Source: Chryseobacterium gleum
GTDB lineage: Bacteria > Bacteroidota > Bacteroidia > Flavobacteriales_D > Sanyastnellaceae
Reading direction: 5' to 3'
Assembly: GCA_945878635.1 (NCBI GenBank)
Contig: CAMCTV010000002.1
Coordinates: forward strand, 1-64,000
Length of the DNA stretch: 64,000 bases
The translations under genes and the position numbers were made by a program. Each line of letters begins with the position of its first letter. Within the stretch, counting starts at the first letter, position 1. Below, in pieces: positions 1-64,000 of the stretch. Under the pieces are notes generated by a model. The model saw only the letters and a list, made by a program, of their open reading frames with translations, searched no databases and was not told the DNA's origin.

Positions 1-834
1 TTCTCCGAATCCAAAACCATCCCCATCTTGGTCATCATAACTGAGAACAGAATCATCACAGTCGTCAGCGTTTTCTACATATCCAACAACGGGTTCACAA
101 GACTCAATTGCTTCTGAAGGGTTTCCAAATCCATCACCATCTGCATCCATATGGTATGTGGTGGTCACAAATTCATCTACTTCACCATCACAATCTTCAT
201 CTATGCTGTTGCACAATTCAATTGCATCAGGAAATATCGATCCATTGGCATCATCACAATCCCCATCTAACGTCACATCACCGCAATCCAATGTGGCACC
301 TGCACCGTATCCATCTCCATCCATATCCGCATACATCCATGTGGCGTCATCACAATCATCTGAGTTGCTAACATATCCAACGGACGCTTCACACGCCATT
401 TCCAAATTGTCAACCCAACCAAATCCATCCCCATCTGCATCCAAATAATAATTGTTGGTAACTCCATTGTCCAATTCCCCATCACAATCATCATCAAGCT
501 GATTGCATATCTCGATAGCTCCTGCGTATACATCGGCATTGCTATCGTCACAATCGTCCAAATTATTTACATATCCTGATGGCTGTTCACAATGAAATTC
601 TTCCACTTCCATATTACCAAAACCATCAGCATCAGCATCCAGGTAATAAGGTGACGCCATGGCGCAACTGCCATCATCTTCTGTGGCACTTGCATCATAG
701 TTGCATGCCAAAGGATCCGTGCAACCCAAAATTGGGTCATTCAATCCTGCATGAGCACTGACTTTAAATGCAAATTGCATGGCCAGCATCAATAAAAGGA
801 TTCCACATTTTGAGAATAAATATTTTTTCTGCAT
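1..834 (-). CDS. MopE-type repeat secreted protein, N-terminal part (runs off left edge)
   Basis: The frame is open from ATG at 834 to base 1 (278 codons) and continues beyond the window. A hydrophobic signal peptide (about residues 1-25, ending near VSAHA) precedes one Cys-rich unit of the type GCTDPLACNYDASATEDDGSC-like, then repeated units with a DADGDGFG loop, a DDCDD core and an E.C...DDDCDGE..D segment. These are the 'putative metal-binding motif' repeats (PF11617, named after MopE). The Asp-rich loops resemble calcium-binding loops. Copper binding, known for MopE itself, is not shown here. The same repeats occur in the proteins encoded at 9756-13997 and 18277-25137, both of which end in T9SS sorting domains, so this is probably also T9SS cargo; its C-terminus is not visible. 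Confidence 0.85.
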   Translation of the reverse strand, partial: MQKKYLFSKCGILLLMLAMQFAFKVSAHAGLNDPILGCTDPLACNYDASATEDDGSCAMASPYYLDADADGFGNMEVEEFHCEQPSGYVNNLDDCDDSNADVYAGAIEICNQLDDDCDGELDNGVTNNYYLDADGDGFGWVDNLEMACEASVGYVSNSDDCDDATWMYADMDGDGYGAGATLDCGDVTLDGDCDDANGSIFPDAIELCNSIDEDCDGEVDEFVTTTYHMDADGDGFGNPSEAIESCEPVVGYVENADDCDDSVLSYDDQDGDGFGFGE

Positions 835-854
835 AATAATATTTTTGCTAGTTA

Positions 855-882
855 CGAAAGTAGGATGATTTATCATACCCAA
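855..882 (-). promoter_or_regulatory. Promoter of the 1-834 gene
   Basis: Read on the minus strand, TTG (882-880) is followed after 17 bases by TACTTTCG (862-855). This fits the Bacteroidota -33/-7 pattern TTG...TAnnTTTG with one change (TTCG). The box ends 20 bases before the ATG. Confidence 0.55.
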
Positions 883-920
883 TGCAATCGTAAAATGAAA
901 CTATCAACAAAACAATATTA

Positions 921-950
921 AATAAAAAAAGGAGGGACAAGCCCTCCTTT
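921..950 (-). terminator. Rho-independent terminator of the metalloprotease gene
   Basis: A 7-bp stem (930-936 with 942-948, AGGAGGG/CCCTCCT) with a 5-base loop is followed on the minus strand by a T-rich run (930-921). It lies just after the stop codon at 969. Confidence 0.85.
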
Positions 951-968
951 TCTCTCTCTTCATATTTA

Positions 969-2873
969 CTAATCTTTCTGAATAATGCGTGTGTCTGATC
1001 CCTTAGGACCCTTTACAACTAAAACATAGCTACTTGAAGGCAACGCATCCAAACTCAATTCTATGGCATTACTTCCCACATAAGCAAACCAATTTTGCTC
1101 GATGATTTTTCTTCCTGTCAAGTCAAACAAAGCAACACTTACCTCTCCTTCCTCATCGCTATTCAAAGAAACATTTAATTTTCCCTGTGTTGGGTTAGGA
1201 TAGGCGTTGGCAATGGCCAAACCATTGCTCTCTGTAAATACTGCATCAGTGGTTTCTTCCTGCTGCATTTCACGGAAAGCAACAGATGAAGTGCTCGCTC
1301 TCAAGGAATAACACAATGTCGCATTGAATGCGCTATTGTATCCGTAAACATATACTCTATAAGTACCTGTAGCTCCATTGTTATAAACAATCGTTTCGGA
1401 AGTCGTTTCAGAGTTGGCAGAGGTACTCACCAAAGTGTTATTGCGGTATAGTTTCACATCATAATCTGCAGGTAAATTGAACAAATCAATGCGGATGTTT
1501 TTATCCGCAGTAGTAGTGGTGAAATTGAAATAATCTTTATCGGTGCTGCTTGCAATTTTTGCTGTGATGTTCGTATTCTTTGGCATTGCCTTAGAGGCAC
1601 TCAAAGAGTTGTTATTCTCATAGTTATCTGTACAAGCACTCACTACTGCAGTTGTTGTAAATGAACCTGTAGCACTCAAATTTCCAGTTCCTGCAGGACA
1701 AGTAGCAGATACAGCAAAGTTATAGACAGTACCTGCTGTCAATCCTGTCAATGACAAGCTTAAACCTGCTGTGGTAGTGTTGGTCCATGTAGCTGATGTG
1801 CTCAATTTGTATTGAACATTGTAAATCGTTGCTCCCGATACTGCTGACCAGTTGATGGTAGCTGCTGTTTGGGTGATTCCACTTGTTGTTCCTAAAGATG
1901 GCACCCCGCAAACAACAGGTGTTGGAGTTCCGCATCCATTTGAAGTCATTAAAGAAGCTCTTGCTCCTCCTGATCCAAACAAAGCTTGCATGCGCGTAGA
2001 TTGACCTGCAGAAAACATATACATGCATGCATCGTCCGTATAATCCATATAGTTCATGGTCATTTCAACTGGAGTTCCAGTGCAAGTGCTTAGGTGCGGA
2101 TAAGTAGGACAACCGTAATTTGAAGTATTGTGGGTTGGAGTATCATTTACCAAATCACTTCCACAATTGGCATCTCCCCAAATGTGGCGCAAGTTTAACC
2201 AGTGGCCAACTTCATGCGTTGCCGTTCTTCCTTTGTTGAAAGGTGCAGTGGCAGTTCCTGTCGTTCCCAAATAACGGTAGTCAATGACGACGCCATCCGA
2301 TACAGCTGCTCCCCCTGGAAACTGTGCATATCCCAAGATTCCACCACTCATGGTGCAAACCCAAATGTTCAAATATTTGGTTGCGTCCCATGCATCTTTT
2401 CCACCACGAATACTGTACTTCATATAATCATTCGTAGTCCAAGATGCAGTGGTTGTCGAAGTTCTGGTGATTCCTGTTGTGGCGTTACCGCTTGGATCAA
2501 CAGTGGCCAAGCAGAATTCAATATTTGGATCTGCTGCTGAAAATATAGACGGAGTAAGGCTCGCATCTTGGTTCAACCTTCTAAAATCCTGATTCAAAAC
2601 CTGCAATTGAGACAAAATTTGAGCATCTGAGATATTGTTTGTCGATCCATTGTAGATGACGTGAAAAACCACTGGAATAGTGACCAATGCACGATCAGCG
2701 TTCTGATCGTAGTGGGCAACAAAATCCTGTGTTTGCTCTTCAATCTCCTGCTGACGCTGAATGTAATTGGGGTCCGCACCCATCATATAAACATGATGAT
2801 CATTTGAACCGCAATTGCGCTGAGCCCAAATCAAACTTGGCAACATGGCCAAAATGAGTAATAGTTTTTTCAT
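969..2873 (-). CDS. Secreted M43-like (pappalysin-type) zinc metalloprotease with T9SS sorting domain
   Basis: This is a 634-residue secreted protease. A signal peptide (residues 1-18, ending IWAQ) is followed by a metzincin catalytic domain. The zinc motif HEVGHWLNLRH (220-230) supplies His220, His224 and His230 with Glu221 as general base, and a Met-turn (MNYMDY) follows near 264. After it come a fibronectin type III-like domain (about 325-407), a PPC-like beta domain (about 415-525) and a T9SS type A C-terminal domain starting at NAYPNP (about 556). The family (M43, cytophagalysin-like) cleaves extracellular proteins; the substrate is unknown. The domain order predicts Sec export, then T9SS release or attachment at the cell surface. 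The gene has its own promoter box and terminator and appears to be transcribed alone. Confidence 0.93.
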   Translation of the reverse strand: MKKLLLILAMLPSLIWAQRNCGSNDHHVYMMGADPNYIQRQQEIEEQTQDFVAHYDQNADRALVTIPVVFHVIYNGSTNNISDAQILSQLQVLNQDFRRLNQDASLTPSIFSAADPNIEFCLATVDPSGNATTGITRTSTTTASWTTNDYMKYSIRGGKDAWDATKYLNIWVCTMSGGILGYAQFPGGAAVSDGVVIDYRYLGTTGTATAPFNKGRTATHEVGHWLNLRHIWGDANCGSDLVNDTPTHNTSNYGCPTYPHLSTCTGTPVEMTMNYMDYTDDACMYMFSAGQSTRMQALFGSGGARASLMTSNGCGTPTPVVCGVPSLGTTSGITQTAATINWSAVSGATIYNVQYKLSTSATWTNTTTAGLSLSLTGLTAGTVYNFAVSATCPAGTGNLSATGSFTTTAVVSACTDNYENNNSLSASKAMPKNTNITAKIASSTDKDYFNFTTTTADKNIRIDLFNLPADYDVKLYRNNTLVSTSANSETTSETIVYNNGATGTYRVYVYGYNSAFNATLCYSLRASTSSVAFREMQQEETTDAVFTESNGLAIANAYPNPTQGKLNVSLNSDEEGEVSVALFDLTGRKIIEQNWFAYVGSNAIELSLDALPSSSYVLVVKGPKGSDTRIIQKD

Positions 2874-2891
2874 TTTTTAGAAATTGAACGC

Positions 2892-2920
2892 TAAAGATAA
2901 CAAAAAAATAGAAAAAACAA
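2892..2920 (-). promoter_or_regulatory. Promoter of the metalloprotease gene
   Basis: On the minus strand TTTTG (TTG at 2920-2918) is separated by 18 bases from TATCTTTA (2899-2892), one mismatch from TAnnTTTG. The box ends 18 bases before the ATG at 2873. Confidence 0.5.
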
Positions 2921-2953
2921 AATTCAAAGACCAAAGGTTAACAATTGATTCAA

Positions 2954-3538
2954 ATGACTGAATTTTACAAAATGGAAATAAGGGTCGATACCAAAAACGT
3001 GACCGTGGCTACTGAATGGCTTGCGGTGATTTCCAATCTTGCGTTTACCTTTCTGTATATCCAACAAAATGAAGCTGCCTTTGTATTTGGAATCCTTGGC
3101 CCTATGCTCATTGCCATTCTCAGTTGGAAGCGAAAACTTTTTGCGGATGTAGGTCTTCAAATGGTGTACGTCCTGCTTACACTGTGGGGTATGATGTATT
3201 TGGAATCCGAATGGGAGATCAGACCCATTTCAAGTTTCCAACATCTGGTTGGGATTATTTCCTGTTTGTCCTTTGGAACCCTCCTCGGATTTGTATTGAA
3301 AAAAAAATCAACGGCTGAGTTGCCTATTGCAGATAGCCTCATCACCGCATTTTCTATTTGGGCAACCGCATTAATGATGTTGGGGTGTCGTGAAAATTGG
3401 CTTTATTTTATGGTTATCGATTTGGCGTGCATTTTTCTATTCTGGAATCGCAACCTCCGATTGCTCTCAGGACTATATTTGGTTTATCTAATTTTAGCCT
3501 TAGAAGGTTATTTTCAATGGGGATGGATTGCGAATTGA
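2954..3538 (+). CDS. pnuC: PnuC-like nicotinamide riboside transporter
   Basis: A 194-residue hydrophobic protein with about six to seven membrane segments. The C-terminal part (NWLYFMVIDLACIFLFW, then [17 protein letters not shown]) has the W/Y/D-rich helices typical of PnuC, and the length fits the family (about 190-240). PnuC passes nicotinamide riboside through the inner membrane by facilitated diffusion, driven by phosphorylation inside the cell. The next gene, overlapping by 22 bases, encodes a NadR-type kinase, which strongly supports the assignment. I chose ATG 2954 over an in-frame TTG at 2945. No clear promoter box was seen upstream. Confidence 0.82.
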   Translation: MTEFYKMEIRVDTKNVTVATEWLAVISNLAFTFLYIQQNEAAFVFGILGPMLIAILSWKRKLFADVGLQMVYVLLTLWGMMYLESEWEIRPISSFQHLVGIISCLSFGTLLGFVLKKKSTAELPIADSLITAFSIWATALMMLGCRENWLYFMVIDLACIFLFWNRNLRLLSGLYLVYLILALEGYFQWGWIAN

Positions 3539-4047
3539 AAAACAAAGTGTGGGTCATTGCTGGGGGGGAATGCTCAGGGAAAACAACCCTTTTCGAATCA
3601 CTCCAAGCTGCATTACCCCAATATCAATTTGTATCTGAATACAACAGAATATGGCTAGAAAAAAGGGGGATTACTGCACCCATTTCTTCGAGTATTTTGG
3701 ATACCCTTTTTGAGGATTGTCTGATACATTATCAAAACATCGATGTAAGTAATCCCACCATTTTGGATACCGATTTGCTTAATCTATTTCTTTGGGCCAA
3801 ATCCGCTAATCATCACAGCGTTATGGCGTTGCAAGAAGCGTGGTCTAAAACCCAATTCAACTACTTGCTTTGTTCACCCGACATTCCATACGTTTCCGAT
3901 CCTTTGAGAAGTGGATGGGAAATCAGAAAATGGTCATGGGAGCAGCACCTTCACTTTACAAAACAGCGCCATCACTTTGTATTAGAAAGCAATGACGCTG
4001 CATCAAGATTTTTAGAAGCAAAGGAAATTATCCTTTCCGCTGAATAG
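3517..4047 (+). CDS. nadR: NadR-like nicotinamide riboside kinase (AAA-type ATPase)
   Basis: A 176-residue P-loop protein. [10 protein letters not shown] near residue 16 is a Walker A motif, and [15 protein letters not shown] near residues 128-142 matches the NadR kinase signature (usually PDIPW..DGLR), with Tyr-Val-Ser in place of the more usual Trp..Asp. The family phosphorylates nicotinamide riboside to NMN. There is no adenylyltransferase or DNA-binding domain, so this is a kinase-only version. ATG 3517 (or 3523) lies inside pnuC, which implies coupled translation. An in-frame start at 3397 is too deep inside pnuC to be likely. The 3-prime end overlaps the convergent pgk gene by 20 bases (4028-4047). 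Confidence 0.82.
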
Positions 4048-5224
4048 CTGCGATTCCCGGCAGCACAATACCTTCCAAACTCTCCAACATCGCTCCTCCG
4101 CCTGTACTTACATAACTGACTTTGCTGGCCATATTCATTTGATTGATGGCCGCTACAGAGTCTCCACCGCCCACCAGTGTGAAACAACCTTTCTCAGTAG
4201 CTTCTGCCAAAGCCATTGCAATGGCCTTGGTACCATTGGCAAATTTCTCCATTTCAAATACGCCCATTGGTCCATTCCACAGCACAATCTTGGCATTCAC
4301 AATGGTCTTATGAAAAACATCTATGCTCTCCTGAGCAATGTCCAAACCCATCCATCCATCCGGTATGGAATCAATGGCAACAATTTGAACATTTGCATCA
4401 TTGGAAAATTGATCCGCAATCACGGCATCGGTCGGCAATAAAAATTGAACTCCTTTTTCTTTGGCCTTGTTCATCAATGACAGCGCTTGATCCAATCGAT
4501 CTTCCTCTACCAATGAATTTCCAACCTTTCCTCCCATGGCTTTGATAAAAGTAAATGCCATTCCACCGCCAATGATGATGGCATCCGAGGTGTTGATGAG
4601 GTTTTCAATGATTCCAATCTTTGAGGAAACCTTTGAACCACCAACAATGGCCACAACGGGTTTGTCTGTGCTATTCAATACTCGATCAATACTTTTGACC
4701 TCATTCTCCATCAAATACCCAAAATACTTGTCCGTAGGAAAAAAATTGGCGATTATGGCTGTACTGGCATGCGCGCGGTGTGCCGTTCCAAAAGCATCAT
4801 TCACGTATACGTCTCCGTTTTCTGCAAGCTGCCCCGCAAAGAACTCATCGCCTTTTTCCTCCTCTTTGTAAAAACGCAAATTCTCCAGTACCAAGATGGA
4901 TCCGACCGGCATTTCATCCACTGCTTGAGTTACCTTCTCTCCTATGCAATCTTCCACAAACGAAACTGAACAGGTTGTCAAAGAAGACAAACAAGACACA
5001 ATATGCTTCAATGAAAACTTTTCCTCTGGACCTGACTTAGGACGACCCAAATGCGACATCACAATGACCTTGGCGCCGTCTTTGGCCAGTTTCTCCAAGG
5101 TTGGGATTGCGGCCCTTATTCTTGTATCATCTGTTACTTCAAACTGCTCATTCAAGGGGACGTTAAAATCAACCCTTACTAGTACGCGCTTGCCGCTGAA
5201 ATTTTGTCGATCAATCTGATACAT
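4028..5224 (-). CDS. pgk: Phosphoglycerate kinase
   Basis: A 398-residue glycolytic enzyme that transfers phosphate between 1,3-bisphosphoglycerate and ADP. Recognisable motifs in order are RVDFNVPL near the N-terminus, [56 protein letters not shown] and the nucleotide-binding end [11 protein letters not shown]...[13 protein letters not shown]. Length is normal (about 390-400). The start is ATG 5224 ([14 protein letters not shown]); an in-frame ATG at 5251 lies inside the terminator hairpin of the upstream gene and is not credible. No good -7 box is visible between that hairpin and the start, so expression may depend partly on read-through. Confidence 0.97.
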
Positions 5225-5232
5225 AACTTTTA

Positions 5233-5261
5233 GAATAAAAAAAGGGGGCACTGCCCCCTTT
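5233..5261 (-). terminator. Rho-independent terminator of the 5277-7274 gene
   Basis: A 10-bp perfect inverted repeat (5241-5250 with 5252-5261, core GGGGGCA/TGCCCCC) is followed on the minus strand by seven T residues (to about 5234). It lies between the upstream stop codon and the pgk start. Confidence 0.87.
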
Positions 5262-5276
5262 GTGTTTTAAAACAAT

Positions 5277-7274
5277 TTATTTTCTGATTTGCAATGCTTT
5301 GCTGTAAAGCTTTTTTCCACCCACAACCAATGAAACTTGGTATTGTCCATTGGTCAAATTGGCTACTGGGATATCAATCGAGTATTGACCCGCTGACTTT
5401 ACACCCAAGTTGTCATAAGCAATCAACTTACCTTGCACATCGCGAATCTCGTAAGCAATGGCTGCAGAGGATGTCATTGTATATTGAATCTGAGCATGGG
5501 TCACCGCTGGATTAGGGAACAACTTGAAGGTACCCAATTTACCGTCATTGATTTCATCTACGGATACACGCTCACCTACAATCAAGCGAATGGCTGGTGA
5601 GTATGAACGTGCAGTAAACCATGCATAAGAATTGCTTCCTGTGCGCAACAATGCGGCTGTTGAATTGTCTGAATCTGAATTGTCCTGGGCCAATACAGCC
5701 ATCTGCATATCGGTGGTGGTAGTGGGGCTGGTTGTGGCATCGGCATTGGTCAATAAACAATGAAAATAAACTTCATTGGCCAAAACTTCAGCTGGTTCAG
5801 TAAACGGAACATAATAAAAAGCATCTGCACCTGATGAAATCATCTCTTGTGTTAATTCCACTTCATTGGAAGCAACAACTTCGGGCGCTGGAGAGGTGCT
5901 ATTCATGCCGCTTGATGCGAAATAAAGAATGGTATTAAAGAATGCTCCAACATCAGATTGATTTCCCAACAAGAATGAACTTCCGTACACACTAGAACCA
6001 TCATAAGGGAAATGGTAAAAATTACCGTAACCATGAGGGGCAAACAAAGTAGGATCAGAAGGTGCTTCATTGGACGTCAATTGAACATCCAAGTTGGCAT
6101 CATCATGACCATATTCATCGGTAGAATATTCGATGGTGCGTGTCATTGAATTGTTAGCTGGAGACTCATCGGTTGAATCTGCACTGATGGTTACATTGAT
6201 ATTGTAAATGCCCACAGCAGAGGGCTCCCAGCCTGTGCTCACATAAAGCGTGTCATTTAAAAACGCTGGACATTCTGTAGAGTTAGCCAAAGAACTAACA
6301 GTGCCTAAAGTTTCAGTTTGTGAATGGACAACAGTACCTGAAGCATCTGTAATCTCGATGTTCAAAGTAGCGTTGGTTTGATCATCAGAACCCGTATTGC
6401 GGTAAATGGTTCCTACTAAAAGACCACCATCTGCCGACAAAGCTTTTTGCTCCATTGGTGTCAAACGGTATTCCCATAGGTTCCAAATATCACCATTCAC
6501 TACCTGACGAATCTCCAAATCATTGGTCACCGGATTTCCTGAAACCACAACATCATCAATTCCCCAGAAATACTGAGAATAGCCTGTTTCCCCTGCGGTA
6601 TTGTAACCAAATCGAATCATGACATTGGGTTGACCTGCAGCCACACAAGAAATATCCACGCCTGTTGGAAGCGGGTTAGCAGAAAGCGCATTGGCAGCTT
6701 GGGCAAAATCACCATGCCCGGCAAAAGCCACCCACGTTGCACCATTATCTGTAGACACCTCAAGGGTCAAAGGACTGGCCGAAAAACAGCAATAGATGAA
6801 ATATTGGTTGTAATTCACAACAACTGATGAAAGTTGACTACAATCAAAAGCTGGTGATTGCAACCATGCTGAGACATCGTCTGCGCCAGAAACAGTTGAA
6901 GTATTATACAAATCTGCATCCAAGATTATCCATCCATTGGATGCCGTTGTACCATTATTGGACATAGCAGGAAGACCACCTGCGTATTGACCGTTGGGGC
7001 TATTGGCAGCAGCCAACATCCAAATGGAAGTATCACCGCTTGTATCCCAAGGCAACCAAGCTCCTATACCGTTGTTACCAGCAAAACCATTGTCAAAATC
7101 TTCTTGAAAAACTATCTGCCCTCCTCTGGAATGCGCAGATGCAGTTTGCTCTGTTCTTCTCACGTCATCTTGGTTAAAATAACGAGGAGCAGCCAAAACA
7201 TCCTCTTGCTTTTTTTGCGCCATCACACCGCTGCTTAGGGCTGACAAAGCGATTGCTATTGCAATTTTTCTCAT
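5277..7274 (-). CDS. Secreted T9SS cargo protein with jelly-roll (anchor J/MAM-like) domain
   Basis: A 665-residue protein with a signal peptide (1-19, ending GVMAQ). The first third carries the pattern W-IL-D...DVSAWLQSPAFDCS...V.VNYNQYFIYCC...L.VSTDNGATW...IRFGYNTAGETGYSQYFWGIDDVVV, typical of MAM-like/choice-of-anchor J jelly-roll domains. Ig-like beta domains follow, then a T9SS type A sorting domain from KLFPNPAVTH (about 588) to the end. Function is unknown; such domains often bind sugars or other proteins at the cell surface. The next gene upstream (7359-9662) has the same plan and a similar C-terminal segment (VKSAGQ/VKSAGN), so the two are probably tandem paralogues. Confidence 0.88.
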   Translation of the reverse strand: MRKIAIAIALSALSSGVMAQKKQEDVLAAPRYFNQDDVRRTEQTASAHSRGGQIVFQEDFDNGFAGNNGIGAWLPWDTSGDTSIWMLAAANSPNGQYAGGLPAMSNNGTTASNGWIILDADLYNTSTVSGADDVSAWLQSPAFDCSQLSSVVVNYNQYFIYCCFSASPLTLEVSTDNGATWVAFAGHGDFAQAANALSANPLPTGVDISCVAAGQPNVMIRFGYNTAGETGYSQYFWGIDDVVVSGNPVTNDLEIRQVVNGDIWNLWEYRLTPMEQKALSADGGLLVGTIYRNTGSDDQTNATLNIEITDASGTVVHSQTETLGTVSSLANSTECPAFLNDTLYVSTGWEPSAVGIYNINVTISADSTDESPANNSMTRTIEYSTDEYGHDDANLDVQLTSNEAPSDPTLFAPHGYGNFYHFPYDGSSVYGSSFLLGNQSDVGAFFNTILYFASSGMNSTSPAPEVVASNEVELTQEMISSGADAFYYVPFTEPAEVLANEVYFHCLLTNADATTSPTTTTDMQMAVLAQDNSDSDNSTAALLRTGSNSYAWFTARSYSPAIRLIVGERVSVDEINDGKLGTFKLFPNPAVTHAQIQYTMTSSAAIAYEIRDVQGKLIAYDNLGVKSAGQYSIDIPVANLTNGQYQVSLVVGGKKLYSKALQIRK

Positions 7275-7291
7275 TGAATTAATTATTTTGA

Positions 7292-7299
7292 CAAATATA
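7292..7299 (-). promoter_or_regulatory. -7 promoter box of the 5277-7274 gene
   Basis: TATATTTG on the minus strand matches TAnnTTTG exactly. It ends 17 bases before the ATG at 7274. A correctly spaced -33 TTG is not evident because the upstream terminator occupies that place. Confidence 0.55.
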
Positions 7300-7305
7300 A
7301 TCGAA

Positions 7306-7333
7306 ACAAAAAAAAAGCCTCCCGAAGGAGGCT
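7306..7333 (-). terminator. Rho-independent terminator of the 7359-9662 gene
   Basis: A stem 7316-7322 / 7327-7333 (AGCCTCC-type with a tetraloop, minus-strand loop TTCG) is followed on the minus strand by about ten T residues. Confidence 0.9.
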
Positions 7334-7358
7334 CTTTATTTTAATGCTAAACAGACTA

Positions 7359-9662
7359 TTATTTCACCATCATCTCTTTGGTCATTACTGAAGAACCAGC
7401 AACAACTGTGTAGGTGTAAATACCAGCGCCCAAATTCTCAACATTCAAACGAACGCTGTGATTTCCAGCAGACTTAACACCTTCGTTGATGTTCATTACA
7501 ACACGTCCAGTGATATCACGAACGATAACGCTAACTGACTCGTTGTTGGCAATGCTGTAATTAACAGTTGTGAAATCTACTGCAGGGTTAGGAACGTTTT
7601 GAGACAAGCTCAAACCACTGTTGATGTTCTCAGCTACATTGATGTCAACCACCAAAGACTCGTCAGAGTTCAAACGGATCATTGGAATACCACCTGTAGC
7701 ACCCCAAGTACCGTCATTCAACCAAGACACCACCCAATCATTGTTACCAGCAACTGGTGTGCGGATAGCACCATCAGAAATCATAGTAGCCATGTATACT
7801 TTACCAGCTTCTAAAGCAATTGGCTCAGTAAAGCTCAAGTGAATAAAGTTGGCATCACCAGCTGCATTGTTATCAGCAGCAGTTACAGCGTACTCGATAG
7901 TAGAAACTCCCAAATCAGTCAACATTGGCTCACCAGTAGTAGCGTCCAACCCTGTGAACTCATACAATTTACCTTGGATCAAAGAACCTTCATCAGCAGC
8001 AGCAAAGTTTACAGCTACATCGATAGCACCGAAATCGTCATTGGCATAAATATCAAATAAGTTACCGTACTCATAAGCAGTACCAGGACTTACGAACGCT
8101 TGAGCAGCACCCAAATCACGAGCGTAGATGTCGTTAGAGATTTCAATTTGAGCAGAACCCATATTGTTACCCATGTTGTCATCACCACTTGGAGAAACTA
8201 CGCTAGAAGCGATAGAAACAGTACCTACAGCACTTGGAGTCCAAGTAGAAACTCCAGACAAGGTGTCTTTATCCAAAGAAATAACATCCAATACGTCAGA
8301 AGCAAAAGTAGCTTGTGCAGTACCATTGAAGCTGATTTCATAATTTACAGAAACCCCAGCCTGATCATAGAAACCACCATTGTAAACAACGGAAGTAGCA
8401 CGGATAGGGCTAACTTGAGTAACAGGAACCTGAGCATATTCCCAGAAGCCCAAACCAAATGTCGCATTGTTCCAGTCAGAAGCGATGGTTTTAGCCATAA
8501 TCATGTCATAGTCCAAAGCAGATTGAACAATAACATTATCCACTGCAAAACCAGAAGCCCAAGAACCCGCATCAGTCCATTGGAAACGGATCATTGCTGT
8601 TGCACCATTGTATGCATACAAAGGCAATACAATGCTCTGCCAGTAGCTTCCGTCAACTGTCAAAGTATCCAAAAGCTGCCATGAAGCACCATTATCTGTA
8701 GAGATTTGAACAGTAGCGTCACCACCACCGAAATTCATATCATGGAAAAAGTCAAAAGACAATGTATAGTTACCTACGAAAGTAGAATCCAAAGCAATTA
8801 CTTCAGAACCAGGCTCACCAGGGTTGGTGAAAGTAGTGTCTGTAGTAAAATCACCAGTCAAGAAATCACCCTCAGCGCTTACTTCAACACCAGTCAACTG
8901 ACCGCCGTTATTAGATGCGATAAAAATATCCAAATCTCCTGAGAAAGCACTCATTGAAACGTCTATGGTACCGGACATTTGCAAGATATAATCCATGCCA
9001 TTGATGTTCACCAACACAGGCAAAGATGTGTCTGGTGCAGTGAAGTTGATGGTAACAGAATTCCAACTCACATTTGGATCACCGATAATGGTGGCCACAT
9101 GCTCTGGACCATCACCCAATGCTTGAGAATCAGACCACGGTTCAACCACAGGAGTATAAGTGATAATACCCCAAACTTCAGAGTATTGATAATCATTCAA
9201 ATCCATAGCTGGAGATTGAACCCAAGCATCGATATTATCGCAATCACAAGGAACATTGTCATCATTGGCACCAGCAAAACGGTTGTTTACTCCCAATTCT
9301 GGAACAGGCCAATAGCCACCAGCATTCGCAGATCCACTATTGTGGACATTAAATGCAGGACCTTGAGTGTCATCGTTGGTAGCGGCTGTACCTTGTGTTT
9401 GAGCAACGGTATTGGTCAACCATCCAGCAGGCAATGCAGTTGGAACTGCTCCTGACGTTTGGAAATCCTCTTCCAACACAACTACACGGTTACCTGTGAT
9501 GTCAGACATTGGTTTTTCTTGACGAGCAATGATCGTCGTTTTAGAAACTTCAGCTCTGCTGAATGTTCTCTTGGCAGGACTATTGTGCAAAGGAGTCAAG
9601 TGCTGCGCAAATGCAGCCGTTCCCATTGCAATCAATCCCAAAGAAATGTACAGTTTTTTCAT
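7359..9662 (-). CDS. Secreted T9SS cargo protein with jelly-roll domains (paralogue of the neighbour)
   Basis: A 767-residue protein with a signal peptide (1-19, ending AAFAQ). The N-terminal region has the pattern DNIDAWVQSPAMDLNDYQ, then FDFFHDMNFGGGDATVQISTDNGASW and MIRFQWTDAGSWASGFAVDNVIV, again MAM/choice-of-anchor J-like. A pre-peptidase-like stretch (SGTIDVSMSAFSGDLDIFI) lies between about 230 and 260, Ig-like domains follow, and a T9SS type A sorting domain begins at LSQNVPNPAVDF (about 682). Function is unknown. It shares domain plan and C-terminus with the protein encoded at 5277-7274. It is a monocistronic unit with its own promoter box and terminator. Confidence 0.88.
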   Translation of the reverse strand: MKKLYISLGLIAMGTAAFAQHLTPLHNSPAKRTFSRAEVSKTTIIARQEKPMSDITGNRVVVLEEDFQTSGAVPTALPAGWLTNTVAQTQGTAATNDDTQGPAFNVHNSGSANAGGYWPVPELGVNNRFAGANDDNVPCDCDNIDAWVQSPAMDLNDYQYSEVWGIITYTPVVEPWSDSQALGDGPEHVATIIGDPNVSWNSVTINFTAPDTSLPVLVNINGMDYILQMSGTIDVSMSAFSGDLDIFIASNNGGQLTGVEVSAEGDFLTGDFTTDTTFTNPGEPGSEVIALDSTFVGNYTLSFDFFHDMNFGGGDATVQISTDNGASWQLLDTLTVDGSYWQSIVLPLYAYNGATAMIRFQWTDAGSWASGFAVDNVIVQSALDYDMIMAKTIASDWNNATFGLGFWEYAQVPVTQVSPIRATSVVYNGGFYDQAGVSVNYEISFNGTAQATFASDVLDVISLDKDTLSGVSTWTPSAVGTVSIASSVVSPSGDDNMGNNMGSAQIEISNDIYARDLGAAQAFVSPGTAYEYGNLFDIYANDDFGAIDVAVNFAAADEGSLIQGKLYEFTGLDATTGEPMLTDLGVSTIEYAVTAADNNAAGDANFIHLSFTEPIALEAGKVYMATMISDGAIRTPVAGNNDWVVSWLNDGTWGATGGIPMIRLNSDESLVVDINVAENINSGLSLSQNVPNPAVDFTTVNYSIANNESVSVIVRDITGRVVMNINEGVKSAGNHSVRLNVENLGAGIYTYTVVAGSSVMTKEMMVK

Positions 9663-9683
9663 GTTTTAGAATATTTAGCCTTG

Positions 9684-9691
9684 CGAAGATA
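9684..9691 (-). promoter_or_regulatory. -7 promoter box of the 7359-9662 gene
   Basis: TATCTTCG on the minus strand is one change from TAnnTTTG and ends 21 bases before the ATG at 9662. Confidence 0.45.
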
Positions 9692-9720
9692 AGTAAATCT
9701 AAGTATACATTTTTACGCAG

Positions 9721-9750
9721 AAAAAGAAAAAAGGGACCGAAGTCCCTTTT
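9721..9750 (-). terminator. Rho-independent terminator of the 9756-13997 gene
   Basis: A 7-bp stem (9731-9737 AAGGGAC with 9742-9748 GTCCCTT) with a tetraloop is followed on the minus strand by a T-rich run reaching 9721. Confidence 0.87.
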
Positions 9751-9755
9751 CCAAA

Positions 9756-12700
9756 TTACTGCTTGATCAATCGCTCAGTTCTCAATCCAAAATCATCCTT
9801 GACTTTGATCAAATAAATACCGCTTTCATAATCGCTTATTTTCAAATGAACGGCAGTCTCTGTGGTATTGAATTGATCCATCAATCTACCTGTTGCGTCC
9901 ATCACCATTACTTGAGCGTTGCCATTCAATCCTTCCATGTTGATGAAATCTGATGCCGGATTGGGATACAATTGCCAAGCATTGACTGCGGAAACGTCAT
10001 CGGTTCCAACCGCGTTAATGAAGACAGCCAATCCATCCATCCACTGACAACCGGTAACTGTATCGGTTTGGTAAACATAAATGGTTCCCATCGCAGCATC
10101 GTTCCAAAGAACATTTAAGGAGTCATCGTCCTGACCGGATAAAATCAACCCGTTACTTACTGTCCAAGTATAGGTACAACCAGGATAGGTGTTTACAGTG
10201 TATTGCTCGTTATCGGCAGGATCAACATCGTTGTTTCCTGAAACAACAGGCAAGCTACCCTCTGGCTGGGTAACCTCTTGGGTAAATGTTCCAATGCAAC
10301 CATCTTCATCCTCAACCGTGAATGTATAAATGCCTGCAATCAAGCCGCTCACAAAGGGGGTTGTTTGAATAGGGAATGAATTCCAACTGGCAAAATAAGG
10401 GGCGTTTCCTCCTACAACCGTAACCGAAATATATCCGGTAGCTGCATTGAAACAATCGACATTCAGCAAGGAATCCAATGCAATAACGATTGGGTTTAGG
10501 TCACAACCCGTTAGAGGAGTTCCTGCGCATTCACAATTGGCGTTGACCAAGTCGTTGCCTGTTGTTGCATCACCATCATCACATGCATTTCCCAGAATCA
10601 AACAAGACCCATCATCAGTATTCGCTGAAGGATCATAATTACACGCTGCAGCGTCTGTGCACCCTGCTATTATACAAATATCATCGATGTTATTGCAATC
10701 CTCATCTGTCCCATTCTCACAAATTTCAATCGCTCCTGGATTAATTTCCGACAATGCATCGTTACAGTCGTCCAAATTCAAAACGACATTGGTCCATTCG
10801 GCTCCAGGAGAGGAGCATGCGCTCAAGGTATCAGCAGCAAAATTATCACCATCTGCATCTAAGTACCAAAGTACTCCATAGATACAAGAACCATCATCTA
10901 GTGTCGCCAATGGGTTGAAATTACAAGCCATATCATTGGTACAACCAGAAACAGTGCAGGAATTGTCCTGACCATCGCAATCCTCGTCTATCCCATTCTC
11001 GCAAATTTCTGTAGCGCCTGCATTAATTGTATTGTCATTGTCATTGCAATCCACTCCGGGAAGTATGGTGTCGTAATAGTCTGGTCCTGGCTGAGAACAG
11101 TTACTCATTGAATCCGAAGCATAACCGTCTGCGTCCAAGTCAAAATACCAAAGAACAGCATAGGTGCATGATCCATCTTCAACTGTTGCTTGGGGTTCAA
11201 AGTTACAAGCGGCAACATCTGTGCAACCCGGAACAACACACACTTCATCTACTTCATCACAATTCTCATCGATTCCATTGCCGCACAATTCGGTAGCGCT
11301 GGGGTTGATCAAAACATTATTGTCATTGCAATCGGTTATGGGCAACACTGTTGTCGTGTGATTGGCTGAAGGTTGACTGCAGCTAACGATGGAATCAGAT
11401 GCAAAACCATCTCCATCGGTATCCAAATACCACAGCTCACCAAAAGTACAAGACCCATTATCAGATTCTGCGAGGGGGTCAAAATTACATGCGTCGGTAT
11501 CTGTGCAACCCGGAACTCCTTGGCAAACGTCATCCACACCATCGCAGTTTTCATCTATTGTATTTTCACAAAATTCAAAGGCTCCTGGGTAAATCGCAAC
11601 ATTGGCATCATCACAATCAGCGTTGCTTAACTCACCACATGCTGCTAAAACATCACCTCCAAAACTATCACCATCACTGTCTTGGTATAACAACAATGCA
11701 TCATCGCAATCATCGCCATTGTCGACATATCCTACAACAGGTTGACAAGAAAGTACCATCGAATTAACGTCTCCAAATCCATCTGCATCTGCATCGAGAT
11801 AATAGGCTGTTTGAACAAACTCATCTATTTCCTGATCACAATCATTGTCCAACTCATCACAGATTTCTGAAGCCCCTGCGTTGATTGAACTTTGCACATC
11901 ATCACAATCACCGTCGATTCCCATGGTCGCTGTGTAATCAACTGAAGGAGCAATACAAGCCAATGAGTCATCTACATAATAACCATCATTGTCCGCATCC
12001 AAATACCACATAGTTGGAGCGAGACAAGAACCATCATCCGATGTGGCCAATGGATTGTAATTGCAGGCATTTACATCTGTACAACCAACAAGGCCGCAGG
12101 CCAAATCAGCGCCAGAGCAATCTTCATCAATTCCATTACCGCAGACTTCCATTCCTGCAGCATTGATGGTTGAAACAGCATCATTGCAATCTCCCATGAT
12201 ACCCATTGTTGCGGTATAATCTGCATTGGGCGCTGCACAAGCCAAAGAATCGCTCACATAATAACCATCGTTGTCCGCATCCAAGTACCACGCACTTGGC
12301 GCAATACAAGATCCATCATCCGTGGTGGCATTGCCATTGTAATTGCATGCGGTAGCATCTGTGCAACCTGGAATTGAAACCACATTACACAATTCACATG
12401 AGTTAAAACATACGGCAGGTAAAATAACATCCGCGGTTTCAGTGGTATCAGCGCGGTTGAAAGCTCCGTTTAAATCATTGACTCCACAAATTTCAAGACC
12501 AGGCGAGGTTTCCCAACCCCCGGGACCATTTAAAAACTTGTATTCGATGGGGGTATTTGTCGGTAAAGCTGGGAAAGTTATTTCCCAAACATTGTCACCA
12601 TCTGCATCTGTCATCAAATCTTGATTGGGTACCCAGCCTTGGAAAGTTCCAGCAATGAATACACCGGGAGCGTTAACGGGAGTTGTTGACATGTCAACAC

Positions 12701-13997
12701 GGAAAGTCCAAGAAACAGTTGTCTGCGTCCCAGAACAAGTACATTCCGGTGTTATAACGTCATTGGAAGTTATGGCATTTCCATCATCACAAGGAAAACC
12801 CAAAAACAAACAAGAAGCATCGGATACGGTGGCCAATGGATTGAAGTTACAAGCCGCAGCATCAGTACAACCGGCCAGTCCTGCCGAAGTATTGGAAGCT
12901 CCAGGCGTAGGCAACTGCTCAACAAATGATGAGGTTACAAAAGGAAGACCGCCATCAGGAACGCGCGCCATACAAGGTTCGATATTTCCACCTGACTCGT
13001 TGACTTGCAGTTGACCGGGGATCAAGGTGGCCAACAAAACTGTAGCATCGGGATCGTTGGTGCCGTATACAACAGCCTCCACTAAATTAGCATTGGTGGC
13101 CACAGTTCCATTGGGCCAATCTGTTGCATTGCCCAAATAAAATGCCACTGCATCTGCCCCGTTCTGAAGAAAAACGTTAGGAGCTGTTAGCACAGGAACA
13201 ATGTAATTCACATTGGCAACCATTGGATTACCAATCACAAAATATCCTGAAGCCGGAATGACATAACCATCCAAATCATAGGCGCCATAAGAAAAGTTAT
13301 TGGTGCCATTGAAGCAAACCATCACATAACCATCCAAGGACATTCCCGGTGTTCCGTACAATTCGACAAACTCAGTGGTATCGGTACCTACTTCAGATGG
13401 ATCAGGATTGATTTCATTGATTACAAAAGAGGAACCACCACCGCCAAGGTTAATTGATTCAGTTGTTGAGGTAGTGTAGATAAAGTCTCCAGAGGTTCCA
13501 CCATCTCCGTTTGCTGCATTGGCAGAAACATAAAAAGTAACATCCCCTACATCACTGCTGGGGGCAGTCCAAGAAAAATTAAAAGTGTGGCTATTGACAC
13601 TTGCTCCACCATTGGTATTGTGCGTCAAGTACTGGCGATTATTAGAGGAAATGGTAAGATTCTCGACATGATTATCTGTTCCTGCCACAAAATTTCCAAC
13701 ACTTGCGCCGTTGGCATCCAATGCAACAATACTAAAACCGAACAATGAAAGTCCCGATTGGTTTACTGCTACACTCATGCTGTAAACTTGACCCAAAGCG
13801 TAACCACCAGTCATCCCAGTATTGATGCTTACGGATCCTACTCCTGAATTCACGGCTGAACCACCATGGCACTGGGCACAATTGTTCTCCCCTGGTGCTC
13901 CTGTTTTGCCTGATTTTCCTCCGGAACTTGTGGTAGAAGATATCATCATCCAACCCAAAACAGCAATAAACAGTACTGATAAAAATTTATTTCTCAT
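9756..13997 (-). CDS. Mosaic T9SS cargo protein: choice-of-anchor V, lamin-tail, starch-binding-like and MopE-type repeats
   Basis: A 1413-residue secreted mosaic. After a signal segment comes a Reeler-like choice-of-anchor V domain opening with GAPGENNCAQCHGG (Cys40, Cys43, His44: a CxxCH motif). Then follow a lamin-tail-like domain (FVINEINPDPSEVGTDTTEFVELYG, from about 190), a starch/glycogen-binding-like Ig domain (FRVDMSTTPVN...FIAGTFQGW, about 430-505), a long series of MopE-type units alternating GCTD..ACNY...DDGSC with DADGDG and DCDD segments (about 540-1145), an SprB-like repeat (SGLIAGIYTFTVEDEDGC), a PKD-like domain and a T9SS type A sorting domain (QLYPNPASDF to the end). The start is ATG 13997; the in-frame TTG at 14012 lies at the likely transcription start. 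Function unknown; probably adhesive or envelope-associated. Confidence 0.87.
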   Translation of the reverse strand: MRNKFLSVLFIAVLGWMMISSTTSSGGKSGKTGAPGENNCAQCHGGSAVNSGVGSVSINTGMTGGYALGQVYSMSVAVNQSGLSLFGFSIVALDANGASVGNFVAGTDNHVENLTISSNNRQYLTHNTNGGASVNSHTFNFSWTAPSSDVGDVTFYVSANAANGDGGTSGDFIYTTSTTESINLGGGGSSFVINEINPDPSEVGTDTTEFVELYGTPGMSLDGYVMVCFNGTNNFSYGAYDLDGYVIPASGYFVIGNPMVANVNYIVPVLTAPNVFLQNGADAVAFYLGNATDWPNGTVATNANLVEAVVYGTNDPDATVLLATLIPGQLQVNESGGNIEPCMARVPDGGLPFVTSSFVEQLPTPGASNTSAGLAGCTDAAACNFNPLATVSDASCLFLGFPCDDGNAITSNDVITPECTCSGTQTTVSWTFRVDMSTTPVNAPGVFIAGTFQGWVPNQDLMTDADGDNVWEITFPALPTNTPIEYKFLNGPGGWETSPGLEICGVNDLNGAFNRADTTETADVILPAVCFNSCELCNVVSIPGCTDATACNYNGNATTDDGSCIAPSAWYLDADNDGYYVSDSLACAAPNADYTATMGIMGDCNDAVSTINAAGMEVCGNGIDEDCSGADLACGLVGCTDVNACNYNPLATSDDGSCLAPTMWYLDADNDGYYVDDSLACIAPSVDYTATMGIDGDCDDVQSSINAGASEICDELDNDCDQEIDEFVQTAYYLDADADGFGDVNSMVLSCQPVVGYVDNGDDCDDALLLYQDSDGDSFGGDVLAACGELSNADCDDANVAIYPGAFEFCENTIDENCDGVDDVCQGVPGCTDTDACNFDPLAESDNGSCTFGELWYLDTDGDGFASDSIVSCSQPSANHTTTVLPITDCNDNNVLINPSATELCGNGIDENCDEVDEVCVVPGCTDVAACNFEPQATVEDGSCTYAVLWYFDLDADGYASDSMSNCSQPGPDYYDTILPGVDCNDNDNTINAGATEICENGIDEDCDGQDNSCTVSGCTNDMACNFNPLATLDDGSCIYGVLWYLDADGDNFAADTLSACSSPGAEWTNVVLNLDDCNDALSEINPGAIEICENGTDEDCNNIDDICIIAGCTDAAACNYDPSANTDDGSCLILGNACDDGDATTGNDLVNANCECAGTPLTGCDLNPIVIALDSLLNVDCFNAATGYISVTVVGGNAPYFASWNSFPIQTTPFVSGLIAGIYTFTVEDEDGCIGTFTQEVTQPEGSLPVVSGNNDVDPADNEQYTVNTYPGCTYTWTVSNGLILSGQDDDSLNVLWNDAAMGTIYVYQTDTVTGCQWMDGLAVFINAVGTDDVSAVNAWQLYPNPASDFINMEGLNGNAQVMVMDATGRLMDQFNTTETAVHLKISDYESGIYLIKVKDDFGLRTERLIKQ

Positions 13998-14016
13998 ACT
14001 TGAAAATTTCAAGCTA

Positions 14017-14024
14017 CAAGTATA
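14017..14024 (-). promoter_or_regulatory. -7 promoter box of the 9756-13997 gene
   Basis: TATACTTG on the minus strand is one mismatch from TAnnTTTG. It ends 19 bases before ATG 13997, which argues against starting translation at TTG 14012. Confidence 0.4.
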
Positions 14025-14047
14025 ATCAAAAAATGGCTTTAATGCTG

Positions 14048-14857
14048 TTAAATCGACTGAGAATCAGCTTTTTTTTCTACGCGCGCCACTACAAAAATAC
14101 TAATCTCATATAATAACAAAATGGGTAAACTGACCAAAAGTTGACTGGTGACATCTGGGGGGGTTATGATTGCTGCAATGATTAAATTAACCACAAAAGC
14201 ATGCTTGCGGTATTTCTTTAAAAACGCACTGGAAATAACGCCAATTTTACCCAAGAAATACACCACTACAGGCAGCTGAAAAATCAGCCCCGTTCCCAAT
14301 ACCAATGAAACAACCAACTTCAAATAGGACAGAACCGTTGAATTCACCTCGACATCTCCAAACTGAAAATTACCCAAAAAGGCAATGGATAGGGGCGTGA
14401 GAATATAATAACCAAACAATACTCCCAAGAAAAAAAGTAAGCTGATGTAAAACACCACACCATTCACAACACCTCTTTCCTTGAGGTGAAGGCCTGGTTT
14501 TACAAAACCCCAAAGCTGATAAATGATGAAGGGAAATGCAATGACCACGCCACCAACAATGCAGACCAACATGTAGGCTGAAAAGTTTCCGCCCATGGTG
14601 GTGCTTTGAAGCTTAAAGTTCATTTCCTGGTAACACAATTGGTCTCCCAATCCCATGAAATGGGAGAAATCACAGAAACTCTTGTAGGTGACAAAATCCA
14701 AATTCTTTGGACCCATGATCAAATCGTTGATGACAAAATCGTCATACCATACAATGACCACTATCCCCACAACTACAGCAATGACAGACCAAAACAATCG
14801 CCTTCTCAATTCCTCCAAATGATCGAGGAAACCCATTTCTTTCTTGTCTTCAGCCAT
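14048..14857 (-). CDS. tatC: Sec-independent protein translocase TatC
   Basis: A 269-residue inner-membrane protein with six predicted helices, the substrate-recognition core of the twin-arginine translocase that exports folded proteins. The conserved cytoplasmic N-terminus (GFLDHLEELRRRL), the periplasmic FPFIIYQLWGFVKPGL region and the RKHAFVVNLIIAAIITPPD motif near the end are all present. An insertion of about 45 residues with two cysteines lies in the first periplasmic loop, as I believe is common in Bacteroidota. The ATG overlaps the kdsD stop codon by one base (TAATG), so the two are co-transcribed and probably translationally coupled. TatA/B are not in the window. Confidence 0.96.
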   Translation of the reverse strand: MAEDKKEMGFLDHLEELRRRLFWSVIAVVVGIVVIVWYDDFVINDLIMGPKNLDFVTYKSFCDFSHFMGLGDQLCYQEMNFKLQSTTMGGNFSAYMLVCIVGGVVIAFPFIIYQLWGFVKPGLHLKERGVVNGVVFYISLLFFLGVLFGYYILTPLSIAFLGNFQFGDVEVNSTVLSYLKLVVSLVLGTGLIFQLPVVVYFLGKIGVISSAFLKKYRKHAFVVNLIIAAIITPPDVTSQLLVSLPILLLYEISIFVVARVEKKADSQSI

Positions 14858-15825
14858 TAGAAGATTCCCTCTCTTATGATATCATGTAAATGTACTATTC
14901 CTGTAAACTTGGATTCATCGTCAACCAGCAACAACTGTGTTATCTTATTGTTTTCCATACAACGAAATGCCTCAGCGGCAAGCGTGCTTTCGTGCACCAC
15001 TTTTGGATCAATGGTCATAATCTCACGAGCCAATAAATTTTGGAAGTTCACATGTGAACTTAGCATTCTTCTGATGTCTCCGTCTGTAATAACTCCAAGA
15101 ATTTTCGATTCATCCGAGACAACAGCAACGCAGCCCACTCTTCCCTTTGTCACCGCACTGATCACCTCCAATACTGGTGTATCTGGAACAACACTCAATT
15201 GCGAGCCTTCAATCATCACATCTTTTGACTTCAATAACAATTTCTTCCCCAATGCACCACCTGGATGATATTTGGCGAAATCACTGGAGGTGAAGGATCG
15301 GGCTTGCATCAATGCAACTGCCAAAGCATCACCCATGGCCAATTGCAACGTTGTACTGGTTGTTGGGGCCAAATTATTGGGACAGGCTTCCTTATCCATT
15401 GGTGTGTGCAATTGATAATCGCTACTTTGACTTAAAAAACCTTCTGCATTTGCGCTTACTGAAATCAACTTGTTGCCCATCCTTTGAATCAGGGGAACCA
15501 AAAATCTGATTTCTGGGGATTCACCAGATTTAGAAATGCAGACAACAACATCACCATGCTGAATCATCCCCAAATCACCATGAATGGCATCTGCGGCGTG
15601 CATAAAGATAGCAGGTTGACCAGTGCTATTGAAAGTGGCCACCCACTTCTGCGCGATAATTCCGCTTTTTCCAATTCCCGTAACAATCAGCCGATTGTTT
15701 CCATTCAAAATCAATTCAACAACTTCAAGAAATGAAGTGTTGAGAGAATGGGCCATTGTTACAAGGGCCTCAGACTCCATCAAAATCGTGTTCTGCGCGT
15801 GTTTTATCAAATCATTCGGTAGCAT
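14857..15825 (-). CDS. kdsD: Arabinose-5-phosphate isomerase (KpsF/GutQ/KdsD family)
   Basis: A 322-residue enzyme converting ribulose 5-phosphate to arabinose 5-phosphate, the first step towards KDO for lipopolysaccharide. The N-terminal SIS domain has GIGKSGIIAQK (about 51-61), HAADAIHGDLGMI and SKSGESPE. The linker KYHPGGALGKKLLLKSKDVM is a family signature, and a pair of CBS domains fills about 205-322. Length matches the family (about 320-330). It is followed directly by tatC and is divergent from recQ. The recQ-kdsD-tatC order is, to my knowledge, common in Flavobacteriia. A -7-like box lies 7 bases before the ATG. Confidence 0.95.
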   Translation of the reverse strand: MLPNDLIKHAQNTILMESEALVTMAHSLNTSFLEVVELILNGNNRLIVTGIGKSGIIAQKWVATFNSTGQPAIFMHAADAIHGDLGMIQHGDVVVCISKSGESPEIRFLVPLIQRMGNKLISVSANAEGFLSQSSDYQLHTPMDKEACPNNLAPTTSTTLQLAMGDALAVALMQARSFTSSDFAKYHPGGALGKKLLLKSKDVMIEGSQLSVVPDTPVLEVISAVTKGRVGCVAVVSDESKILGVITDGDIRRMLSSHVNFQNLLAREIMTIDPKVVHESTLAAEAFRCMENNKITQLLLVDDESKFTGIVHLHDIIREGIF

Positions 15826-15832
15826 CCGTCCA

Positions 15833-15840
15833 CAAAGATG
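15833..15840 (-). promoter_or_regulatory. Candidate -7 box of kdsD-tatC
   Basis: CATCTTTG on the minus strand is one mismatch from TAnnTTTG and ends only 7 bases before the kdsD ATG, which implies a nearly leaderless mRNA. Confidence 0.35.
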
Positions 15841-15879
15841 CTAAGAATTCAAAAGGCACAAAAACATTTCATCAATCTT

Positions 15880-15914
15880 TGTGTTTTTTTGATAGAATTC
15901 TTTACAAAAACACA
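15880..15914. repeat. Inverted repeat in the kdsD/recQ divergent promoter region
   Basis: Perfect 9-base arms TGTGTTTTT (15880-15888) and AAAAACACA (15906-15914) are separated by 17 bases. The element sits in the 145-base region between the divergent kdsD and recQ genes. It could be an operator or cruciform, or chance in AT-rich DNA. Confidence 0.35.
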
Positions 15915-15926
15915 TCATAAGTGTTG

Positions 15927-15934
15927 TAAATTCG
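15927..15934 (+). promoter_or_regulatory. Candidate -7 box of recQ
   Basis: TAAATTCG matches TAnnTT(T/C)G and ends 36 bases before the recQ ATG. Confidence 0.3.
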
Positions 15935-15970
15935 TTCTCCTTTTTAACATGAGTTCAAAGGTCTTTTAAA

Positions 15971-18169
15971 ATGAACATAATTACAGATTTATCACCCTTA
16001 GACGCCCTAAAAACGTTTTTTGGATTTAACCAATTCAAAGGGCTTCAAGCACAAGTCATACAGTCCGTCTTGGATGGCAACGACACCTTTGTCATCATGC
16101 CCACTGGCGGTGGTAAGTCGATGTGCTATCAATTGCCAGCGCTCATGATGAACGGGATGGCCATCGTCGTTTCGCCGTTGATTGCTTTGATGAAAAATCA
16201 AGTAGATGCCATGCGTGGTTTTAGCTCAGAAGATGGTGTTGCGCATTTTATCAATTCATCTCTGAACAAATCAGAAATCAACCAAGTTAAACTTGATATT
16301 CAAGCGGGAAAAACAAAAATTTTATACGTTGCACCAGAATCGCTGGGCAAAGAAGAAAATGTCGAGTTTCTCAGAACATGTACCATATCATTTGTAGCCA
16401 TCGATGAGGCGCATTGCATTTCTGAATGGGGTCATGATTTTAGACCTGAATACAGAAAACTTAAAAGCATCATTAAAAACATTGCAGATGTGCCAATCAT
16501 GGCACTGACAGCCACTGCAACGCCAAAAGTGCAACAGGACATTCAAAAAAATCTAGGAATGGTGGAAGCCAATTTATTCAAGGCCTCCTTCAACCGTCCC
16601 AACCTTTATTATGAAGTCCGACCTAAAAACAACGTTGGCAAACAGATTATTCAATACATCAAAAGCCACAGCGGTAAAAGTGGAATCATTTATTGCTTGA
16701 GCAGAAAAAAAACAGAAGAAATCGCAGAACTCTTGATTGCCAATGGAATCAAGGCTTTGCCTTATCATGCTGGAATGGATGGTCATGAGCGAAGCAATGT
16801 TCAAGACAAATTCTTGATGCAGGAAGTGGATGTTATAGTCGCCACCATCGCATTTGGAATGGGAATCGACAAACCTGATGTTCGATTTGTCATTCACCAT
16901 GACATTTCAAAAAGTTTGGAGAGTTACTACCAAGAAACAGGCAGAGCAGGACGAGATGGCGGTGAAGGGAATTGCATTGCCTTTTACAGTCCCAAAGACA
17001 TTGAAAAACTCGAGAAATTCTTAGCTGGGAAGCCGATAGCTGAGCAAGAAATAGGCGTTCAATTGTTGCATGAAGTGATGGCTTACTGCGAGACCTCCGT
17101 AAGTAGAAGAAAGTATCTTTTGCACTATTTCGGTGAGGCTTGGGACGAGCACAACGGTGAAGGTCATGGAATGGACGATAACCAGCGCAAACCCAAAGAG
17201 CACTTCGATGCCAAGGAAGATATATCGCTGCTTTTACAGTGTATCCATACATTCAAAGAAAAGCACAAGTCTAAGTTCATCGTCAAAGTATTGATGGGAC
17301 TCGAAGATGCTGAGGTCAAGACCTACAAAGGCAGTTCATCTGAACTATACGGAATTGGAAAAGACAAAGAAGATAGATATTGGAATGCCCTACTCAGACA
17401 AATGTTGGTTGCCAATCTGATTAAAAAAGAAGTGGAAACTTATGGTACCATTAAGCTTACAACCGATGGGAAGCAATTTTTGAAAACACCAACCAAGTTT
17501 GAAGCTGTCAAGGAGGAGGAATACCCAAATACGGATGAAGACGGGGACTTTAACGCCCTGAGATCAAGCGGAGGAGCGGCAGATGAAGCCCTTTTCACAT
17601 TGCTGAAAGAGCAGAGATTAAAAGTATCTAAAGAAAAGGGAATACCACCTTATGTTATTTTTTCGGAACCGAGCTTGGAGGAGATGGCCACACAATATCC
17701 CATTAACATGGAGGAATTGGCTCATATCGGTGGTGTTGGAAAAAATAAAGCCATGAAGTTCGGTCATTCTTTCCTCAACCTGATTCAAAAGCATGTAGAA
17801 GACAATAACATTGAGCGCCCACAAGATTTATTCTTAAAAACAGCACCTTCAAAGAGTGGCCAAAAAGTTCAGATTATTCAAAACATAGACAAGCGCATCC
17901 CGCTTCAAGACATTGCAAAAGGTTTAGGGAAAAGCCGTGCTGAATTGATTTTGGAAATAGAAACTGTTGTTCATTCTGGTACTAAGCTGAGTATTCAGTA
18001 CATCATTGATGATGAAGTAGATGAAGATGCTCAAGAAGAAATCATGGAATATTATATGCAATCAGAAACCGACGATCTGTTGGAGGCTGAAAAATATTTT
18101 GATGGCGATTATGAAGAGGAAATCTTAAGACTAATGCGCATCAAATTCATGAACGATATAGGTCAATAA
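15971..18169 (+). CDS. recQ: ATP-dependent DNA helicase RecQ
   Basis: A 732-residue superfamily 2 helicase that unwinds DNA 3-prime to 5-prime during recombination and fork repair. Walker A is MPTGGGKS (43-50), Walker B is DEAH (145-148), and the arginine-finger motif QETGRAGRDG lies near 321. An RQC region follows; zinc-ligand cysteines are sparse here (one clear Cys in EVMAYCETSVSRRKYLLHYFGE), where classical RecQ has four. The C-terminus contains an HRDC-like region (EELAHIGGVGKNKAMKFG) and an HTH-type tail (PLQDIAKGLGKSRAELILEIE). The length fits the longer Bacteroidota RecQ. It ends at a strong terminator. Confidence 0.95.
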   Translation: MNIITDLSPLDALKTFFGFNQFKGLQAQVIQSVLDGNDTFVIMPTGGGKSMCYQLPALMMNGMAIVVSPLIALMKNQVDAMRGFSSEDGVAHFINSSLNKSEINQVKLDIQAGKTKILYVAPESLGKEENVEFLRTCTISFVAIDEAHCISEWGHDFRPEYRKLKSIIKNIADVPIMALTATATPKVQQDIQKNLGMVEANLFKASFNRPNLYYEVRPKNNVGKQIIQYIKSHSGKSGIIYCLSRKKTEEIAELLIANGIKALPYHAGMDGHERSNVQDKFLMQEVDVIVATIAFGMGIDKPDVRFVIHHDISKSLESYYQETGRAGRDGGEGNCIAFYSPKDIEKLEKFLAGKPIAEQEIGVQLLHEVMAYCETSVSRRKYLLHYFGEAWDEHNGEGHGMDDNQRKPKEHFDAKEDISLLLQCIHTFKEKHKSKFIVKVLMGLEDAEVKTYKGSSSELYGIGKDKEDRYWNALLRQMLVANLIKKEVETYGTIKLTTDGKQFLKTPTKFEAVKEEEYPNTDEDGDFNALRSSGGAADEALFTLLKEQRLKVSKEKGIPPYVIFSEPSLEEMATQYPINMEELAHIGGVGKNKAMKFGHSFLNLIQKHVEDNNIERPQDLFLKTAPSKSGQKVQIIQNIDKRIPLQDIAKGLGKSRAELILEIETVVHSGTKLSIQYIIDDEVDEDAQEEIMEYYMQSETDDLLEAEKYFDGDYEEEILRLMRIKFMNDIGQ

Positions 18170-18184
18170 GAACATTTTTTTCCC

Positions 18185-18210
18185 AAAAGCCCCGGATGGG
18201 GCTTTTTTTA
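18185..18210 (+). terminator. Rho-independent terminator of recQ
   Basis: A 9-bp stem (18185-18193 AAAAGCCCC with 18198-18206) with tetraloop GGAT is followed by a T run, 16 bases after the recQ stop. Confidence 0.92.
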
Positions 18211-18226
18211 TTCCCCCATTTTGGGT

Positions 18227-18258
18227 AAAAAAAAAGGAGAGCGCTTGCTCTCCTTTTT
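18227..18258 (-). terminator. Rho-independent terminator of the giant repeat-protein gene
   Basis: The stem GGAGAGC (18236-18242) / GCTCTCC (18247-18253) is extended by A/T runs on both sides. It reads as a terminator for the minus-strand gene ending at 18277 and could work in both directions. Confidence 0.9.
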
Positions 18259-18276
18259 TACTATTTCATTCAAGAT

Positions 18277-21200
18277 TTACTTCTCAATGACCACATTGAT
18301 AAAGTGTTGGGTTTTCTCTCCTATTACCTTAATCATGTACAATCCTGAAGATAAATTCAAATCAGCATTCCACACTCTCTCAGTTTCATTTTGAGCAGTG
18401 TAAACCAACTCACCTGTCACCGCGTAAACTGCAATACCGTATTGGGCTGAAACATCATTTGGAATCACTACAGCAAAGTTTCCATTGCTTGGGTTCGGGT
18501 ATGCCATCAGTTTCTGATTGGCTAGACCATCTACACCTGTGCTGGTAGTATCAAACTCCACATTGAATGTAATTTCAAATTGGGCATTGCATCCACCTGT
18601 TGTATCTGTTACCAACAAGGTAATCTCACCTTGGGGATCAAAAGCATTTCCTTCTGACCAATAAACATTCACAGAAGGTGTAGTTGCTGTATTGCTGACA
18701 GGAATGAAAATACCAGAGCTATTCAATGTCCACAATAAAGTCACACCATTCAAATTTCCAGTGTAGGAATAGTTATGGTACGAATAGGTATCTACCAAAT
18801 CATTTCCATCAATGGCGCCAGGTATATAACTGCTGCTCACGCAACTTCCGTCGTCCACCATTGCGTTTTCATTGTAGTTACAAGCTTGCGCATCCGTACA
18901 TCCCAATAACAAACCTTCGCAAGTACAATCAATCTGATAGGTATCTGTAATATCCAAGCTGGATCCATTGTCACAAGGTGATCCTGGTCCCAAAAGAGAT
19001 GAACTTGAATCATCACAGTCATCATTGTTCGACACCCAACCATTGGCTGGCTGAGAGCAGAACAAGAACGTTGCATTGATGTTACCCAATAGGTCACCAT
19101 CAGCATCTTGATAGAAAGCAACACCAGTACTATCATCTACGATACCATCACAATCATCATCAATATCATTACAGAATTCTGCACTAGCTGGATTCACTGC
19201 AGGGTTCGCGTCGTCGCAATCATAGCCTGCAACAAAACCATCACCATCAGCATCGACGTTGCTTACACAGCCCTCATCAATTCCTCCATTACAGTTGTTG
19301 TCTAAATTATCGAAACAAATCTCTGTAGCGCCAGGATAGATTGATGCGTTGTTGTCATTACAGTCAATTGGTGATGAGAAACCGTCACCGTCTACGTCCA
19401 AACCTGGACATACATCATCTATACCATCACAGTTTTCATCAATTCCATTTCCACAAATTTCAGTTGCTGAAGTATTGATAGCTGCATTTGTATCATCACA
19501 ATCGGTTGGTGTCAACTCACCATCACCATCTGCATCCAAACCTGGACATACATCATCTGTACCATCACAGTTTTCATCAATTCCATTTCCACAAACTTCA
19601 GTTGCAGAAGTATTGATAGCTGCATTTGTATCATCACAATCGGTTGGAGTAAACTCTCCGTCACCATCACCATCTACTGGATTACAAACATCTGCAACAC
19701 CACTGCAATCTTCATCTATAGCATTGTCACAAACTTCAGTTCCATTTGGATTGGCCGTAGCATTGGTATCGTCACAATCTGTATTATTGGTAACATAAAC
19801 TCCCAAGGCTGGACATGAAGCAGTAATCGTGGTTAAATAAGAACCTGCAGATGCCCCACTTCCTGATGGAAGGCTATAGATAATGTCACCAACTGGACTC
19901 AATACATCAAAACCAACTTCACCAGTATAAAGACCAATTGTTGTCCAAGTCAAATCGTAAACAACGCCATTGGACATCAAAACAGTTTCCTGAGCTCCTG
20001 TACCTCCAGTGAAAGTTGTTCCAATTGTCGCATCCAAAGTTGCTCCCCCATTGGAAGTAAGTTGCATTTGATTGCCATTCCAACCATCACCAAATGTATC
20101 AGTCAAATTGAAAGTATACAAACAAACAGGAGGTGAGTTGGGATTGAAACAAGACTCAATAGAGGTTGCTCCACCGAAAGTATCACCATCAGCATCCTCG
20201 TAATAAGTGGTTGTAGGTAAACCATTGTCTACAATTCCATCACAGTTGTCATCAATCGTGTTGCATGTTTCAGCAGCGGCTGAGTTGATGTTTGGATTAA
20301 ACGGTGCGCAGTCTACTGCATCCACATCGCCATCACCATCAGCATCTGTGGTACAACCTTCATCCACCTGCGTGTCACAGTTGTTGTCAATTAAATCATC
20401 ACAAACTTCAGCAACGGCAGTGTTAACGTTTGCATCAGTATCATTACAATCCGTGTTATCCGTTACCAAAAGAGGATCGGGAGTGCACAAGAAAACTGCT
20501 GTAGTATTGTCTCCAAAGCCATCACCATCAGCATCCGTGTAGTAAGCAATTGGATCAGTACATTCAGAAGAACACAAATTGAAATCAATCAATCCACCCC
20601 CATATGCCCACAATTGAACATAAATCGTATCACCGGCAGGCACTGTAGTAACGGTAATCTCAGGCATCAAGCCAGGGCCAGTATCATCGTCACAATCTAC
20701 CAGAGTATATAGACCCGTCGCGGCATCAAAAGTATAGGCAGCCATTGCGGCATCAACAGAACCTTGAGGGTTCAACAACAATACTCCAGAGCTTGGAACC
20801 GCCACTGCAAACCATGCATCAGGTTGTTGAACACCTTGCCAAGAAGGATTGTTTCCGCAACCAGGACCTCCAGGGTTGGTTGAAGGTGTGTACAAAGCAG
20901 GATCAATTGAAACACTTATACAGCCAGTAGCTGGATCCGCAGTGAATGCCGTCCAAGGCTCATCACCTTCAGAAGATATGTATCCCAAACATGTACAATC
21001 AGCTTGAATCTCATCACCTCCCGTTGCAGGGTTTCCATCGTTACAAACTTGACCAATCCAAACAGTAGGATCATTGTCATTACAATCTCCATTGCAAGAA
21101 GTAAATCCATCACCATCCAAATCAAAACCTTCATCAATTACTGCATCACAGTTGTTGTCGATAAGGTCACAAATTTCTATTGCTCCTGGATTAACACCAG

Positions 21201-24200
21201 CATTGTTGTCATCACAGTCATCCGCTGTTACAAAACCATCACCATCAATATCGGTTGTACAACCTTCATCAACAGTTCCGTCACAGTTGTTATCTAGGTT
21301 ATCCCCACAAACTTCTGATCCACCAGGGAATGAAGATGCTGAGGCGTCATTACAATCCGTATTGTTGGTCACAAAACCAGGATCAGGAGTACAAGTTAAT
21401 ACAGGTGTAACAGAACCATCCCCAAAAGTATCTCCATCCGTGTCAGGATAGTATGCCAATGCTGTTGCACAATCAGAAGCGCAGAAGTTAAAGTTAATCG
21501 TATTACCTGCATTGTAGGCCCATAACTGAATATAAATCGGGGCTCCAGGTGTCAAGCCAGCCAAAGTCAATTGGGGCATCAAACCAGGACCAGTATCATC
21601 ATCACATCCTAACAATGTGAACGTGTTGGTTGCAGCATCAAAGTTATACGCAGCCATTCCAGCATCACCAGTACCTTGCGGAGATAGGAATAATTCACCA
21701 TTCGCAGGAGCATTGATTAATATCCAAACATCAGGATTCTCGCTACCTACAGTATTTCCTGCACAGCCTGGAGCTGCAACTACAGTACTGATAGTATATA
21801 AAGCTGGATCTACAGTGATATCGATACATCCTGTTGTAGGATCAGCTGTAAAAGCATTTGAAGGCTCATCTCCTAACACGCCTGCACATGAACAATCCAC
21901 TTGGATCAAATCATTGGTTGTTGTTGCGTCACCATCATCACATGTAGCACCAATCCAAACGGTATTATCAGCATCATTGCAATCTCCATTGCATGAAGTA
22001 AATCCATCACCATCCGCATCCTGGTTCTCATCAATCACACCATCGCAGTTGTTATCCTGCAAATCGCAGATTTCAGGAGCTCCGGGATTAACTGTAGCAT
22101 CTTGGTCATTACAATCATCAGCCGCCACAAATCCATCAGCATCGTCATCCTGACCAGCGCAGAAAGCAGGTGCTACAAATACAGTTGTGCCTGTACAACC
22201 TGGATTAGCCGTGAACTCTGCAAACAAAGTGTGAACTTGACCGTCCGAATTCAAACCATTTGCATTGATAGCCATGGATGAATTAAAGGGTGCGTCCCAA
22301 GTTTGAATAACGTTTCCATCTAACATCAAAACCAATGAACCGGTTGTTGGAGCCAAAGTAGTATTGATATAATTGTTCTGTGCCTGAACCAAAGTATATT
22401 GATTGGTTATCGGATCGCAGCTTGAAGGTGTTGCGCAAAAAGGAAATTCTACAGAGCAGGCGGGCAAAGAAACGGGATCAACAGTGAAAGGTTCAATGGG
22501 ACATCCTGCAGTGGAACCATAGCTTCCAAACTGGCTATCACCACCTGAAGCCACCGTTACCAACAAATCAACATCTGCTACAGTCGTTGCTATTACACAC
22601 ATATTCATTTCACATGAGCCACCATCTCCCCAGTCATTTCCACCGTCTCCATCGTTGTTATAGTCATAGTAATAACCTTGACCTGCTGGATATGCCGATC
22701 CACCAGTTGGAGCAATGCTCTCTTGCCAAATCCAGTCACCAGGACCTCCGTTACACTCCAATGGAGCCGTCAATGGAGATGCTGCAGACCAACCTGTTCC
22801 CAAGGACAAAGCCATTCCGTCCAACCAGTCGCCTGAATTTTGTCCATAATCCAACGTGTAACAAATGGTCACATTGGTTCCAACAGGCCATGTTCCAGCA
22901 GTTGGAGCAGGCTCAAATGAAATGCTTTGTGAACCCAAACATGATGTAATGGTGGTTCCACCTCCGCAAGTACAATCCGCTTGAAGTGTTTCATCGATGG
23001 TTGCTGCATCACCGTCGTTACAAGGAGCTCCGGGATAAATCGTGGCACAATTGTCATTGCAATCTGTCAAAGCATCAAAACCATCACCGTCATTGTCTGA
23101 GGCGCTGCAACCTTCGTCCGCTATACCTGAGCAATTCTGGTCAACTCCATCCCCACATACCTCTGTGGCGGCTGGGTTAATAGAAGCATCATTGTCATTG
23201 CAATCAGCAGGCGCATTGAATCCGTCAGCATCCAAATCGATTCCAACACAAACATTATCTCCTCCAACACAATCATCATCAATTCCGTTCTCGCAAATCT
23301 CAATACTCAATGAGCTTACATTGGGATTAAAATCATCACAATCTGCATTAGAAACTACGCCACAAGCATCAGTGGTTGTTGAACCATCTCCATCACCATC
23401 ATTGTCAAAATAAGTGATATTTGTATCGTCACAATCTTCAATATTGGTTACATAACCTGCTGGCTGCGTGCAATCAAAAATGGTATTGTTCACATCTCCA
23501 AATCCGTCACCATCCAAGTCTGCATAATATTCTGTACTAACAAACTCATCAATCTCAATATTACAATTGTTATCGATTCCATCACAAACTTCTGCTGCTG
23601 CCGGGTTGATGGCGATATTGAAGTCATCACAATCTACATCAGAGGTAAAACCATCACCATCGTTATCCACCAAGCCAACACAATTGTCATCTGCAATGGC
23701 ATTACAATCGTTGTCTAATCCATCGCAAAACTCCGTTGCACCTGGGTAAGAAACGTTACTCGCATCGTTACAATCTGAACCGTCCAGAACCATATTGGCA
23801 TCGGGGGTACAAGTCAAAATCGGGGCCTGGCTGTTATCTCCAAATCCATCACCATCTGCATCAACATAATAAGCTAATGCCGCTTGACAGTCTGAGGAAC
23901 AGAAATAAAAATTTATGGTATTTCCCGCATTGTAAGCCCAAAGCTGAATGTAAATCTGCGCTCCAGGAGTCAAACCTGTCAATGACAATAGGGGCATTAA
24001 TCCAGGGCCAAGATCATCATCACAACCTAACAAAGTATAAGTATTGGTGGCCGCGGTATACTCATAAGCTGCCATTCCTGCATCTCCTGCTCCTTGTGGG
24101 GATAAAAACAGCTCGCCATTGGCAGGGGCTGTGATTAAAATCCAAACATCTGGGTTCTCACTACCCACCGTATTCCCTGCACAACCTGGTGCAGATACGA

Positions 24201-25137
24201 CAGTTGATATGGTATATGTTGCAGGGTCAACAGTAATATCTATACATCCAGTAGCTGGATCTGCCGTAAACGCGTTGGATGGTTCATCTCCCAATGAACC
24301 TGCACAAGAGCAATCAGCCTGAATCAAGTCATTGGTGGTATTGGGATCATTGTCATTACATGATGCACCTATGTATATTGCCGAATTGTTGTCATTACAA
24401 TCTCCATTACATGTGGTAAAACCGTCACCATCCACATCATATCCTTCATCTGTCAAACCATTGCAATCATTGTCCGCAAAATCACACAACTCTGCAGCAC
24501 CTGGATATATAGCAGCATTGCTATCATTACAATCTGAGCCTACATCATAGCCGTCACCATCACCGTCAGAGAAAGGAGTGACCAAGAAAGGTGTTAGTGG
24601 ACAATCTGACCCAGTATATCCTCCCATAGAACCATCACCACCTGTTGTAACTTGAACACTCAAATCTGCATTATCAACGACTTGCGCTTGAATGCAAAAA
24701 CCAATGTTACAAGCACCCTGATCGCCATCATCGTCTCCCCCGTCACCATTTAAATCATTATCATAATAGTAACCTTGACCAAAACTTAAGCCCGAACCTG
24801 TCGCATTCAAAGAATTTTGCCAAATCCACTGCCCGGTTCCAGTTCCTGCGCACAAGCTAGGCGCTGACAATGGTGTTACATTAGACCAACTTCCTCCCAA
24901 AATGACTTCAAAACCATCCACCCAACTGCCAGTACCCATGGTGTAATCCACTTCATAGCAAATGGTGACAATGGTACCCGGCGCATAAGCCCCAGCTACA
25001 GGGGCCGGACTAAATGAAACAAGCTCGTTACTCACACATTGGGCATTGGATTGTCCGCTGTTAAATAACAAAGTTATTCCTAGAAAAATGAATGAAAGAA
25101 AGGTGTACTTCACATTTAAAAAAGCTCTCAGGTTCAT
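18277..25137 (-). CDS. Giant Asp-rich MopE-type repeat protein with T9SS sorting domain
   Basis: A 2286-residue secreted protein from ATG 25137 (signal peptide NVKYTFLSFIFLGITLLF...SNAQ). It is built of duplicated modules: two copies of a Cys-containing beta module (S.SFEPAP...TICY..DY...W.DG) encoded at about 24590-25042 and 22480-22950; three copies of a module of about 135 residues opening GDEPSNAFTADP and ending in C.SDC; and many MopE-type units (DADGDGF, DCDDTN, INPGA.E.CDG.DNNCDG.IDE). Near the end are one GCTDAQACNYNENA...DDGSC unit, a PKD-like stretch and a T9SS type A sorting domain (LMAYPNPSNGNFAV). Dozens of Asp-rich loops suggest calcium-stabilised rod-like structure; that is inference. 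The in-frame TTG at 25164 lies inside the -7 box and cannot be the start. Confidence 0.88.
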   Translation of the reverse strand: MNLRAFLNVKYTFLSFIFLGITLLFNSGQSNAQCVSNELVSFSPAPVAGAYAPGTIVTICYEVDYTMGTGSWVDGFEVILGGSWSNVTPLSAPSLCAGTGTGQWIWQNSLNATGSGLSFGQGYYYDNDLNGDGGDDDGDQGACNIGFCIQAQVVDNADLSVQVTTGGDGSMGGYTGSDCPLTPFLVTPFSDGDGDGYDVGSDCNDSNAAIYPGAAELCDFADNDCNGLTDEGYDVDGDGFTTCNGDCNDNNSAIYIGASCNDNDPNTTNDLIQADCSCAGSLGDEPSNAFTADPATGCIDITVDPATYTISTVVSAPGCAGNTVGSENPDVWILITAPANGELFLSPQGAGDAGMAAYEYTAATNTYTLLGCDDDLGPGLMPLLSLTGLTPGAQIYIQLWAYNAGNTINFYFCSSDCQAALAYYVDADGDGFGDNSQAPILTCTPDANMVLDGSDCNDASNVSYPGATEFCDGLDNDCNAIADDNCVGLVDNDGDGFTSDVDCDDFNIAINPAAAEVCDGIDNNCNIEIDEFVSTEYYADLDGDGFGDVNNTIFDCTQPAGYVTNIEDCDDTNITYFDNDGDGDGSTTTDACGVVSNADCDDFNPNVSSLSIEICENGIDDDCVGGDNVCVGIDLDADGFNAPADCNDNDASINPAATEVCGDGVDQNCSGIADEGCSASDNDGDGFDALTDCNDNCATIYPGAPCNDGDAATIDETLQADCTCGGGTTITSCLGSQSISFEPAPTAGTWPVGTNVTICYTLDYGQNSGDWLDGMALSLGTGWSAASPLTAPLECNGGPGDWIWQESIAPTGGSAYPAGQGYYYDYNNDGDGGNDWGDGGSCEMNMCVIATTVADVDLLVTVASGGDSQFGSYGSTAGCPIEPFTVDPVSLPACSVEFPFCATPSSCDPITNQYTLVQAQNNYINTTLAPTTGSLVLMLDGNVIQTWDAPFNSSMAINANGLNSDGQVHTLFAEFTANPGCTGTTVFVAPAFCAGQDDDADGFVAADDCNDQDATVNPGAPEICDLQDNNCDGVIDENQDADGDGFTSCNGDCNDADNTVWIGATCDDGDATTTNDLIQVDCSCAGVLGDEPSNAFTADPTTGCIDITVDPALYTISTVVAAPGCAGNTVGSENPDVWILINAPANGELFLSPQGTGDAGMAAYNFDAATNTFTLLGCDDDTGPGLMPQLTLAGLTPGAPIYIQLWAYNAGNTINFNFCASDCATALAYYPDTDGDTFGDGSVTPVLTCTPDPGFVTNNTDCNDASASSFPGGSEVCGDNLDNNCDGTVDEGCTTDIDGDGFVTADDCDDNNAGVNPGAIEICDLIDNNCDAVIDEGFDLDGDGFTSCNGDCNDNDPTVWIGQVCNDGNPATGGDEIQADCTCLGYISSEGDEPWTAFTADPATGCISVSIDPALYTPSTNPGGPGCGNNPSWQGVQQPDAWFAVAVPSSGVLLLNPQGSVDAAMAAYTFDAATGLYTLVDCDDDTGPGLMPEITVTTVPAGDTIYVQLWAYGGGLIDFNLCSSECTDPIAYYTDADGDGFGDNTTAVFLCTPDPLLVTDNTDCNDTDANVNTAVAEVCDDLIDNNCDTQVDEGCTTDADGDGDVDAVDCAPFNPNINSAAAETCNTIDDNCDGIVDNGLPTTTYYEDADGDTFGGATSIESCFNPNSPPVCLYTFNLTDTFGDGWNGNQMQLTSNGGATLDATIGTTFTGGTGAQETVLMSNGVVYDLTWTTIGLYTGEVGFDVLSPVGDIIYSLPSGSGASAGSYLTTITASCPALGVYVTNNTDCDDTNATANPNGTEVCDNAIDEDCSGVADVCNPVDGDGDGEFTPTDCDDTNAAINTSATEVCGNGIDENCDGTDDVCPGLDADGDGELTPTDCDDTNAAINTSATEICGNGIDENCDGIDDVCPGLDVDGDGFSSPIDCNDNNASIYPGATEICFDNLDNNCNGGIDEGCVSNVDADGDGFVAGYDCDDANPAVNPASAEFCNDIDDDCDGIVDDSTGVAFYQDADGDLLGNINATFLFCSQPANGWVSNNDDCDDSSSSLLGPGSPCDNGSSLDITDTYQIDCTCEGLLLGCTDAQACNYNENAMVDDGSCVSSSYIPGAIDGNDLVDTYSYHNYSYTGNLNGVTLLWTLNSSGIFIPVSNTATTPSVNVYWSEGNAFDPQGEITLLVTDTTGGCNAQFEITFNVEFDTTSTGVDGLANQKLMAYPNPSNGNFAVVIPNDVSAQYGIAVYAVTGELVYTAQNETERVWNADLNLSSGLYMIKVIGEKTQHFINVVIEK
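19396..19675 (-). repeat. Tandem 138-bp near-identical repeats in the giant gene
   Basis: Two adjacent copies with a 138-bp (46-residue) period start at about 19400 and 19538. Each encodes a unit running D.DGDGE.TPTDCDDTN...INTSATE.CGNGIDENCDG.DD. DNA is nearly identical between copies, including synonymous sites, which indicates recent duplication or gene conversion. A third, more diverged unit lies next to them. Confidence 0.85.
20565..20962 (-). repeat. GDEP module copy 3 (giant gene)
   Basis: About 130 residues from GDEPWTAFTADP to LCSSEC. It is the most diverged of three copies and shares PDAW, MAAY.FDAAT and LVDCDDDTGPGLMPE-type segments with the others. Confidence 0.75.
21470..21875 (-). 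repeat. GDEP module copy 2 (giant gene)
   Basis: About 135 residues from GDEPSNAFTADP to FCASDC, very close to copy 1 in both protein and DNA (TYTISTVV/LYTISTVV, GNTVGSENPDVWILI, QLWAYNAGNTINF). Confidence 0.8.
23885..24296 (-). repeat. GDEP module copy 1 (giant gene)
   Basis: About 135 residues from GDEPSNAFTADP to FCSSDC. Cys-containing beta module of the CUB/PPC-like kind by appearance. Highly similar to copy 2, about 2.4 kb away. Confidence 0.8.
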
Positions 25138-25161
25138 CAACTTAAAATTTTGGTTAGTTGT

Positions 25162-25192
25162 CAAAAATAAGGGAATTCCCTAAAAATTACAA
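25162..25192 (-). promoter_or_regulatory. Promoter of the giant gene with an embedded palindrome
   Basis: On the minus strand TTG (25192-25190), a 20-base gap and TATTTTTG (25169-25162) form a full Bacteroidota -33/-7 promoter. A perfect 12-base palindrome AGGGAATTCCCT (25170-25181) fills the spacer next to the -7 box and could be an operator. Confidence 0.65.
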
Positions 25193-25262
25193 CTTTAATT
25201 TTTCCAATTATTCTTTTTAACAAAAAAGACGGACTATGCCGTTTCCACTTTGCTTTTCGTCT

Positions 25263-25270
25263 TAGCTTCG
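25263..25270 (+). promoter_or_regulatory. Candidate -7 box of rel
   Basis: TAGCTTCG matches TAnnTT(T/C)G and ends 4 bases before the GTG start at 25275. If real, the mRNA is leaderless. Confidence 0.35.
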
Positions 25271-25274
25271 AACT

Positions 25275-27488
25275 GTGGAAATTGATCTAATTGAAGAAAA
25301 TAAAGAGATTGTAAGAAGATACCGCAGTCTTTTGCGTGTGTGCAATCGTTCCAAGACAAAAAACGATCGCAACCTGATTCGCAAGGCATTTAATGTTGCA
25401 TTAGAAGCCCACAAAGACATGCGTCGTAAAAGCGGTGAACCATATATCTTTCACCCTCTTGCGGTTGCAAAAATAGCAGCCGAAGAATTAGGTCTAGGCA
25501 CTTTGGCCATCGTTTGCGCTCTGCTGCATGACACTGTTGAAGATACCTATATTACTTTAGACGATATTGAGAATCTTTTCGGGAAAAAAGAGAGAATCAT
25601 TATCGATGGATTAACCAAAATATCAGGCGTTTTTGACCACCAAACCACCAGCCAGCAAGCAGAGAATTTTAGGAAAATGCTGCTCACACTAAGCGATGAT
25701 GTTCGTGTGATTCTCATCAAACTTGCCGACAGATTGCATAATATGCGGACACTTGACCACATGTCAAGAGAAAAACAATTGAAAATTGCCAGTGAAACCT
25801 TGTTCATGTATGCGCCTCTTGCACATCGCTTGGGATTGTATAATATCAAGACGGAATTAGAAGACCTAAGCCTTAAATTTCAAGATCCCGATGCCTTTGA
25901 TGAAATTACCGCGAAATTACAAAAGACGCAAGCAGTAAGAACCAGATTCATCAACCAATTTACCCTACCCATTCGCCGCGCATTGGATGAAATGGGCGTG
26001 AATTACGAAATTAAAAGCAGGACAAAATCGATTTATTCCATTTGGAATAAAATACATCAGAAAGGTGTTCCGTTTGAAGAAATATACGACCTCTTTGCCA
26101 TCCGGATCATTATTGACAGCGATGAAGAACATGAAAAAAGTGAATGTTGGCGTGTATATGCGGCTGTAACGGATTATTACCAACCTAGTCCTGAACGTTT
26201 AAGAGACTGGATCAGCATTCCAAAGTCTTCTGGTTATGAAGCACTGCACACTACCGTTATGTCACCTTCTGGAAAATGGGTAGAAGTTCAAATACGCTCT
26301 GTGCGGATGGATGACTTGGCTGAAAAAGGATATGCGGCACATTGGAAATACAAAGGAACAGTTGAGTCCCCTGAAAGTAAACTGGACAAGTGGTTGAGTC
26401 AAGTACGGGAAGTCCTTGAAAATCCTGGCGATGATGCTTTAGAATTCATTGATAACTTCAAACTTTCCCTTTTCTCAGAAGAAATTTATGTCTTTACACC
26501 CAGTGGTGATCTTAAGACATTGCCCAAGGGCTCCACCGCGCTGGACTTTGCTTTCAACATACATTCTCAAATTGGCTCCCAGTGTATTGGTGCAAAAGTC
26601 AACCACAAACTGGTTCCCATGAGCCATGTTATAAGGAGCGGCGACCAAATCGAAATCTTAACTTCCAAAAAACAGCGACCAAAAGAAGAATGGCTTAGTA
26701 TTGTCGTCACAGCCAGTGCCCGTCAAAAGATTAAAGTGGCGTTGAAAGAAGAGCGTAAAAAAATTGCTGAGGAAGGCAAATCCTTGCTCCGCAAATTCTT
26801 CCAAAGCGTTCATGCCGATTGGCTCGCCGTGAACGTCGATGAACTAGTGAAATACTTTGAAACTTTTTCCACCCAAGAGCTCTATTTCAGAATTGCAAAG
26901 GAAAAAGTTGTATTAAAAGACTTCAATAGTTTCAAAGTTGAGGGGGGAAGAATAAAAGTAAATCGAGGCAAAGAAAAGTCGACATCAGAGGAATCTACAA
27001 AAATTATAACATCTGCTCCAAGCGTTGGCAGTTCTGTAGTTATTGGAGATGCAGAACAGAAAGTGGATTTCAGTTTGGCCACTTGTTGCAATCCCATTCC
27101 AGGAGATGAGGTTTTTGGTTTTACTACCGTCGACGAAGGCATTAAAATTCATCGCACATCTTGTCCCAATGCGCAGGAGATGATGAGCAAATTTGCTTAC
27201 CGTGTTATTAAAGCCCGATGGAACAGTCAAAACTTAGTTCAATTTGAAGTTGGTTTGAAATTTACTGGGATTGATGATGTGGGATTGGTTCAAAAAATAA
27301 CCAACATCATCTCAACGGATATGAGGGTAAACATGAGAGCGATTTCCTTTGAGGCCATTGATGGTATCTTCAGTGGCCGTGTCATTGTGCTAGTGCATGA
27401 TACCGCACACCTGAACGATCTAATCAAAAACCTCAAAGCTGTAGATGGCGTATTGACCGTTGATCGCATAGAGTCCGAGTTTTCATAA
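25275..27488 (+). CDS. rel: Bifunctional (p)ppGpp synthetase/hydrolase (RelA/SpoT family)
   Basis: A 737-residue stringent-response enzyme. The hydrolase domain has YIFHPLAVA and the HD motif [10 protein letters not shown] (about residues 92-101). The synthetase domain (about 230-345) has [24 protein letters not shown] and [14 protein letters not shown] domain ([25 protein letters not shown]) begins near 400, and a C-terminal ACT domain fills about 660-737. An intact HD motif suggests both making and degrading the alarmone. The start is GTG 25275: an in-frame TAG at 25263 excludes anything upstream, and the sequence reads naturally from there. It is followed by fur after 20 bases, but fur has its own -7 box. 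Confidence 0.95.
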
Positions 27489-27493
27489 AACAC

Positions 27494-27501
27494 TATCTTT
27501 G
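27494..27501 (+). promoter_or_regulatory. -7 promoter box of fur
   Basis: TATCTTTG matches TAnnTTTG exactly and ends 7 bases before the fur ATG at 27509. No spaced -33 TTG is obvious. Confidence 0.55.
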
Positions 27502-27508
27502 CCGCTGC

Positions 27509-27946
27509 ATGGAAGATTTACAGGAAAAAGTAAAGCTGCTATTCAAGGACTACTTGGAAAAAAACGGTCACCGGAAAACTCCGGAACGGTTTGCTATTCT
27601 CAAAGAAATTTATAGTTTTTCCGGTCATTTTGACATTGAACAATTATACACCCAAATGAAATTGCAGAAATACCGCGTTTCAAGAGCCACCCTTTACAAT
27701 ACCATTGAACTCCTAATGAGCTGTCAACTGGTTAGAAAAAATCAATTCGGTCAAAATACAGCGCATTTTGAAAAAGCTTTTCAAAACCAACAGCATGACC
27801 ACATCGTTTTGATTGATACCGGTGAGGTCATTGAGTTCTGCGACCCCCGGATTCATCAGATCAAGAAAACACTGGAAGAACTTTTTGGTGTTGAGATACA
27901 GCACCACAGCTTGAATTTCTATGGAAAACGACCCAATTCAAAATAG
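27509..27946 (+). CDS. fur: Fur family metal-responsive transcriptional repressor
   Basis: A 145-residue protein. The winged-helix domain (about 1-85) carries [26 protein letters not shown] and the recognition-helix signature [13 protein letters not shown]. The dimerisation and metal domain has [25 protein letters not shown] followed by [12 protein letters not shown], keeping the His/Asp/Glu ligands of the regulatory site. The usual CxxC structural zinc motif (HDHL.C..CG) is replaced by LIDTG. It is most likely Fur itself, but a Zur or PerR role cannot be excluded from sequence alone. Confidence 0.9.
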
Positions 27947-27971
27947 TTTTCCGTTCACTCCATTTTACCAT

Positions 27972-27979
27972 TATTTTTG
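27972..27979 (+). promoter_or_regulatory. -7 promoter box of purA
   Basis: TATTTTTG matches TAnnTTTG exactly, 15 bases before ATG 27995. The TTG at its 3-prime end opens an in-frame extension of purA that is not a real start. Confidence 0.55.
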
Positions 27980-27994
27980 CGCTTTACCAATAGT

Positions 27995-29266
27995 ATGATC
28001 AATAAAACTGCGGTTCTTCTCGGTTTACAGTGGGGAGATGAAGGAAAAGGGAAAATAGTAGATGTACTAACCCCACAATACGATATAATAGCCAGATTTC
28101 AAGGTGGACCCAATGCTGGACACACCCTAATTTTTGACGGAAAAAAGCACGTCTTGCACACCATACCCTCAGGTATTTTTCACGGCAATGTCATCAATGT
28201 CATTGGAAATGGAGTTGTGATTGATCCCATTATCTTTCAAAAAGAAATAGAAAAACTTCAGGACAATGATGTTCCTTTTCATGAGCGCCTTTTGGTCTCA
28301 AAAAAAGCCCATCTCATCTTGCCCACCCACCGCATACTAGATGCTGCGTCAGAGGCCGCCAAAGGAGCTGCTAAGATTGGATCAACCCTCAAAGGAATAG
28401 GTCCCACCTACATGGACAAAACAGGGCGCAATGGTTTGCGTGTTGGTGATATATTAGAGGAAAATTTTGTTCAGAAATACAACGAACTCAAAGAAAAACA
28501 TCTCAAAATCCTAAGTCAATACACATTTGATTATGAATTGACCGAGATGGAAAACCAATGGATGCAGAGCATTGACTTCTTAAAGACAATGACCATCATT
28601 GACAGTGAGCACTATATCAATGACGCACTAAGCAAAGGACAAAAGGTGTTGGCAGAAGGTGCGCAAGGATCACTTTTGGACATTGATTTTGGATCATATC
28701 CATTTGTCACATCAAGTAATACTGTCACAGCCGGCGCCTGCACCGGATTGGGTATTGCTCCCAATAAAATTGGAGATGTATTTGGTATATTCAAAGCTTA
28801 TTGTACACGTGTGGGCTCAGGTCCATTTCCTACTGAACTTCATGACGAAGCAGGAGAGCGCATGAGAAAAGAGGGACATGAATTTGGATCAACCACCGGC
28901 CGACCCAGAAGATGCGGGTGGTTAGATATCCCTGCCTTAAAATATGCTTGCATGATCAATGGCGTAACTGAATTGTTCATGATGAAGGCTGATGTGCTCA
29001 ACATATTTGATGAAATCCAAATTTGCACGCATTACCGCTGGAAAAATGAAGTAATTGATTATTTGCCTTATAATGCAACAGAAAATTTAGAACCTGTTTA
29101 TACTTCGTTAAAAGGTTGGAATGCAGATTTGACACAAATCAATCACCCAAATCAATTCCCAGTTGAATTAAAAGACTACATTAAATTTATATCAGACGCC
29201 GTAGGCATTCCCATCACCATTGTATCCGTTGGACCAGATAGGACGCAAACCATTTCTATGCGATGA
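27995..29266 (+). CDS. purA: Adenylosuccinate synthetase
   Basis: A 423-residue enzyme that joins IMP and aspartate using GTP, the first committed step from IMP to AMP. The N-terminal GTP-binding loop GLQWGDEGKGKIVD, the IMP-binding QGGPNAGHT, the conserved GIGPTYMDKTGRNGLRVGD and the GRPRRCGWLD motif are all present, and the length is normal. The start is ATG 27995 (MINKTAVLLG), because the in-frame TTG at 27977 belongs to the promoter box. The stop codon overlaps the next start (ATGA), so the OstA-like gene is translationally coupled. Confidence 0.97.
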   Translation: MINKTAVLLGLQWGDEGKGKIVDVLTPQYDIIARFQGGPNAGHTLIFDGKKHVLHTIPSGIFHGNVINVIGNGVVIDPIIFQKEIEKLQDNDVPFHERLLVSKKAHLILPTHRILDAASEAAKGAAKIGSTLKGIGPTYMDKTGRNGLRVGDILEENFVQKYNELKEKHLKILSQYTFDYELTEMENQWMQSIDFLKTMTIIDSEHYINDALSKGQKVLAEGAQGSLLDIDFGSYPFVTSSNTVTAGACTGLGIAPNKIGDVFGIFKAYCTRVGSGPFPTELHDEAGERMRKEGHEFGSTTGRPRRCGWLDIPALKYACMINGVTELFMMKADVLNIFDEIQICTHYRWKNEVIDYLPYNATENLEPVYTSLKGWNADLTQINHPNQFPVELKDYIKFISDAVGIPITIVSVGPDRTQTISMR

Positions 29267-30768
29267 TCAAGAAAATCCTGTGCAGTTGTATGATTGTGCT
29301 GTTACAATCCATGATTGTGGGGCTAAATGCACAGGATAAGATTCAATTGATTTATTCAGACAACATCTTTTACTCCAAGAAACTGGTTGACGCACAGCGT
29401 GTCATTGGCAATGTGCATTTTGAAAGACAAGGTACACATCTGTATTGCGATAGCGCCTATTGGTTTGAAAACAGAGACTTTGAGGCCTTTGGAAAAATAA
29501 AAATTGTCAAACCTGCGGACTACACTTTAACGGGTAAATCTCTCAGATATACCAATGAAACCAATACGGCAAGGTTAGAAGGTGACGCCAAGTTGGTGGA
29601 TAATCAAATGACCCTGACAGCACCGCTCATGGTTTACAACATGGAGACAAAAGATGCCTCCTATTTTTCTGGAGGAAAAATTGTATCCAATAACAAAGAA
29701 AATCTTCTGACCAGTCAAACTGGAAATTACAACACAGAGCTCAACAAATCCCATTTTGAGAAAAAAGTAAAACTCATTCATGGCGCCTACACGTTAACTA
29801 CGGAAAAACTGGACTATGACAACAATACAGAAACTGCTTACATCATCACTGATACAAAAATCAGTTCCGAAGATGAAAAACTGTATTGCAAAAAAGGATT
29901 CTACAGAAGCACAGATGACTATACTGAGTTATACGAAAGACCAAAATCCATTCATGATAGTCAAATCATAATTGCCGACACGCTGATTGGGCATGGCGAT
30001 GAAGGATGGGGGAAATTCATGGGGAATGTTTACCTCGCTGATAGCGTTGATGGAAAATGGATTACTGGGGGTTATGGTGAATTCCACGACCAAGATAAAA
30101 TTCAATGGATCAGTCAGCACCCAATCTACCATGAGTTGCTTGAGAACGATACGCTTTTTGTTCAGTCAGATACTTTGTGGATGAAAAACGACTCTGTCCA
30201 AGGGGATTTGGTCAAAGCGTTTCATCATGCCAGAATTTACACCCACGATTTTCAAGCCAAATGCGACTCATTGGTATTCCAAGCTTCTGATAGTACCATC
30301 CACTTCTTCCATGCACCCATACTTTGGAGTGATGCCAGACAAATTACTGGGGATAGCATGTACATGGTATTAAAATACAAATCACCCTACCGATTTCATG
30401 TCATGAAAAATAGCTTTATTGTTGGGCAAACTTTTGAAAGCGACACCATGTACTATGACCAAATCAATGGAAGAAATCTCGAAGCATTTTTTGTAGATGG
30501 AAACTTGGTCCGCATTGATGTTAAAGGCAATGGAGAACTGATTTATTTTCCATTGGAAAAAGAAAGTGACACAGTACCCATTGGGCTGAATAAAGCGCAA
30601 TGCAGCAATATCAGTGTATTTGTAGACCAAAGAAAAATCAGGAGAATCAAACTCATCAACGAGCCTGATTCTTTTCTCATTCCCATGAAAAAAAGCAAAG
30701 AAGAACCCACCAAGCTTAAAACATTTGTCTGGTGGCCAGAACTTAGACCACAACGCATAGATTTTTAA
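29263..30768 (+). CDS. OstA/LptA-like lipopolysaccharide transport protein
   Basis: A 501-residue exported protein with a signal peptide (1-23, ending GLNAQ). The body is a run of short beta repeats of the OstA/LptA type (LIYSDNIFY...[21 protein letters not shown]...GKIKIV...[20 protein letters not shown]...[11 protein letters not shown]). In this family such beta-jellyroll repeats bind the lipid A part of LPS and bridge inner and outer membranes. Long OstA-like proteins are usual in Bacteroidota in place of the short E. coli LptA. It overlaps purA by four bases and is followed by glyA after two bases, so it is part of a housekeeping operon. Confidence 0.87.
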
Positions 30769-30770
30769 AT

Positions 30771-32045
30771 ATGAGCAACACAAAAGACATCGTCTTTTCA
30801 TTGATTGAAAAAGAAAGAACAAGACAAACCAACGGTATTGAATTGATTGCTTCAGAGAACTACGTTTCTGAAGCAGTACTGAACGCTGCCGGTAGTATCC
30901 TGACCAATAAATACGCAGAGGGATTGCCCAATAAGCGCTATTATGGCGGATGCGAGGTAGTAGATGAAATAGAACAGCTTGCCATAGACCGTTTGAAACA
31001 ACTGTTTGGCGCACAATGGGCCAATGTTCAACCCCACAGTGGAGCCAACGCCAATAGTGCCGTGATGCTGGCATTGCTAAAACCAGGAGACAAAATCCTT
31101 GGTTTGGATTTGTCACAAGGTGGTCATTTGACCCACGGATCTCCCGTTAATTTTTCAGGAAAACTATACCAATCACACTTCTACGGTGTTGACCCAGACT
31201 CTGGAAGAGTCGATATGGAAACGGTTCGAAAAAGAGCGTTGGAAGTGCAGCCCAAGATGCTGATTGTTGGAGCATCTGCCTACAGCAGAGATTGGGATTA
31301 CGTTGCGTTCAGAGACATTGCTGACGAGGTGGGTGCCGTGCTACTTGCAGACATTTCTCACCCAGCTGGTCTCATTGCAAAGGGTCTTTTAAACAATCCG
31401 ATGCCCCATTGTCATGTCGTTACTTCCACCACCCATAAAACACTCAGAGGTCCACGCGGTGGGATTATCATGACTGCACAAGATGGGCCAAATTCTGTTG
31501 GTATTAAAAACAACAAGGGTGAATTGAGATCTTTGAGTGGATTGCTGGACAGCGGTGTGTTTCCTGGCATGCAAGGTGGCCCCTTGGAACACGTTATAGC
31601 TGCCAAAGCCGTCGCATTTGGAGAAGCTTTAGAAGATTCATTCACAATCTACGGAAAACAAGTCAAAGCCAATGCGCAAGTTCTTGCGCAATCCTTGTTT
31701 GAACTTGGATACAACATTGTTAGTGGAGGAACAGACAACCACTGCATGCTTATTGACTTGAGAAGCAAGAATGTCACCGGAAAAGAAGCGGATGCATTGT
31801 TGGGCAAAGTGCACATAACAGCCAACAAGAATATGGTTCCCGGCGACACGCAATCGCCAATGGTGACATCTGGCATTCGATTGGGAACACCTGCCATCAC
31901 TACACGCGGTCTCTTAGAAGATGATATGAAAATCATCGCTGGATTGATCGATGAGGCCATTGTAATGAAAGACAACGAAACTGCGCAGAAAGAAGTTGCC
32001 AAAAAGGTCCATGCATTGATGTCTGATCGTCCATTGTTTGTTTAA
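30771..32045 (+). CDS. glyA: Serine hydroxymethyltransferase
   Basis: A 424-residue PLP enzyme that interconverts serine and glycine while charging tetrahydrofolate with a one-carbon unit. [15 protein letters not shown] near the N-terminus, [22 protein letters not shown], the glycine-rich [12 protein letters not shown] and the PLP-lysine motif [16 protein letters not shown] are all present. Length is normal. It starts two bases after the OstA-like stop and ends one base before the DUF255 start. One-carbon supply fits the purine gene purA in the same operon. Confidence 0.97.
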
Positions 32046-32046
32046 T

Positions 32047-33951
32047 ATGAACGAGCTCCGTGATCACCCCAACTTATACCTGAGGCAACACGGCAACAAT
32101 CCCATTCATTGGAAAGAATGGGGTTCTGCTCAATGGGCAAATGCCATTGAGGACAAAAAACTAGTTATTGTTAGCATTGGATATAGCGCTTGTCACTGGT
32201 GTCATGTGATGGAAAAGGAATGTTTTGAAGATACTGATGTAGCGCAATACACCAATGCGCATTTCATCAGTATTAAAGTGGATCGCGAAAGCCGCCCTGA
32301 CATCGATCAAATTTACATGAATGCCTTGCACTTGATGGGGAAACCTGGTGGATGGCCGCTTAACTGTATCTGCTTGCCCAACGGCACACCCATATTTGGG
32401 GGTACTTATTTTCCAAAAAAAAAATGGCTTCAGGTCTTGTCTGAATTGCATCATCTGTATCAAACCCGCAAAGAAACCTTGGATTCTTTTGCGGATGAAA
32501 TGAAACAAGCCTTAAACCAATTCACATCGCATCATTCATTGCAGTCCACTCCCCAATTGGATCACGATAGCATTCAAGGATTCATTGCTGACCTAGATTT
32601 TGAATGGGGAGGCACATCCGGCTACCCTAAGTTTCCAATGCCGCCGCTCATCGCATCCATTTTGCAATATGGTACAAACCAGCAACACAAAGCTTCACTT
32701 CGCTGGTGTCAAATCACTTTAGAAAAAATCAAGTTTGGAGGGATTCATGATTTGATTGATGGTGGTATTTCACGTTACAGCGTAGATCACCGATGGCATG
32801 TTCCGCATTTTGAAAAAATGCTTTTTGACAACGCTCAACTGCTTTCCGTTTATGCCCAAGCACACCTGATGTTTCCACAAAATGAGTATGATCAAGTTAT
32901 GCTCGGAATCCATGAATGGCTGACAAATGAGATGAAACAAACATCAGGATTGATGTCCAGCACCATGGATGCTGATAGTGAGGGAGAGGAGGGCAAATAC
33001 TACGTTTTTAATAATGAAGAAATCAAAAAAACTTTTGAATTAAAAGACAAAAATTGGGAATCTGTTTTTGATTTTCTTCACCACAGTTATTGGGAAGAAG
33101 GTAAAATTGTACTCAGCGCCAAAGAATCATTCTCATTGAAGGATGGGGATTGGAAAACCATTCAGACTTCGCTTCAAAAAATTCGCGCAAATAAAGCACA
33201 ACCAATTACCGATCACAAGGTGATTACCTCATGGAATGCGCAAACAGTCGTTGCCTATTGTCAAGGCAGTGATGTCTTTGGCGATTGGATTAACCATGCC
33301 CAAGATTTATACTGCGCCATGGAGCAGAACCTAAAGATAAATGGGCAATGGAATCAGGGAAAAGAAGGAGAAAAGACAATCGCTCCATTGCTCTTTGATA
33401 CGTTGGCATGGGTGCAGAAGGCGTGTATTGAATTGTTCTTAAAAACAACAGATTGGAAATACATCCAAGAAGCCACTGATATTCACAACAGCGCCAAAAA
33501 TTTTCGGCAAGCATCTTCCCTGTATGCATTAAACGCTGAAGAAAACCTTTTGGCTAAAATCATTGAAATACAAGACAATGTAATTCCATCCAGCAATGCC
33601 ATTTGGGCAGAGAATATGTATTGGCTGAGCATCATAACTGGAGACCTCAGCTATCTTGATGAATGCACACAGATGATTCAATGTCTGGGACAAGATGCCA
33701 ATCAGATGGGCTATTACGCGCATTGGAATTTGGTTCTTCAATTGTTCCAGGCCAAAGCTGGAATTGTAGTTGCGAGTCAACCAGAATTGGATTGGCTGAA
33801 GAACAAAAAATGGCTGCACAAAACCGTTGTGCTGCATAAAAATGTAGAAAATTCGTTTCTGCAAGGTAAGTGGCATCCTCAAACCCAATATTCTCTTTGT
33901 ACATTAGCTACATGCTATCCCCCATTATTGAATTGCTCCGATATTGTATAA
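32047..33951 (+). CDS. DUF255 thioredoxin-fold protein (YyaL/SSP411 family)
   Basis: A 634-residue protein. The N-terminal thioredoxin-like domain has the signature SACHWCHVMEKECFED (CxxC at 49/52) followed by VDRESRPDIDQIYM and GGWPLNCICLPNGTPIFGGTYFP. The remainder resembles an (alpha/alpha)6 barrel of the N-acylglucosamine 2-epimerase type (GGISRYSVDHRWHVPHFEKMLFDNAQLLSVYA; DADSEGEEGKYY). The family is widespread but its biochemical role is not settled; a cellobiose-epimerase-like or redox function has been suggested for relatives. The start is ATG 32047; the in-frame TTG at 32038 lies inside glyA. It is embedded in the purA-glyA transcription unit. Confidence 0.9.
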   Translation: MNELRDHPNLYLRQHGNNPIHWKEWGSAQWANAIEDKKLVIVSIGYSACHWCHVMEKECFEDTDVAQYTNAHFISIKVDRESRPDIDQIYMNALHLMGKPGGWPLNCICLPNGTPIFGGTYFPKKKWLQVLSELHHLYQTRKETLDSFADEMKQALNQFTSHHSLQSTPQLDHDSIQGFIADLDFEWGGTSGYPKFPMPPLIASILQYGTNQQHKASLRWCQITLEKIKFGGIHDLIDGGISRYSVDHRWHVPHFEKMLFDNAQLLSVYAQAHLMFPQNEYDQVMLGIHEWLTNEMKQTSGLMSSTMDADSEGEEGKYYVFNNEEIKKTFELKDKNWESVFDFLHHSYWEEGKIVLSAKESFSLKDGDWKTIQTSLQKIRANKAQPITDHKVITSWNAQTVVAYCQGSDVFGDWINHAQDLYCAMEQNLKINGQWNQGKEGEKTIAPLLFDTLAWVQKACIELFLKTTDWKYIQEATDIHNSAKNFRQASSLYALNAEENLLAKIIEIQDNVIPSSNAIWAENMYWLSIITGDLSYLDECTQMIQCLGQDANQMGYYAHWNLVLQLFQAKAGIVVASQPELDWLKNKKWLHKTVVLHKNVENSFLQGKWHPQTQYSLCTLATCYPPLLNCSDIV

Positions 33952-34814
33952 TGCTCATCCTGCTGGGATTGGGCGCCACAATAGGATGTGCACAGATGTT
34001 AAACAACAAAGAAGGCAAAGCACTTGACAATGCCTTTCTATTCAATCGGTCATTTATTTGGGAGAATAAAATTGCTTCAATTACGGCCATTAAACAGATC
34101 AAACTTCCTGGTCGACCAATCAATGAGACCGAATGGAGAGAAATCATGACATTTAATTCCACAGGAATTTTGGAGCAAAAAATGCTCACCACACACGGCA
34201 CTTCTTTTCAGGATAGCAGTTCCATTTTGTTTAAACGAAATGATATCGGGCAATTGTTCAGCATAGAACAAAATAAAAAAACTGAAACCACCATCACCGA
34301 GATGACTTACGATAGCAATGGCAAAATCACAAGAGAAGACATCAAGCAGATTCTTCATTTGCAAGGTGAAGGCAGCCGAGAGATACTGGTGGAAAGCACA
34401 ACCTATGAATACAGTTTTCCCAAACCCAATATTGTTGTAAGAAACAACATCAACAATTACGGATTGGCCTATAGTTCGTTTACTACCATCCGCAACGATC
34501 AAGGATTTTTGATTCAGGAGCTGGAGAACTTCTTTGTAAGTCAACGTGAGATTACCACACTATATGAATACAATGAAAAAGGTTGGGTATCTAGAACAAC
34601 CCAGTCAGACAACAAATCAAACGAAAAAGAAGAAACTACATTTACCTATGACAACAAAGGCAACGTGATTTTTGCCAAGCACAGCATTAACAATCAACTT
34701 GTTGAAGAATTTGAAGTGCTGTACAATCAAGCCTCCATGATCAAAGCTATCTTGCATCAAGACATTGCCAGTCAAGCCATCACGATACACAAATACGAAT
34801 ACCAATTCCGATGA
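33912..34814 (+). CDS. Exported protein with YD-like repeats, function unknown
   Basis: About 300 residues. A hydrophobic start (RYCIMLILLGLGATIGCAQ) looks like a signal peptide. The mature part carries loosely repeated segments of the type MTYDSNGKITRE, LYEYNEKGWVSRTTQS and FTYDNKGNVIFAKH, which resemble YD/RHS-type or DUF4595-like beta repeats found in Bacteroidota surface proteins. No enzyme motif was seen. The start is uncertain: ATG 33912 gives a positive charge before the hydrophobic core, whereas ATG 33951 forms a TAATG overlap with the preceding stop but a very short signal. It overlaps the next gene by four bases. Confidence 0.75.
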   Translation: MLSPIIELLRYCIMLILLGLGATIGCAQMLNNKEGKALDNAFLFNRSFIWENKIASITAIKQIKLPGRPINETEWREIMTFNSTGILEQKMLTTHGTSFQDSSSILFKRNDIGQLFSIEQNKKTETTITEMTYDSNGKITREDIKQILHLQGEGSREILVESTTYEYSFPKPNIVVRNNINNYGLAYSSFTTIRNDQGFLIQELENFFVSQREITTLYEYNEKGWVSRTTQSDNKSNEKEETTFTYDNKGNVIFAKHSINNQLVEEFEVLYNQASMIKAILHQDIASQAITIHKYEYQFR

Positions 34815-35101
34815 AAAACATTTTCAAAATTCTTTTTCTATTCGCACTTGTTGCTGCTGCGTCTCATTGCACCGCGCAAAAAAGACCGCCCAAACAGGAC
34901 AACGTGGTTACCCCAGCTGATGGCGCCCAAAAAAGTGCCGAAAATAAAAACCGAAAGTGGGAAGAGTATGACACCAAGAAAAATCATCACCATGAAATTC
35001 AGGATAAGGCAACCAAAAAACGCATGAAGGAAAGCTTGAAAAAATCTAAAAATCACGGGTCACCGAATCGTGTTCCATGGTACAGAAAACTTTTTTGGTA
35101 G
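34811..35101 (+). CDS. Small basic exported protein, function unknown
   Basis: 96 residues with a signal peptide (MKNIFKILFLFALVAAASHCTAQ) and a short, very basic mature part including KKNHHHEIQDKATKKRMKESLKK. The Cys in SHC does not fit a lipobox (His at -1), so cleavage after TAQ is more likely than lipidation. The ATG overlaps the previous stop (ATGA), indicating co-translation with the YD-like protein. I recall similar short proteins with an IQDKATKKRMK-like core in other Bacteroidota but cannot name a function. Confidence 0.75.
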   Translation: MKNIFKILFLFALVAAASHCTAQKRPPKQDNVVTPADGAQKSAENKNRKWEEYDTKKNHHHEIQDKATKKRMKESLKKSKNHGSPNRVPWYRKLFW

Positions 35102-35138
35102 TTAAACCCAATGTCAATTTCACGATCAAAGAACTGAA

Positions 35139-36695
35139 ATGAAAATTAAACACTTATGTCTTCTTGCCGTTTTGCATTTGCAATCGGAATTGATTATTGG
35201 TCAGATGAATTGGGCTGAAAATGTTGCCCCCATTTTATTTGATCATTGCACCAAATGCCACCATCCTGGTGGTATAGGACCGTCCAGTTTTATGACATCA
35301 GATGAGGCTTCCAATAATGCAGCCTCTATTCTTGGTGCCATCCTAGATGGTTATATGCCCCCTTGGCCAGCCAATCCCGATTATCGGCACTTTATCAATG
35401 AAAACGTTCTCACTGAAACAGAAAAAAACACCATTGAAAATTGGGTAATGAATGGAGCACCCAGTGGCAATATCGCCCTTGCTCCCACTGCGCCTACCTA
35501 CGACAATCAGACGCAATTGGCGCAAGTTGACTTTAGCGGAACCACCCCCATCAATACCAGTCAAGCCGTTACACATGATTATTACAGGACTTTTGTCATT
35601 CCATCCAACTATTCAGTGGATCAATTTATAGATGGAATTGAAATCATTCCAGGAAATAGTGAAATTGTGCACCACGTTGTCATTTATTACGACCCCACCA
35701 ATGAATGCCTTTCATTGGATGCTGCAGATGCTGAACCTGGATTCCTGACCAACGGCACTGGGGGAGGTCTCCCTGCCGCGGCTCATTTCGTTGGTGCGTG
35801 GGTTCCCGGAAAAGGCCCTCAAAATTTACCACAAGGCTTTGGTATACGAGCAGAAGCCAATGGATACTATTTGATTGAAATGCACTACCCTGCAGGAAGT
35901 GTGGGTCAACAGGACGAAACCATACTCAACATCAAACACTCCTCAAGCAGCAATCCGCGAGAAGCCTGGTACAATCCAATCATTACGCACGACCCTTCCA
36001 CCCTTGATGAGGCCGCATTGATCATTCCGGCCAATACTGAAAGAACATTTCATGCCACGTATAATGTACCCATCAACATATCGCTGATTGGCATCTTTCC
36101 ACACATGCATCTGATTGGTGAAAGCATCAAAAGTTTTTGCGTTAATGGAACTGATAGTATTCCATTGATAGATATTCCTCAATGGGATTTTGATTGGCAA
36201 TTGGGTTATGATTACACCCAACTGGTTAGACTGCCTGCTCAGTCTCAACTCAAGGCCGTTGCCACTTATGACAACACCATCAACAACCCCAACCAACCAG
36301 TAAATCCTCCCCAATTGGTTACAGCAGGGGAAGAGACGAATGACGAAATGATGGTAATTTTTTATCTTTATACTTACTGGATGCCTGGAGATGAGAACAT
36401 TGTTATTGATCCAAATACTGCCATTTCAAGCAATACCCATGCACCCAATCTGTGGCGGTTTTACCCCAATCCCACCCATAAAGACATTCAATGGACTTGC
36501 ATTGGACCGCAGTACAGAAAAGCACAATTTACTATTTCAGACATGCATGGAAGGATTTGTAAAAAAGAACAACAAATGGTTGCTGGCAGAATGGAATCTG
36601 GAAGTGTTGATTTGAGTGAACTAAAACCAGGAGTCTATTTCATTCAAGTGGTTTCTAACGAATACACCCACACAGAAAAAATAATTCTTGAATAA
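35139..36695 (+). CDS. Secreted cytochrome c - PHM-type copper monooxygenase fusion with T9SS sorting domain
   Basis: 518 residues. After a signal peptide (ending IIGQ, about 22) comes a mono-heme cytochrome c domain: CTKCH (37-41) with a likely distal Met73 in GYMPPWP. A copper type II, ascorbate-dependent monooxygenase-like module follows. Its candidate copper ligands match those of PHM/DBH: His178-His179 and His249 for one site; His322, His324 (PHMHLIG) and Met404 or 405 (NDEMMV) for the other. A T9SS type A domain starts at FYPNPTHKD (441). PHM-type enzymes hydroxylate C-H bonds with O2 and need two electrons; the heme domain could supply them. The substrate is unknown. The gene lies 37 bases after the small basic protein gene and ends directly against the convergent ruvC. 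Confidence 0.85.
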   Translation: MKIKHLCLLAVLHLQSELIIGQMNWAENVAPILFDHCTKCHHPGGIGPSSFMTSDEASNNAASILGAILDGYMPPWPANPDYRHFINENVLTETEKNTIENWVMNGAPSGNIALAPTAPTYDNQTQLAQVDFSGTTPINTSQAVTHDYYRTFVIPSNYSVDQFIDGIEIIPGNSEIVHHVVIYYDPTNECLSLDAADAEPGFLTNGTGGGLPAAAHFVGAWVPGKGPQNLPQGFGIRAEANGYYLIEMHYPAGSVGQQDETILNIKHSSSSNPREAWYNPIITHDPSTLDEAALIIPANTERTFHATYNVPINISLIGIFPHMHLIGESIKSFCVNGTDSIPLIDIPQWDFDWQLGYDYTQLVRLPAQSQLKAVATYDNTINNPNQPVNPPQLVTAGEETNDEMMVIFYLYTYWMPGDENIVIDPNTAISSNTHAPNLWRFYPNPTHKDIQWTCIGPQYRKAQFTISDMHGRICKKEQQMVAGRMESGSVDLSELKPGVYFIQVVSNEYTHTEKIILE

Positions 36696-37262
36696 CTACT
36701 TTTTCCCAATAATCCGATCAGGATTGTTGGACAAAAAGGATTTCCAGGAATTGGACTTGGTGCCCAACAAGGGATTGGATGTTTGATAAAAATGACAAAC
36801 AGCAGCAGCCAAACCATCCGTTGCGTCCATCTTCTCCGGCATTTGAGAATCTTCTATTTTTAAAAGACGTTGTATCATCGCAGCAACCTGCTCTTTACTG
36901 GCATTTCCATTCCCTGTGATACTCTGCTTAATTTTTCTTGGAGCATATTCCGTTACGCTCAGTTGTCTGCTCAAAGCTGCGGCAATGGCCACACCTTGTG
37001 CCCTTCCCAACTTCAACATGGACTGCACATTTTTTCCAAAAAAAGGAGCTTCGATGGCCAACTCGTCAGGGTGAAAACCATCTATGAGCTCAACGCAACG
37101 TTCAAATATTCTCTTCAGCTTCAAAGCATGGTCATCTATCTTATCCAAACGAACAACGCCCAAAGCCAACAAAGACATTTGTTTACCTTTGACCTCAATG
37201 ATTCCGTAACCCAAAATGGATGTTCCCGGATCAATACCTAATATAATGCGCTCCTTTTGCAA
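36696..37262 (-). CDS. ruvC: Holliday junction resolvase RuvC
   Basis: A 188-residue endonuclease that cuts Holliday junctions together with RuvAB. The four acidic catalytic residues are visible: Asp11 (GIDPGTS), Glu71 (AIEAPFF), and Asp146 and Asp149 ([10 protein letters not shown]). The start is TTG 37262: an in-frame TAA lies 18 bases upstream, there is no ATG, and the reading from TTG ([13 protein letters not shown]) matches the usual distance to the catalytic Asp. It abuts the copper-monooxygenase gene stop-to-stop and is divergent from the glycosyltransferase, with start codons 8 bases apart. A possible -7 box TACTTTTA lies at 37291-37284 on the minus strand. ruvA is 14 kb away, so the ruv genes are dispersed. 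Confidence 0.94.
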
Positions 37263-37270
37263 TTGATGAT

Positions 37271-38371
37271 ATGGTTATGGTGCTAAAAGTAATGACAATT
37301 TCCATCGCAATCATGCTGCAATGCATCTATGCTTTTCAATTGTTGTGGTACCGGGGCAAAAGAAACAAAAAAACTGAATACCCTTCCTTTCAAACACCTC
37401 TACTCAGCATCGTCATTCCCTTTAGAAATGAAGCCCAACACATTCCAACTTTGCTTTCCAAATTGCATCAAATTCCGCAAGATGTTCTTGTTTATTGGGT
37501 CAACGACCACAGCGATGATGAAGGTTCCCATTGGCTCATCAACCATCTGCCTCAACATCATATTCTGCTAAAAAACCAAGGGCAAGGAAAAAAGTTAGCC
37601 TTGCATACTGCCATTCAACAGATTCCTGAGAATCACTGGATACTGACCATTGACGCTGATGTACAAATCTCCGATACCTGGTGGGAGAAGATTCGCCATC
37701 AATTCAACCCCAATTGCGCCCTTATGATTTTCCCCATTGCGATGATACCTGGAAAAAAATGGATTGAAATTTTTCAGTGTTTGGAATTCTCCTTCCTTCA
37801 AGCACTCACAAAAGGTAGCATTTTAAGACAACGTGCACAACTCAGCAATGGCGCTCACTTGGCATTTCAAAAAAAATACTACACACAAGCGAACGGCTAT
37901 TCCAGTCACTTGCACATCAGCAGCGGTGATGATCAATTTCTATTGGCAGCATTCCGAAAAAAAGGATGGGAAATAGGATGGGCCAACATGCAAGAAGAAA
38001 CAATTTCCATATCTCCATTGACCTCATGGAAAGCGCTTTTGTCACAGCGCGTGCGTTGGGCAGGAAAATCCAAAGCCCTAGAAATGGGAGACATGAAACT
38101 ATTGGCTTTCACCACAGCCATCAGCAATACCATTGCGCTCTATGCCTACGTTCAATTGTTCTCACAGCCCTTTGAAATCGGCGCAATAACATTGATAGCC
38201 TTGGTTTTCATCAAAATGGCCGCCGAATGGGAGGTTTTTCAAATGGTAAAAAATAGACCCCGTTTTATCACCCTTCTGTTTTTAATAATCTATCCATTCT
38301 GGGTGCTCACCGTAGGGATGTCCGTACTATTTTTAAAACAAGAATGGAAAGGCAGAGCAATCAAACATTGA
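37271..38371 (+). CDS. Membrane glycosyltransferase, family 2
   Basis: 366 residues. An N-terminal membrane helix ([18 protein letters not shown]) is followed by a GT-A domain: [30 protein letters not shown], the DxD-type motif TIDADVQ (about 130), [21 protein letters not shown] and the QRVRWAGK (QxxRW-type) motif. Two to three C-terminal helices follow. QxxRW is typical of processive polysaccharide synthases and related transferases, so a role in surface glycan assembly is likely; donor and acceptor are unknown. The gene overlaps the following permease gene by 28 bases. Several close starts are possible (37271, 37277, 37292). Confidence 0.85.
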
Positions 38372-39270
38372 AAGTTTTTTGGGGGAAATTCTCTCAGGAT
38401 AAATGGGCCTTAGCAGGGTTGTATTTTATTGCACTTTTGTTCGTAGTTGGTTTATTGGGTCCTTTCATTCGTCCTGACAAATCGGAAAATGCCAACGACC
38501 AACAAATCCAATGGGCCAAACTTCCTCCGGTGAGTAAAGTTTACTATGATTGGGATGAGCAAGGCGAACGCAATCTTGAAGGCCAATCACAACAAAAAAC
38601 TTTCCTCTTGGGGACAGACCGTTTGGGTCGTGATATTCTATCTCGACTTATGGCGGGAACATACATCAGCCTGACTGTAGGATTCATCTCTGTGGCCATC
38701 TCGCTGCTTGTCGGTGTATTTATTGGTCTATTGGCTGGCTATTATCGGGGATGGGTAGACACCGCACTGTCGTGGATCATCAATGTCATTTGGTCCATTC
38801 CCAACTTATTGGTGGTGATGGCATTTATACTGGCATTTGGTGCAGGATTTTGGAAAGTATTCATTGCCATTGGTCTAACGATGTGGGTGGAAGTGGCCAG
38901 AGTTGTCCGCGGACAGATTTTAAGCATCCGTGAAAAAGAATACATTGAGGCCGCAAGATCCATGGGAATGACTGATGCACGAATCATGTTTCGTGAAATG
39001 CTACCACAATTGTGGCCCACACTCATTGTGATCTCAGCAGCCAATTTCTCCAGCGCCATTCTCATAGAAAGTGGAATGAGTTTTTTGGGATTGGGCGTGC
39101 AAATACCGGCCCCCAGTTGGGGCAACATGATCAGAGAAAATTACGCCATGATCCCTACCAAGCACGCGCACTTGGCACTGGCACCGGGCATTTGCATCAT
39201 GTTTACTGTTTTGGCATTGAGCTATGTGGGCAATGGATTGCGATCAGCATTGGACATTAAAAAAATATAA
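38344..39270 (+). CDS. ABC transporter permease, DppC/OppC type
   Basis: 308 residues with an N-terminal helix, a soluble loop of about 80 residues and five further helices. The segment FLLGTDRLGRDILSRLMAGTYISLTVGF is the classical OppC/DppC signature, and EYIEAARSMGMTDARIMFREMLPQ is the EAA loop that contacts the ATPase. The family imports peptides or nickel, or exports in a few cases. No DppB, ATPase or binding protein is nearby, so this subunit must work with partners encoded elsewhere. It overlaps the glycosyltransferase gene and abuts fcl in the same frame (TAA directly followed by ATG). Confidence 0.9.
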   Translation: MERQSNQTLKVFWGKFSQDKWALAGLYFIALLFVVGLLGPFIRPDKSENANDQQIQWAKLPPVSKVYYDWDEQGERNLEGQSQQKTFLLGTDRLGRDILSRLMAGTYISLTVGFISVAISLLVGVFIGLLAGYYRGWVDTALSWIINVIWSIPNLLVVMAFILAFGAGFWKVFIAIGLTMWVEVARVVRGQILSIREKEYIEAARSMGMTDARIMFREMLPQLWPTLIVISAANFSSAILIESGMSFLGLGVQIPAPSWGNMIRENYAMIPTKHAHLALAPGICIMFTVLALSYVGNGLRSALDIKKI

Positions 39271-40203
39271 ATGAATAAAAGTGATAAAATATTTGTAGCA
39301 GGACACCGCGGGATGGTGGGGTCAGCCATTTGTCGTAAATTACAACAAGAAGGTTATTCTCAAGTCATCACCCGCACCTCCAAAGAATTGGATTTGACCG
39401 ATCAAAAAGCGGTGACTGCGTTTTTTGAAATCGAGAAACCGCAATTTGTATTCTTGGCTGCGGCCAAGGTTGGAGGCATCCATGCCAATAATACCTACCG
39501 TGCCGATTTCTTGTACCGCAATTTGATGATTGAGAGCAATGTGATTCATGCATCTCATGTTCATGGTGTTCAAAAATTGCTCTTCTTGGGATCGTCTTGT
39601 ATCTATCCCAAAATGGCACCCCAGCCATTGAAAGAAGAGAGTCTTTTAACCGGTACATTGGAATACACCAATGAACCTTATGCCATCGCCAAGATTGCTG
39701 GTATCAAATTGTGCGAAGCCTACCGCGACCAATACGGAAGCAACTTTATTTCCGCCATGCCCACCAACTTGTATGGCCCCAATGACAACTATGATTTACA
39801 GAACTCACATGTTCTTCCCGCATTGATTAGAAAATTCCATGAAGCCAAAATCAATCAATCCCCTTCCGTGGAAGTATGGGGTACAGGAAGCCCCATGCGC
39901 GAGTTCCTGCATGTGGATGACTTGGCAGAGGCATGTTATTTTTTAATGCAACAATACAATAACAAGCAATTTGTCAATGTAGGGTGTGGTGAAGATCTGA
40001 GCATCAAATCACTTGCAGAAATGATACAAACCATTGTTGGCTTCCAAGGTGATTTGATTTGGAACACAGAAAAACCAGACGGTACTCCCAGAAAATTGAT
40101 GGACGTTTCTATGATTAAAGCATTGGGTTGGTCGCCCAAAATCAGCCTGGCACAAGGTATAGCCGCTGTCTACAACGAATATCAGCATAAACTACATTCT
40201 TGA
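39271..40203 (+). CDS. fcl: GDP-L-fucose synthase
   Basis: A 310-residue short-chain dehydrogenase that epimerises and reduces GDP-4-keto-6-deoxymannose to GDP-L-fucose using NADPH. The Rossmann loop [10 protein letters not shown] (11-20), the catalytic serine in GSSCIYP (108-109), Tyr137 and Lys141 (YAIAK) and the substrate motif [15 protein letters not shown] match the E. coli enzyme (Ser107, Tyr136, Lys140). Length is normal. Position between a permease and a RemB/Wzi-like gene supports use of fucose in a surface polysaccharide. The partner dehydratase gmd is not in the window. Confidence 0.95.
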
Positions 40204-40209
40204 AATGCC

Positions 40210-41778
40210 ATGAAAAAGCTTTCCCTGCAAATACAGCATTCGACAACTATTGCGGTTTTAATATTGTCTCTTAGTTCAATGTCAGGATGGGCACAACCGA
40301 TACCCATCGGTGATTATTGGAACAGAGAACTAGAGCGGGTTGAGCATTACAAAGGCAAACCTGCCTTTACTACTTACAAACCGCAACTCAAATCAACGGT
40401 CAATTTCAAAAGCATCACCGGTGAAGTAAAAGATTCCGTCAAATATTACTCAATGCTTTCACGTCTGATTTTTAGGGATCATTTGATTGAATTCAAAAAA
40501 CCAGAATACACCATTACCATTGATCCACTTTTACAATTGGAGGTATATCATGATATGAAAAATGAAGACTTCAACAACATGCGCGGGCGGATGTACAACA
40601 ATGGCCGCGGAGCCATCGTGCAGGGGCGCATTGGCAATGGCGTGGAATTTCAATCCATTTTTTTGGAAAGCCAAAGCGTTCTACCCTACTACCAAAGCCT
40701 TTGGGCTGACTCCACAGGCGTCATACCCGGTATGGGCCGTCACAAGGAATTTAAAAAATATGGGTATGACTATGGAATCTCTACCAGCTCATTGTTCATC
40801 GGATCAAAATCATGGTGGAATTTGGGACTGATGTATGGCAAACAATTTTTTGGAAATGGTTATCGGTCCTTGATATTATCAGATGCTTCCATGAATATGC
40901 CCATGGTTCAAATGGGACTTCAGAATCAACATTTCCAATACAAAAGCACGGTGGGCATTGGGCAGGAACAATCACGAATCCCATTGGGAAGCACGGGGGA
41001 AAGTTTGTTTAAGCGAAAATTAATCACTTGGAATTATTTGTCTTATTTACCAACAGAGAAATTAGAGGTTGCCTTGATGGAAACGGTAGTATCTGCCCGA
41101 TGGACACCGCAAGGAGTTGTTGCACCTGAGTTGCATGCATACATCCCTATCATAGGCGCTAGGGGTTGGATGGCCCAAAAGGACAGCAACGCAACAGTCA
41201 TGTATGGTGCCAATTTAAAGTGGAATGCCAATCGCAATACCACGTTTTATGGTCAGTATGGATGGGTCACCAAAGGCTTAGGAAAGGACGCATTGCAATT
41301 TGGCGCATTGTTCACAGACTTGGGAATGAAAAACTTGGATTTGCGTGTAGAGTACAATCAAGTGGGTGCTTATTTCTATTCGCAAAATGTAAACCTCATG
41401 TCGCTCACGCAGCAAAATCAACCCTTGGGCCACGCTTCAGGATCAGCATTGACAGAATGGTTGGTCAGAGGTCATTATCGCTGGAAAAGGTTGCTGGCAC
41501 AAGGATGTTATCATTGGATACAACAGAACATAGGAAGCTCTGCCAATCCTTATTCTATGCAGTATGGGGAAACCACAGGTAAGCGAGACTTACAATACTT
41601 CCAAGGGGAGATTGGATACTTGGTTCAACCACATACCCATCTGTGTGTTTGGTTGGGGGTGACGCAGTTGGACGAATTAAAAACAACATTAGAAAACAAG
41701 TATAAAACCAACATCACAGGACAAATAATAACCTTCAAGTTAACCAGTGACATTTGCTATCGGGCATTCGATTTTTAA
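40210..41778 (+). CDS. RemB/Wzi-like outer-membrane protein (capsule assembly family)
   Basis: 522 residues with a signal peptide (ending SGWAQ, about 29). The mature part is rich in alternating aromatic beta strands, as expected for an outer-membrane barrel. The segment GKQFFGNGYRSLILSDAS resembles the hallmark of Wzi capsule-assembly proteins and of the Flavobacterium gliding protein RemB (FWGNGYRSLLLSDN-like). Wzi anchors capsule at the surface; RemB is a cell-surface motility protein. Lying between fcl and a WecA-like transferase fits a role in surface polysaccharide. The match is from memory of the family and not from a search. Confidence 0.72.
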   Translation: MKKLSLQIQHSTTIAVLILSLSSMSGWAQPIPIGDYWNRELERVEHYKGKPAFTTYKPQLKSTVNFKSITGEVKDSVKYYSMLSRLIFRDHLIEFKKPEYTITIDPLLQLEVYHDMKNEDFNNMRGRMYNNGRGAIVQGRIGNGVEFQSIFLESQSVLPYYQSLWADSTGVIPGMGRHKEFKKYGYDYGISTSSLFIGSKSWWNLGLMYGKQFFGNGYRSLILSDASMNMPMVQMGLQNQHFQYKSTVGIGQEQSRIPLGSTGESLFKRKLITWNYLSYLPTEKLEVALMETVVSARWTPQGVVAPELHAYIPIIGARGWMAQKDSNATVMYGANLKWNANRNTTFYGQYGWVTKGLGKDALQFGALFTDLGMKNLDLRVEYNQVGAYFYSQNVNLMSLTQQNQPLGHASGSALTEWLVRGHYRWKRLLAQGCYHWIQQNIGSSANPYSMQYGETTGKRDLQYFQGEIGYLVQPHTHLCVWLGVTQLDELKTTLENKYKTNITGQIITFKLTSDICYRAFDF

Positions 41779-41816
41779 AAATTTGGCGTATCTTCACCTA
41801 ACCAAAACCAAAAACC

Positions 41817-42899
41817 TTGATTGTAGATTTAGCATTGGCTTTCTTAACAGCCTTGCTCTTGGTGATGATTGCCATGCCATCACTCATCAAAGTAGCCAAA
41901 CTGAAGCACCTGGTAGATGAGCCTGGTGATCAAAGGAAATTGCACAACCGCAGTATCCCAACGATTGGTGGCATCATGATTTTTGCAGGAACTTTATTTG
42001 CTTATTGCTTGATGTTTCCATCCAAAGATCAATGGATGATGGGTAACAATTATGATCCTTTGTCTGCACTCAATGAGTTTAAGTACTTGGTCGCTTCCAT
42101 GTTTGTATTGTTCTTTTTGGGATTGAAGGATGACATCATTGGTGTGGCGCCCAACAAGAAATTATATGTGCATTTTTTGGTAGGAATTATTTTGGTCTAT
42201 ATGGCAAACATCCGCATCACCAGTTTTTGGGGATTGTTCTCCGTGGGCGAATTGCCTTATTGGGTGAGTTTGGTGGTGAGTTTGTTTACCTACATCGTCA
42301 TTGTAAATTCCATCAATTTGATTGATGGCGTAGATGGATTGGCTGGAGGAATAGGCTTTATTGCCGCTGCTACATTTGGCGTTTGGTTTTACAGCACTGG
42401 TGACCTTCCGCTTTCCCTGCTGGCCTTCAGTTTAGCGGGTTCTTTGATTGGCTTTTTGTTTTTCAATTTCCAGCCAGCCAAGATTTTCATGGGCGATTCT
42501 GGATCATTGATTTTGGGGATGGTGCTGTATGTGTTGGCCATGAAATTGATTGAGTTTCCGCCCAATCGGATGTATGGGATATTGGCCAATGTATCCAAGC
42601 CTGTCCTGGCCATGGCCATTCTGTGTTATCCTTTGATGGATACGCTCAGGGCCTTCACTGTCAGAATTTCAAAAGGCACTTCACCATTCAAGGCGGACAA
42701 GAATCACATTCACCACAAATTATTGTCCATGGGATTTTCTCACCAACATGTTTGTTTTATACTTTACGGCTTTACACTGATTATCATAGGAATAACTTTC
42801 ATGATGCCCCCCAACACGCCCAACATCAGTTTGGCTGTTGTTTTTGTTACCACTTTCTTCAGTGCCAACGGCTTGTTTTGGTGGGGAAAGAAAAGTTGA
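41817..42899 (+). CDS. WecA/MraY-like undecaprenyl-phosphate sugar-phosphate transferase
   Basis: A 360-residue membrane protein with about ten helices that starts lipid-linked glycan synthesis by moving a sugar phosphate from UDP-sugar (GlcNAc in WecA) to undecaprenyl phosphate. Catalytic motifs are LKDDIIGVAPNKKL (the Asp pair), NSINLIDGVDGLAGG, FMGDSGSLILG and DKNHIHHKLLSMGFSH (the WecA-type His motif). Usual length. The start is TTG 41817: an in-frame TAA at 41799 excludes upstream starts and no ATG is near. A box TATCTTCA (41789-41796) lies 20 bases before it. The gene may be transcribed both from this box and with the glycan operon upstream. Confidence 0.93.
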   Translation: MIVDLALAFLTALLLVMIAMPSLIKVAKLKHLVDEPGDQRKLHNRSIPTIGGIMIFAGTLFAYCLMFPSKDQWMMGNNYDPLSALNEFKYLVASMFVLFFLGLKDDIIGVAPNKKLYVHFLVGIILVYMANIRITSFWGLFSVGELPYWVSLVVSLFTYIVIVNSINLIDGVDGLAGGIGFIAAATFGVWFYSTGDLPLSLLAFSLAGSLIGFLFFNFQPAKIFMGDSGSLILGMVLYVLAMKLIEFPPNRMYGILANVSKPVLAMAILCYPLMDTLRAFTVRISKGTSPFKADKNHIHHKLLSMGFSHQHVCFILYGFTLIIIGITFMMPPNTPNISLAVVFVTTFFSANGLFWWGKKS

Positions 42900-42936
42900 A
42901 TTCCTTTATTATTGAAACGCTTGTGACCAATCACTA

Positions 42937-42944
42937 TATATTGG
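42937..42944 (+). promoter_or_regulatory. Candidate -7 box of the 42967-43611 gene
   Basis: TATATTGG is one mismatch from TAnnTTTG and ends 22 bases before the ATG at 42967. Confidence 0.3.
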
Positions 42945-42966
42945 CGCATATTTAAAACTGAAAATC

Positions 42967-43611
42967 ATGAAAAAAACTTTAATCAATTCATTGATGTTAG
43001 CTTTCTCCAGCATCGGAATGGCACAAAGTAGCGCAGCTATAGAAGGCAAATGGGTATTGGAAGGTTTCTCTAACACCCTATACATACTTGAAGATGGTTT
43101 GAAATACACCTATTATTGTTCTTCATCAAACTGTGACTCTTTGTTCAATACCTACGAGGCAGCAGACGGAAATCATATGCCCGGTGCAAACAACTACACC
43201 TACACCAATGACAGCATTGTGATTGATCTTAATTTCGGTAATTTCTACGAAGCCGGAGTAAGTTTTCAATGTGACGGAAATGTTGTCGTTTTTAACAACA
43301 GCAATAATGGTAGATGGATTAGACTGGGCACTAACCTAGCCGATTGTAACTCAGTGGCAGTAAATAAGCATCAAGAACAAAATGGAATGAGTATATATCC
43401 TAATCCATCGGCTGATGTTTTCAATTTCTCTTTTGATAACAATATCAATGGTGAGATTTTGGTCTATGATTTATTGGGACAAAAAGTTTTTGGTGAAAAA
43501 ATCAACGGACAATTTTTAACCATCAACCTTTCTCACTTGTCAAAAGGAACATACCATGTCAGCTTAAAAACGAATCAAGGTGTTCAATATAAAAAGATAA
43601 TTATTGATTAA
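42967..43611 (+). CDS. Small T9SS cargo protein with lipocalin-like domain
   Basis: 214 residues. A signal peptide (1-19, ending GMAQ) precedes a domain of about 100 residues opening with IEGKWVLEGFSNTLYILEDGLKY and ending GRWIRLG, which looks like a lipocalin-like beta-barrel of the kind common in Bacteroidota. A T9SS type A sorting domain runs from MSIYPNPSADVFNF (about 139) to the end. The three cysteines in YYCSSSNCDS and FQCDG could pair. Function is unknown. It is a single-gene unit with its own terminator, convergent with sprA. Confidence 0.85.
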   Translation: MKKTLINSLMLAFSSIGMAQSSAAIEGKWVLEGFSNTLYILEDGLKYTYYCSSSNCDSLFNTYEAADGNHMPGANNYTYTNDSIVIDLNFGNFYEAGVSFQCDGNVVVFNNSNNGRWIRLGTNLADCNSVAVNKHQEQNGMSIYPNPSADVFNFSFDNNINGEILVYDLLGQKVFGEKINGQFLTINLSHLSKGTYHVSLKTNQGVQYKKIIID

Positions 43612-43633
43612 ATCAATTTCTATTGCTACTCCT

Positions 43634-43664
43634 AAACCCCTTCCTTTGAAGGGGTTTTTCTTTA
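43634..43664 (+). terminator. Terminator between the small cargo gene and sprA
   Basis: A 10-bp stem (43634-43643 AAACCCCTTC with 43648-43657) with loop CTTT is followed by a T-rich run on the plus strand. It directly abuts the sprA stop codon, so it serves the plus-strand gene best. Confidence 0.88.
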
Positions 43665-46600
43665 CCCATTCAGTGTAAATCGAATAGCAATTCCAGAATT
43701 GATGTTGGTATTGTTGAAGGAATTGGAAATCTTGGGTTTGTTGAACTGGTGATCGTAGAAGAAACGCAAGGTCAACTTGTCACTAACAGCCATATCTGCA
43801 CTGGTCTTCAAACTCCACAAGGTCTGACCTGCAGTAATCTGATTTTGTTGCTCAACAATTTTGCGAATCATGGTCACATTATCCCGCATGGTCAAATCCG
43901 CACGCAAAGTCAAGGTTGTACTCTTTAACAACTTCATAGGGAACTTCTTTCCCTTGATTTTGGCAATTGGATTAGGAATGTCGGTGAACTTATAACCCGT
44001 CCCAATCACAAAACTATTGCTTCTGTTTTCCGTGACCTGATTATTGGCCAATCCCAAAGCAATGGTGCGGTCGCGCTTCATTTCCACTTTGATTTGTGGA
44101 TCATTGCTCTTTTTGGTCTTCACAGTCATATCAAATCCCAACATTGGTGACATGGACTCTGTAATGGTAACCGTGTTGATCTGCTTCTGTGCTATCCAGT
44201 TGGGCTGAGCGTTGGCATCCAACGCGGTGGGACGTCCCAACATGTCCTGCTCAAAATTCAAATTGGTTACATAACTCGCATTCACCGTTGACTTGTATTG
44301 GTGATTGATGGTGAATTGCTTAAAATACTTCTTCACGCTTTCCAATTTCGTTAATCCGTCATAACTCACTTTCCAGTTGGGTTGTGCTGACGTTTTGAAT
44401 GGATTTAATGAAACCTCACTGGTGCTTTTTCCGCTGTAGGCCGCTATAAATGCTGGAATAATAACATCTTGCGCTGTCCCTCCAAACCCTTGATAATAAC
44501 CGGCACTATCGACATCATTCAACTGATAGTTGATGGTATTCAATCTTCCAGAAATCTCTTGACGGTAGGCAATTAAATTCAAAAATGGGTCCGACATGTT
44601 TCCATTGCCCTTGTCATCTCTGGCAAAAGCTGTAGCCCAAGTGTTGATGGAGGCACTGAAGTTTCCAGTCTCCATAGGAGATTGGAACTGGTACTCCATA
44701 GAATCTGCAGAGTACCTGAAGAAACTGGTTAAGTTTCTTCCATCTTGACGATTGGCCGTCAATTCTATTTTCAAATACTTAATGGGCTCAATGGATGCCT
44801 TGGCGTTCCAGGTTGTACTTGATGTTTCTGTATATTGATTGTTCTGATAAGGAGAACCCACTACATAACCGCCATTGGCCATGTCCAATGCAAAATTACG
44901 ATCTGTCAAATCCCCTCGCCAATCGGTATTTTGCTGTCCCAAAACAAACCCAATGCCCGGTGCAGTAAATTGATTATTCAATCCCAATAATCCCGCCCGC
45001 TGGTTGTATCCGGGCAACATCATCCCTTCATTCTTGGTGTAACTCATATTGGCATTGCGCACCATCATTAAGAAGCGCAGTGCAACATCTGACCAAACAA
45101 TCGGCTCCTTCTTGTCCTTCTTATCCAGGTCCTTTCCAAACCCATCCTTGTTGTCCGGACTTTCCTTGTCTGCCTTCTTCTTGTCGTCCTTCTTCTTGCC
45201 TTGGTTGATCTCCTTCAACTTGGGAACCTTGTTGTACAACGTTTCAAAATTGGCCGTTGCATTAAAGTTCAACTGACGCGAATTCTGAATTTTATTGCCC
45301 AATGTATCCTGCGTGAACGGCGCACGATCCCAACGGAAGCTAGAACCATATTTGACATCCGAATTCACAAAATCAATCAATGGAAATTTGTCAAAAGGCA
45401 ACTTATAAGATGCATTGAATTGGTGGTTGTAAATCGTCGGCTCACCCATGCTCAAAATGTTTTGACGTACGGTATCCTTATAAGCCTCATACCAATCTTT
45501 ATCTTCTCTGTTTATTACACCGCGTGGCTCACGTATCAACGCTGTTGTAGACGCTGTCAAATCCATCTTGATGCTCTTGGTCAAATCATACTTGACATTG
45601 TAATTGCGGTTCCAACTCCAGTTCTTTTGCGCTTGTGTTTGAATCAACATGTCACTGTAGATACCCGATAACTCCAAAGTATTGTTCCGAATTCTACTCG
45701 TCTCATAGGAACGATTCATATCGGTATGGAATCCAACGGATTTGATACCTGGATAAAAGTTGAATTCCTTGATCCACTTCAAATAAGGCGAAGTTTTAAC
45801 CAATGGCAACTTGGCAAATGGTTTGATCTCCTTAGGTTTGTTGGTAAAGGCGTAATCAAAAGCTCCTGTGTATTGCTTGTTCAAACGCCAGTCGATATTG
45901 ATGTCGCGGAAGTAAATTTCATTGTAAGAATAACTCACAGAGAAATTATCGATGGCGTAAAATTTTGGCTTATCTCCCCCACCAGCAGCTGCTGCGGGCG
46001 CACCAGGCGCGGGTGGCGCAGCTCCACCTGCATCCTCCTTGGCTCCTTTTTTGGGTGCAATCTTTACGTTGGTCACGTTGATGCTTCGCCGGCGCGTCAT
46101 CGTCTGCGACTTTTGTTTCAATGGTTTTGAAAGATTGGGCAAATCATTCAATTCCAAATCCGGCTGCAAAGGACTGTAACGCGGGGTTGAAACATTTTCT
46201 GAATAACCCATGAACAAAGGCAATTGTACTCCCCAATTCTCTGGCATCAATTTGCCCATTTGAATGGTAGTACTGGCATCCACACCAGTCTTGGTCTCCT
46301 GTTGCCTTTGCTGTACTTTTTGTTCTACAGATCCCCACCCTGGCGTACTGATGTTTCCAGCAACATTGACTGTGGCCAAATCCGCCAGTTGTGCTGTCAT
46401 CCGTCCTACGGCAGCCCAACCAGACGTATTATCAAACTCTGAAAGACGCAACTCATTCACCCAAATGGTCGCACATTTGGCCAATCCATCATCGTTTTTG
46501 ACAAAACTATTTTTCTTGTCATCCGGATTGCGAACCCCAATCATCAATACCGTGACATTGGAGACATTGGGATTACCCTTTACTGAAATGCGCACATTCT

Positions 46601-49600
46601 CCGTAAGCATTTTTGAAAACTCTTGCAAAGCGCTGAATCCCGCAGGTCGATTGGCTTTCAGGTCTTGCAAATCTTTGATAAGAATGTCAAAGTTGTTTTC
46701 CTCTGGCCAGATATCGTTGTCATCATCCGTGAACCAAGGAGTCACAGACATGGGCATCTCATACTCGTAATAGTTTTGGTCAAAATCAGAACCCAAACGC
46801 ACAAACACTGTCAAATCTTTGTTCTTTAATGCACTTTCTACTCCCTTGGCTTCCATGTGGGCAAACATTCGTAAACGCTTGTACTGACGCATGTCAAAGG
46901 TTACATTTCGGTATGCGGCCTTGGCATCACCATCGTTCAAATTACAAACGGTCATGGACAATGATTGCTCATTCATGCTGCGCAAATTGGCCGAAGCTAC
47001 ATCCTGCTCGCGAATAATTCCCGGGGGCACGGTGTAAGGAACTGGCTCACGGTTTCCGTTCTCTTCAATGTTTACTGCAGCAATGTCAAACTCAGTGGGT
47101 TCATCGTCATTGGGCTCCAATTCTTGTGGTCCCAAAAGACTACTGTCAAATTTGCGCCACTCACCACGCACCAATTCCAATCGCGCAAAACGCAAAGTAA
47201 CTGGCTGCTCCCAACCTTTTAGGAACATACGAATATATCGGATGGAACGAAAATCTGGAATGTTGCCTATGCGCTTTTCAAACTCTTTGATGGGTACTTT
47301 GAATTGATACCACCTAATTTCTCTTTCCTCACCATCGGCCGTAGTTTTGGTCGTCACAAAACTGTCCGTTATGTAATTGTCACCAATGTTATTCTCGCCC
47401 AAATCACCGGGACGCAAGCTCACTTTGTACTGAAAGTAACTTTCTATTTGATTCAATGTAATGTCCTGATTGATGTCCTCCGTATTGGGAACTGTTGTTG
47501 CTGCTATGGGATAACCTTCTGGACTAGATGTATTGGAGTTGCCCTCATAACCATTGAATTGTTTGTAACGCTCAATGGTATTCAAGTTTTCTTGGTCACT
47601 CTGGCTGCCTCTGAAATAACGGAAATCATCTGCTGCTGGATCTTGTGCAATTTTTCCGTACGCATCTGCTGTCACATGCCCCTGAACAGATGACAACCAT
47701 TGCGAAAAAAACGTTTGCTCCCCACCTGATGTCAAACCATCAATACCGATGTCCTGCTGTGCATAAGATCCTGTTGTGTTGTCAAACGCATTGACAACAT
47801 TGAAAGTGGAAGGATTGGGATAAATGCCCCATGTCCCTTGAAGCGTGGGCAATGGATTATTGTCTGTTGGGTAACCATTCTCAAATGACAACTGAGAATC
47901 GTTCAATACATCTTCTGATACATTACCCAAGTTGAAATACAAGTCACCACCATTGTCATTGGGAGAATCCTCATGAAAAGGATCCATCAACCAGAATTGA
48001 ATAAACTGAACGTTACTCATTTCAAAATCCGTGGTGGTCAATGCGCGCTGAATACCTCCCCAACGGGTTTCTGGATCATTCAGAAATCCATCTTCACTCA
48101 ATCCGGATGAATAGCCTGGAACGCCATCAGGGTCGTCAAAGTTGTAAGGTCCACGTTCATTGGGATAGTAAGTCAAATCAAGTGTAGCAATGTTGGGAGG
48201 TGTTCCTGGAGGCAATTGGCGGTTGGGGAAAACCTCAGACTCCAAAACTTCTCGCATGCGGTGATCACTCTGCATGGCTGCATCCACATTGGGAGGCGTC
48301 AAAGCATTGGATCGATAAAACAATGGATCGATAACATACCAACTCAAACGTGCACGGTTGTAATTGTAAATCAAACTGTCTTCGATATTTCCTTCAGGAA
48401 ACAAGCCTTGTTGCAGTTTAGGAGTACTGGCCAAAAACCATTGGTTGATGGTGCGCAAATCAATGATGCTTTGGCTTCCTTCAAAGTCGTCAATATAGGA
48501 ATTACCGATCTTAGAAATGGCCTTGCTGTGACCTGGGAAAAGCTTGGCAGCTTCTCCATTAAAGGTGATGGTCGACTTGGCTTTGGTTTTAATAAAAGGC
48601 AAGCGATCAATCATCTCTGTGATGAAAGGAATTTCTTCTTGGTAATTGAAATCCGCTCCCAGCACCCAGTTGTTCACTGGCTCATCACCTATGTTGACTT
48701 TCTGCGTCAATGGCCTTTCCCGCAGGTTCATCACCGTAGATCCAACGGTCAATTTATCACTGAACTTGTAATCAAAACGACTACCGATCATGGTCTTGAA
48801 TTGCATGTTGAACAATGAATTGCTCTCCACAGAAACCTTGATGGGATTGCCACTGTTCATCACCCCTTCATTGATGATTTTTACACGACCCAAATTGTAG
48901 TCCACTGTATAGTCCTGCCCCTCTACCAATTTAATGCTCCCCGATGTGACACTCACCGATCCTTGCGGAATGTTCATCGCATTCAAAGAGATGTCAGAAC
49001 CAGAAGCACTTTGATATTGTCCTTTAATTCTAAATCGATTCAACTGTGGAAAGTTAATCTGCGCAGAAGTTTTTGTACTATCATACAACGGTTGAAAAAC
49101 CACTTGGCTAATCATTTGCTGTGCCGTTGATGTATTTCCGAGGCCTGCAATAATCTCATTGGACAAATGTTGGCCAAAGGGTTCCACATGCGGAAAAAAT
49201 ATCCTACCTGTTTGAGCATCAATCAAACCACCTTGCGTGGCAGCATTGGGAACAAAGTCAAAGAAGGCATCGGGATAAGGCATTTGTTGATTATCAATGC
49301 GGTCCAAGTCCAATACCTGCAGCAGCAATTTTCCAGACAAGGGTTCGCGCTGAATGCTGTTCATGTTCACTCCCGTAGACGGGTTGTTGTACCAAACGTC
49401 CAGACGGAAATTCTCTGGAGAAACCCCAAAAGCGCCCAAGTTGTAAACGTTCTTCATCATGTTATCCCACAATGGAGCGGGATCGCCGTTGCTCAACTTG
49501 ACCATGGTGATGGACGACTTCAACATTTTTAGCACCAACGCATTGGGCGCCGCAACTCCATCTTGAGAGAATGTTCCCACTTGATAGGTCTGTCCGTTCT

Positions 49601-51038
49601 GGGTGTATTCAAAGGCAACACCCAGAACTTCCGCGTTGTTGAGGGCTTGCTTCAACGAGATAAAACCCAATCGGGCATTGTAGGTAAATTCAGAACTTGT
49701 CAATTTTCTTGCATTTCCGACGCGCTCATAATGCACCCCTTGTTTCAAACCCAGTCCCAAAGCCTGAATGGCAGGATTGGCATTTGTGAATCCCAGAATT
49801 TCTGGAGCACCCATCATCACATCATACAACGCGTTGTTGTCATTGTCCGGATTGGGAATCTGGTTGGGATTCATCAAACCCTGGAAGGCATAATCCGTTG
49901 ACATGTAATTTTGACTTTCTCCCAAATCAGAGAAGGTCAAAATATTTCTTACATCCTGCGTATTGGCTTGTTGGTTCACTACCCAAACTTCTATCCTCGT
50001 AATGTTGGCACCACTATTCACCACCGGCAAAGTCTCCATGGCCTTGTCATAACTGTTTCTAAAGAAACCAGATAAGAAGTAGTGACGATTCGCTTCGTAA
50101 TTGTCAGCGGCGATATCAAACTGCTGGGTCTGTGCACCTCCTTGAACGGTGATTTCCTTGCGCTCCCCTTTTTGCTGAGAAAGAACTGTGGTGTTTTTTA
50201 ACTTGCCCCATTGGGTTTCAATCTTGGCGCCAAACAAGCTAGAGCTCCCTTGTATCAAGGATCCTGAAAGAGGCATCTGAACGGTACCCAATTCAATTTT
50301 CTTTACAATTTGATCCTCATCACCGGTGTATCCCAACTTCATTTGATTCTCAAAATCAAACTGGCTCTCCGTGTTGTAATTGACATTGAGCTTCATTCGG
50401 GTTCCAATGTTACCCGTTACATTGAGCTGAATTTTTTGATCAAAATTGAAGGTGGTTACCTTTCGTTGGCGTTCCGGAATCCTTGGATTGTCCACCTTGG
50501 ACATGTTCATTCCAAAGGTCAATTCAGCGCTACCCTGCGGTCGAATCTCAATTTCATTGGATCCAAAAATATTTTCAAATGCTTCAGATTGAATTTTAAA
50601 AACAGGAGCAAACTCTCTCTTGGCTTGGTCATCCTCTTCTACCAGCTCTTTCCAATAAGCTGTTACATTGTCTTTTAATTGAAAATCCATGAACTCCTCA
50701 CGGGTCATTTGCGTGGCACTTCTGAAATCAATTCTATCACCTATCTTCTGTGAAACCTCATACATGCCCGTCACAGGATTGTACTCCACATGGTACTTGA
50801 TGTTTTTTGGAAGTGGAATGGCTATTCCTGAAGGATTGGGGGTAGGGTTGATTGGATCTTGATTGGGCCAAATGGGCGGTGGTGTTGCAGTATCCGCAAC
50901 AGCCGCGGTTACTGAATTGCGTCTGATATAATGAACAGCGTTTTCAATGGTGGTAACAGACAGGGCTACCCAAGAGGAAACCGCCGTGATAACAGCAATA
51001 AAAACCCAATGAACGATATGCCCAAAACTACGCCTCAC
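43662..51038 (-). CDS. sprA: SprA, outer-membrane translocon of the type IX secretion system
   Basis: A 2458-residue protein, the expected size (about 2400) for SprA/Sov, the giant single-chain barrel through which T9SS cargo crosses the outer membrane. The N-terminus has a hydrophobic signal segment (VHWVFIAVITAVSSWVALSV), then the recognisable SprA motifs PLPKNIKYHVEYNPVTGMYEV, GMNMSKVDNPRIPERQRK, SLFGAKIETQWGKL, KAISKIGNSYIDDFEGS and DNFSVSYSYNEIYFRDINIDW. Two low-complexity inserts occur: an Ala/Pro/Gly-rich linker (about 45970-46060) and a Lys/Asp-rich loop (about 45110-45215). The start is GTG 51038, immediately after the ruvA stop in the same frame. The eight full-length T9SS cargo genes nearby encode natural clients. 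Confidence 0.96.
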   Translation of the reverse strand: MRRSFGHIVHWVFIAVITAVSSWVALSVTTIENAVHYIRRNSVTAAVADTATPPPIWPNQDPINPTPNPSGIAIPLPKNIKYHVEYNPVTGMYEVSQKIGDRIDFRSATQMTREEFMDFQLKDNVTAYWKELVEEDDQAKREFAPVFKIQSEAFENIFGSNEIEIRPQGSAELTFGMNMSKVDNPRIPERQRKVTTFNFDQKIQLNVTGNIGTRMKLNVNYNTESQFDFENQMKLGYTGDEDQIVKKIELGTVQMPLSGSLIQGSSSLFGAKIETQWGKLKNTTVLSQQKGERKEITVQGGAQTQQFDIAADNYEANRHYFLSGFFRNSYDKAMETLPVVNSGANITRIEVWVVNQQANTQDVRNILTFSDLGESQNYMSTDYAFQGLMNPNQIPNPDNDNNALYDVMMGAPEILGFTNANPAIQALGLGLKQGVHYERVGNARKLTSSEFTYNARLGFISLKQALNNAEVLGVAFEYTQNGQTYQVGTFSQDGVAAPNALVLKMLKSSITMVKLSNGDPAPLWDNMMKNVYNLGAFGVSPENFRLDVWYNNPSTGVNMNSIQREPLSGKLLLQVLDLDRIDNQQMPYPDAFFDFVPNAATQGGLIDAQTGRIFFPHVEPFGQHLSNEIIAGLGNTSTAQQMISQVVFQPLYDSTKTSAQINFPQLNRFRIKGQYQSASGSDISLNAMNIPQGSVSVTSGSIKLVEGQDYTVDYNLGRVKIINEGVMNSGNPIKVSVESNSLFNMQFKTMIGSRFDYKFSDKLTVGSTVMNLRERPLTQKVNIGDEPVNNWVLGADFNYQEEIPFITEMIDRLPFIKTKAKSTITFNGEAAKLFPGHSKAISKIGNSYIDDFEGSQSIIDLRTINQWFLASTPKLQQGLFPEGNIEDSLIYNYNRARLSWYVIDPLFYRSNALTPPNVDAAMQSDHRMREVLESEVFPNRQLPPGTPPNIATLDLTYYPNERGPYNFDDPDGVPGYSSGLSEDGFLNDPETRWGGIQRALTTTDFEMSNVQFIQFWLMDPFHEDSPNDNGGDLYFNLGNVSEDVLNDSQLSFENGYPTDNNPLPTLQGTWGIYPNPSTFNVVNAFDNTTGSYAQQDIGIDGLTSGGEQTFFSQWLSSVQGHVTADAYGKIAQDPAADDFRYFRGSQSDQENLNTIERYKQFNGYEGNSNTSSPEGYPIAATTVPNTEDINQDITLNQIESYFQYKVSLRPGDLGENNIGDNYITDSFVTTKTTADGEEREIRWYQFKVPIKEFEKRIGNIPDFRSIRYIRMFLKGWEQPVTLRFARLELVRGEWRKFDSSLLGPQELEPNDDEPTEFDIAAVNIEENGNREPVPYTVPPGIIREQDVASANLRSMNEQSLSMTVCNLNDGDAKAAYRNVTFDMRQYKRLRMFAHMEAKGVESALKNKDLTVFVRLGSDFDQNYYEYEMPMSVTPWFTDDDNDIWPEENNFDILIKDLQDLKANRPAGFSALQEFSKMLTENVRISVKGNPNVSNVTVLMIGVRNPDDKKNSFVKNDDGLAKCATIWVNELRLSEFDNTSGWAAVGRMTAQLADLATVNVAGNISTPGWGSVEQKVQQRQQETKTGVDASTTIQMGKLMPENWGVQLPLFMGYSENVSTPRYSPLQPDLELNDLPNLSKPLKQKSQTMTRRRSINVTNVKIAPKKGAKEDAGGAAPPAPGAPAAAAGGGDKPKFYAIDNFSVSYSYNEIYFRDINIDWRLNKQYTGAFDYAFTNKPKEIKPFAKLPLVKTSPYLKWIKEFNFYPGIKSVGFHTDMNRSYETSRIRNNTLELSGIYSDMLIQTQAQKNWSWNRNYNVKYDLTKSIKMDLTASTTALIREPRGVINREDKDWYEAYKDTVRQNILSMGEPTIYNHQFNASYKLPFDKFPLIDFVNSDVKYGSSFRWDRAPFTQDTLGNKIQNSRQLNFNATANFETLYNKVPKLKEINQGKKKDDKKKADKESPDNKDGFGKDLDKKDKKEPIVWSDVALRFLMMVRNANMSYTKNEGMMLPGYNQRAGLLGLNNQFTAPGIGFVLGQQNTDWRGDLTDRNFALDMANGGYVVGSPYQNNQYTETSSTTWNAKASIEPIKYLKIELTANRQDGRNLTSFFRYSADSMEYQFQSPMETGNFSASINTWATAFARDDKGNGNMSDPFLNLIAYRQEISGRLNTINYQLNDVDSAGYYQGFGGTAQDVIIPAFIAAYSGKSTSEVSLNPFKTSAQPNWKVSYDGLTKLESVKKYFKQFTINHQYKSTVNASYVTNLNFEQDMLGRPTALDANAQPNWIAQKQINTVTITESMSPMLGFDMTVKTKKSNDPQIKVEMKRDRTIALGLANNQVTENRSNSFVIGTGYKFTDIPNPIAKIKGKKFPMKLLKSTTLTLRADLTMRDNVTMIRKIVEQQNQITAGQTLWSLKTSADMAVSDKLTLRFFYDHQFNKPKISNSFNNTNINSGIAIRFTLNG

Positions 51039-51632
51039 TTAAATCTGCTTCAATACCCATTTGATCCATTCTTCCAATCCTGCATTGGGCCATTCTTTCA
51101 TCACCTTATCCAAGGTTTTTTCAGCTTTGGTTTTGTCCAATCCCAATGAGGACAGGGCTAATAACGCATCATGCTTTTGAATATTGTATGCAATTCCAGA
51201 TTTCTCAGTGGTGCTCATATTCTCCAATTTGCCCATTTTATCGTGCAAATCAACAATCATGCGCTCCGCAGTTTTCTCACCAATTCCCTTGATTCGCTTT
51301 AAACTGGCCACATCTTTCTGAACAATAATGGTCCTCAATTCATCTGCGGTTAAACTGGACAACACGACACGTGCAGTGTTGGGGCCTACACCACTCACCG
51401 AAATCAATTTTTTAAATACCTCGCGGTCTTCCGCATTGCTGAAGCCATACATCACCAATGAGAAATCATTCCCATTGACGTGCATGTGGGTGAACAAAGT
51501 CACCTCTCCTCCGTCAGGCAACTGGCTATAAGTGCTCAGTGGTATTTGGATCAAATAGCCCATTCCGTTCACATCAATAACAGCGTGAACCGGGCTTTTT
51601 TCCAATAGTTTTCCCCTAATACTCGTTACCAT
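51039..51632 (-). CDS. ruvA: Holliday junction branch-migration protein RuvA
   Basis: A 197-residue protein that binds four-way junctions and loads the RuvB motor. The N-terminal OB domain (SIRGKLLEKSPVHAVIDVNGMGYLI), two helix-hairpin-helix motifs (LISVSGVGPNTARVVLSSL and LKRIKGIGEKTAERMIVDLHDK) and the small C-terminal domain contacting RuvB (ALLALSSLGLDKTKAEKTLDKVM) are all intact. Its TAA is followed at once by the sprA GTG in the same frame. A candidate promoter box lies 24 bases before the ATG. Confidence 0.96.
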   Translation of the reverse strand: MVTSIRGKLLEKSPVHAVIDVNGMGYLIQIPLSTYSQLPDGGEVTLFTHMHVNGNDFSLVMYGFSNAEDREVFKKLISVSGVGPNTARVVLSSLTADELRTIIVQKDVASLKRIKGIGEKTAERMIVDLHDKMGKLENMSTTEKSGIAYNIQKHDALLALSSLGLDKTKAEKTLDKVMKEWPNAGLEEWIKWVLKQI

Positions 51633-51656
51633 AGCCTCTCATTTTTTTGAAAGGCT

Positions 51657-51664
51657 CGAAAATA
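51657..51664 (-). promoter_or_regulatory. Candidate -7 box of ruvA-sprA
   Basis: TATTTTCG on the minus strand is one change from TAnnTTTG and ends 24 bases before the ruvA ATG, in the 49-base gap after maeB. Confidence 0.4.
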
Positions 51665-51681
51665 CAAAAAAACCCGCAATT

Positions 51682-53961
51682 TTATGCGCGTCCCGTACCC
51701 TTGAATTGAGCATCCACCACAGCAATTCGGATCATGTTGATGATTTCCCTTACCGAGCAACCCATTTGAAGGATATGATAACTGTGATTCATACCCAACA
51801 ATACGGGTCCTATGACCTCATATCCTGCCGTTTCTTGCAATAATTTATAAGCAATGTTTCCAGCGGAAAGGTTGGGGAAAATCAGGGTATTGACCTGATT
51901 TCCCACCAATTTGGAGAAAGGGAAATTCTCCTCCATCATTTCCTGATTCAACGCAAAATTGGCCTGTAACTCACCATCCACCAAAAGATTGGGATGATCG
52001 CGCTGCAGAATAGCCGATGCTTTGGCCATTTTCATCGGATCTTTTCCTTTTGCCGAACCAAAATTGGAATAACTCAACAGCGCAATGCGCGGCGTAATCT
52101 TCATCTTACTAATGGACTCTGCCACCCTTAAGGTAATTTCTACAATATCCTCAGCAGATGGGTCCTCATTGACCGTTGTATCTGCAATAAACAAAGGCCC
52201 TTTCAAGGTTTGCACGATGTACATACCGCAAACTTTCTTCACTCCCTCAGCAGGTCCAATGACTTGTAATCCGGGACGAATAACTTTGGAATAATTTCGG
52301 GTCATTCCGCTGATCATGGCATCTGCCATGCCTGTTTCCACCATCATCGCTCCAAAATAATTCCTTTCACGCATTGACCTTACTGCATCAGTAAAGGTGA
52401 CTCCTCGGCGTTGTTTTCTTTCAAAATAAATTTGTCCAAATCGCTCTCTATTGGCATCATTGGCTTCTACACGTGGATCAAAGATTTGAGCATCGCGCAA
52501 ATCAATGTCCCATTCTTCCATCAACTCGCGAATGCGTTTTTCATTACCCAACAAAATGGGAATGGCGCATCCTTCATCTTTGGCGGCCTCTGCAGCTTTT
52601 AGAATTTTAATATTCTCACCTTCTGCAAAAACCACACGCTTGGGTGATTTTCTGGCACGTTCAGCAATTCCTCTGGACAGGGCGTTGTCACGACCAATGC
52701 GATTCAACAACTCTGCCTTATAGGCTTCCTCATCTTTCATTGGGAGCTTGGCCACTCCACTTTCTACTGCTGCCTTGGCCACTGCTGTAGATACAACGTA
52801 AATCAAACGCGGATCCAATGGCTTGGGAATAATGTAATCCCTACCAAAACTCAATGATTGCAAGTTGTAAGCTTGTACAACTTCCTCTGGAACCGATTCC
52901 TTGGCCAATGCAGCCAACGCATGCACAGCTGCCAACTTCATTTCATTGTTGATACAACGTGCACGCACATCCAAAGCACCACGGAAAATGAACGGGAATC
53001 CCAATACGTTGTTCACTTGGTTGGGATGATCACTGCGCCCTGTTGCCATAATCACATCAGGACGGGCAGCCAATGCTTCATCGTAAGATATCTCCGGATT
53101 GGGATTGGCCAAAGCAAATACCACGGGGTTGTCTGCCATGGCAACAATCATTTCTTGGGTAACAATGTTTCCTTGAGACAAACCCAAAAAAACATCTGCT
53201 CCTACCATGGCTTCTGCCAAGGTTCCCAGGTTGTATTCTGTAGCAAATCTTCTTTTGCGGTGATCCAAATCTTGGCGATCTGTTGTAATCAACCCCTTTG
53301 AATCATACATGAAAATATTATTGGGGTCCCCACCCAATTGTATCATCATGTCCACGCAACTCAAAGCAGCTGCGCCAGCACCACTCACTACTATCTTCAC
53401 CGCTCCGATCTTCTTCTCGGCCAATTCCAAGGCATTGATTAACGCCGCGCTGCTGATGATGGCCGTTCCGTGCTGGTCATCATGCATGATGGGGATGTCC
53501 AACTCTGCCTTCAATCGTTCCTCTATTTCAAAAGCCTCAGGGGCCTTTAAATCCTCCAAATTGATGCCACCAAAAGTGGGCGAAATATTTTTTACCGTAT
53601 TGATGAATTCATCCACATCCGTGGCTTTCACTTCAATATCAATGCTATCGATGTCTGCAAAAATCTTGAACAACATGCACTTCCCCTCCATCACTGGCTT
53701 AGAAGCTTCTGGACCCAAATTTCCCAAACCCAAAATGGCTGTTCCATTGGAAATAACAGCTACCAAATTTCCCTTGGCGGTGTAGCGGTATACATCATCC
53801 GGATTCTCTGCTATGGCCAAAACTGGCTCAGCTACGCCTGGTGAATAAGCCAAGGCCAAGTCACGTTGTGAACTGTGCGGTTTGGTGGGAATAATTTCCA
53901 ACTTACCGGGTCTTCCCTGCTCGTGATAATCCAGAGCGTCTTTCTTTTTAATGGCTTCCAT
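51682..53961 (-). CDS. maeB: NADP-dependent malic enzyme with phosphotransacetylase-like domain
   Basis: A 759-residue enzyme that decarboxylates malate to pyruvate and makes NADPH. The malic-enzyme part (about 1-420) has LALAYSPGVAEPVLAI, PIMHDDQHGTAIISSAAL and the dinucleotide loop VVSGAGAAALSCVDMM. The C-terminal 320 residues are a phosphotransacetylase-like domain (VVFAEGENIKILKAA, DAMISGMTRNYSKVIRPGLQVIG), which in MaeB is regulatory and senses acetyl-CoA or acetyl phosphate. The start is ATG 53961 (MEAIKKKDALDYHEQGRPGK); a longer in-frame start at 54042 would run back into the epimerase gene. Order maeB-ruvA-sprA is, to my recollection, conserved in Flavobacteriia. Confidence 0.95.
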   Translation of the reverse strand: MEAIKKKDALDYHEQGRPGKLEIIPTKPHSSQRDLALAYSPGVAEPVLAIAENPDDVYRYTAKGNLVAVISNGTAILGLGNLGPEASKPVMEGKCMLFKIFADIDSIDIEVKATDVDEFINTVKNISPTFGGINLEDLKAPEAFEIEERLKAELDIPIMHDDQHGTAIISSAALINALELAEKKIGAVKIVVSGAGAAALSCVDMMIQLGGDPNNIFMYDSKGLITTDRQDLDHRKRRFATEYNLGTLAEAMVGADVFLGLSQGNIVTQEMIVAMADNPVVFALANPNPEISYDEALAARPDVIMATGRSDHPNQVNNVLGFPFIFRGALDVRARCINNEMKLAAVHALAALAKESVPEEVVQAYNLQSLSFGRDYIIPKPLDPRLIYVVSTAVAKAAVESGVAKLPMKDEEAYKAELLNRIGRDNALSRGIAERARKSPKRVVFAEGENIKILKAAEAAKDEGCAIPILLGNEKRIRELMEEWDIDLRDAQIFDPRVEANDANRERFGQIYFERKQRRGVTFTDAVRSMRERNYFGAMMVETGMADAMISGMTRNYSKVIRPGLQVIGPAEGVKKVCGMYIVQTLKGPLFIADTTVNEDPSAEDIVEITLRVAESISKMKITPRIALLSYSNFGSAKGKDPMKMAKASAILQRDHPNLLVDGELQANFALNQEMMEENFPFSKLVGNQVNTLIFPNLSAGNIAYKLLQETAGYEVIGPVLLGMNHSYHILQMGCSVREIINMIRIAVVDAQFKGTGRA

Positions 53962-53962
53962 T

Positions 53963-54970
53963 CTAATTTTTTTCGGTTGACAAAGGTAACTGCGGAAATA
54001 GATTGCGCGCGGTTTGTTGGATAACATCTTCCACGGACTCAAACTTCCATTGCAGTTGCTTCACTATTTTTTCGTTATTAAATCGCTTGATTTGTGCGGT
54101 ATTTCGGATGGTTTCAGCGGTTACCATGGCCTTCTTGCCTGTTAGCAGCTCCCTGATGGCATCCATCCAATAAATGAGCTTCAACATCCATTGACTGAGC
54201 GGCTTCTGCGGAATCCTTTTTTTCATTGCCTTTGCCATGGAAGCAAATGCCCATTCCATCGTTTGATTCTCTGCCACCAAAATGTATCGCTCACCCCAAC
54301 ATTGCTTTTCCACCAAACCCAACATGATTTTCGCTGCATCATTCACCCCAATCCAACCTGTTCCTCCGAGCGGAAAATAGTTGTAACCACGCGCTACGGT
54401 ATCAAACAATTGGCCTGAACTCTGGTGCAAATCCACCTCTCCAATGATCACCCCAGGATTGACAATAACCGCCTTAAGCCCCTCTTCTATGCCGCGCCAA
54501 ACCTCCATTTCACCCAAAAACTTTGTCCTTGAATACTCTGTATGGGATTTGGATGGCTGCCAAAAACATTGCTCATCTACGGGGGCATTTTCTTCCGATT
54601 TTCCCAAAGCTGCAATTGAACTAACATGACAGAAAGCAACACCGAACTCCAAGGCCCAATCCACCCATTCCGCTGTCTGATGAACATTTACTTCTATCAT
54701 CGTAGCGTGATCTTTGGCATGATAACTCACCACAGCAGCACAATGATAAATCGTTTTAAAATCATCAAAATGAGATAGATTCCAAAACGATTCTGTTGTC
54801 ATCCAATACAACTGATTGGCTTCCCAACTGACTCCTTTTCTGCGCAACCATTTCTCCGTTTCTTCAGGCTTTCTATGGTGGTACAAAGCAGTCACCGCTT
54901 CTCCTTTTTGTAAAAGATACTTTAAGACATGTGAGCCTACCAATCCCGTTGCTCCTGTGATCAATTGCAT
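53963..54970 (-). CDS. NAD(P)-dependent epimerase/reductase (extended SDR, dihydroflavonol reductase-like)
   Basis: 335 residues. The N-terminal Rossmann loop TGATGLVGSHVLKYLL, the strand HCAAVVSYHAKD, catalytic Ser in CHVSSIAALG and the Tyr-Lys pair in EYSRTKFLGE define an extended short-chain dehydrogenase. The pattern is nearest to dihydroflavonol-4-reductase/3-beta-HSD-like proteins. The natural substrate is unknown. It ends one base before the maeB start, so the two are co-transcribed. A box TAACTTAG on the minus strand (54982-54975) lies 4 bases before the ATG, back to back with the uvrC box. Confidence 0.85.
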   Translation of the reverse strand: MQLITGATGLVGSHVLKYLLQKGEAVTALYHHRKPEETEKWLRRKGVSWEANQLYWMTTESFWNLSHFDDFKTIYHCAAVVSYHAKDHATMIEVNVHQTAEWVDWALEFGVAFCHVSSIAALGKSEENAPVDEQCFWQPSKSHTEYSRTKFLGEMEVWRGIEEGLKAVIVNPGVIIGEVDLHQSSGQLFDTVARGYNYFPLGGTGWIGVNDAAKIMLGLVEKQCWGERYILVAENQTMEWAFASMAKAMKKRIPQKPLSQWMLKLIYWMDAIRELLTGKKAMVTAETIRNTAQIKRFNNEKIVKQLQWKFESVEDVIQQTARNLFPQLPLSTEKN

Positions 54971-54974
54971 GGCG

Positions 54975-54982
54975 CTAAGTTA
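54975..54982 (-). promoter_or_regulatory. Candidate -7 box of the epimerase-maeB unit
   Basis: TAACTTAG is one mismatch from TAnnTTTG and ends 4 bases before the ATG at 54970. The 40-base region also holds the divergent uvrC box. Confidence 0.3.
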
Positions 54983-54996
54983 AACCACATTCGCAT

Positions 54997-55004
54997 TAAC
55001 TTCG
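54997..55004 (+). promoter_or_regulatory. Candidate -7 box of uvrC
   Basis: TAACTTCG fits TAnnTT(T/C)G and ends 6 bases before the TTG start at 55011, implying a nearly leaderless message. Confidence 0.35.
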
Positions 55005-55010
55005 CCACGT

Positions 55011-56837
55011 TTGAAAACCAATACCCACATAGAAAACATCCTCAAAACGCTGCCGGATAAGCCCGGCGTGTACCAATACTATGATGAACAAGGGCAATTG
55101 CTTTATATAGGAAAGGCCAAAGTGCTCAAAAACCGAGTGAGCAGTTATTTCAGCAAAATCAAATTTGAAAATGCCAAGACCTTTCAATTGGTCAAACGCA
55201 TTGCTGACATTAAGTTCATTGTCGTTGCCACGGAATCTGACGCCTTGTTGCTAGAAAACTCCCTGATAAAAAAATTCAAACCCAAGTACAATATTGCATT
55301 AAAAGATGACAGAACTTATCCAAGCATTGTCATCAAAAATGAAAAGTTTCCAAGGGTATTTGCCACACGTAAAATTCTGAAAGACGGCTCAACCTATCTT
55401 GGTCCATTTACCAGTGTCAAAGCCATGCACCAAGTGTTGGAATTAGCCAAAACACTCTATCCCATTCGAACCTGCAATTTGCCCCTTTCACAAGAGAACA
55501 TTGAAAAAGGTAAATTCCGGGTTTGTTTGGAGTACCACATTGGGAATTGCCTTGGTCCATGTGATGCGCGACAATCAGAGTTGGAATATGATCAACACAT
55601 CTTTCAAATCAAACGAATCATCCGGGGATACTACGGAGATGTGCTTCGCGATTTAAAACAAGAAATGTTTCAACGCGCAACTACCCTGGAATTTGAAGCA
55701 GCACAAAAGATCAAAGAAAAAATAGACGCGCTGGAAAGTTTTCAAACCAAAAACACCATTGTACATCCTTCCATTTCGCACATTGACGTCTTTACCATGG
55801 TCTCAGATGACAACAGCTCCTTTGTCAATTTCCTGCAAATCATGAATGGGACCATTGCCATAGGATACAACATGGAATTGAAAAAGAAGATGGACGAGAC
55901 CGACGAGGAAGTGCTCACGTTTGCCGTAACGCATATTAGAGACAAATTCAAATCCAAGTCCTTTGAAGTACTGGTTCCTTTTGAGATTGATTGGCCTTGG
56001 GACAAAATCAAACTCACTGTTCCTTTGCGCGGAGACAAGAAGAAACTTTTGGAATTGTCAGAGCGCAACGCCAAACAAAGCTTGCTGCAATCGCACAAGC
56101 AAATAGAACTCACCGATCCAGCGCGACATACAGAAAGGATTTTGTCTACTTTACAAAAAGACCTTCACCTCAAAGATTTGCCTCGCCACATTGAGTGTTT
56201 TGACAATTCAAACATACAAGGGACCAATCCTGTTAGTGCATGTGTGGTTTTCAAAGAAGCCAAGGCAAGCAAAAAAGATTACCGCATTTTCAATGTAAAA
56301 ACAGTGCAAGGGCCCGACGATTTTGCTACCATGCGTGAAGCCATTTTCAGGAGATACCATCGCGTAATGGAAGAAAATGAACCGATGCCGCAATTGATTA
56401 TTATTGATGGCGGCAAGGGGCAATTGAGTGCTGCAATGGAGAGTCTCAACACCCTTGATCTGGTGGGAAAAGTGGCCGTTATTGGAATCGCCAAAAAATT
56501 AGAAGAGATCTATTTTCCAGGTGATTCAGACCCGCTCTATTTGGACAAACGCTCAGAATCATTAAAACTCATTCAACAATTGCGCGATGAGGCGCATCGT
56601 TTTGGTCTATCCAAACACCGCAATCGAAGAAGCAAAGAAGCCCTACAAACTGAATTGACCCAAATTCCAGGACTGGGAATCAAGAGTGCCCAAAAACTTT
56701 TGATTCAATTTGGCAGTGTTGACAACATCAAAGCTCAGAGTGTTGAATCCTTAACCAGTTGCGTTTCCGCTCCAGTAGCCAAAAAGATACATGGTTACTT
56801 CCATGCTTTTGACCAAGAAATCACGGTTGAGAAATGA
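55011..56837 (+). CDS. uvrC: Excinuclease ABC subunit C
   Basis: A 608-residue nuclease that makes both cuts around UvrAB-bound DNA damage. The GIY-YIG domain (LPDKPGVYQYYDEQGQLLYIGKAK...VSSYF), a UvrB-contacting region near 205-240 (EFEAAQKIKEKIDAL), the RNase H-like domain (HIECFDNSNIQGTNPVSACVVF, LIIIDGGKGQLSAA) and terminal helix-hairpin-helix motifs (TQIPGLGIKSAQKLLIQFGSV) are present. Length is normal. The start is TTG 55011: an in-frame TAA lies upstream (54981), no ATG is available, and 13 residues before LPDKPGVY is the usual distance. Confidence 0.96.
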   Translation: MKTNTHIENILKTLPDKPGVYQYYDEQGQLLYIGKAKVLKNRVSSYFSKIKFENAKTFQLVKRIADIKFIVVATESDALLLENSLIKKFKPKYNIALKDDRTYPSIVIKNEKFPRVFATRKILKDGSTYLGPFTSVKAMHQVLELAKTLYPIRTCNLPLSQENIEKGKFRVCLEYHIGNCLGPCDARQSELEYDQHIFQIKRIIRGYYGDVLRDLKQEMFQRATTLEFEAAQKIKEKIDALESFQTKNTIVHPSISHIDVFTMVSDDNSSFVNFLQIMNGTIAIGYNMELKKKMDETDEEVLTFAVTHIRDKFKSKSFEVLVPFEIDWPWDKIKLTVPLRGDKKKLLELSERNAKQSLLQSHKQIELTDPARHTERILSTLQKDLHLKDLPRHIECFDNSNIQGTNPVSACVVFKEAKASKKDYRIFNVKTVQGPDDFATMREAIFRRYHRVMEENEPMPQLIIIDGGKGQLSAAMESLNTLDLVGKVAVIGIAKKLEEIYFPGDSDPLYLDKRSESLKLIQQLRDEAHRFGLSKHRNRRSKEALQTELTQIPGLGIKSAQKLLIQFGSVDNIKAQSVESLTSCVSAPVAKKIHGYFHAFDQEITVEK

Positions 56838-56892
56838 GCAAACCATTGTTAAAACAAGGACAACTCCAACGATGATGGCAAAGCTTGGGTTT

Positions 56893-56900
56893 TATCTTTG
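56893..56900 (+). promoter_or_regulatory. -7 promoter box of the penicillin-binding protein gene
   Basis: TATCTTTG matches TAnnTTTG exactly and ends 5 bases before ATG 56906. A -33 TTG at normal spacing was not seen. Confidence 0.5.
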
Positions 56901-56905
56901 CATGA

Positions 56906-59326
56906 ATGGAAAAATTTAGCCCTGAGCAAACCAAGAAATACAATAAGCGCCTCATTTGGATTGGAGCCAGTCCTGTATTGCTGGTTCTTCTCATCCTGCT
57001 CATCACCCTGCTGAGCGGACTTCCCAACGTAGAAACCTTAGCCAATCCCAAGGTCAGCTTGGCTTCCTCCATCTATTCCGCTGATGGAAAAATGATTGGA
57101 TCCTATTTCAAGGAAAACCGCGCTGACGTGAAGTTCAATGAAATACCGAAACATGTTGTGGATGCCCTAGTGGCAACAGAAGATGAAAGATTCTACCAGC
57201 ACAGCGGCGTAGATTTCTTGGGATTATTCAGAGCCATGTTCAGCTTGGGACAAGATGGTGGAGGGTCCACCATCACGCAACAATTGGCCAAACAACAGTT
57301 CACCAAAAATTTCGAAAAAGTAGGCAAAGTAAAACGTGCATGGCAAAAAATCAGAGAGTGGATTATCGCTTGCAAGCTCGAACGCCTTTACACCAAAGAA
57401 GAAATCATTACCCTTTACTTGAACCAATATGATTTCTTAAACCAAGCTGTGGGTATCAAATCAGCAGCCTTGGTGTATTTTAACACAACGCCAGATAAAT
57501 TGACCGTAGAACAAGGAGCAATGCTTATTGGTATGCTCAAAAACTCTTCTCTGTTCAATCCTGTTAAGCGTGAGGAAAAAGTAACCAAACGTCGGGAAGT
57601 GGTTTTAAAACAGATGGTGAAAAACAAATACCTTACTGATCTGCAATATGACAGCTTGCGTGTTTTACCACTGGGATTGGATTTTCAAAAAATCAGCCAT
57701 ACGGAAGGAATGGCTCCTTATTTCAGAGAGGTATTGCGATTAAAAATTCAGGAGATTTTTGACGAAAAAGATGCGGATGGAAATTTGAAATATATCAAAG
57801 CGGATGGTACTCCCTATAATATTTACAAGGACGGACTAAAAATCTACACCACACTGGATGCCAAGATGCAAGAATATGGTGAATGGGCTGTAGAAGAGCA
57901 TTTGAGCACAGAGTTACAAAAAGCATTTACCCAAGATTTAAAGTCAAGAAGAAAAGAAAACTATCCTTTCTACAATGGTATTGCGGAGAGTGATCGCAAG
58001 AATATTATGGATCAAGCTTACAAGCAAAGTGAGCGCTATAAATTCTTGGCAGGCCACATGTGCCCAGAATGCAAAAGACCCAAGAGCTATATTGTAAATG
58101 AAGGCAAAGAGTACGTATGTGATGCAGAAGCTGGAGGATGCGGTGAACATTGGGCATCGCACGATGAAGCGGAGATTCAAAAAATCTTCCAAACCAAAAC
58201 CAAAATGAAGGTTTATACACACAAAGGACCCAAGGATACGCTCATGAGCCCGATGGATAGCATTTTATACCACAAGACAGTACTTCACGCCAGCCTCATG
58301 TCCATGGATCCAAAAACTGGGCATATCAAAGCCTGGGTTGGTGGCATAGATTACAACTATTTCAAATACGACAATGTTTATCAATCCCGTCGTCAAGTGG
58401 GATCTACATTTAAGCCCATCGTTTACGCCACAGCGCTGCGCATGGGTAAAAAACCATGTGACCCCATCGTTGTAGCTTCACCTTGTTTTAATTTACCTAC
58501 CGGTGAGCGCTGGTGTCCGCGCGGAGGAAGCGCCGGACGTTATGTGATGAACAAAGCGCTCGCAGCATCCGTCAATACCGTAGCCGCGCAATTGATCAGC
58601 GATTACGGAGTGGATGCTGTAGTGGCATTGGCACGCAATCTGGGTATCAAAAGTGACATTCCACGCACATACTCCATTGCATTAGGCGTTGCACAGCTCT
58701 CTTTGTATGAAATGGTAGGAGCCAACTCGGCCATGGTTAATCACGGCATGTACATTGAACCAACCTATTTGCTTCGCATTGAAGACCGCAATGGCAATAT
58801 GATTTACGAGGCCGATCCCCAAATCAGCCAAGCCCTTGATCCGAGCGTTTCCTATGCATTGGTAGATATGATGAAAGGCGTTTGTAACTTTGGAACAGCC
58901 GCTCGAATCAGAAGTGGCCGACCATACGGAAATCTTCGTTACCCATTGGCCGGAAAAACAGGAACTACACAGAGTAATACGGATGGCTGGTTCATAGGTA
59001 TGACGCCAGATTTGGTTACCGGGGTATGGGTAGGTGCACAAGATCCCACCATCCGATTCAGCAGCACCAACCTTGGTCAGGGCGCCAATACAGGTCTTCC
59101 CATCTTTGGCTACTTCATGAACAAAGTCTACGCCGATCCCAATATCAAAATCTCCAAAGGCGACTTCCCCAAACCGGATAATTACGACACTTTGCGATTT
59201 GATTGCAATGTGCACGAACCAGACGCTATTTTTGCGGAGGATGTATTCTCCGATGATGGCGATGAAGATTTGTACAACAATGGAGAGTTGTTCATGGGCG
59301 GAGCAGATTCAATACTAAAAAAATAA
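56906..59326 (+). CDS. Class A penicillin-binding protein (PBP1A-like) with four-Cys insertion
   Basis: An 806-residue bifunctional peptidoglycan synthase. After a membrane anchor (about 16-37) the glycosyltransferase domain shows [14 protein letters not shown] (catalytic Glu in EDE, 92-94) and [13 protein letters not shown] (118-130). The transpeptidase domain has the catalytic serine in STFK (500-503), SVN (555-557) and KTGT (684-687). Between the domains (about 340-435) lies an insertion containing CPEC (386-389), Cys405 and Cys412, the spacing of a small zinc ribbon. Such cysteines are not part of the standard PBP1A fold. The acidic C-terminal tail ([12 protein letters not shown]) is short. 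It starts 68 bases after uvrC with its own promoter box and is followed by scoA after two bases. Confidence 0.94.
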
Positions 59327-59328
59327 AA

Positions 59329-60033
59329 ATGGGTTTTAACAAAGTTGTAAAAGATGCCAACGAAGCCTGCCAAGGCATTCAAAGTGGTATGACCCTTATG
59401 CTTGGAGGTTTTGGCCTTTGTGGCATTCCAGAAAATTGCATTACCGAGTTGGTCAATTTGGGCGTCAATAATTTGACATGCATCTCCAACAATGCGGGTG
59501 TAGATGATTTTGGACTTGGTCTTTTATTACAAGGAAAACAAGTCAAAAAAATGATCAGCTCTTACGTAGGTGAAAACGAGGAATTTGAAAGACAAATGCT
59601 CAGTGGAGAATTGGACGTAGAACTGATTCCCCAAGGCACATTGGCAGAACGATGCATGGCAGCAGGCTATGGAATGCCCGCCATCTACACCCCTGCTGGC
59701 GTAGGAACGGAAGTGGCCGAAGGTAAAGAAACAAGGGTCTTCAACGGAAAAACTTATCTTTTGGAATATGCCTTTGATGCAGACTTTGCCATCGTCAAAG
59801 CATGGAAAGGAGATACCATGGGCAATTTGATATTCAGAAGTACCGCAAGGAATTTTAATCCCATGATGGCCATGGCTGGGAAAATCACCATTGCTGAAGT
59901 AGAGGAATTGGTTCCTGCTGGCGAATTGGACCCTGACCACATACATACCCCTGGCATCTATGTGCATCGAATCTTCCAGGGAAAGCGATACGAAAAAAGA
60001 ATTGAACAAAGAACCACCCAAAAGCGCGCGTAA
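59329..60033 (+). CDS. scoA: Succinyl-CoA:3-ketoacid CoA-transferase subunit A
   Basis: A 234-residue alpha subunit of the transferase that moves CoA from succinyl-CoA to acetoacetate, linking ketone bodies or leucine breakdown to the TCA cycle. The N-terminal pattern [19 protein letters not shown], then [45 protein letters not shown] and [12 protein letters not shown]-like ([24 protein letters not shown]) are typical. It starts two bases after the penicillin-binding protein stop and is followed by subunit B after two bases, a normal two-subunit bacterial arrangement. Confidence 0.95.
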
Positions 60034-60035
60034 AC

Positions 60036-60686
60036 ATGTTGGATAAAAATGGAATTGCAAAAAGAATTGCATTAGAGGTCAAGGACGGCATGTACGTCAA
60101 CTTGGGCATTGGAATCCCCACATTGGTGGCCAATTATGTTCCCAATAACATTGAGGTAGTTCTGCAATCGGAAAATGGACTACTCGGAACCGGACCATTT
60201 CCCTTTGAAGGAGAAGAAGATGCCGATCTTATCAATGCTGGAAAACAAACAGTAACGACGCTGCCTGGATCATCCTTCTTTGACAGTGCCATGAGCTTTG
60301 GTATGATCAGGGCACAAAAAGTGGATTTGACCATTTTAGGCGCCATGGAAGTGAGTGAATTGGGAGACATTGCCAATTGGAAAGTCCCTGGAAAAATGGT
60401 AAAAGGAATGGGCGGTGCCATGGATTTGGTAGCCTCTGCCAAAAACATCATTGTAGCCATGCAACATTGCGACAAAGCAGGTCATTCCAAGCTTTTGCCA
60501 CAATGCACCCTTCCACTCACGGGAATTCATTGCATCAAAAAAGTAGTCACCGATTTGGGTGTTTTTGACATCAAAGATGGCGCCTTTCATTTGCTAGAGA
60601 GAGCCCACGATGTCAGCATCGAAGAAATACAAGCCAAAACGGCTGGAAAGCTGGTCATTCCTGATGTTGTTGGTGTAATACATTAA
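60036..60686 (+). CDS. scoB: Succinyl-CoA:3-ketoacid CoA-transferase subunit B
   Basis: A 216-residue beta subunit. NLGIGIPTLVANYVP, the catalytic-glutamate motif QSENGLLGTGPFP (the Glu forms the thioester), DLINAGKQTVTTLPGSSFFDSAMSFGMIR and GAMEVSELGDIANWKVPGKMVKGMGGAMDLV are hallmarks of the family. Length is normal. It is co-transcribed with scoA. Confidence 0.95.
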   Translation: MLDKNGIAKRIALEVKDGMYVNLGIGIPTLVANYVPNNIEVVLQSENGLLGTGPFPFEGEEDADLINAGKQTVTTLPGSSFFDSAMSFGMIRAQKVDLTILGAMEVSELGDIANWKVPGKMVKGMGGAMDLVASAKNIIVAMQHCDKAGHSKLLPQCTLPLTGIHCIKKVVTDLGVFDIKDGAFHLLERAHDVSIEEIQAKTAGKLVIPDVVGVIH

Positions 60687-60703
60687 GGGCTCTAGCCCTT
60701 TCT
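60685..60703 (+). terminator. Possible weak terminator after scoB
   Basis: The inverted repeat AAGGGCT (60685-60691) / AGCCCTT (60694-60700) overlaps the scoB stop and is followed by a mixed T-rich stretch. The T run is interrupted, so termination may be partial. Confidence 0.4.
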
Positions 60704-60721
60704 TTGCTGCTGCTTTTTGCT

Positions 60722-60729
60722 TATCATTG
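60722..60729 (+). promoter_or_regulatory. Candidate -7 box of the amidohydrolase gene
   Basis: TATCATTG is one mismatch from TAnnTTTG and ends 4 bases before ATG 60734. Confidence 0.3.
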
Positions 60730-60733
60730 CAGT

Positions 60734-63700
60734 ATGCGAAAAATGATTTTGTTTGTTGTCCTAATCCAGTCCGCTTGGATTTATGCGCAACCCACTTTCC
60801 CTGTCAATGGCGCTCGAGAGAAGGAGGTGGTTCACACCGCCATCACTCATGCCACACTGCACATCAATGACATTGAAGTAATAAATGATGCTACACTTTT
60901 ATTCTACAAAGGTCGTATCATCGGCGCAGGCAGCAACCTAACATTGCCTGCTGGTACGGTAATATTGGATTACAGCAACAAGCATATTTACCCTTCTTTT
61001 GTTGACTTGTATAGCAACTACGGACAACCCGCCGTTGAACAAGCGCAATGGTCACCATTTCCCAATCCTGATCGCAACAGGAAAGGAGCCTTTGGTTGGA
61101 ATGATGCCATTCACGCAGATTATGCAGCCAGCTACCATTTCAACTACGATGAAGCCGCTGCCAATGATTTAATCAAAGCTGGCGTTGGTGCTGTCGTCAC
61201 GCACCGAAGGGATGGAATTGTTAGAGGAAGCGGCGCATTGGTTGCTTTAGATGACAATGAGAATATGGCCCTACTCCAATCCAATGTATCCGCTCATTAC
61301 TCTTTTGAAAAAGGAAGCAGCAAGCAGGAGTATCCATCCAGCTTAATGGGTTCAATTGCACTCCTGCGCCAAACCTACTTTGATGCAGAGTGGTATAAAA
61401 ATCAAGGGATTCAACAAGAACGAAACCTGAGCTTAGAGTCATTTTTACAATTACAACAATTCCCTTCTTTCTTTGAAACCGATGACAAATGGAACGCCAT
61501 GCGTGCCGACAACATCGGAGATGAGATGAAAGTGCAATACATCTTCAAGGGTTCCGGAAATGAATACCAAAGAATCCAAGAAATTGCTGCAACCAAAGGA
61601 TCGTTTATTCTTCCTGTAAATTTTCCGGGGCCTTATGATTTGATTGATCCACTTCTGGCCAGACAAGTGCCTTTGGAAGAATTGAAACATTGGGACTGGG
61701 CACCGGCTAACGCATCAACGCTCAAACAAGCGACTGTTCCTTTTGCTTTTACCACAGATGGGTTGGAAGACAAGGCTTCTTTCTTACCCAACATTAGAAA
61801 AGCAGCCAGATATGGACTTGACGAATCTGATGTGATTCGCGCTTTGTGCAAAAATCCTGCACAATGGATCAACGCCTATGACCAATTGGGTAGCCTTGAA
61901 AAAGGCAAGTGGGCCAATTTCATCATCACCAGTGAACCCCTGCTTTCCAAAAAATGCAAGATTGAAGAAAACTGGGTAATGGGTAAAAAACATGAGGTCA
62001 ATATCACCAAAGCCAATCCATGGTTGGGAACTTATTCATTACAAACCGAAAAGAACCAAGAAATAAAAGTTGTTGTAGAAGACAAACCACAAGGCGTGCT
62101 AGCCGTGTGGATTCAAGGCCAGGATACATTGTCTCTAAACAGCAATGTCAAAACGGATGACTCACGCATCACCATTTCATTGACTCCAAGAATTGACAGT
62201 TCAAACGTTTCACAACAATATTTGAGTTTACAAAAACTCAACAACAGTGTGACGGGATGGTTGTTGATTGCTCAAAATGGTGACAGCAAGAACATTACGG
62301 TAAACGGAAAATTTGAATCAAAAATCCTGGAGAGCGATACCACCACCGAAGTCATTGAGGAGTGGATCAACCCCATCACGGAAATGACCTACCCTTTTGG
62401 AGCATACGGCAGAACCGAATTGCCCAAGCAAGAAACGGTATGGATTAAAAATGGCACCATGTGGACCAATGAAAAAGAAGGAATTGTTCAAGGTGATCTT
62501 TTAATACAAAATGGCAAAATTCTGCAGGTTGGAAAAGTAACTCCACCGTCCGGAATGAAATTCACCACGATAGATGCAACTGGAAAACACATTACCTGCG
62601 GTATCATTGATGAGCATAGCCACATAGCTTTGATGTCCGTCAATGAGCACGCACAAACGTCCAGCGCAGAAGTAGAAGAATCCCGCGTAGTTTGGGCGGA
62701 AGACATTGACATTTATCGGCAATTGGCTGGTGGTGTAACAGCCTCACAACTGCTCCATGGCAGTGCCAACGCCATCGGCGGACAAAGCGCTTTGATTAAG
62801 ACCAGATGGGGTGTCAATCACGAACAGATGCTCATCGAAAACGCTCCAGGCTTTATCAAGTTTGCATTAGGGGAAAACGTCAAACACAGCAACGCTGGAG
62901 ACTTTAATAGCATTCGTTTTCCACAAACCAGAATGGGCGTGGAACAGGTGTACTATGATCATTTCCACCAAGCCAGAGAATATGGCAACGAATGGAAAAA
63001 TTACAACTTGTCTTTAAAGTCAAAAACAAAATTACCCAAGCCAAGGGTTGATTTGGAGAAACAAGCTTTGTTAGAAATATTAGAAGGAAAGCGGTTCATC
63101 ACTTGTCACAGTTACGTTCAAAGTGAAATCAACATGCTCATGCACATGGCCGACAGCATGGGCATCAAGATCAACACCTTCACCCATATTTTAGAGGGAT
63201 ATAAAGTAGCAGACAAAATGAAAGCCCATGGTGCTGCAGCCTCATCTTTTAGCGACTGGTGGGCTTACAAAATGGAAGTAAGAGACGCGATACCCTACAA
63301 CGGTGCGTTGATGCACAGAGAAGGCATTGTAGTGGCCTTCAATTCAGATGATGCAGAAATGGCAAGAAGATTAAACCAAGAAGCGGCTAAAGCGGTAAAG
63401 TATGGTAATCTTACCGTGGAAGAAGCTTGGAAATTTGTGACCCTCAACCCCGCCAAAATGCTTCATCTGGACGACAGAATGGGCTCATTAAAAGTTGGCA
63501 AAGATGCAGATGTTGTCATTTGGAACAACAGCCCTTTGAGTGTTTATGCCATGGCTGAAAAAACATTTGTGGATGGACGTTGCTATTTTGACCGTGAAGA
63601 GGATGGCTTCTTGCACCAAGAAGAATGGAATGACCGCAAAGCCTTGATGGATGCCATGCAAAAAGCCATCATCAATGGAGAAACGCCACAAAAGCCAAAA

Positions 63701-63784
63701 GGAAGAAAACGCCGTCATTTCCATTGTGACAGCACCGGAGATTTGTATCACTTTGAAGAACACGACCATGAGAACCACCACTAA
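60734..63784 (+). CDS. Exported double amidohydrolase-family protein
   Basis: 1016 residues from ATG 60734 (signal peptide MRKMILFVVLIQSAWIYAQ); an in-frame start at 60704 would place ten residues before the signal. It contains two amidohydrolase-like halves. The first (about 30-445) has the flanking beta-sandwich and the ending PAQWINAYDQLGSLEKGKWANFIITSEPL, but where HxH is expected it reads SFVDLYSNYG, so it is probably inactive. The second (about 560-990) has the metal motif GIIDEHSHIAL, a His-containing TCHSYVQSEI, FTHILEGY, the Asp strand VAFNSDDAEM and LNPAKMLHLDDRMGSLKVGKDADVVIW. The C-terminus is rich in His and basic residues. The substrate is unknown (imidazolonepropionase/dipeptidase-like families). 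It overlaps the next amidohydrolase by 17 bases. Confidence 0.88.
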   Translation: MRKMILFVVLIQSAWIYAQPTFPVNGAREKEVVHTAITHATLHINDIEVINDATLLFYKGRIIGAGSNLTLPAGTVILDYSNKHIYPSFVDLYSNYGQPAVEQAQWSPFPNPDRNRKGAFGWNDAIHADYAASYHFNYDEAAANDLIKAGVGAVVTHRRDGIVRGSGALVALDDNENMALLQSNVSAHYSFEKGSSKQEYPSSLMGSIALLRQTYFDAEWYKNQGIQQERNLSLESFLQLQQFPSFFETDDKWNAMRADNIGDEMKVQYIFKGSGNEYQRIQEIAATKGSFILPVNFPGPYDLIDPLLARQVPLEELKHWDWAPANASTLKQATVPFAFTTDGLEDKASFLPNIRKAARYGLDESDVIRALCKNPAQWINAYDQLGSLEKGKWANFIITSEPLLSKKCKIEENWVMGKKHEVNITKANPWLGTYSLQTEKNQEIKVVVEDKPQGVLAVWIQGQDTLSLNSNVKTDDSRITISLTPRIDSSNVSQQYLSLQKLNNSVTGWLLIAQNGDSKNITVNGKFESKILESDTTTEVIEEWINPITEMTYPFGAYGRTELPKQETVWIKNGTMWTNEKEGIVQGDLLIQNGKILQVGKVTPPSGMKFTTIDATGKHITCGIIDEHSHIALMSVNEHAQTSSAEVEESRVVWAEDIDIYRQLAGGVTASQLLHGSANAIGGQSALIKTRWGVNHEQMLIENAPGFIKFALGENVKHSNAGDFNSIRFPQTRMGVEQVYYDHFHQAREYGNEWKNYNLSLKSKTKLPKPRVDLEKQALLEILEGKRFITCHSYVQSEINMLMHMADSMGIKINTFTHILEGYKVADKMKAHGAAASSFSDWWAYKMEVRDAIPYNGALMHREGIVVAFNSDDAEMARRLNQEAAKAVKYGNLTVEEAWKFVTLNPAKMLHLDDRMGSLKVGKDADVVIWNNSPLSVYAMAEKTFVDGRCYFDREEDGFLHQEEWNDRKALMDAMQKAIINGETPQKPKGRKRRHFHCDSTGDLYHFEEHDHENHH

Positions 63785-64000
63785 AATTTTAAGCTTTTGC
63801 CTTTCGCTCATCACGAGCATCGCGCATGCGCAGTATGCACCTGCTCCTGCGCAGCACAAATCCGTGCTCATCATGAATGTGGTGGCCCACTTGGGCAATG
63901 GGCAAGTGTTGGAAAACGCTGCGATTGGATTTAAACAAGGAAAGATTGAATTGGTGGCGGATGCAAGAACCATTCGCTTGGCGCCCGACGCCTACGATGA
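63768..64000 (+). CDS. Exported amidohydrolase, N-terminal fragment (cut by right edge)
   Basis: The frame is open from ATG 63768 to the window end (77 complete codons). A signal peptide (KILSFCLSLITSIAHAQ) is followed by KSVLIMNVVAHLGNGQVLENAAIGFKQGKIELVAD, the N-terminal beta-sandwich of amidohydrolases. The start lies inside the end of the preceding amidohydrolase gene (17-base overlap), so the two are translated from one message. This pairing suggests they act together or arose by duplication. The catalytic part is outside the window. Confidence 0.8.
   Translation, partial: MRTTTKILSFCLSLITSIAHAQYAPAPAQHKSVLIMNVVAHLGNGQVLENAAIGFKQGKIELVADARTIRLAPDAYD

Follow-up and report, generated by a model that had tools for sequence, protein, structure and literature searches.

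Monooxygenases of the PHM/DBH superfamily are copper type II ascorbate-dependent enzymes, of which PHM and DBH are the textbook ascorbate enzymes; in animals, PHM finishes neuropeptides and DBH makes noradrenaline. Chemistry of the PHM type requires two electrons per turnover, one being held on each copper, and animal PHM and DBH obtain these electrons from ascorbate. In published work on the double jelly-roll fold, the PHM family is placed in eukaryotes (PMC8812541). A small c-type cytochrome domain (CjX183) has been described to reduce bacterial LPMOs in place of ascorbate, with less H2O2 than is obtained with ascorbate (PMC8981238), and for the principle of a cytochrome-fed copper monooxygenase this pair is the closest studied precedent.

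In the window analysed here, a stretch of DNA of 64,000 nucleotides from a genome of flavobacterial type (2.35 Mb, 170 contigs), one gene was found to encode haem c, a PHM-type copper domain and a T9SS tail on a single chain (Table 1). This arrangement had been proposed in an earlier note made from the sequence alone, and it was borne out by Pfam and NCBIfam matches, by fold and by motif conservation. An alignment of relatives showed the protein to be conserved from Met1 onward in close species. With Pfam run on the query alone, the tail was matched as Por_Secre_tail (1.8e-10, residues 442-516); Cu2_monooxygen (2e-5, 158-250), Cytochrome_CBB3 (0.0024, 35-78) and Cu2_monoox_C (0.01, 313-411) were matched under Pfam's cut-off. 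As the single-sequence scores for the two copper halves and the cytochrome c fell under the cut-offs, these domains were tested with relatives.

Table 1. Positions in the window of the monooxygenase gene, its domains and ligands, and of the SprA gene
Feature	Position	Strand	Basis or remark
Whole gene: signal peptide, cytochrome c, PHM/DBH-type copper monooxygenase, T9SS type A sorting domain	35139..36695	+	518 aa; ORF, Pfam, NCBIfam
Signal peptide, residues 1-22	35139..35204	+	Cleavage site approximate; sequence, helix 4-18 in model
Cytochrome c domain, residues 23-112	35205..35474	+	Cytochrome_CBB3, profile and model matches
Haem attachment motif C37-T-K-C40-H41	35247..35261	+	82/82 untruncated homologues
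Distal haem ligand Met73 in MPPW	35355..35363	+	82/83 rows
PHM/DBH-type double jelly-roll copper domain, residues 130-425	35526..36413	+	Foldseek, VIA, profile to rat PHM
CuH ligands H178 H179 (PHM H107 H108)	35670..35675	+	86/86, aligned to PHM
CuH ligand H249 (PHM H172)	35883..35885	+	86/86, aligned to PHM
CuM ligands H322-M-H324 (PHM H242, H244)	36102..36110	+	86/86, aligned to PHM
CuM ligand Met404 in DEM (PHM M314)	36348..36350	+	86/86, aligned to PHM
T9SS type A C-terminal sorting domain, residues 442-516	36462..36686	+	PF18962 1.8e-10, TIGR04183 1.4e-10
SprA, T9SS outer-membrane translocon	43671..50819	-	TIGR04189, 2431.8 bits; same window as the monooxygenase

Once relatives were included, the copper-domain match was, by profile comparison, far beyond chance. 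Cu2_monoox_C was matched by 14 of 17 relatives (best 7e-12), and a family profile of the core matched rat PHM (2.2e-19) in an alignment that covers each of the six copper ligands, and DBH (2.3e-15); a phmmer search of the PDB with the query sequence alone returned nothing useful, and matches were given by the family profile alone. In the alignment of the profile with PHM, VHH was paired with VHH, (Q)xHY with LQVHY, HMH with HTH and DEM with DEMC, by which the ligands are equated with PHM H107, H108 and H172 and with H242, H244 and M314. An AlphaFold2 model of the query was obtained with a pLDDT of 80 and a pTM of 0.73, the latter leaving open the arrangement of the domains relative to each other. 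For model residues 128-418, PHM was the best PDB match (Foldseek, 5.3e-13). Using VIA, the model was aligned to PHM over 256 residues (Z 22.4, 2.7 A), well above unrelated rows, and to DBH with a Z of 19.9, and the tail of the model was found to align to solved T9SS CTDs (Z 9-10.5).

All six copper ligands were kept in 86 of 86 aligned rows, these being 85 homologous ORFs and the query, which is also one of the loci, so that the independent sequences are slightly fewer. Loss of the copper ligands with retention of the fold, which the earlier note had named as evidence against its reading, was looked for in the orthologues and none was found. By predicted fold and ligands the protein belongs to the PHM/DBH superfamily, without being PHM proper.

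The cytochrome c domain is class I-like, as judged from its CxxCH motif and distal Met. The C-C-H of this motif was found in each of the 82 rows reaching that far and the distal Met in 82 of 83, with the spacing of 36 residues from first Cys to distal Met recurring in 83 of 90 counted pairs. Rows without the haem motif were mostly cut by contig or locus ends, with one odd row per divergent group (read by eye). When 17 rows were aligned, C37, C40, H41, M73, H178, H179, H249, H322, H324 and M404 stood in invariant columns; the residues singled out beforehand (CTKCH, distal Met, HH, H, HxH, M) belong to the positions that do not vary in the family. The haem-domain profile weakly matched CcoP and cytochromes c6. 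Folded alone, the domain gave four helices (pLDDT 81), for which the top Foldseek matches were all cytochromes c (OmcF, cytochrome c6), although weak (E about 0.01). Against three close species, dN/dS was low in the haem domain (0.013-0.024) and in the PHM domain (0.021-0.033), with 0.05-0.06 for the whole gene, which shows that purifying selection acts strongly on each of the two domains.

The gene was present in seven of seven sampled genomes of the genus, and some match was found in 40 of 60 relatives, part of these being to the T9SS tail only. With the tail left out, the copper core was matched at 1e-5 in 34 of 395 Bacteroidota genomes; among Myxococcota, about half of the sampled genomes (72 of 141) matched Cu2_monoox_C (PF03712), with 71 of 141 over Pfam's cut-off, and three genomes that were inspected held 7, 11 and 13 core matches. 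The homologue scan took one genome per species, and the 17 loci came from Flavobacteriales, Saprospiraceae, Chitinophagales, Neomarinimicrobiota and Myxococcota/Deltaproteobacteria. A search of the plasmid collection found no relatives. From these sequence matches, the pairing of haem c with the copper core is common in two bacterial phyla.

Weak core matches in other families were found to constitute a second, divergent Bacteroidota subfamily (L069, L137-L141). Its copper core again possesses SHH, H, HxH and DEM, and its haem c differs from that of the main family, with CxxCH, CxxxCH or CxxxxCH followed by MPLG; the motifs CATAGCH (CxxxxCH) of L137 and CTQACH (CxxxCH) of L139 are unusual. Using hhalign, haem domains from three sources (the main family, a second Myxococcota branch and the second subfamily) were found to be related (99.2, 96.3 and 94.6% probability), which suggests homology of the three, though small cytochromes c often look alike. 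Variation around the core was also seen by eye: a Bacteroidota ORF (L068, genome G175) appears to carry a thioredoxin- or peroxiredoxin-like domain before haem c and copper core, and L106 a TPR-like C-terminal extension after the core. In a Myxococcota branch, L156, L157, L162, L166 and L174 have an extra ~150-200 residues C-terminal of the copper core.

Thirty PF03712 loci of Myxococcota were fetched, and CxxCH was found before the core in 26; one was cut off and three had none (L145-L147). The idea that haem and copper motifs are always kept together therefore stands for nearly all bacterial relatives (82/82 and 86/86) and fails for these three haem-less proteins, which rule out a haem that is always present. 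L145-L147 are probably lipoproteins. The animal-based Pfam model matched these three best (about 1e-31, versus 1e-12 to 1e-19 for haem forms), and the best PDB match of L147 was human DBH (1.4e-29); by these scores they may be bacterial proteins closely related to animal PHM and DBH. In a tree of 54 cores, L145-L147, rat PHM and human DBH formed one clade (99/95). It is situated in a group of 14 rows (99/99), the remaining nine of which are haem carriers, and a quicker tree of 129 rows that had rat PHM as its only animal row agreed with this. The 54-core tree is unrooted and contains two animal rows and few phyla; as the animal rows are long branches and fragments from printed PDB alignments, their grouping with the haem-less forms is taken as a lead only.

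On the unrooted tree this clade represents one change, the direction of which depends on the root: it reads as haem loss with the divergent haem-carrying subfamily as outgroup, and as haem gain if the root falls on the haem-less branch. It may be, and we put this forward tentatively and with some doubt, that the haem c-fused form is ancestral, and that animal PHM and DBH derive from a bacterial cytochrome-fed enzyme from which haem was lost once, with ascorbate then taking over. This reading draws on the position of the clade (99/95) beside haem carriers and on the apparent homology of the haem domains of the three branches.

Regarding export, both a C-terminal sorting domain and the T9SS are present, so that the protein is predicted from its sequence to be exported as a type A substrate. 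The secretion by T9SS that had been suggested earlier is consistent with the tail of the query (TIGR04183) and with SprA in the window; the tail itself proved to be no part of the conserved module. It is variable among relatives, many of which in Bacteroidota end near residue 430 without it, and those of Myxococcota mostly resemble lipoproteins, a lipobox-like motif preceding the haem in 36 of 57 Myxococcota rows (about two thirds, by a crude pattern count). The conserved unit is thus an extracytoplasmic pair of haem c and copper core, with the means of delivery varying. For haem attachment, the genome encodes a Cytochrom_C_asm protein (haem-lyase type); a few other small c-type cytochromes are also encoded. 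The gene neighbourhood is kept only within the genus and is of a housekeeping nature (glyA-like, DUF255/DsbH, ruvC, a glycosyltransferase and a permease), and its comparison found no operon partner, electron donor or substrate clue adjoining the gene. Two small genes (314 and 96 aa; 33870-35101 of the window) lie directly upstream on the same strand, are kept in the genus and are possibly co-transcribed with the monooxygenase gene. Promoter and terminator scans performed no better than shuffles.

R240, N316 and Y318 of PHM, which bind the peptide carboxylate, correspond to F320, V406 and F408 of the query. Across the family, R was found at the first of these positions in 0 of 86 rows, N at the second in 2 of 86 and Y at the third in 29 of 86. 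Since these residues are not kept, hydroxylation of peptidylglycine is unlikely and peptide amidation is disfavoured, in correction of the earlier note, which had listed a peptide among candidate substrates. A family-specific stretch, IPQWDFDWQ, in which W349, F351, W353 and Q354 are nearly invariant, replaces a shorter PQ...QAFY in PHM; as speculation, it may line the active site or act as a relay. The many paralogues of Myxococcota suggest several substrates.

These results make it probable that the protein is a copper monooxygenase of the PHM/DBH superfamily that is secreted and carries a tethered haem, acting as an O2-dependent surface hydroxylase with haem c as electron entry. In its favour are the kept ligands (86/86) and haem motif (82/82), the fold (Z 22.4), the repeated pairing in a divergent subfamily, the selection on both domains, the presence in the genome of SprA and a Cytochrom_C_asm protein and the precedent of the cytochrome-reduced LPMOs. 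Given the need for two electrons and a tethered His/Met haem, the haem is the obvious point of entry, and the covalent haem is probably a built-in electron supply that replaces vitamin C. The protein would be exported by Sec, haem c would be attached at CTKCH in the periplasm by the cytochrome c maturation system (His41/Met73 ligation), copper would occupy CuH (H178, H179, H249) and CuM (H322, H324, M404), and in this species the T9SS would take the protein to the surface of the cell. Single electrons from an envelope or outside donor would then enter at the tethered haem c and pass to CuH and on to CuM, where activation of O2 would lead to C-H hydroxylation of a small substrate other than peptidylglycine. 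Within this scheme we infer the metal content, the path and direction of the electrons, the hydroxylation and its product. Against the scheme speaks that a surface protein lies far from the inner-membrane respiratory chain, which makes the electron donor a true weak point, and that neither an operon partner nor a donor was found beside the gene.

The copper site might instead be an active monooxygenase fed by soluble reductants (ascorbate, thiols), with haem c serving in docking, in peroxide or O2 sensing or in the disposal of surplus electrons. That the core works without a fused haem is indicated by the haem-less bacterial members with intact ligands and by animal PHM and DBH, and the existence of L145-L147, which also counts against the main explanation, means that the copper chemistry does not depend on haem. 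However, nearly every bacterial member has a haem partner, even where the subfamilies have diverged, and the His/Met pair that is kept is typical of electron-transfer cytochromes, making this explanation unlikely. Electrons could also flow in reverse, from an oxidising copper core (a copper, thiol or phenol oxidase, or a producer of H2O2) through the haem to an acceptor. Such a flow would fit the loss of the PHM substrate residues and the fact that single-haem His/Met cytochromes often accept electrons, but it appears quite improbable given that every ligand of the two PHM copper sites, the CuM Met among them, is kept, a set that known members use for O2 activation with external electrons. A non-catalytic surface protein that binds copper or haem for capture or storage would agree with a secreted protein without known substrate or partner and with the many copies in Myxococcota; an invariant two-site geometry together with an invariant haem Met exceeds the needs of metal binding, and we consider such a role very improbable.

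Whatever its substrates, the haem-tethered monooxygenase represents, from its sequences, a sizeable and strongly conserved bacterial family that sets itself apart from known members of the superfamily by covalent haem. The PHM/DBH core is common in bacteria, with up to 7-13 copies per genome and nearly always with such a haem. As a one-chain system, it could allow electron delivery to CuH and CuM to be followed by haem spectroscopy; the family would also supply new extracellular hydroxylases and offers a testable account of the origin of animal PHM and DBH. A search of open papers, with subscription papers and preprints outside its range, found no description of a cytochrome-PHM fusion, and an earlier mention is possible.

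Compared with PHM (PF01082/PF03712; PDB 1phm, 1sdw, 3mic), the query shares the double jelly-roll fold and the six aligned copper ligands, and it differs in its fused haem c and T9SS tail and in having no equivalents of R240, N316 and Y318; as it has only seven cysteines, two of them haem ligands, the disulphide set of PHM cannot be present. DBH (PDB 4zel) is similar in fold (Z 19.9), copper ligands and profile match (2.3e-15), but possesses an N-terminal DOMON domain and no haem c, and its closest bacterial relatives are the haem-less forms (L147, 1.4e-29). These haem-less Myxococcota proteins have the copper core and its ligands in common with the query, without the cytochrome domain. The system of Cellvibrio Cbp2D/CjX183 and AA10 LPMOs resembles it in principle, a copper monooxygenase outside the cell being reduced by a c-type cytochrome domain (PMC8981238), whereas the LPMO copper fold is unrelated and holds a single copper, and donor and LPMO are carried on separate chains.
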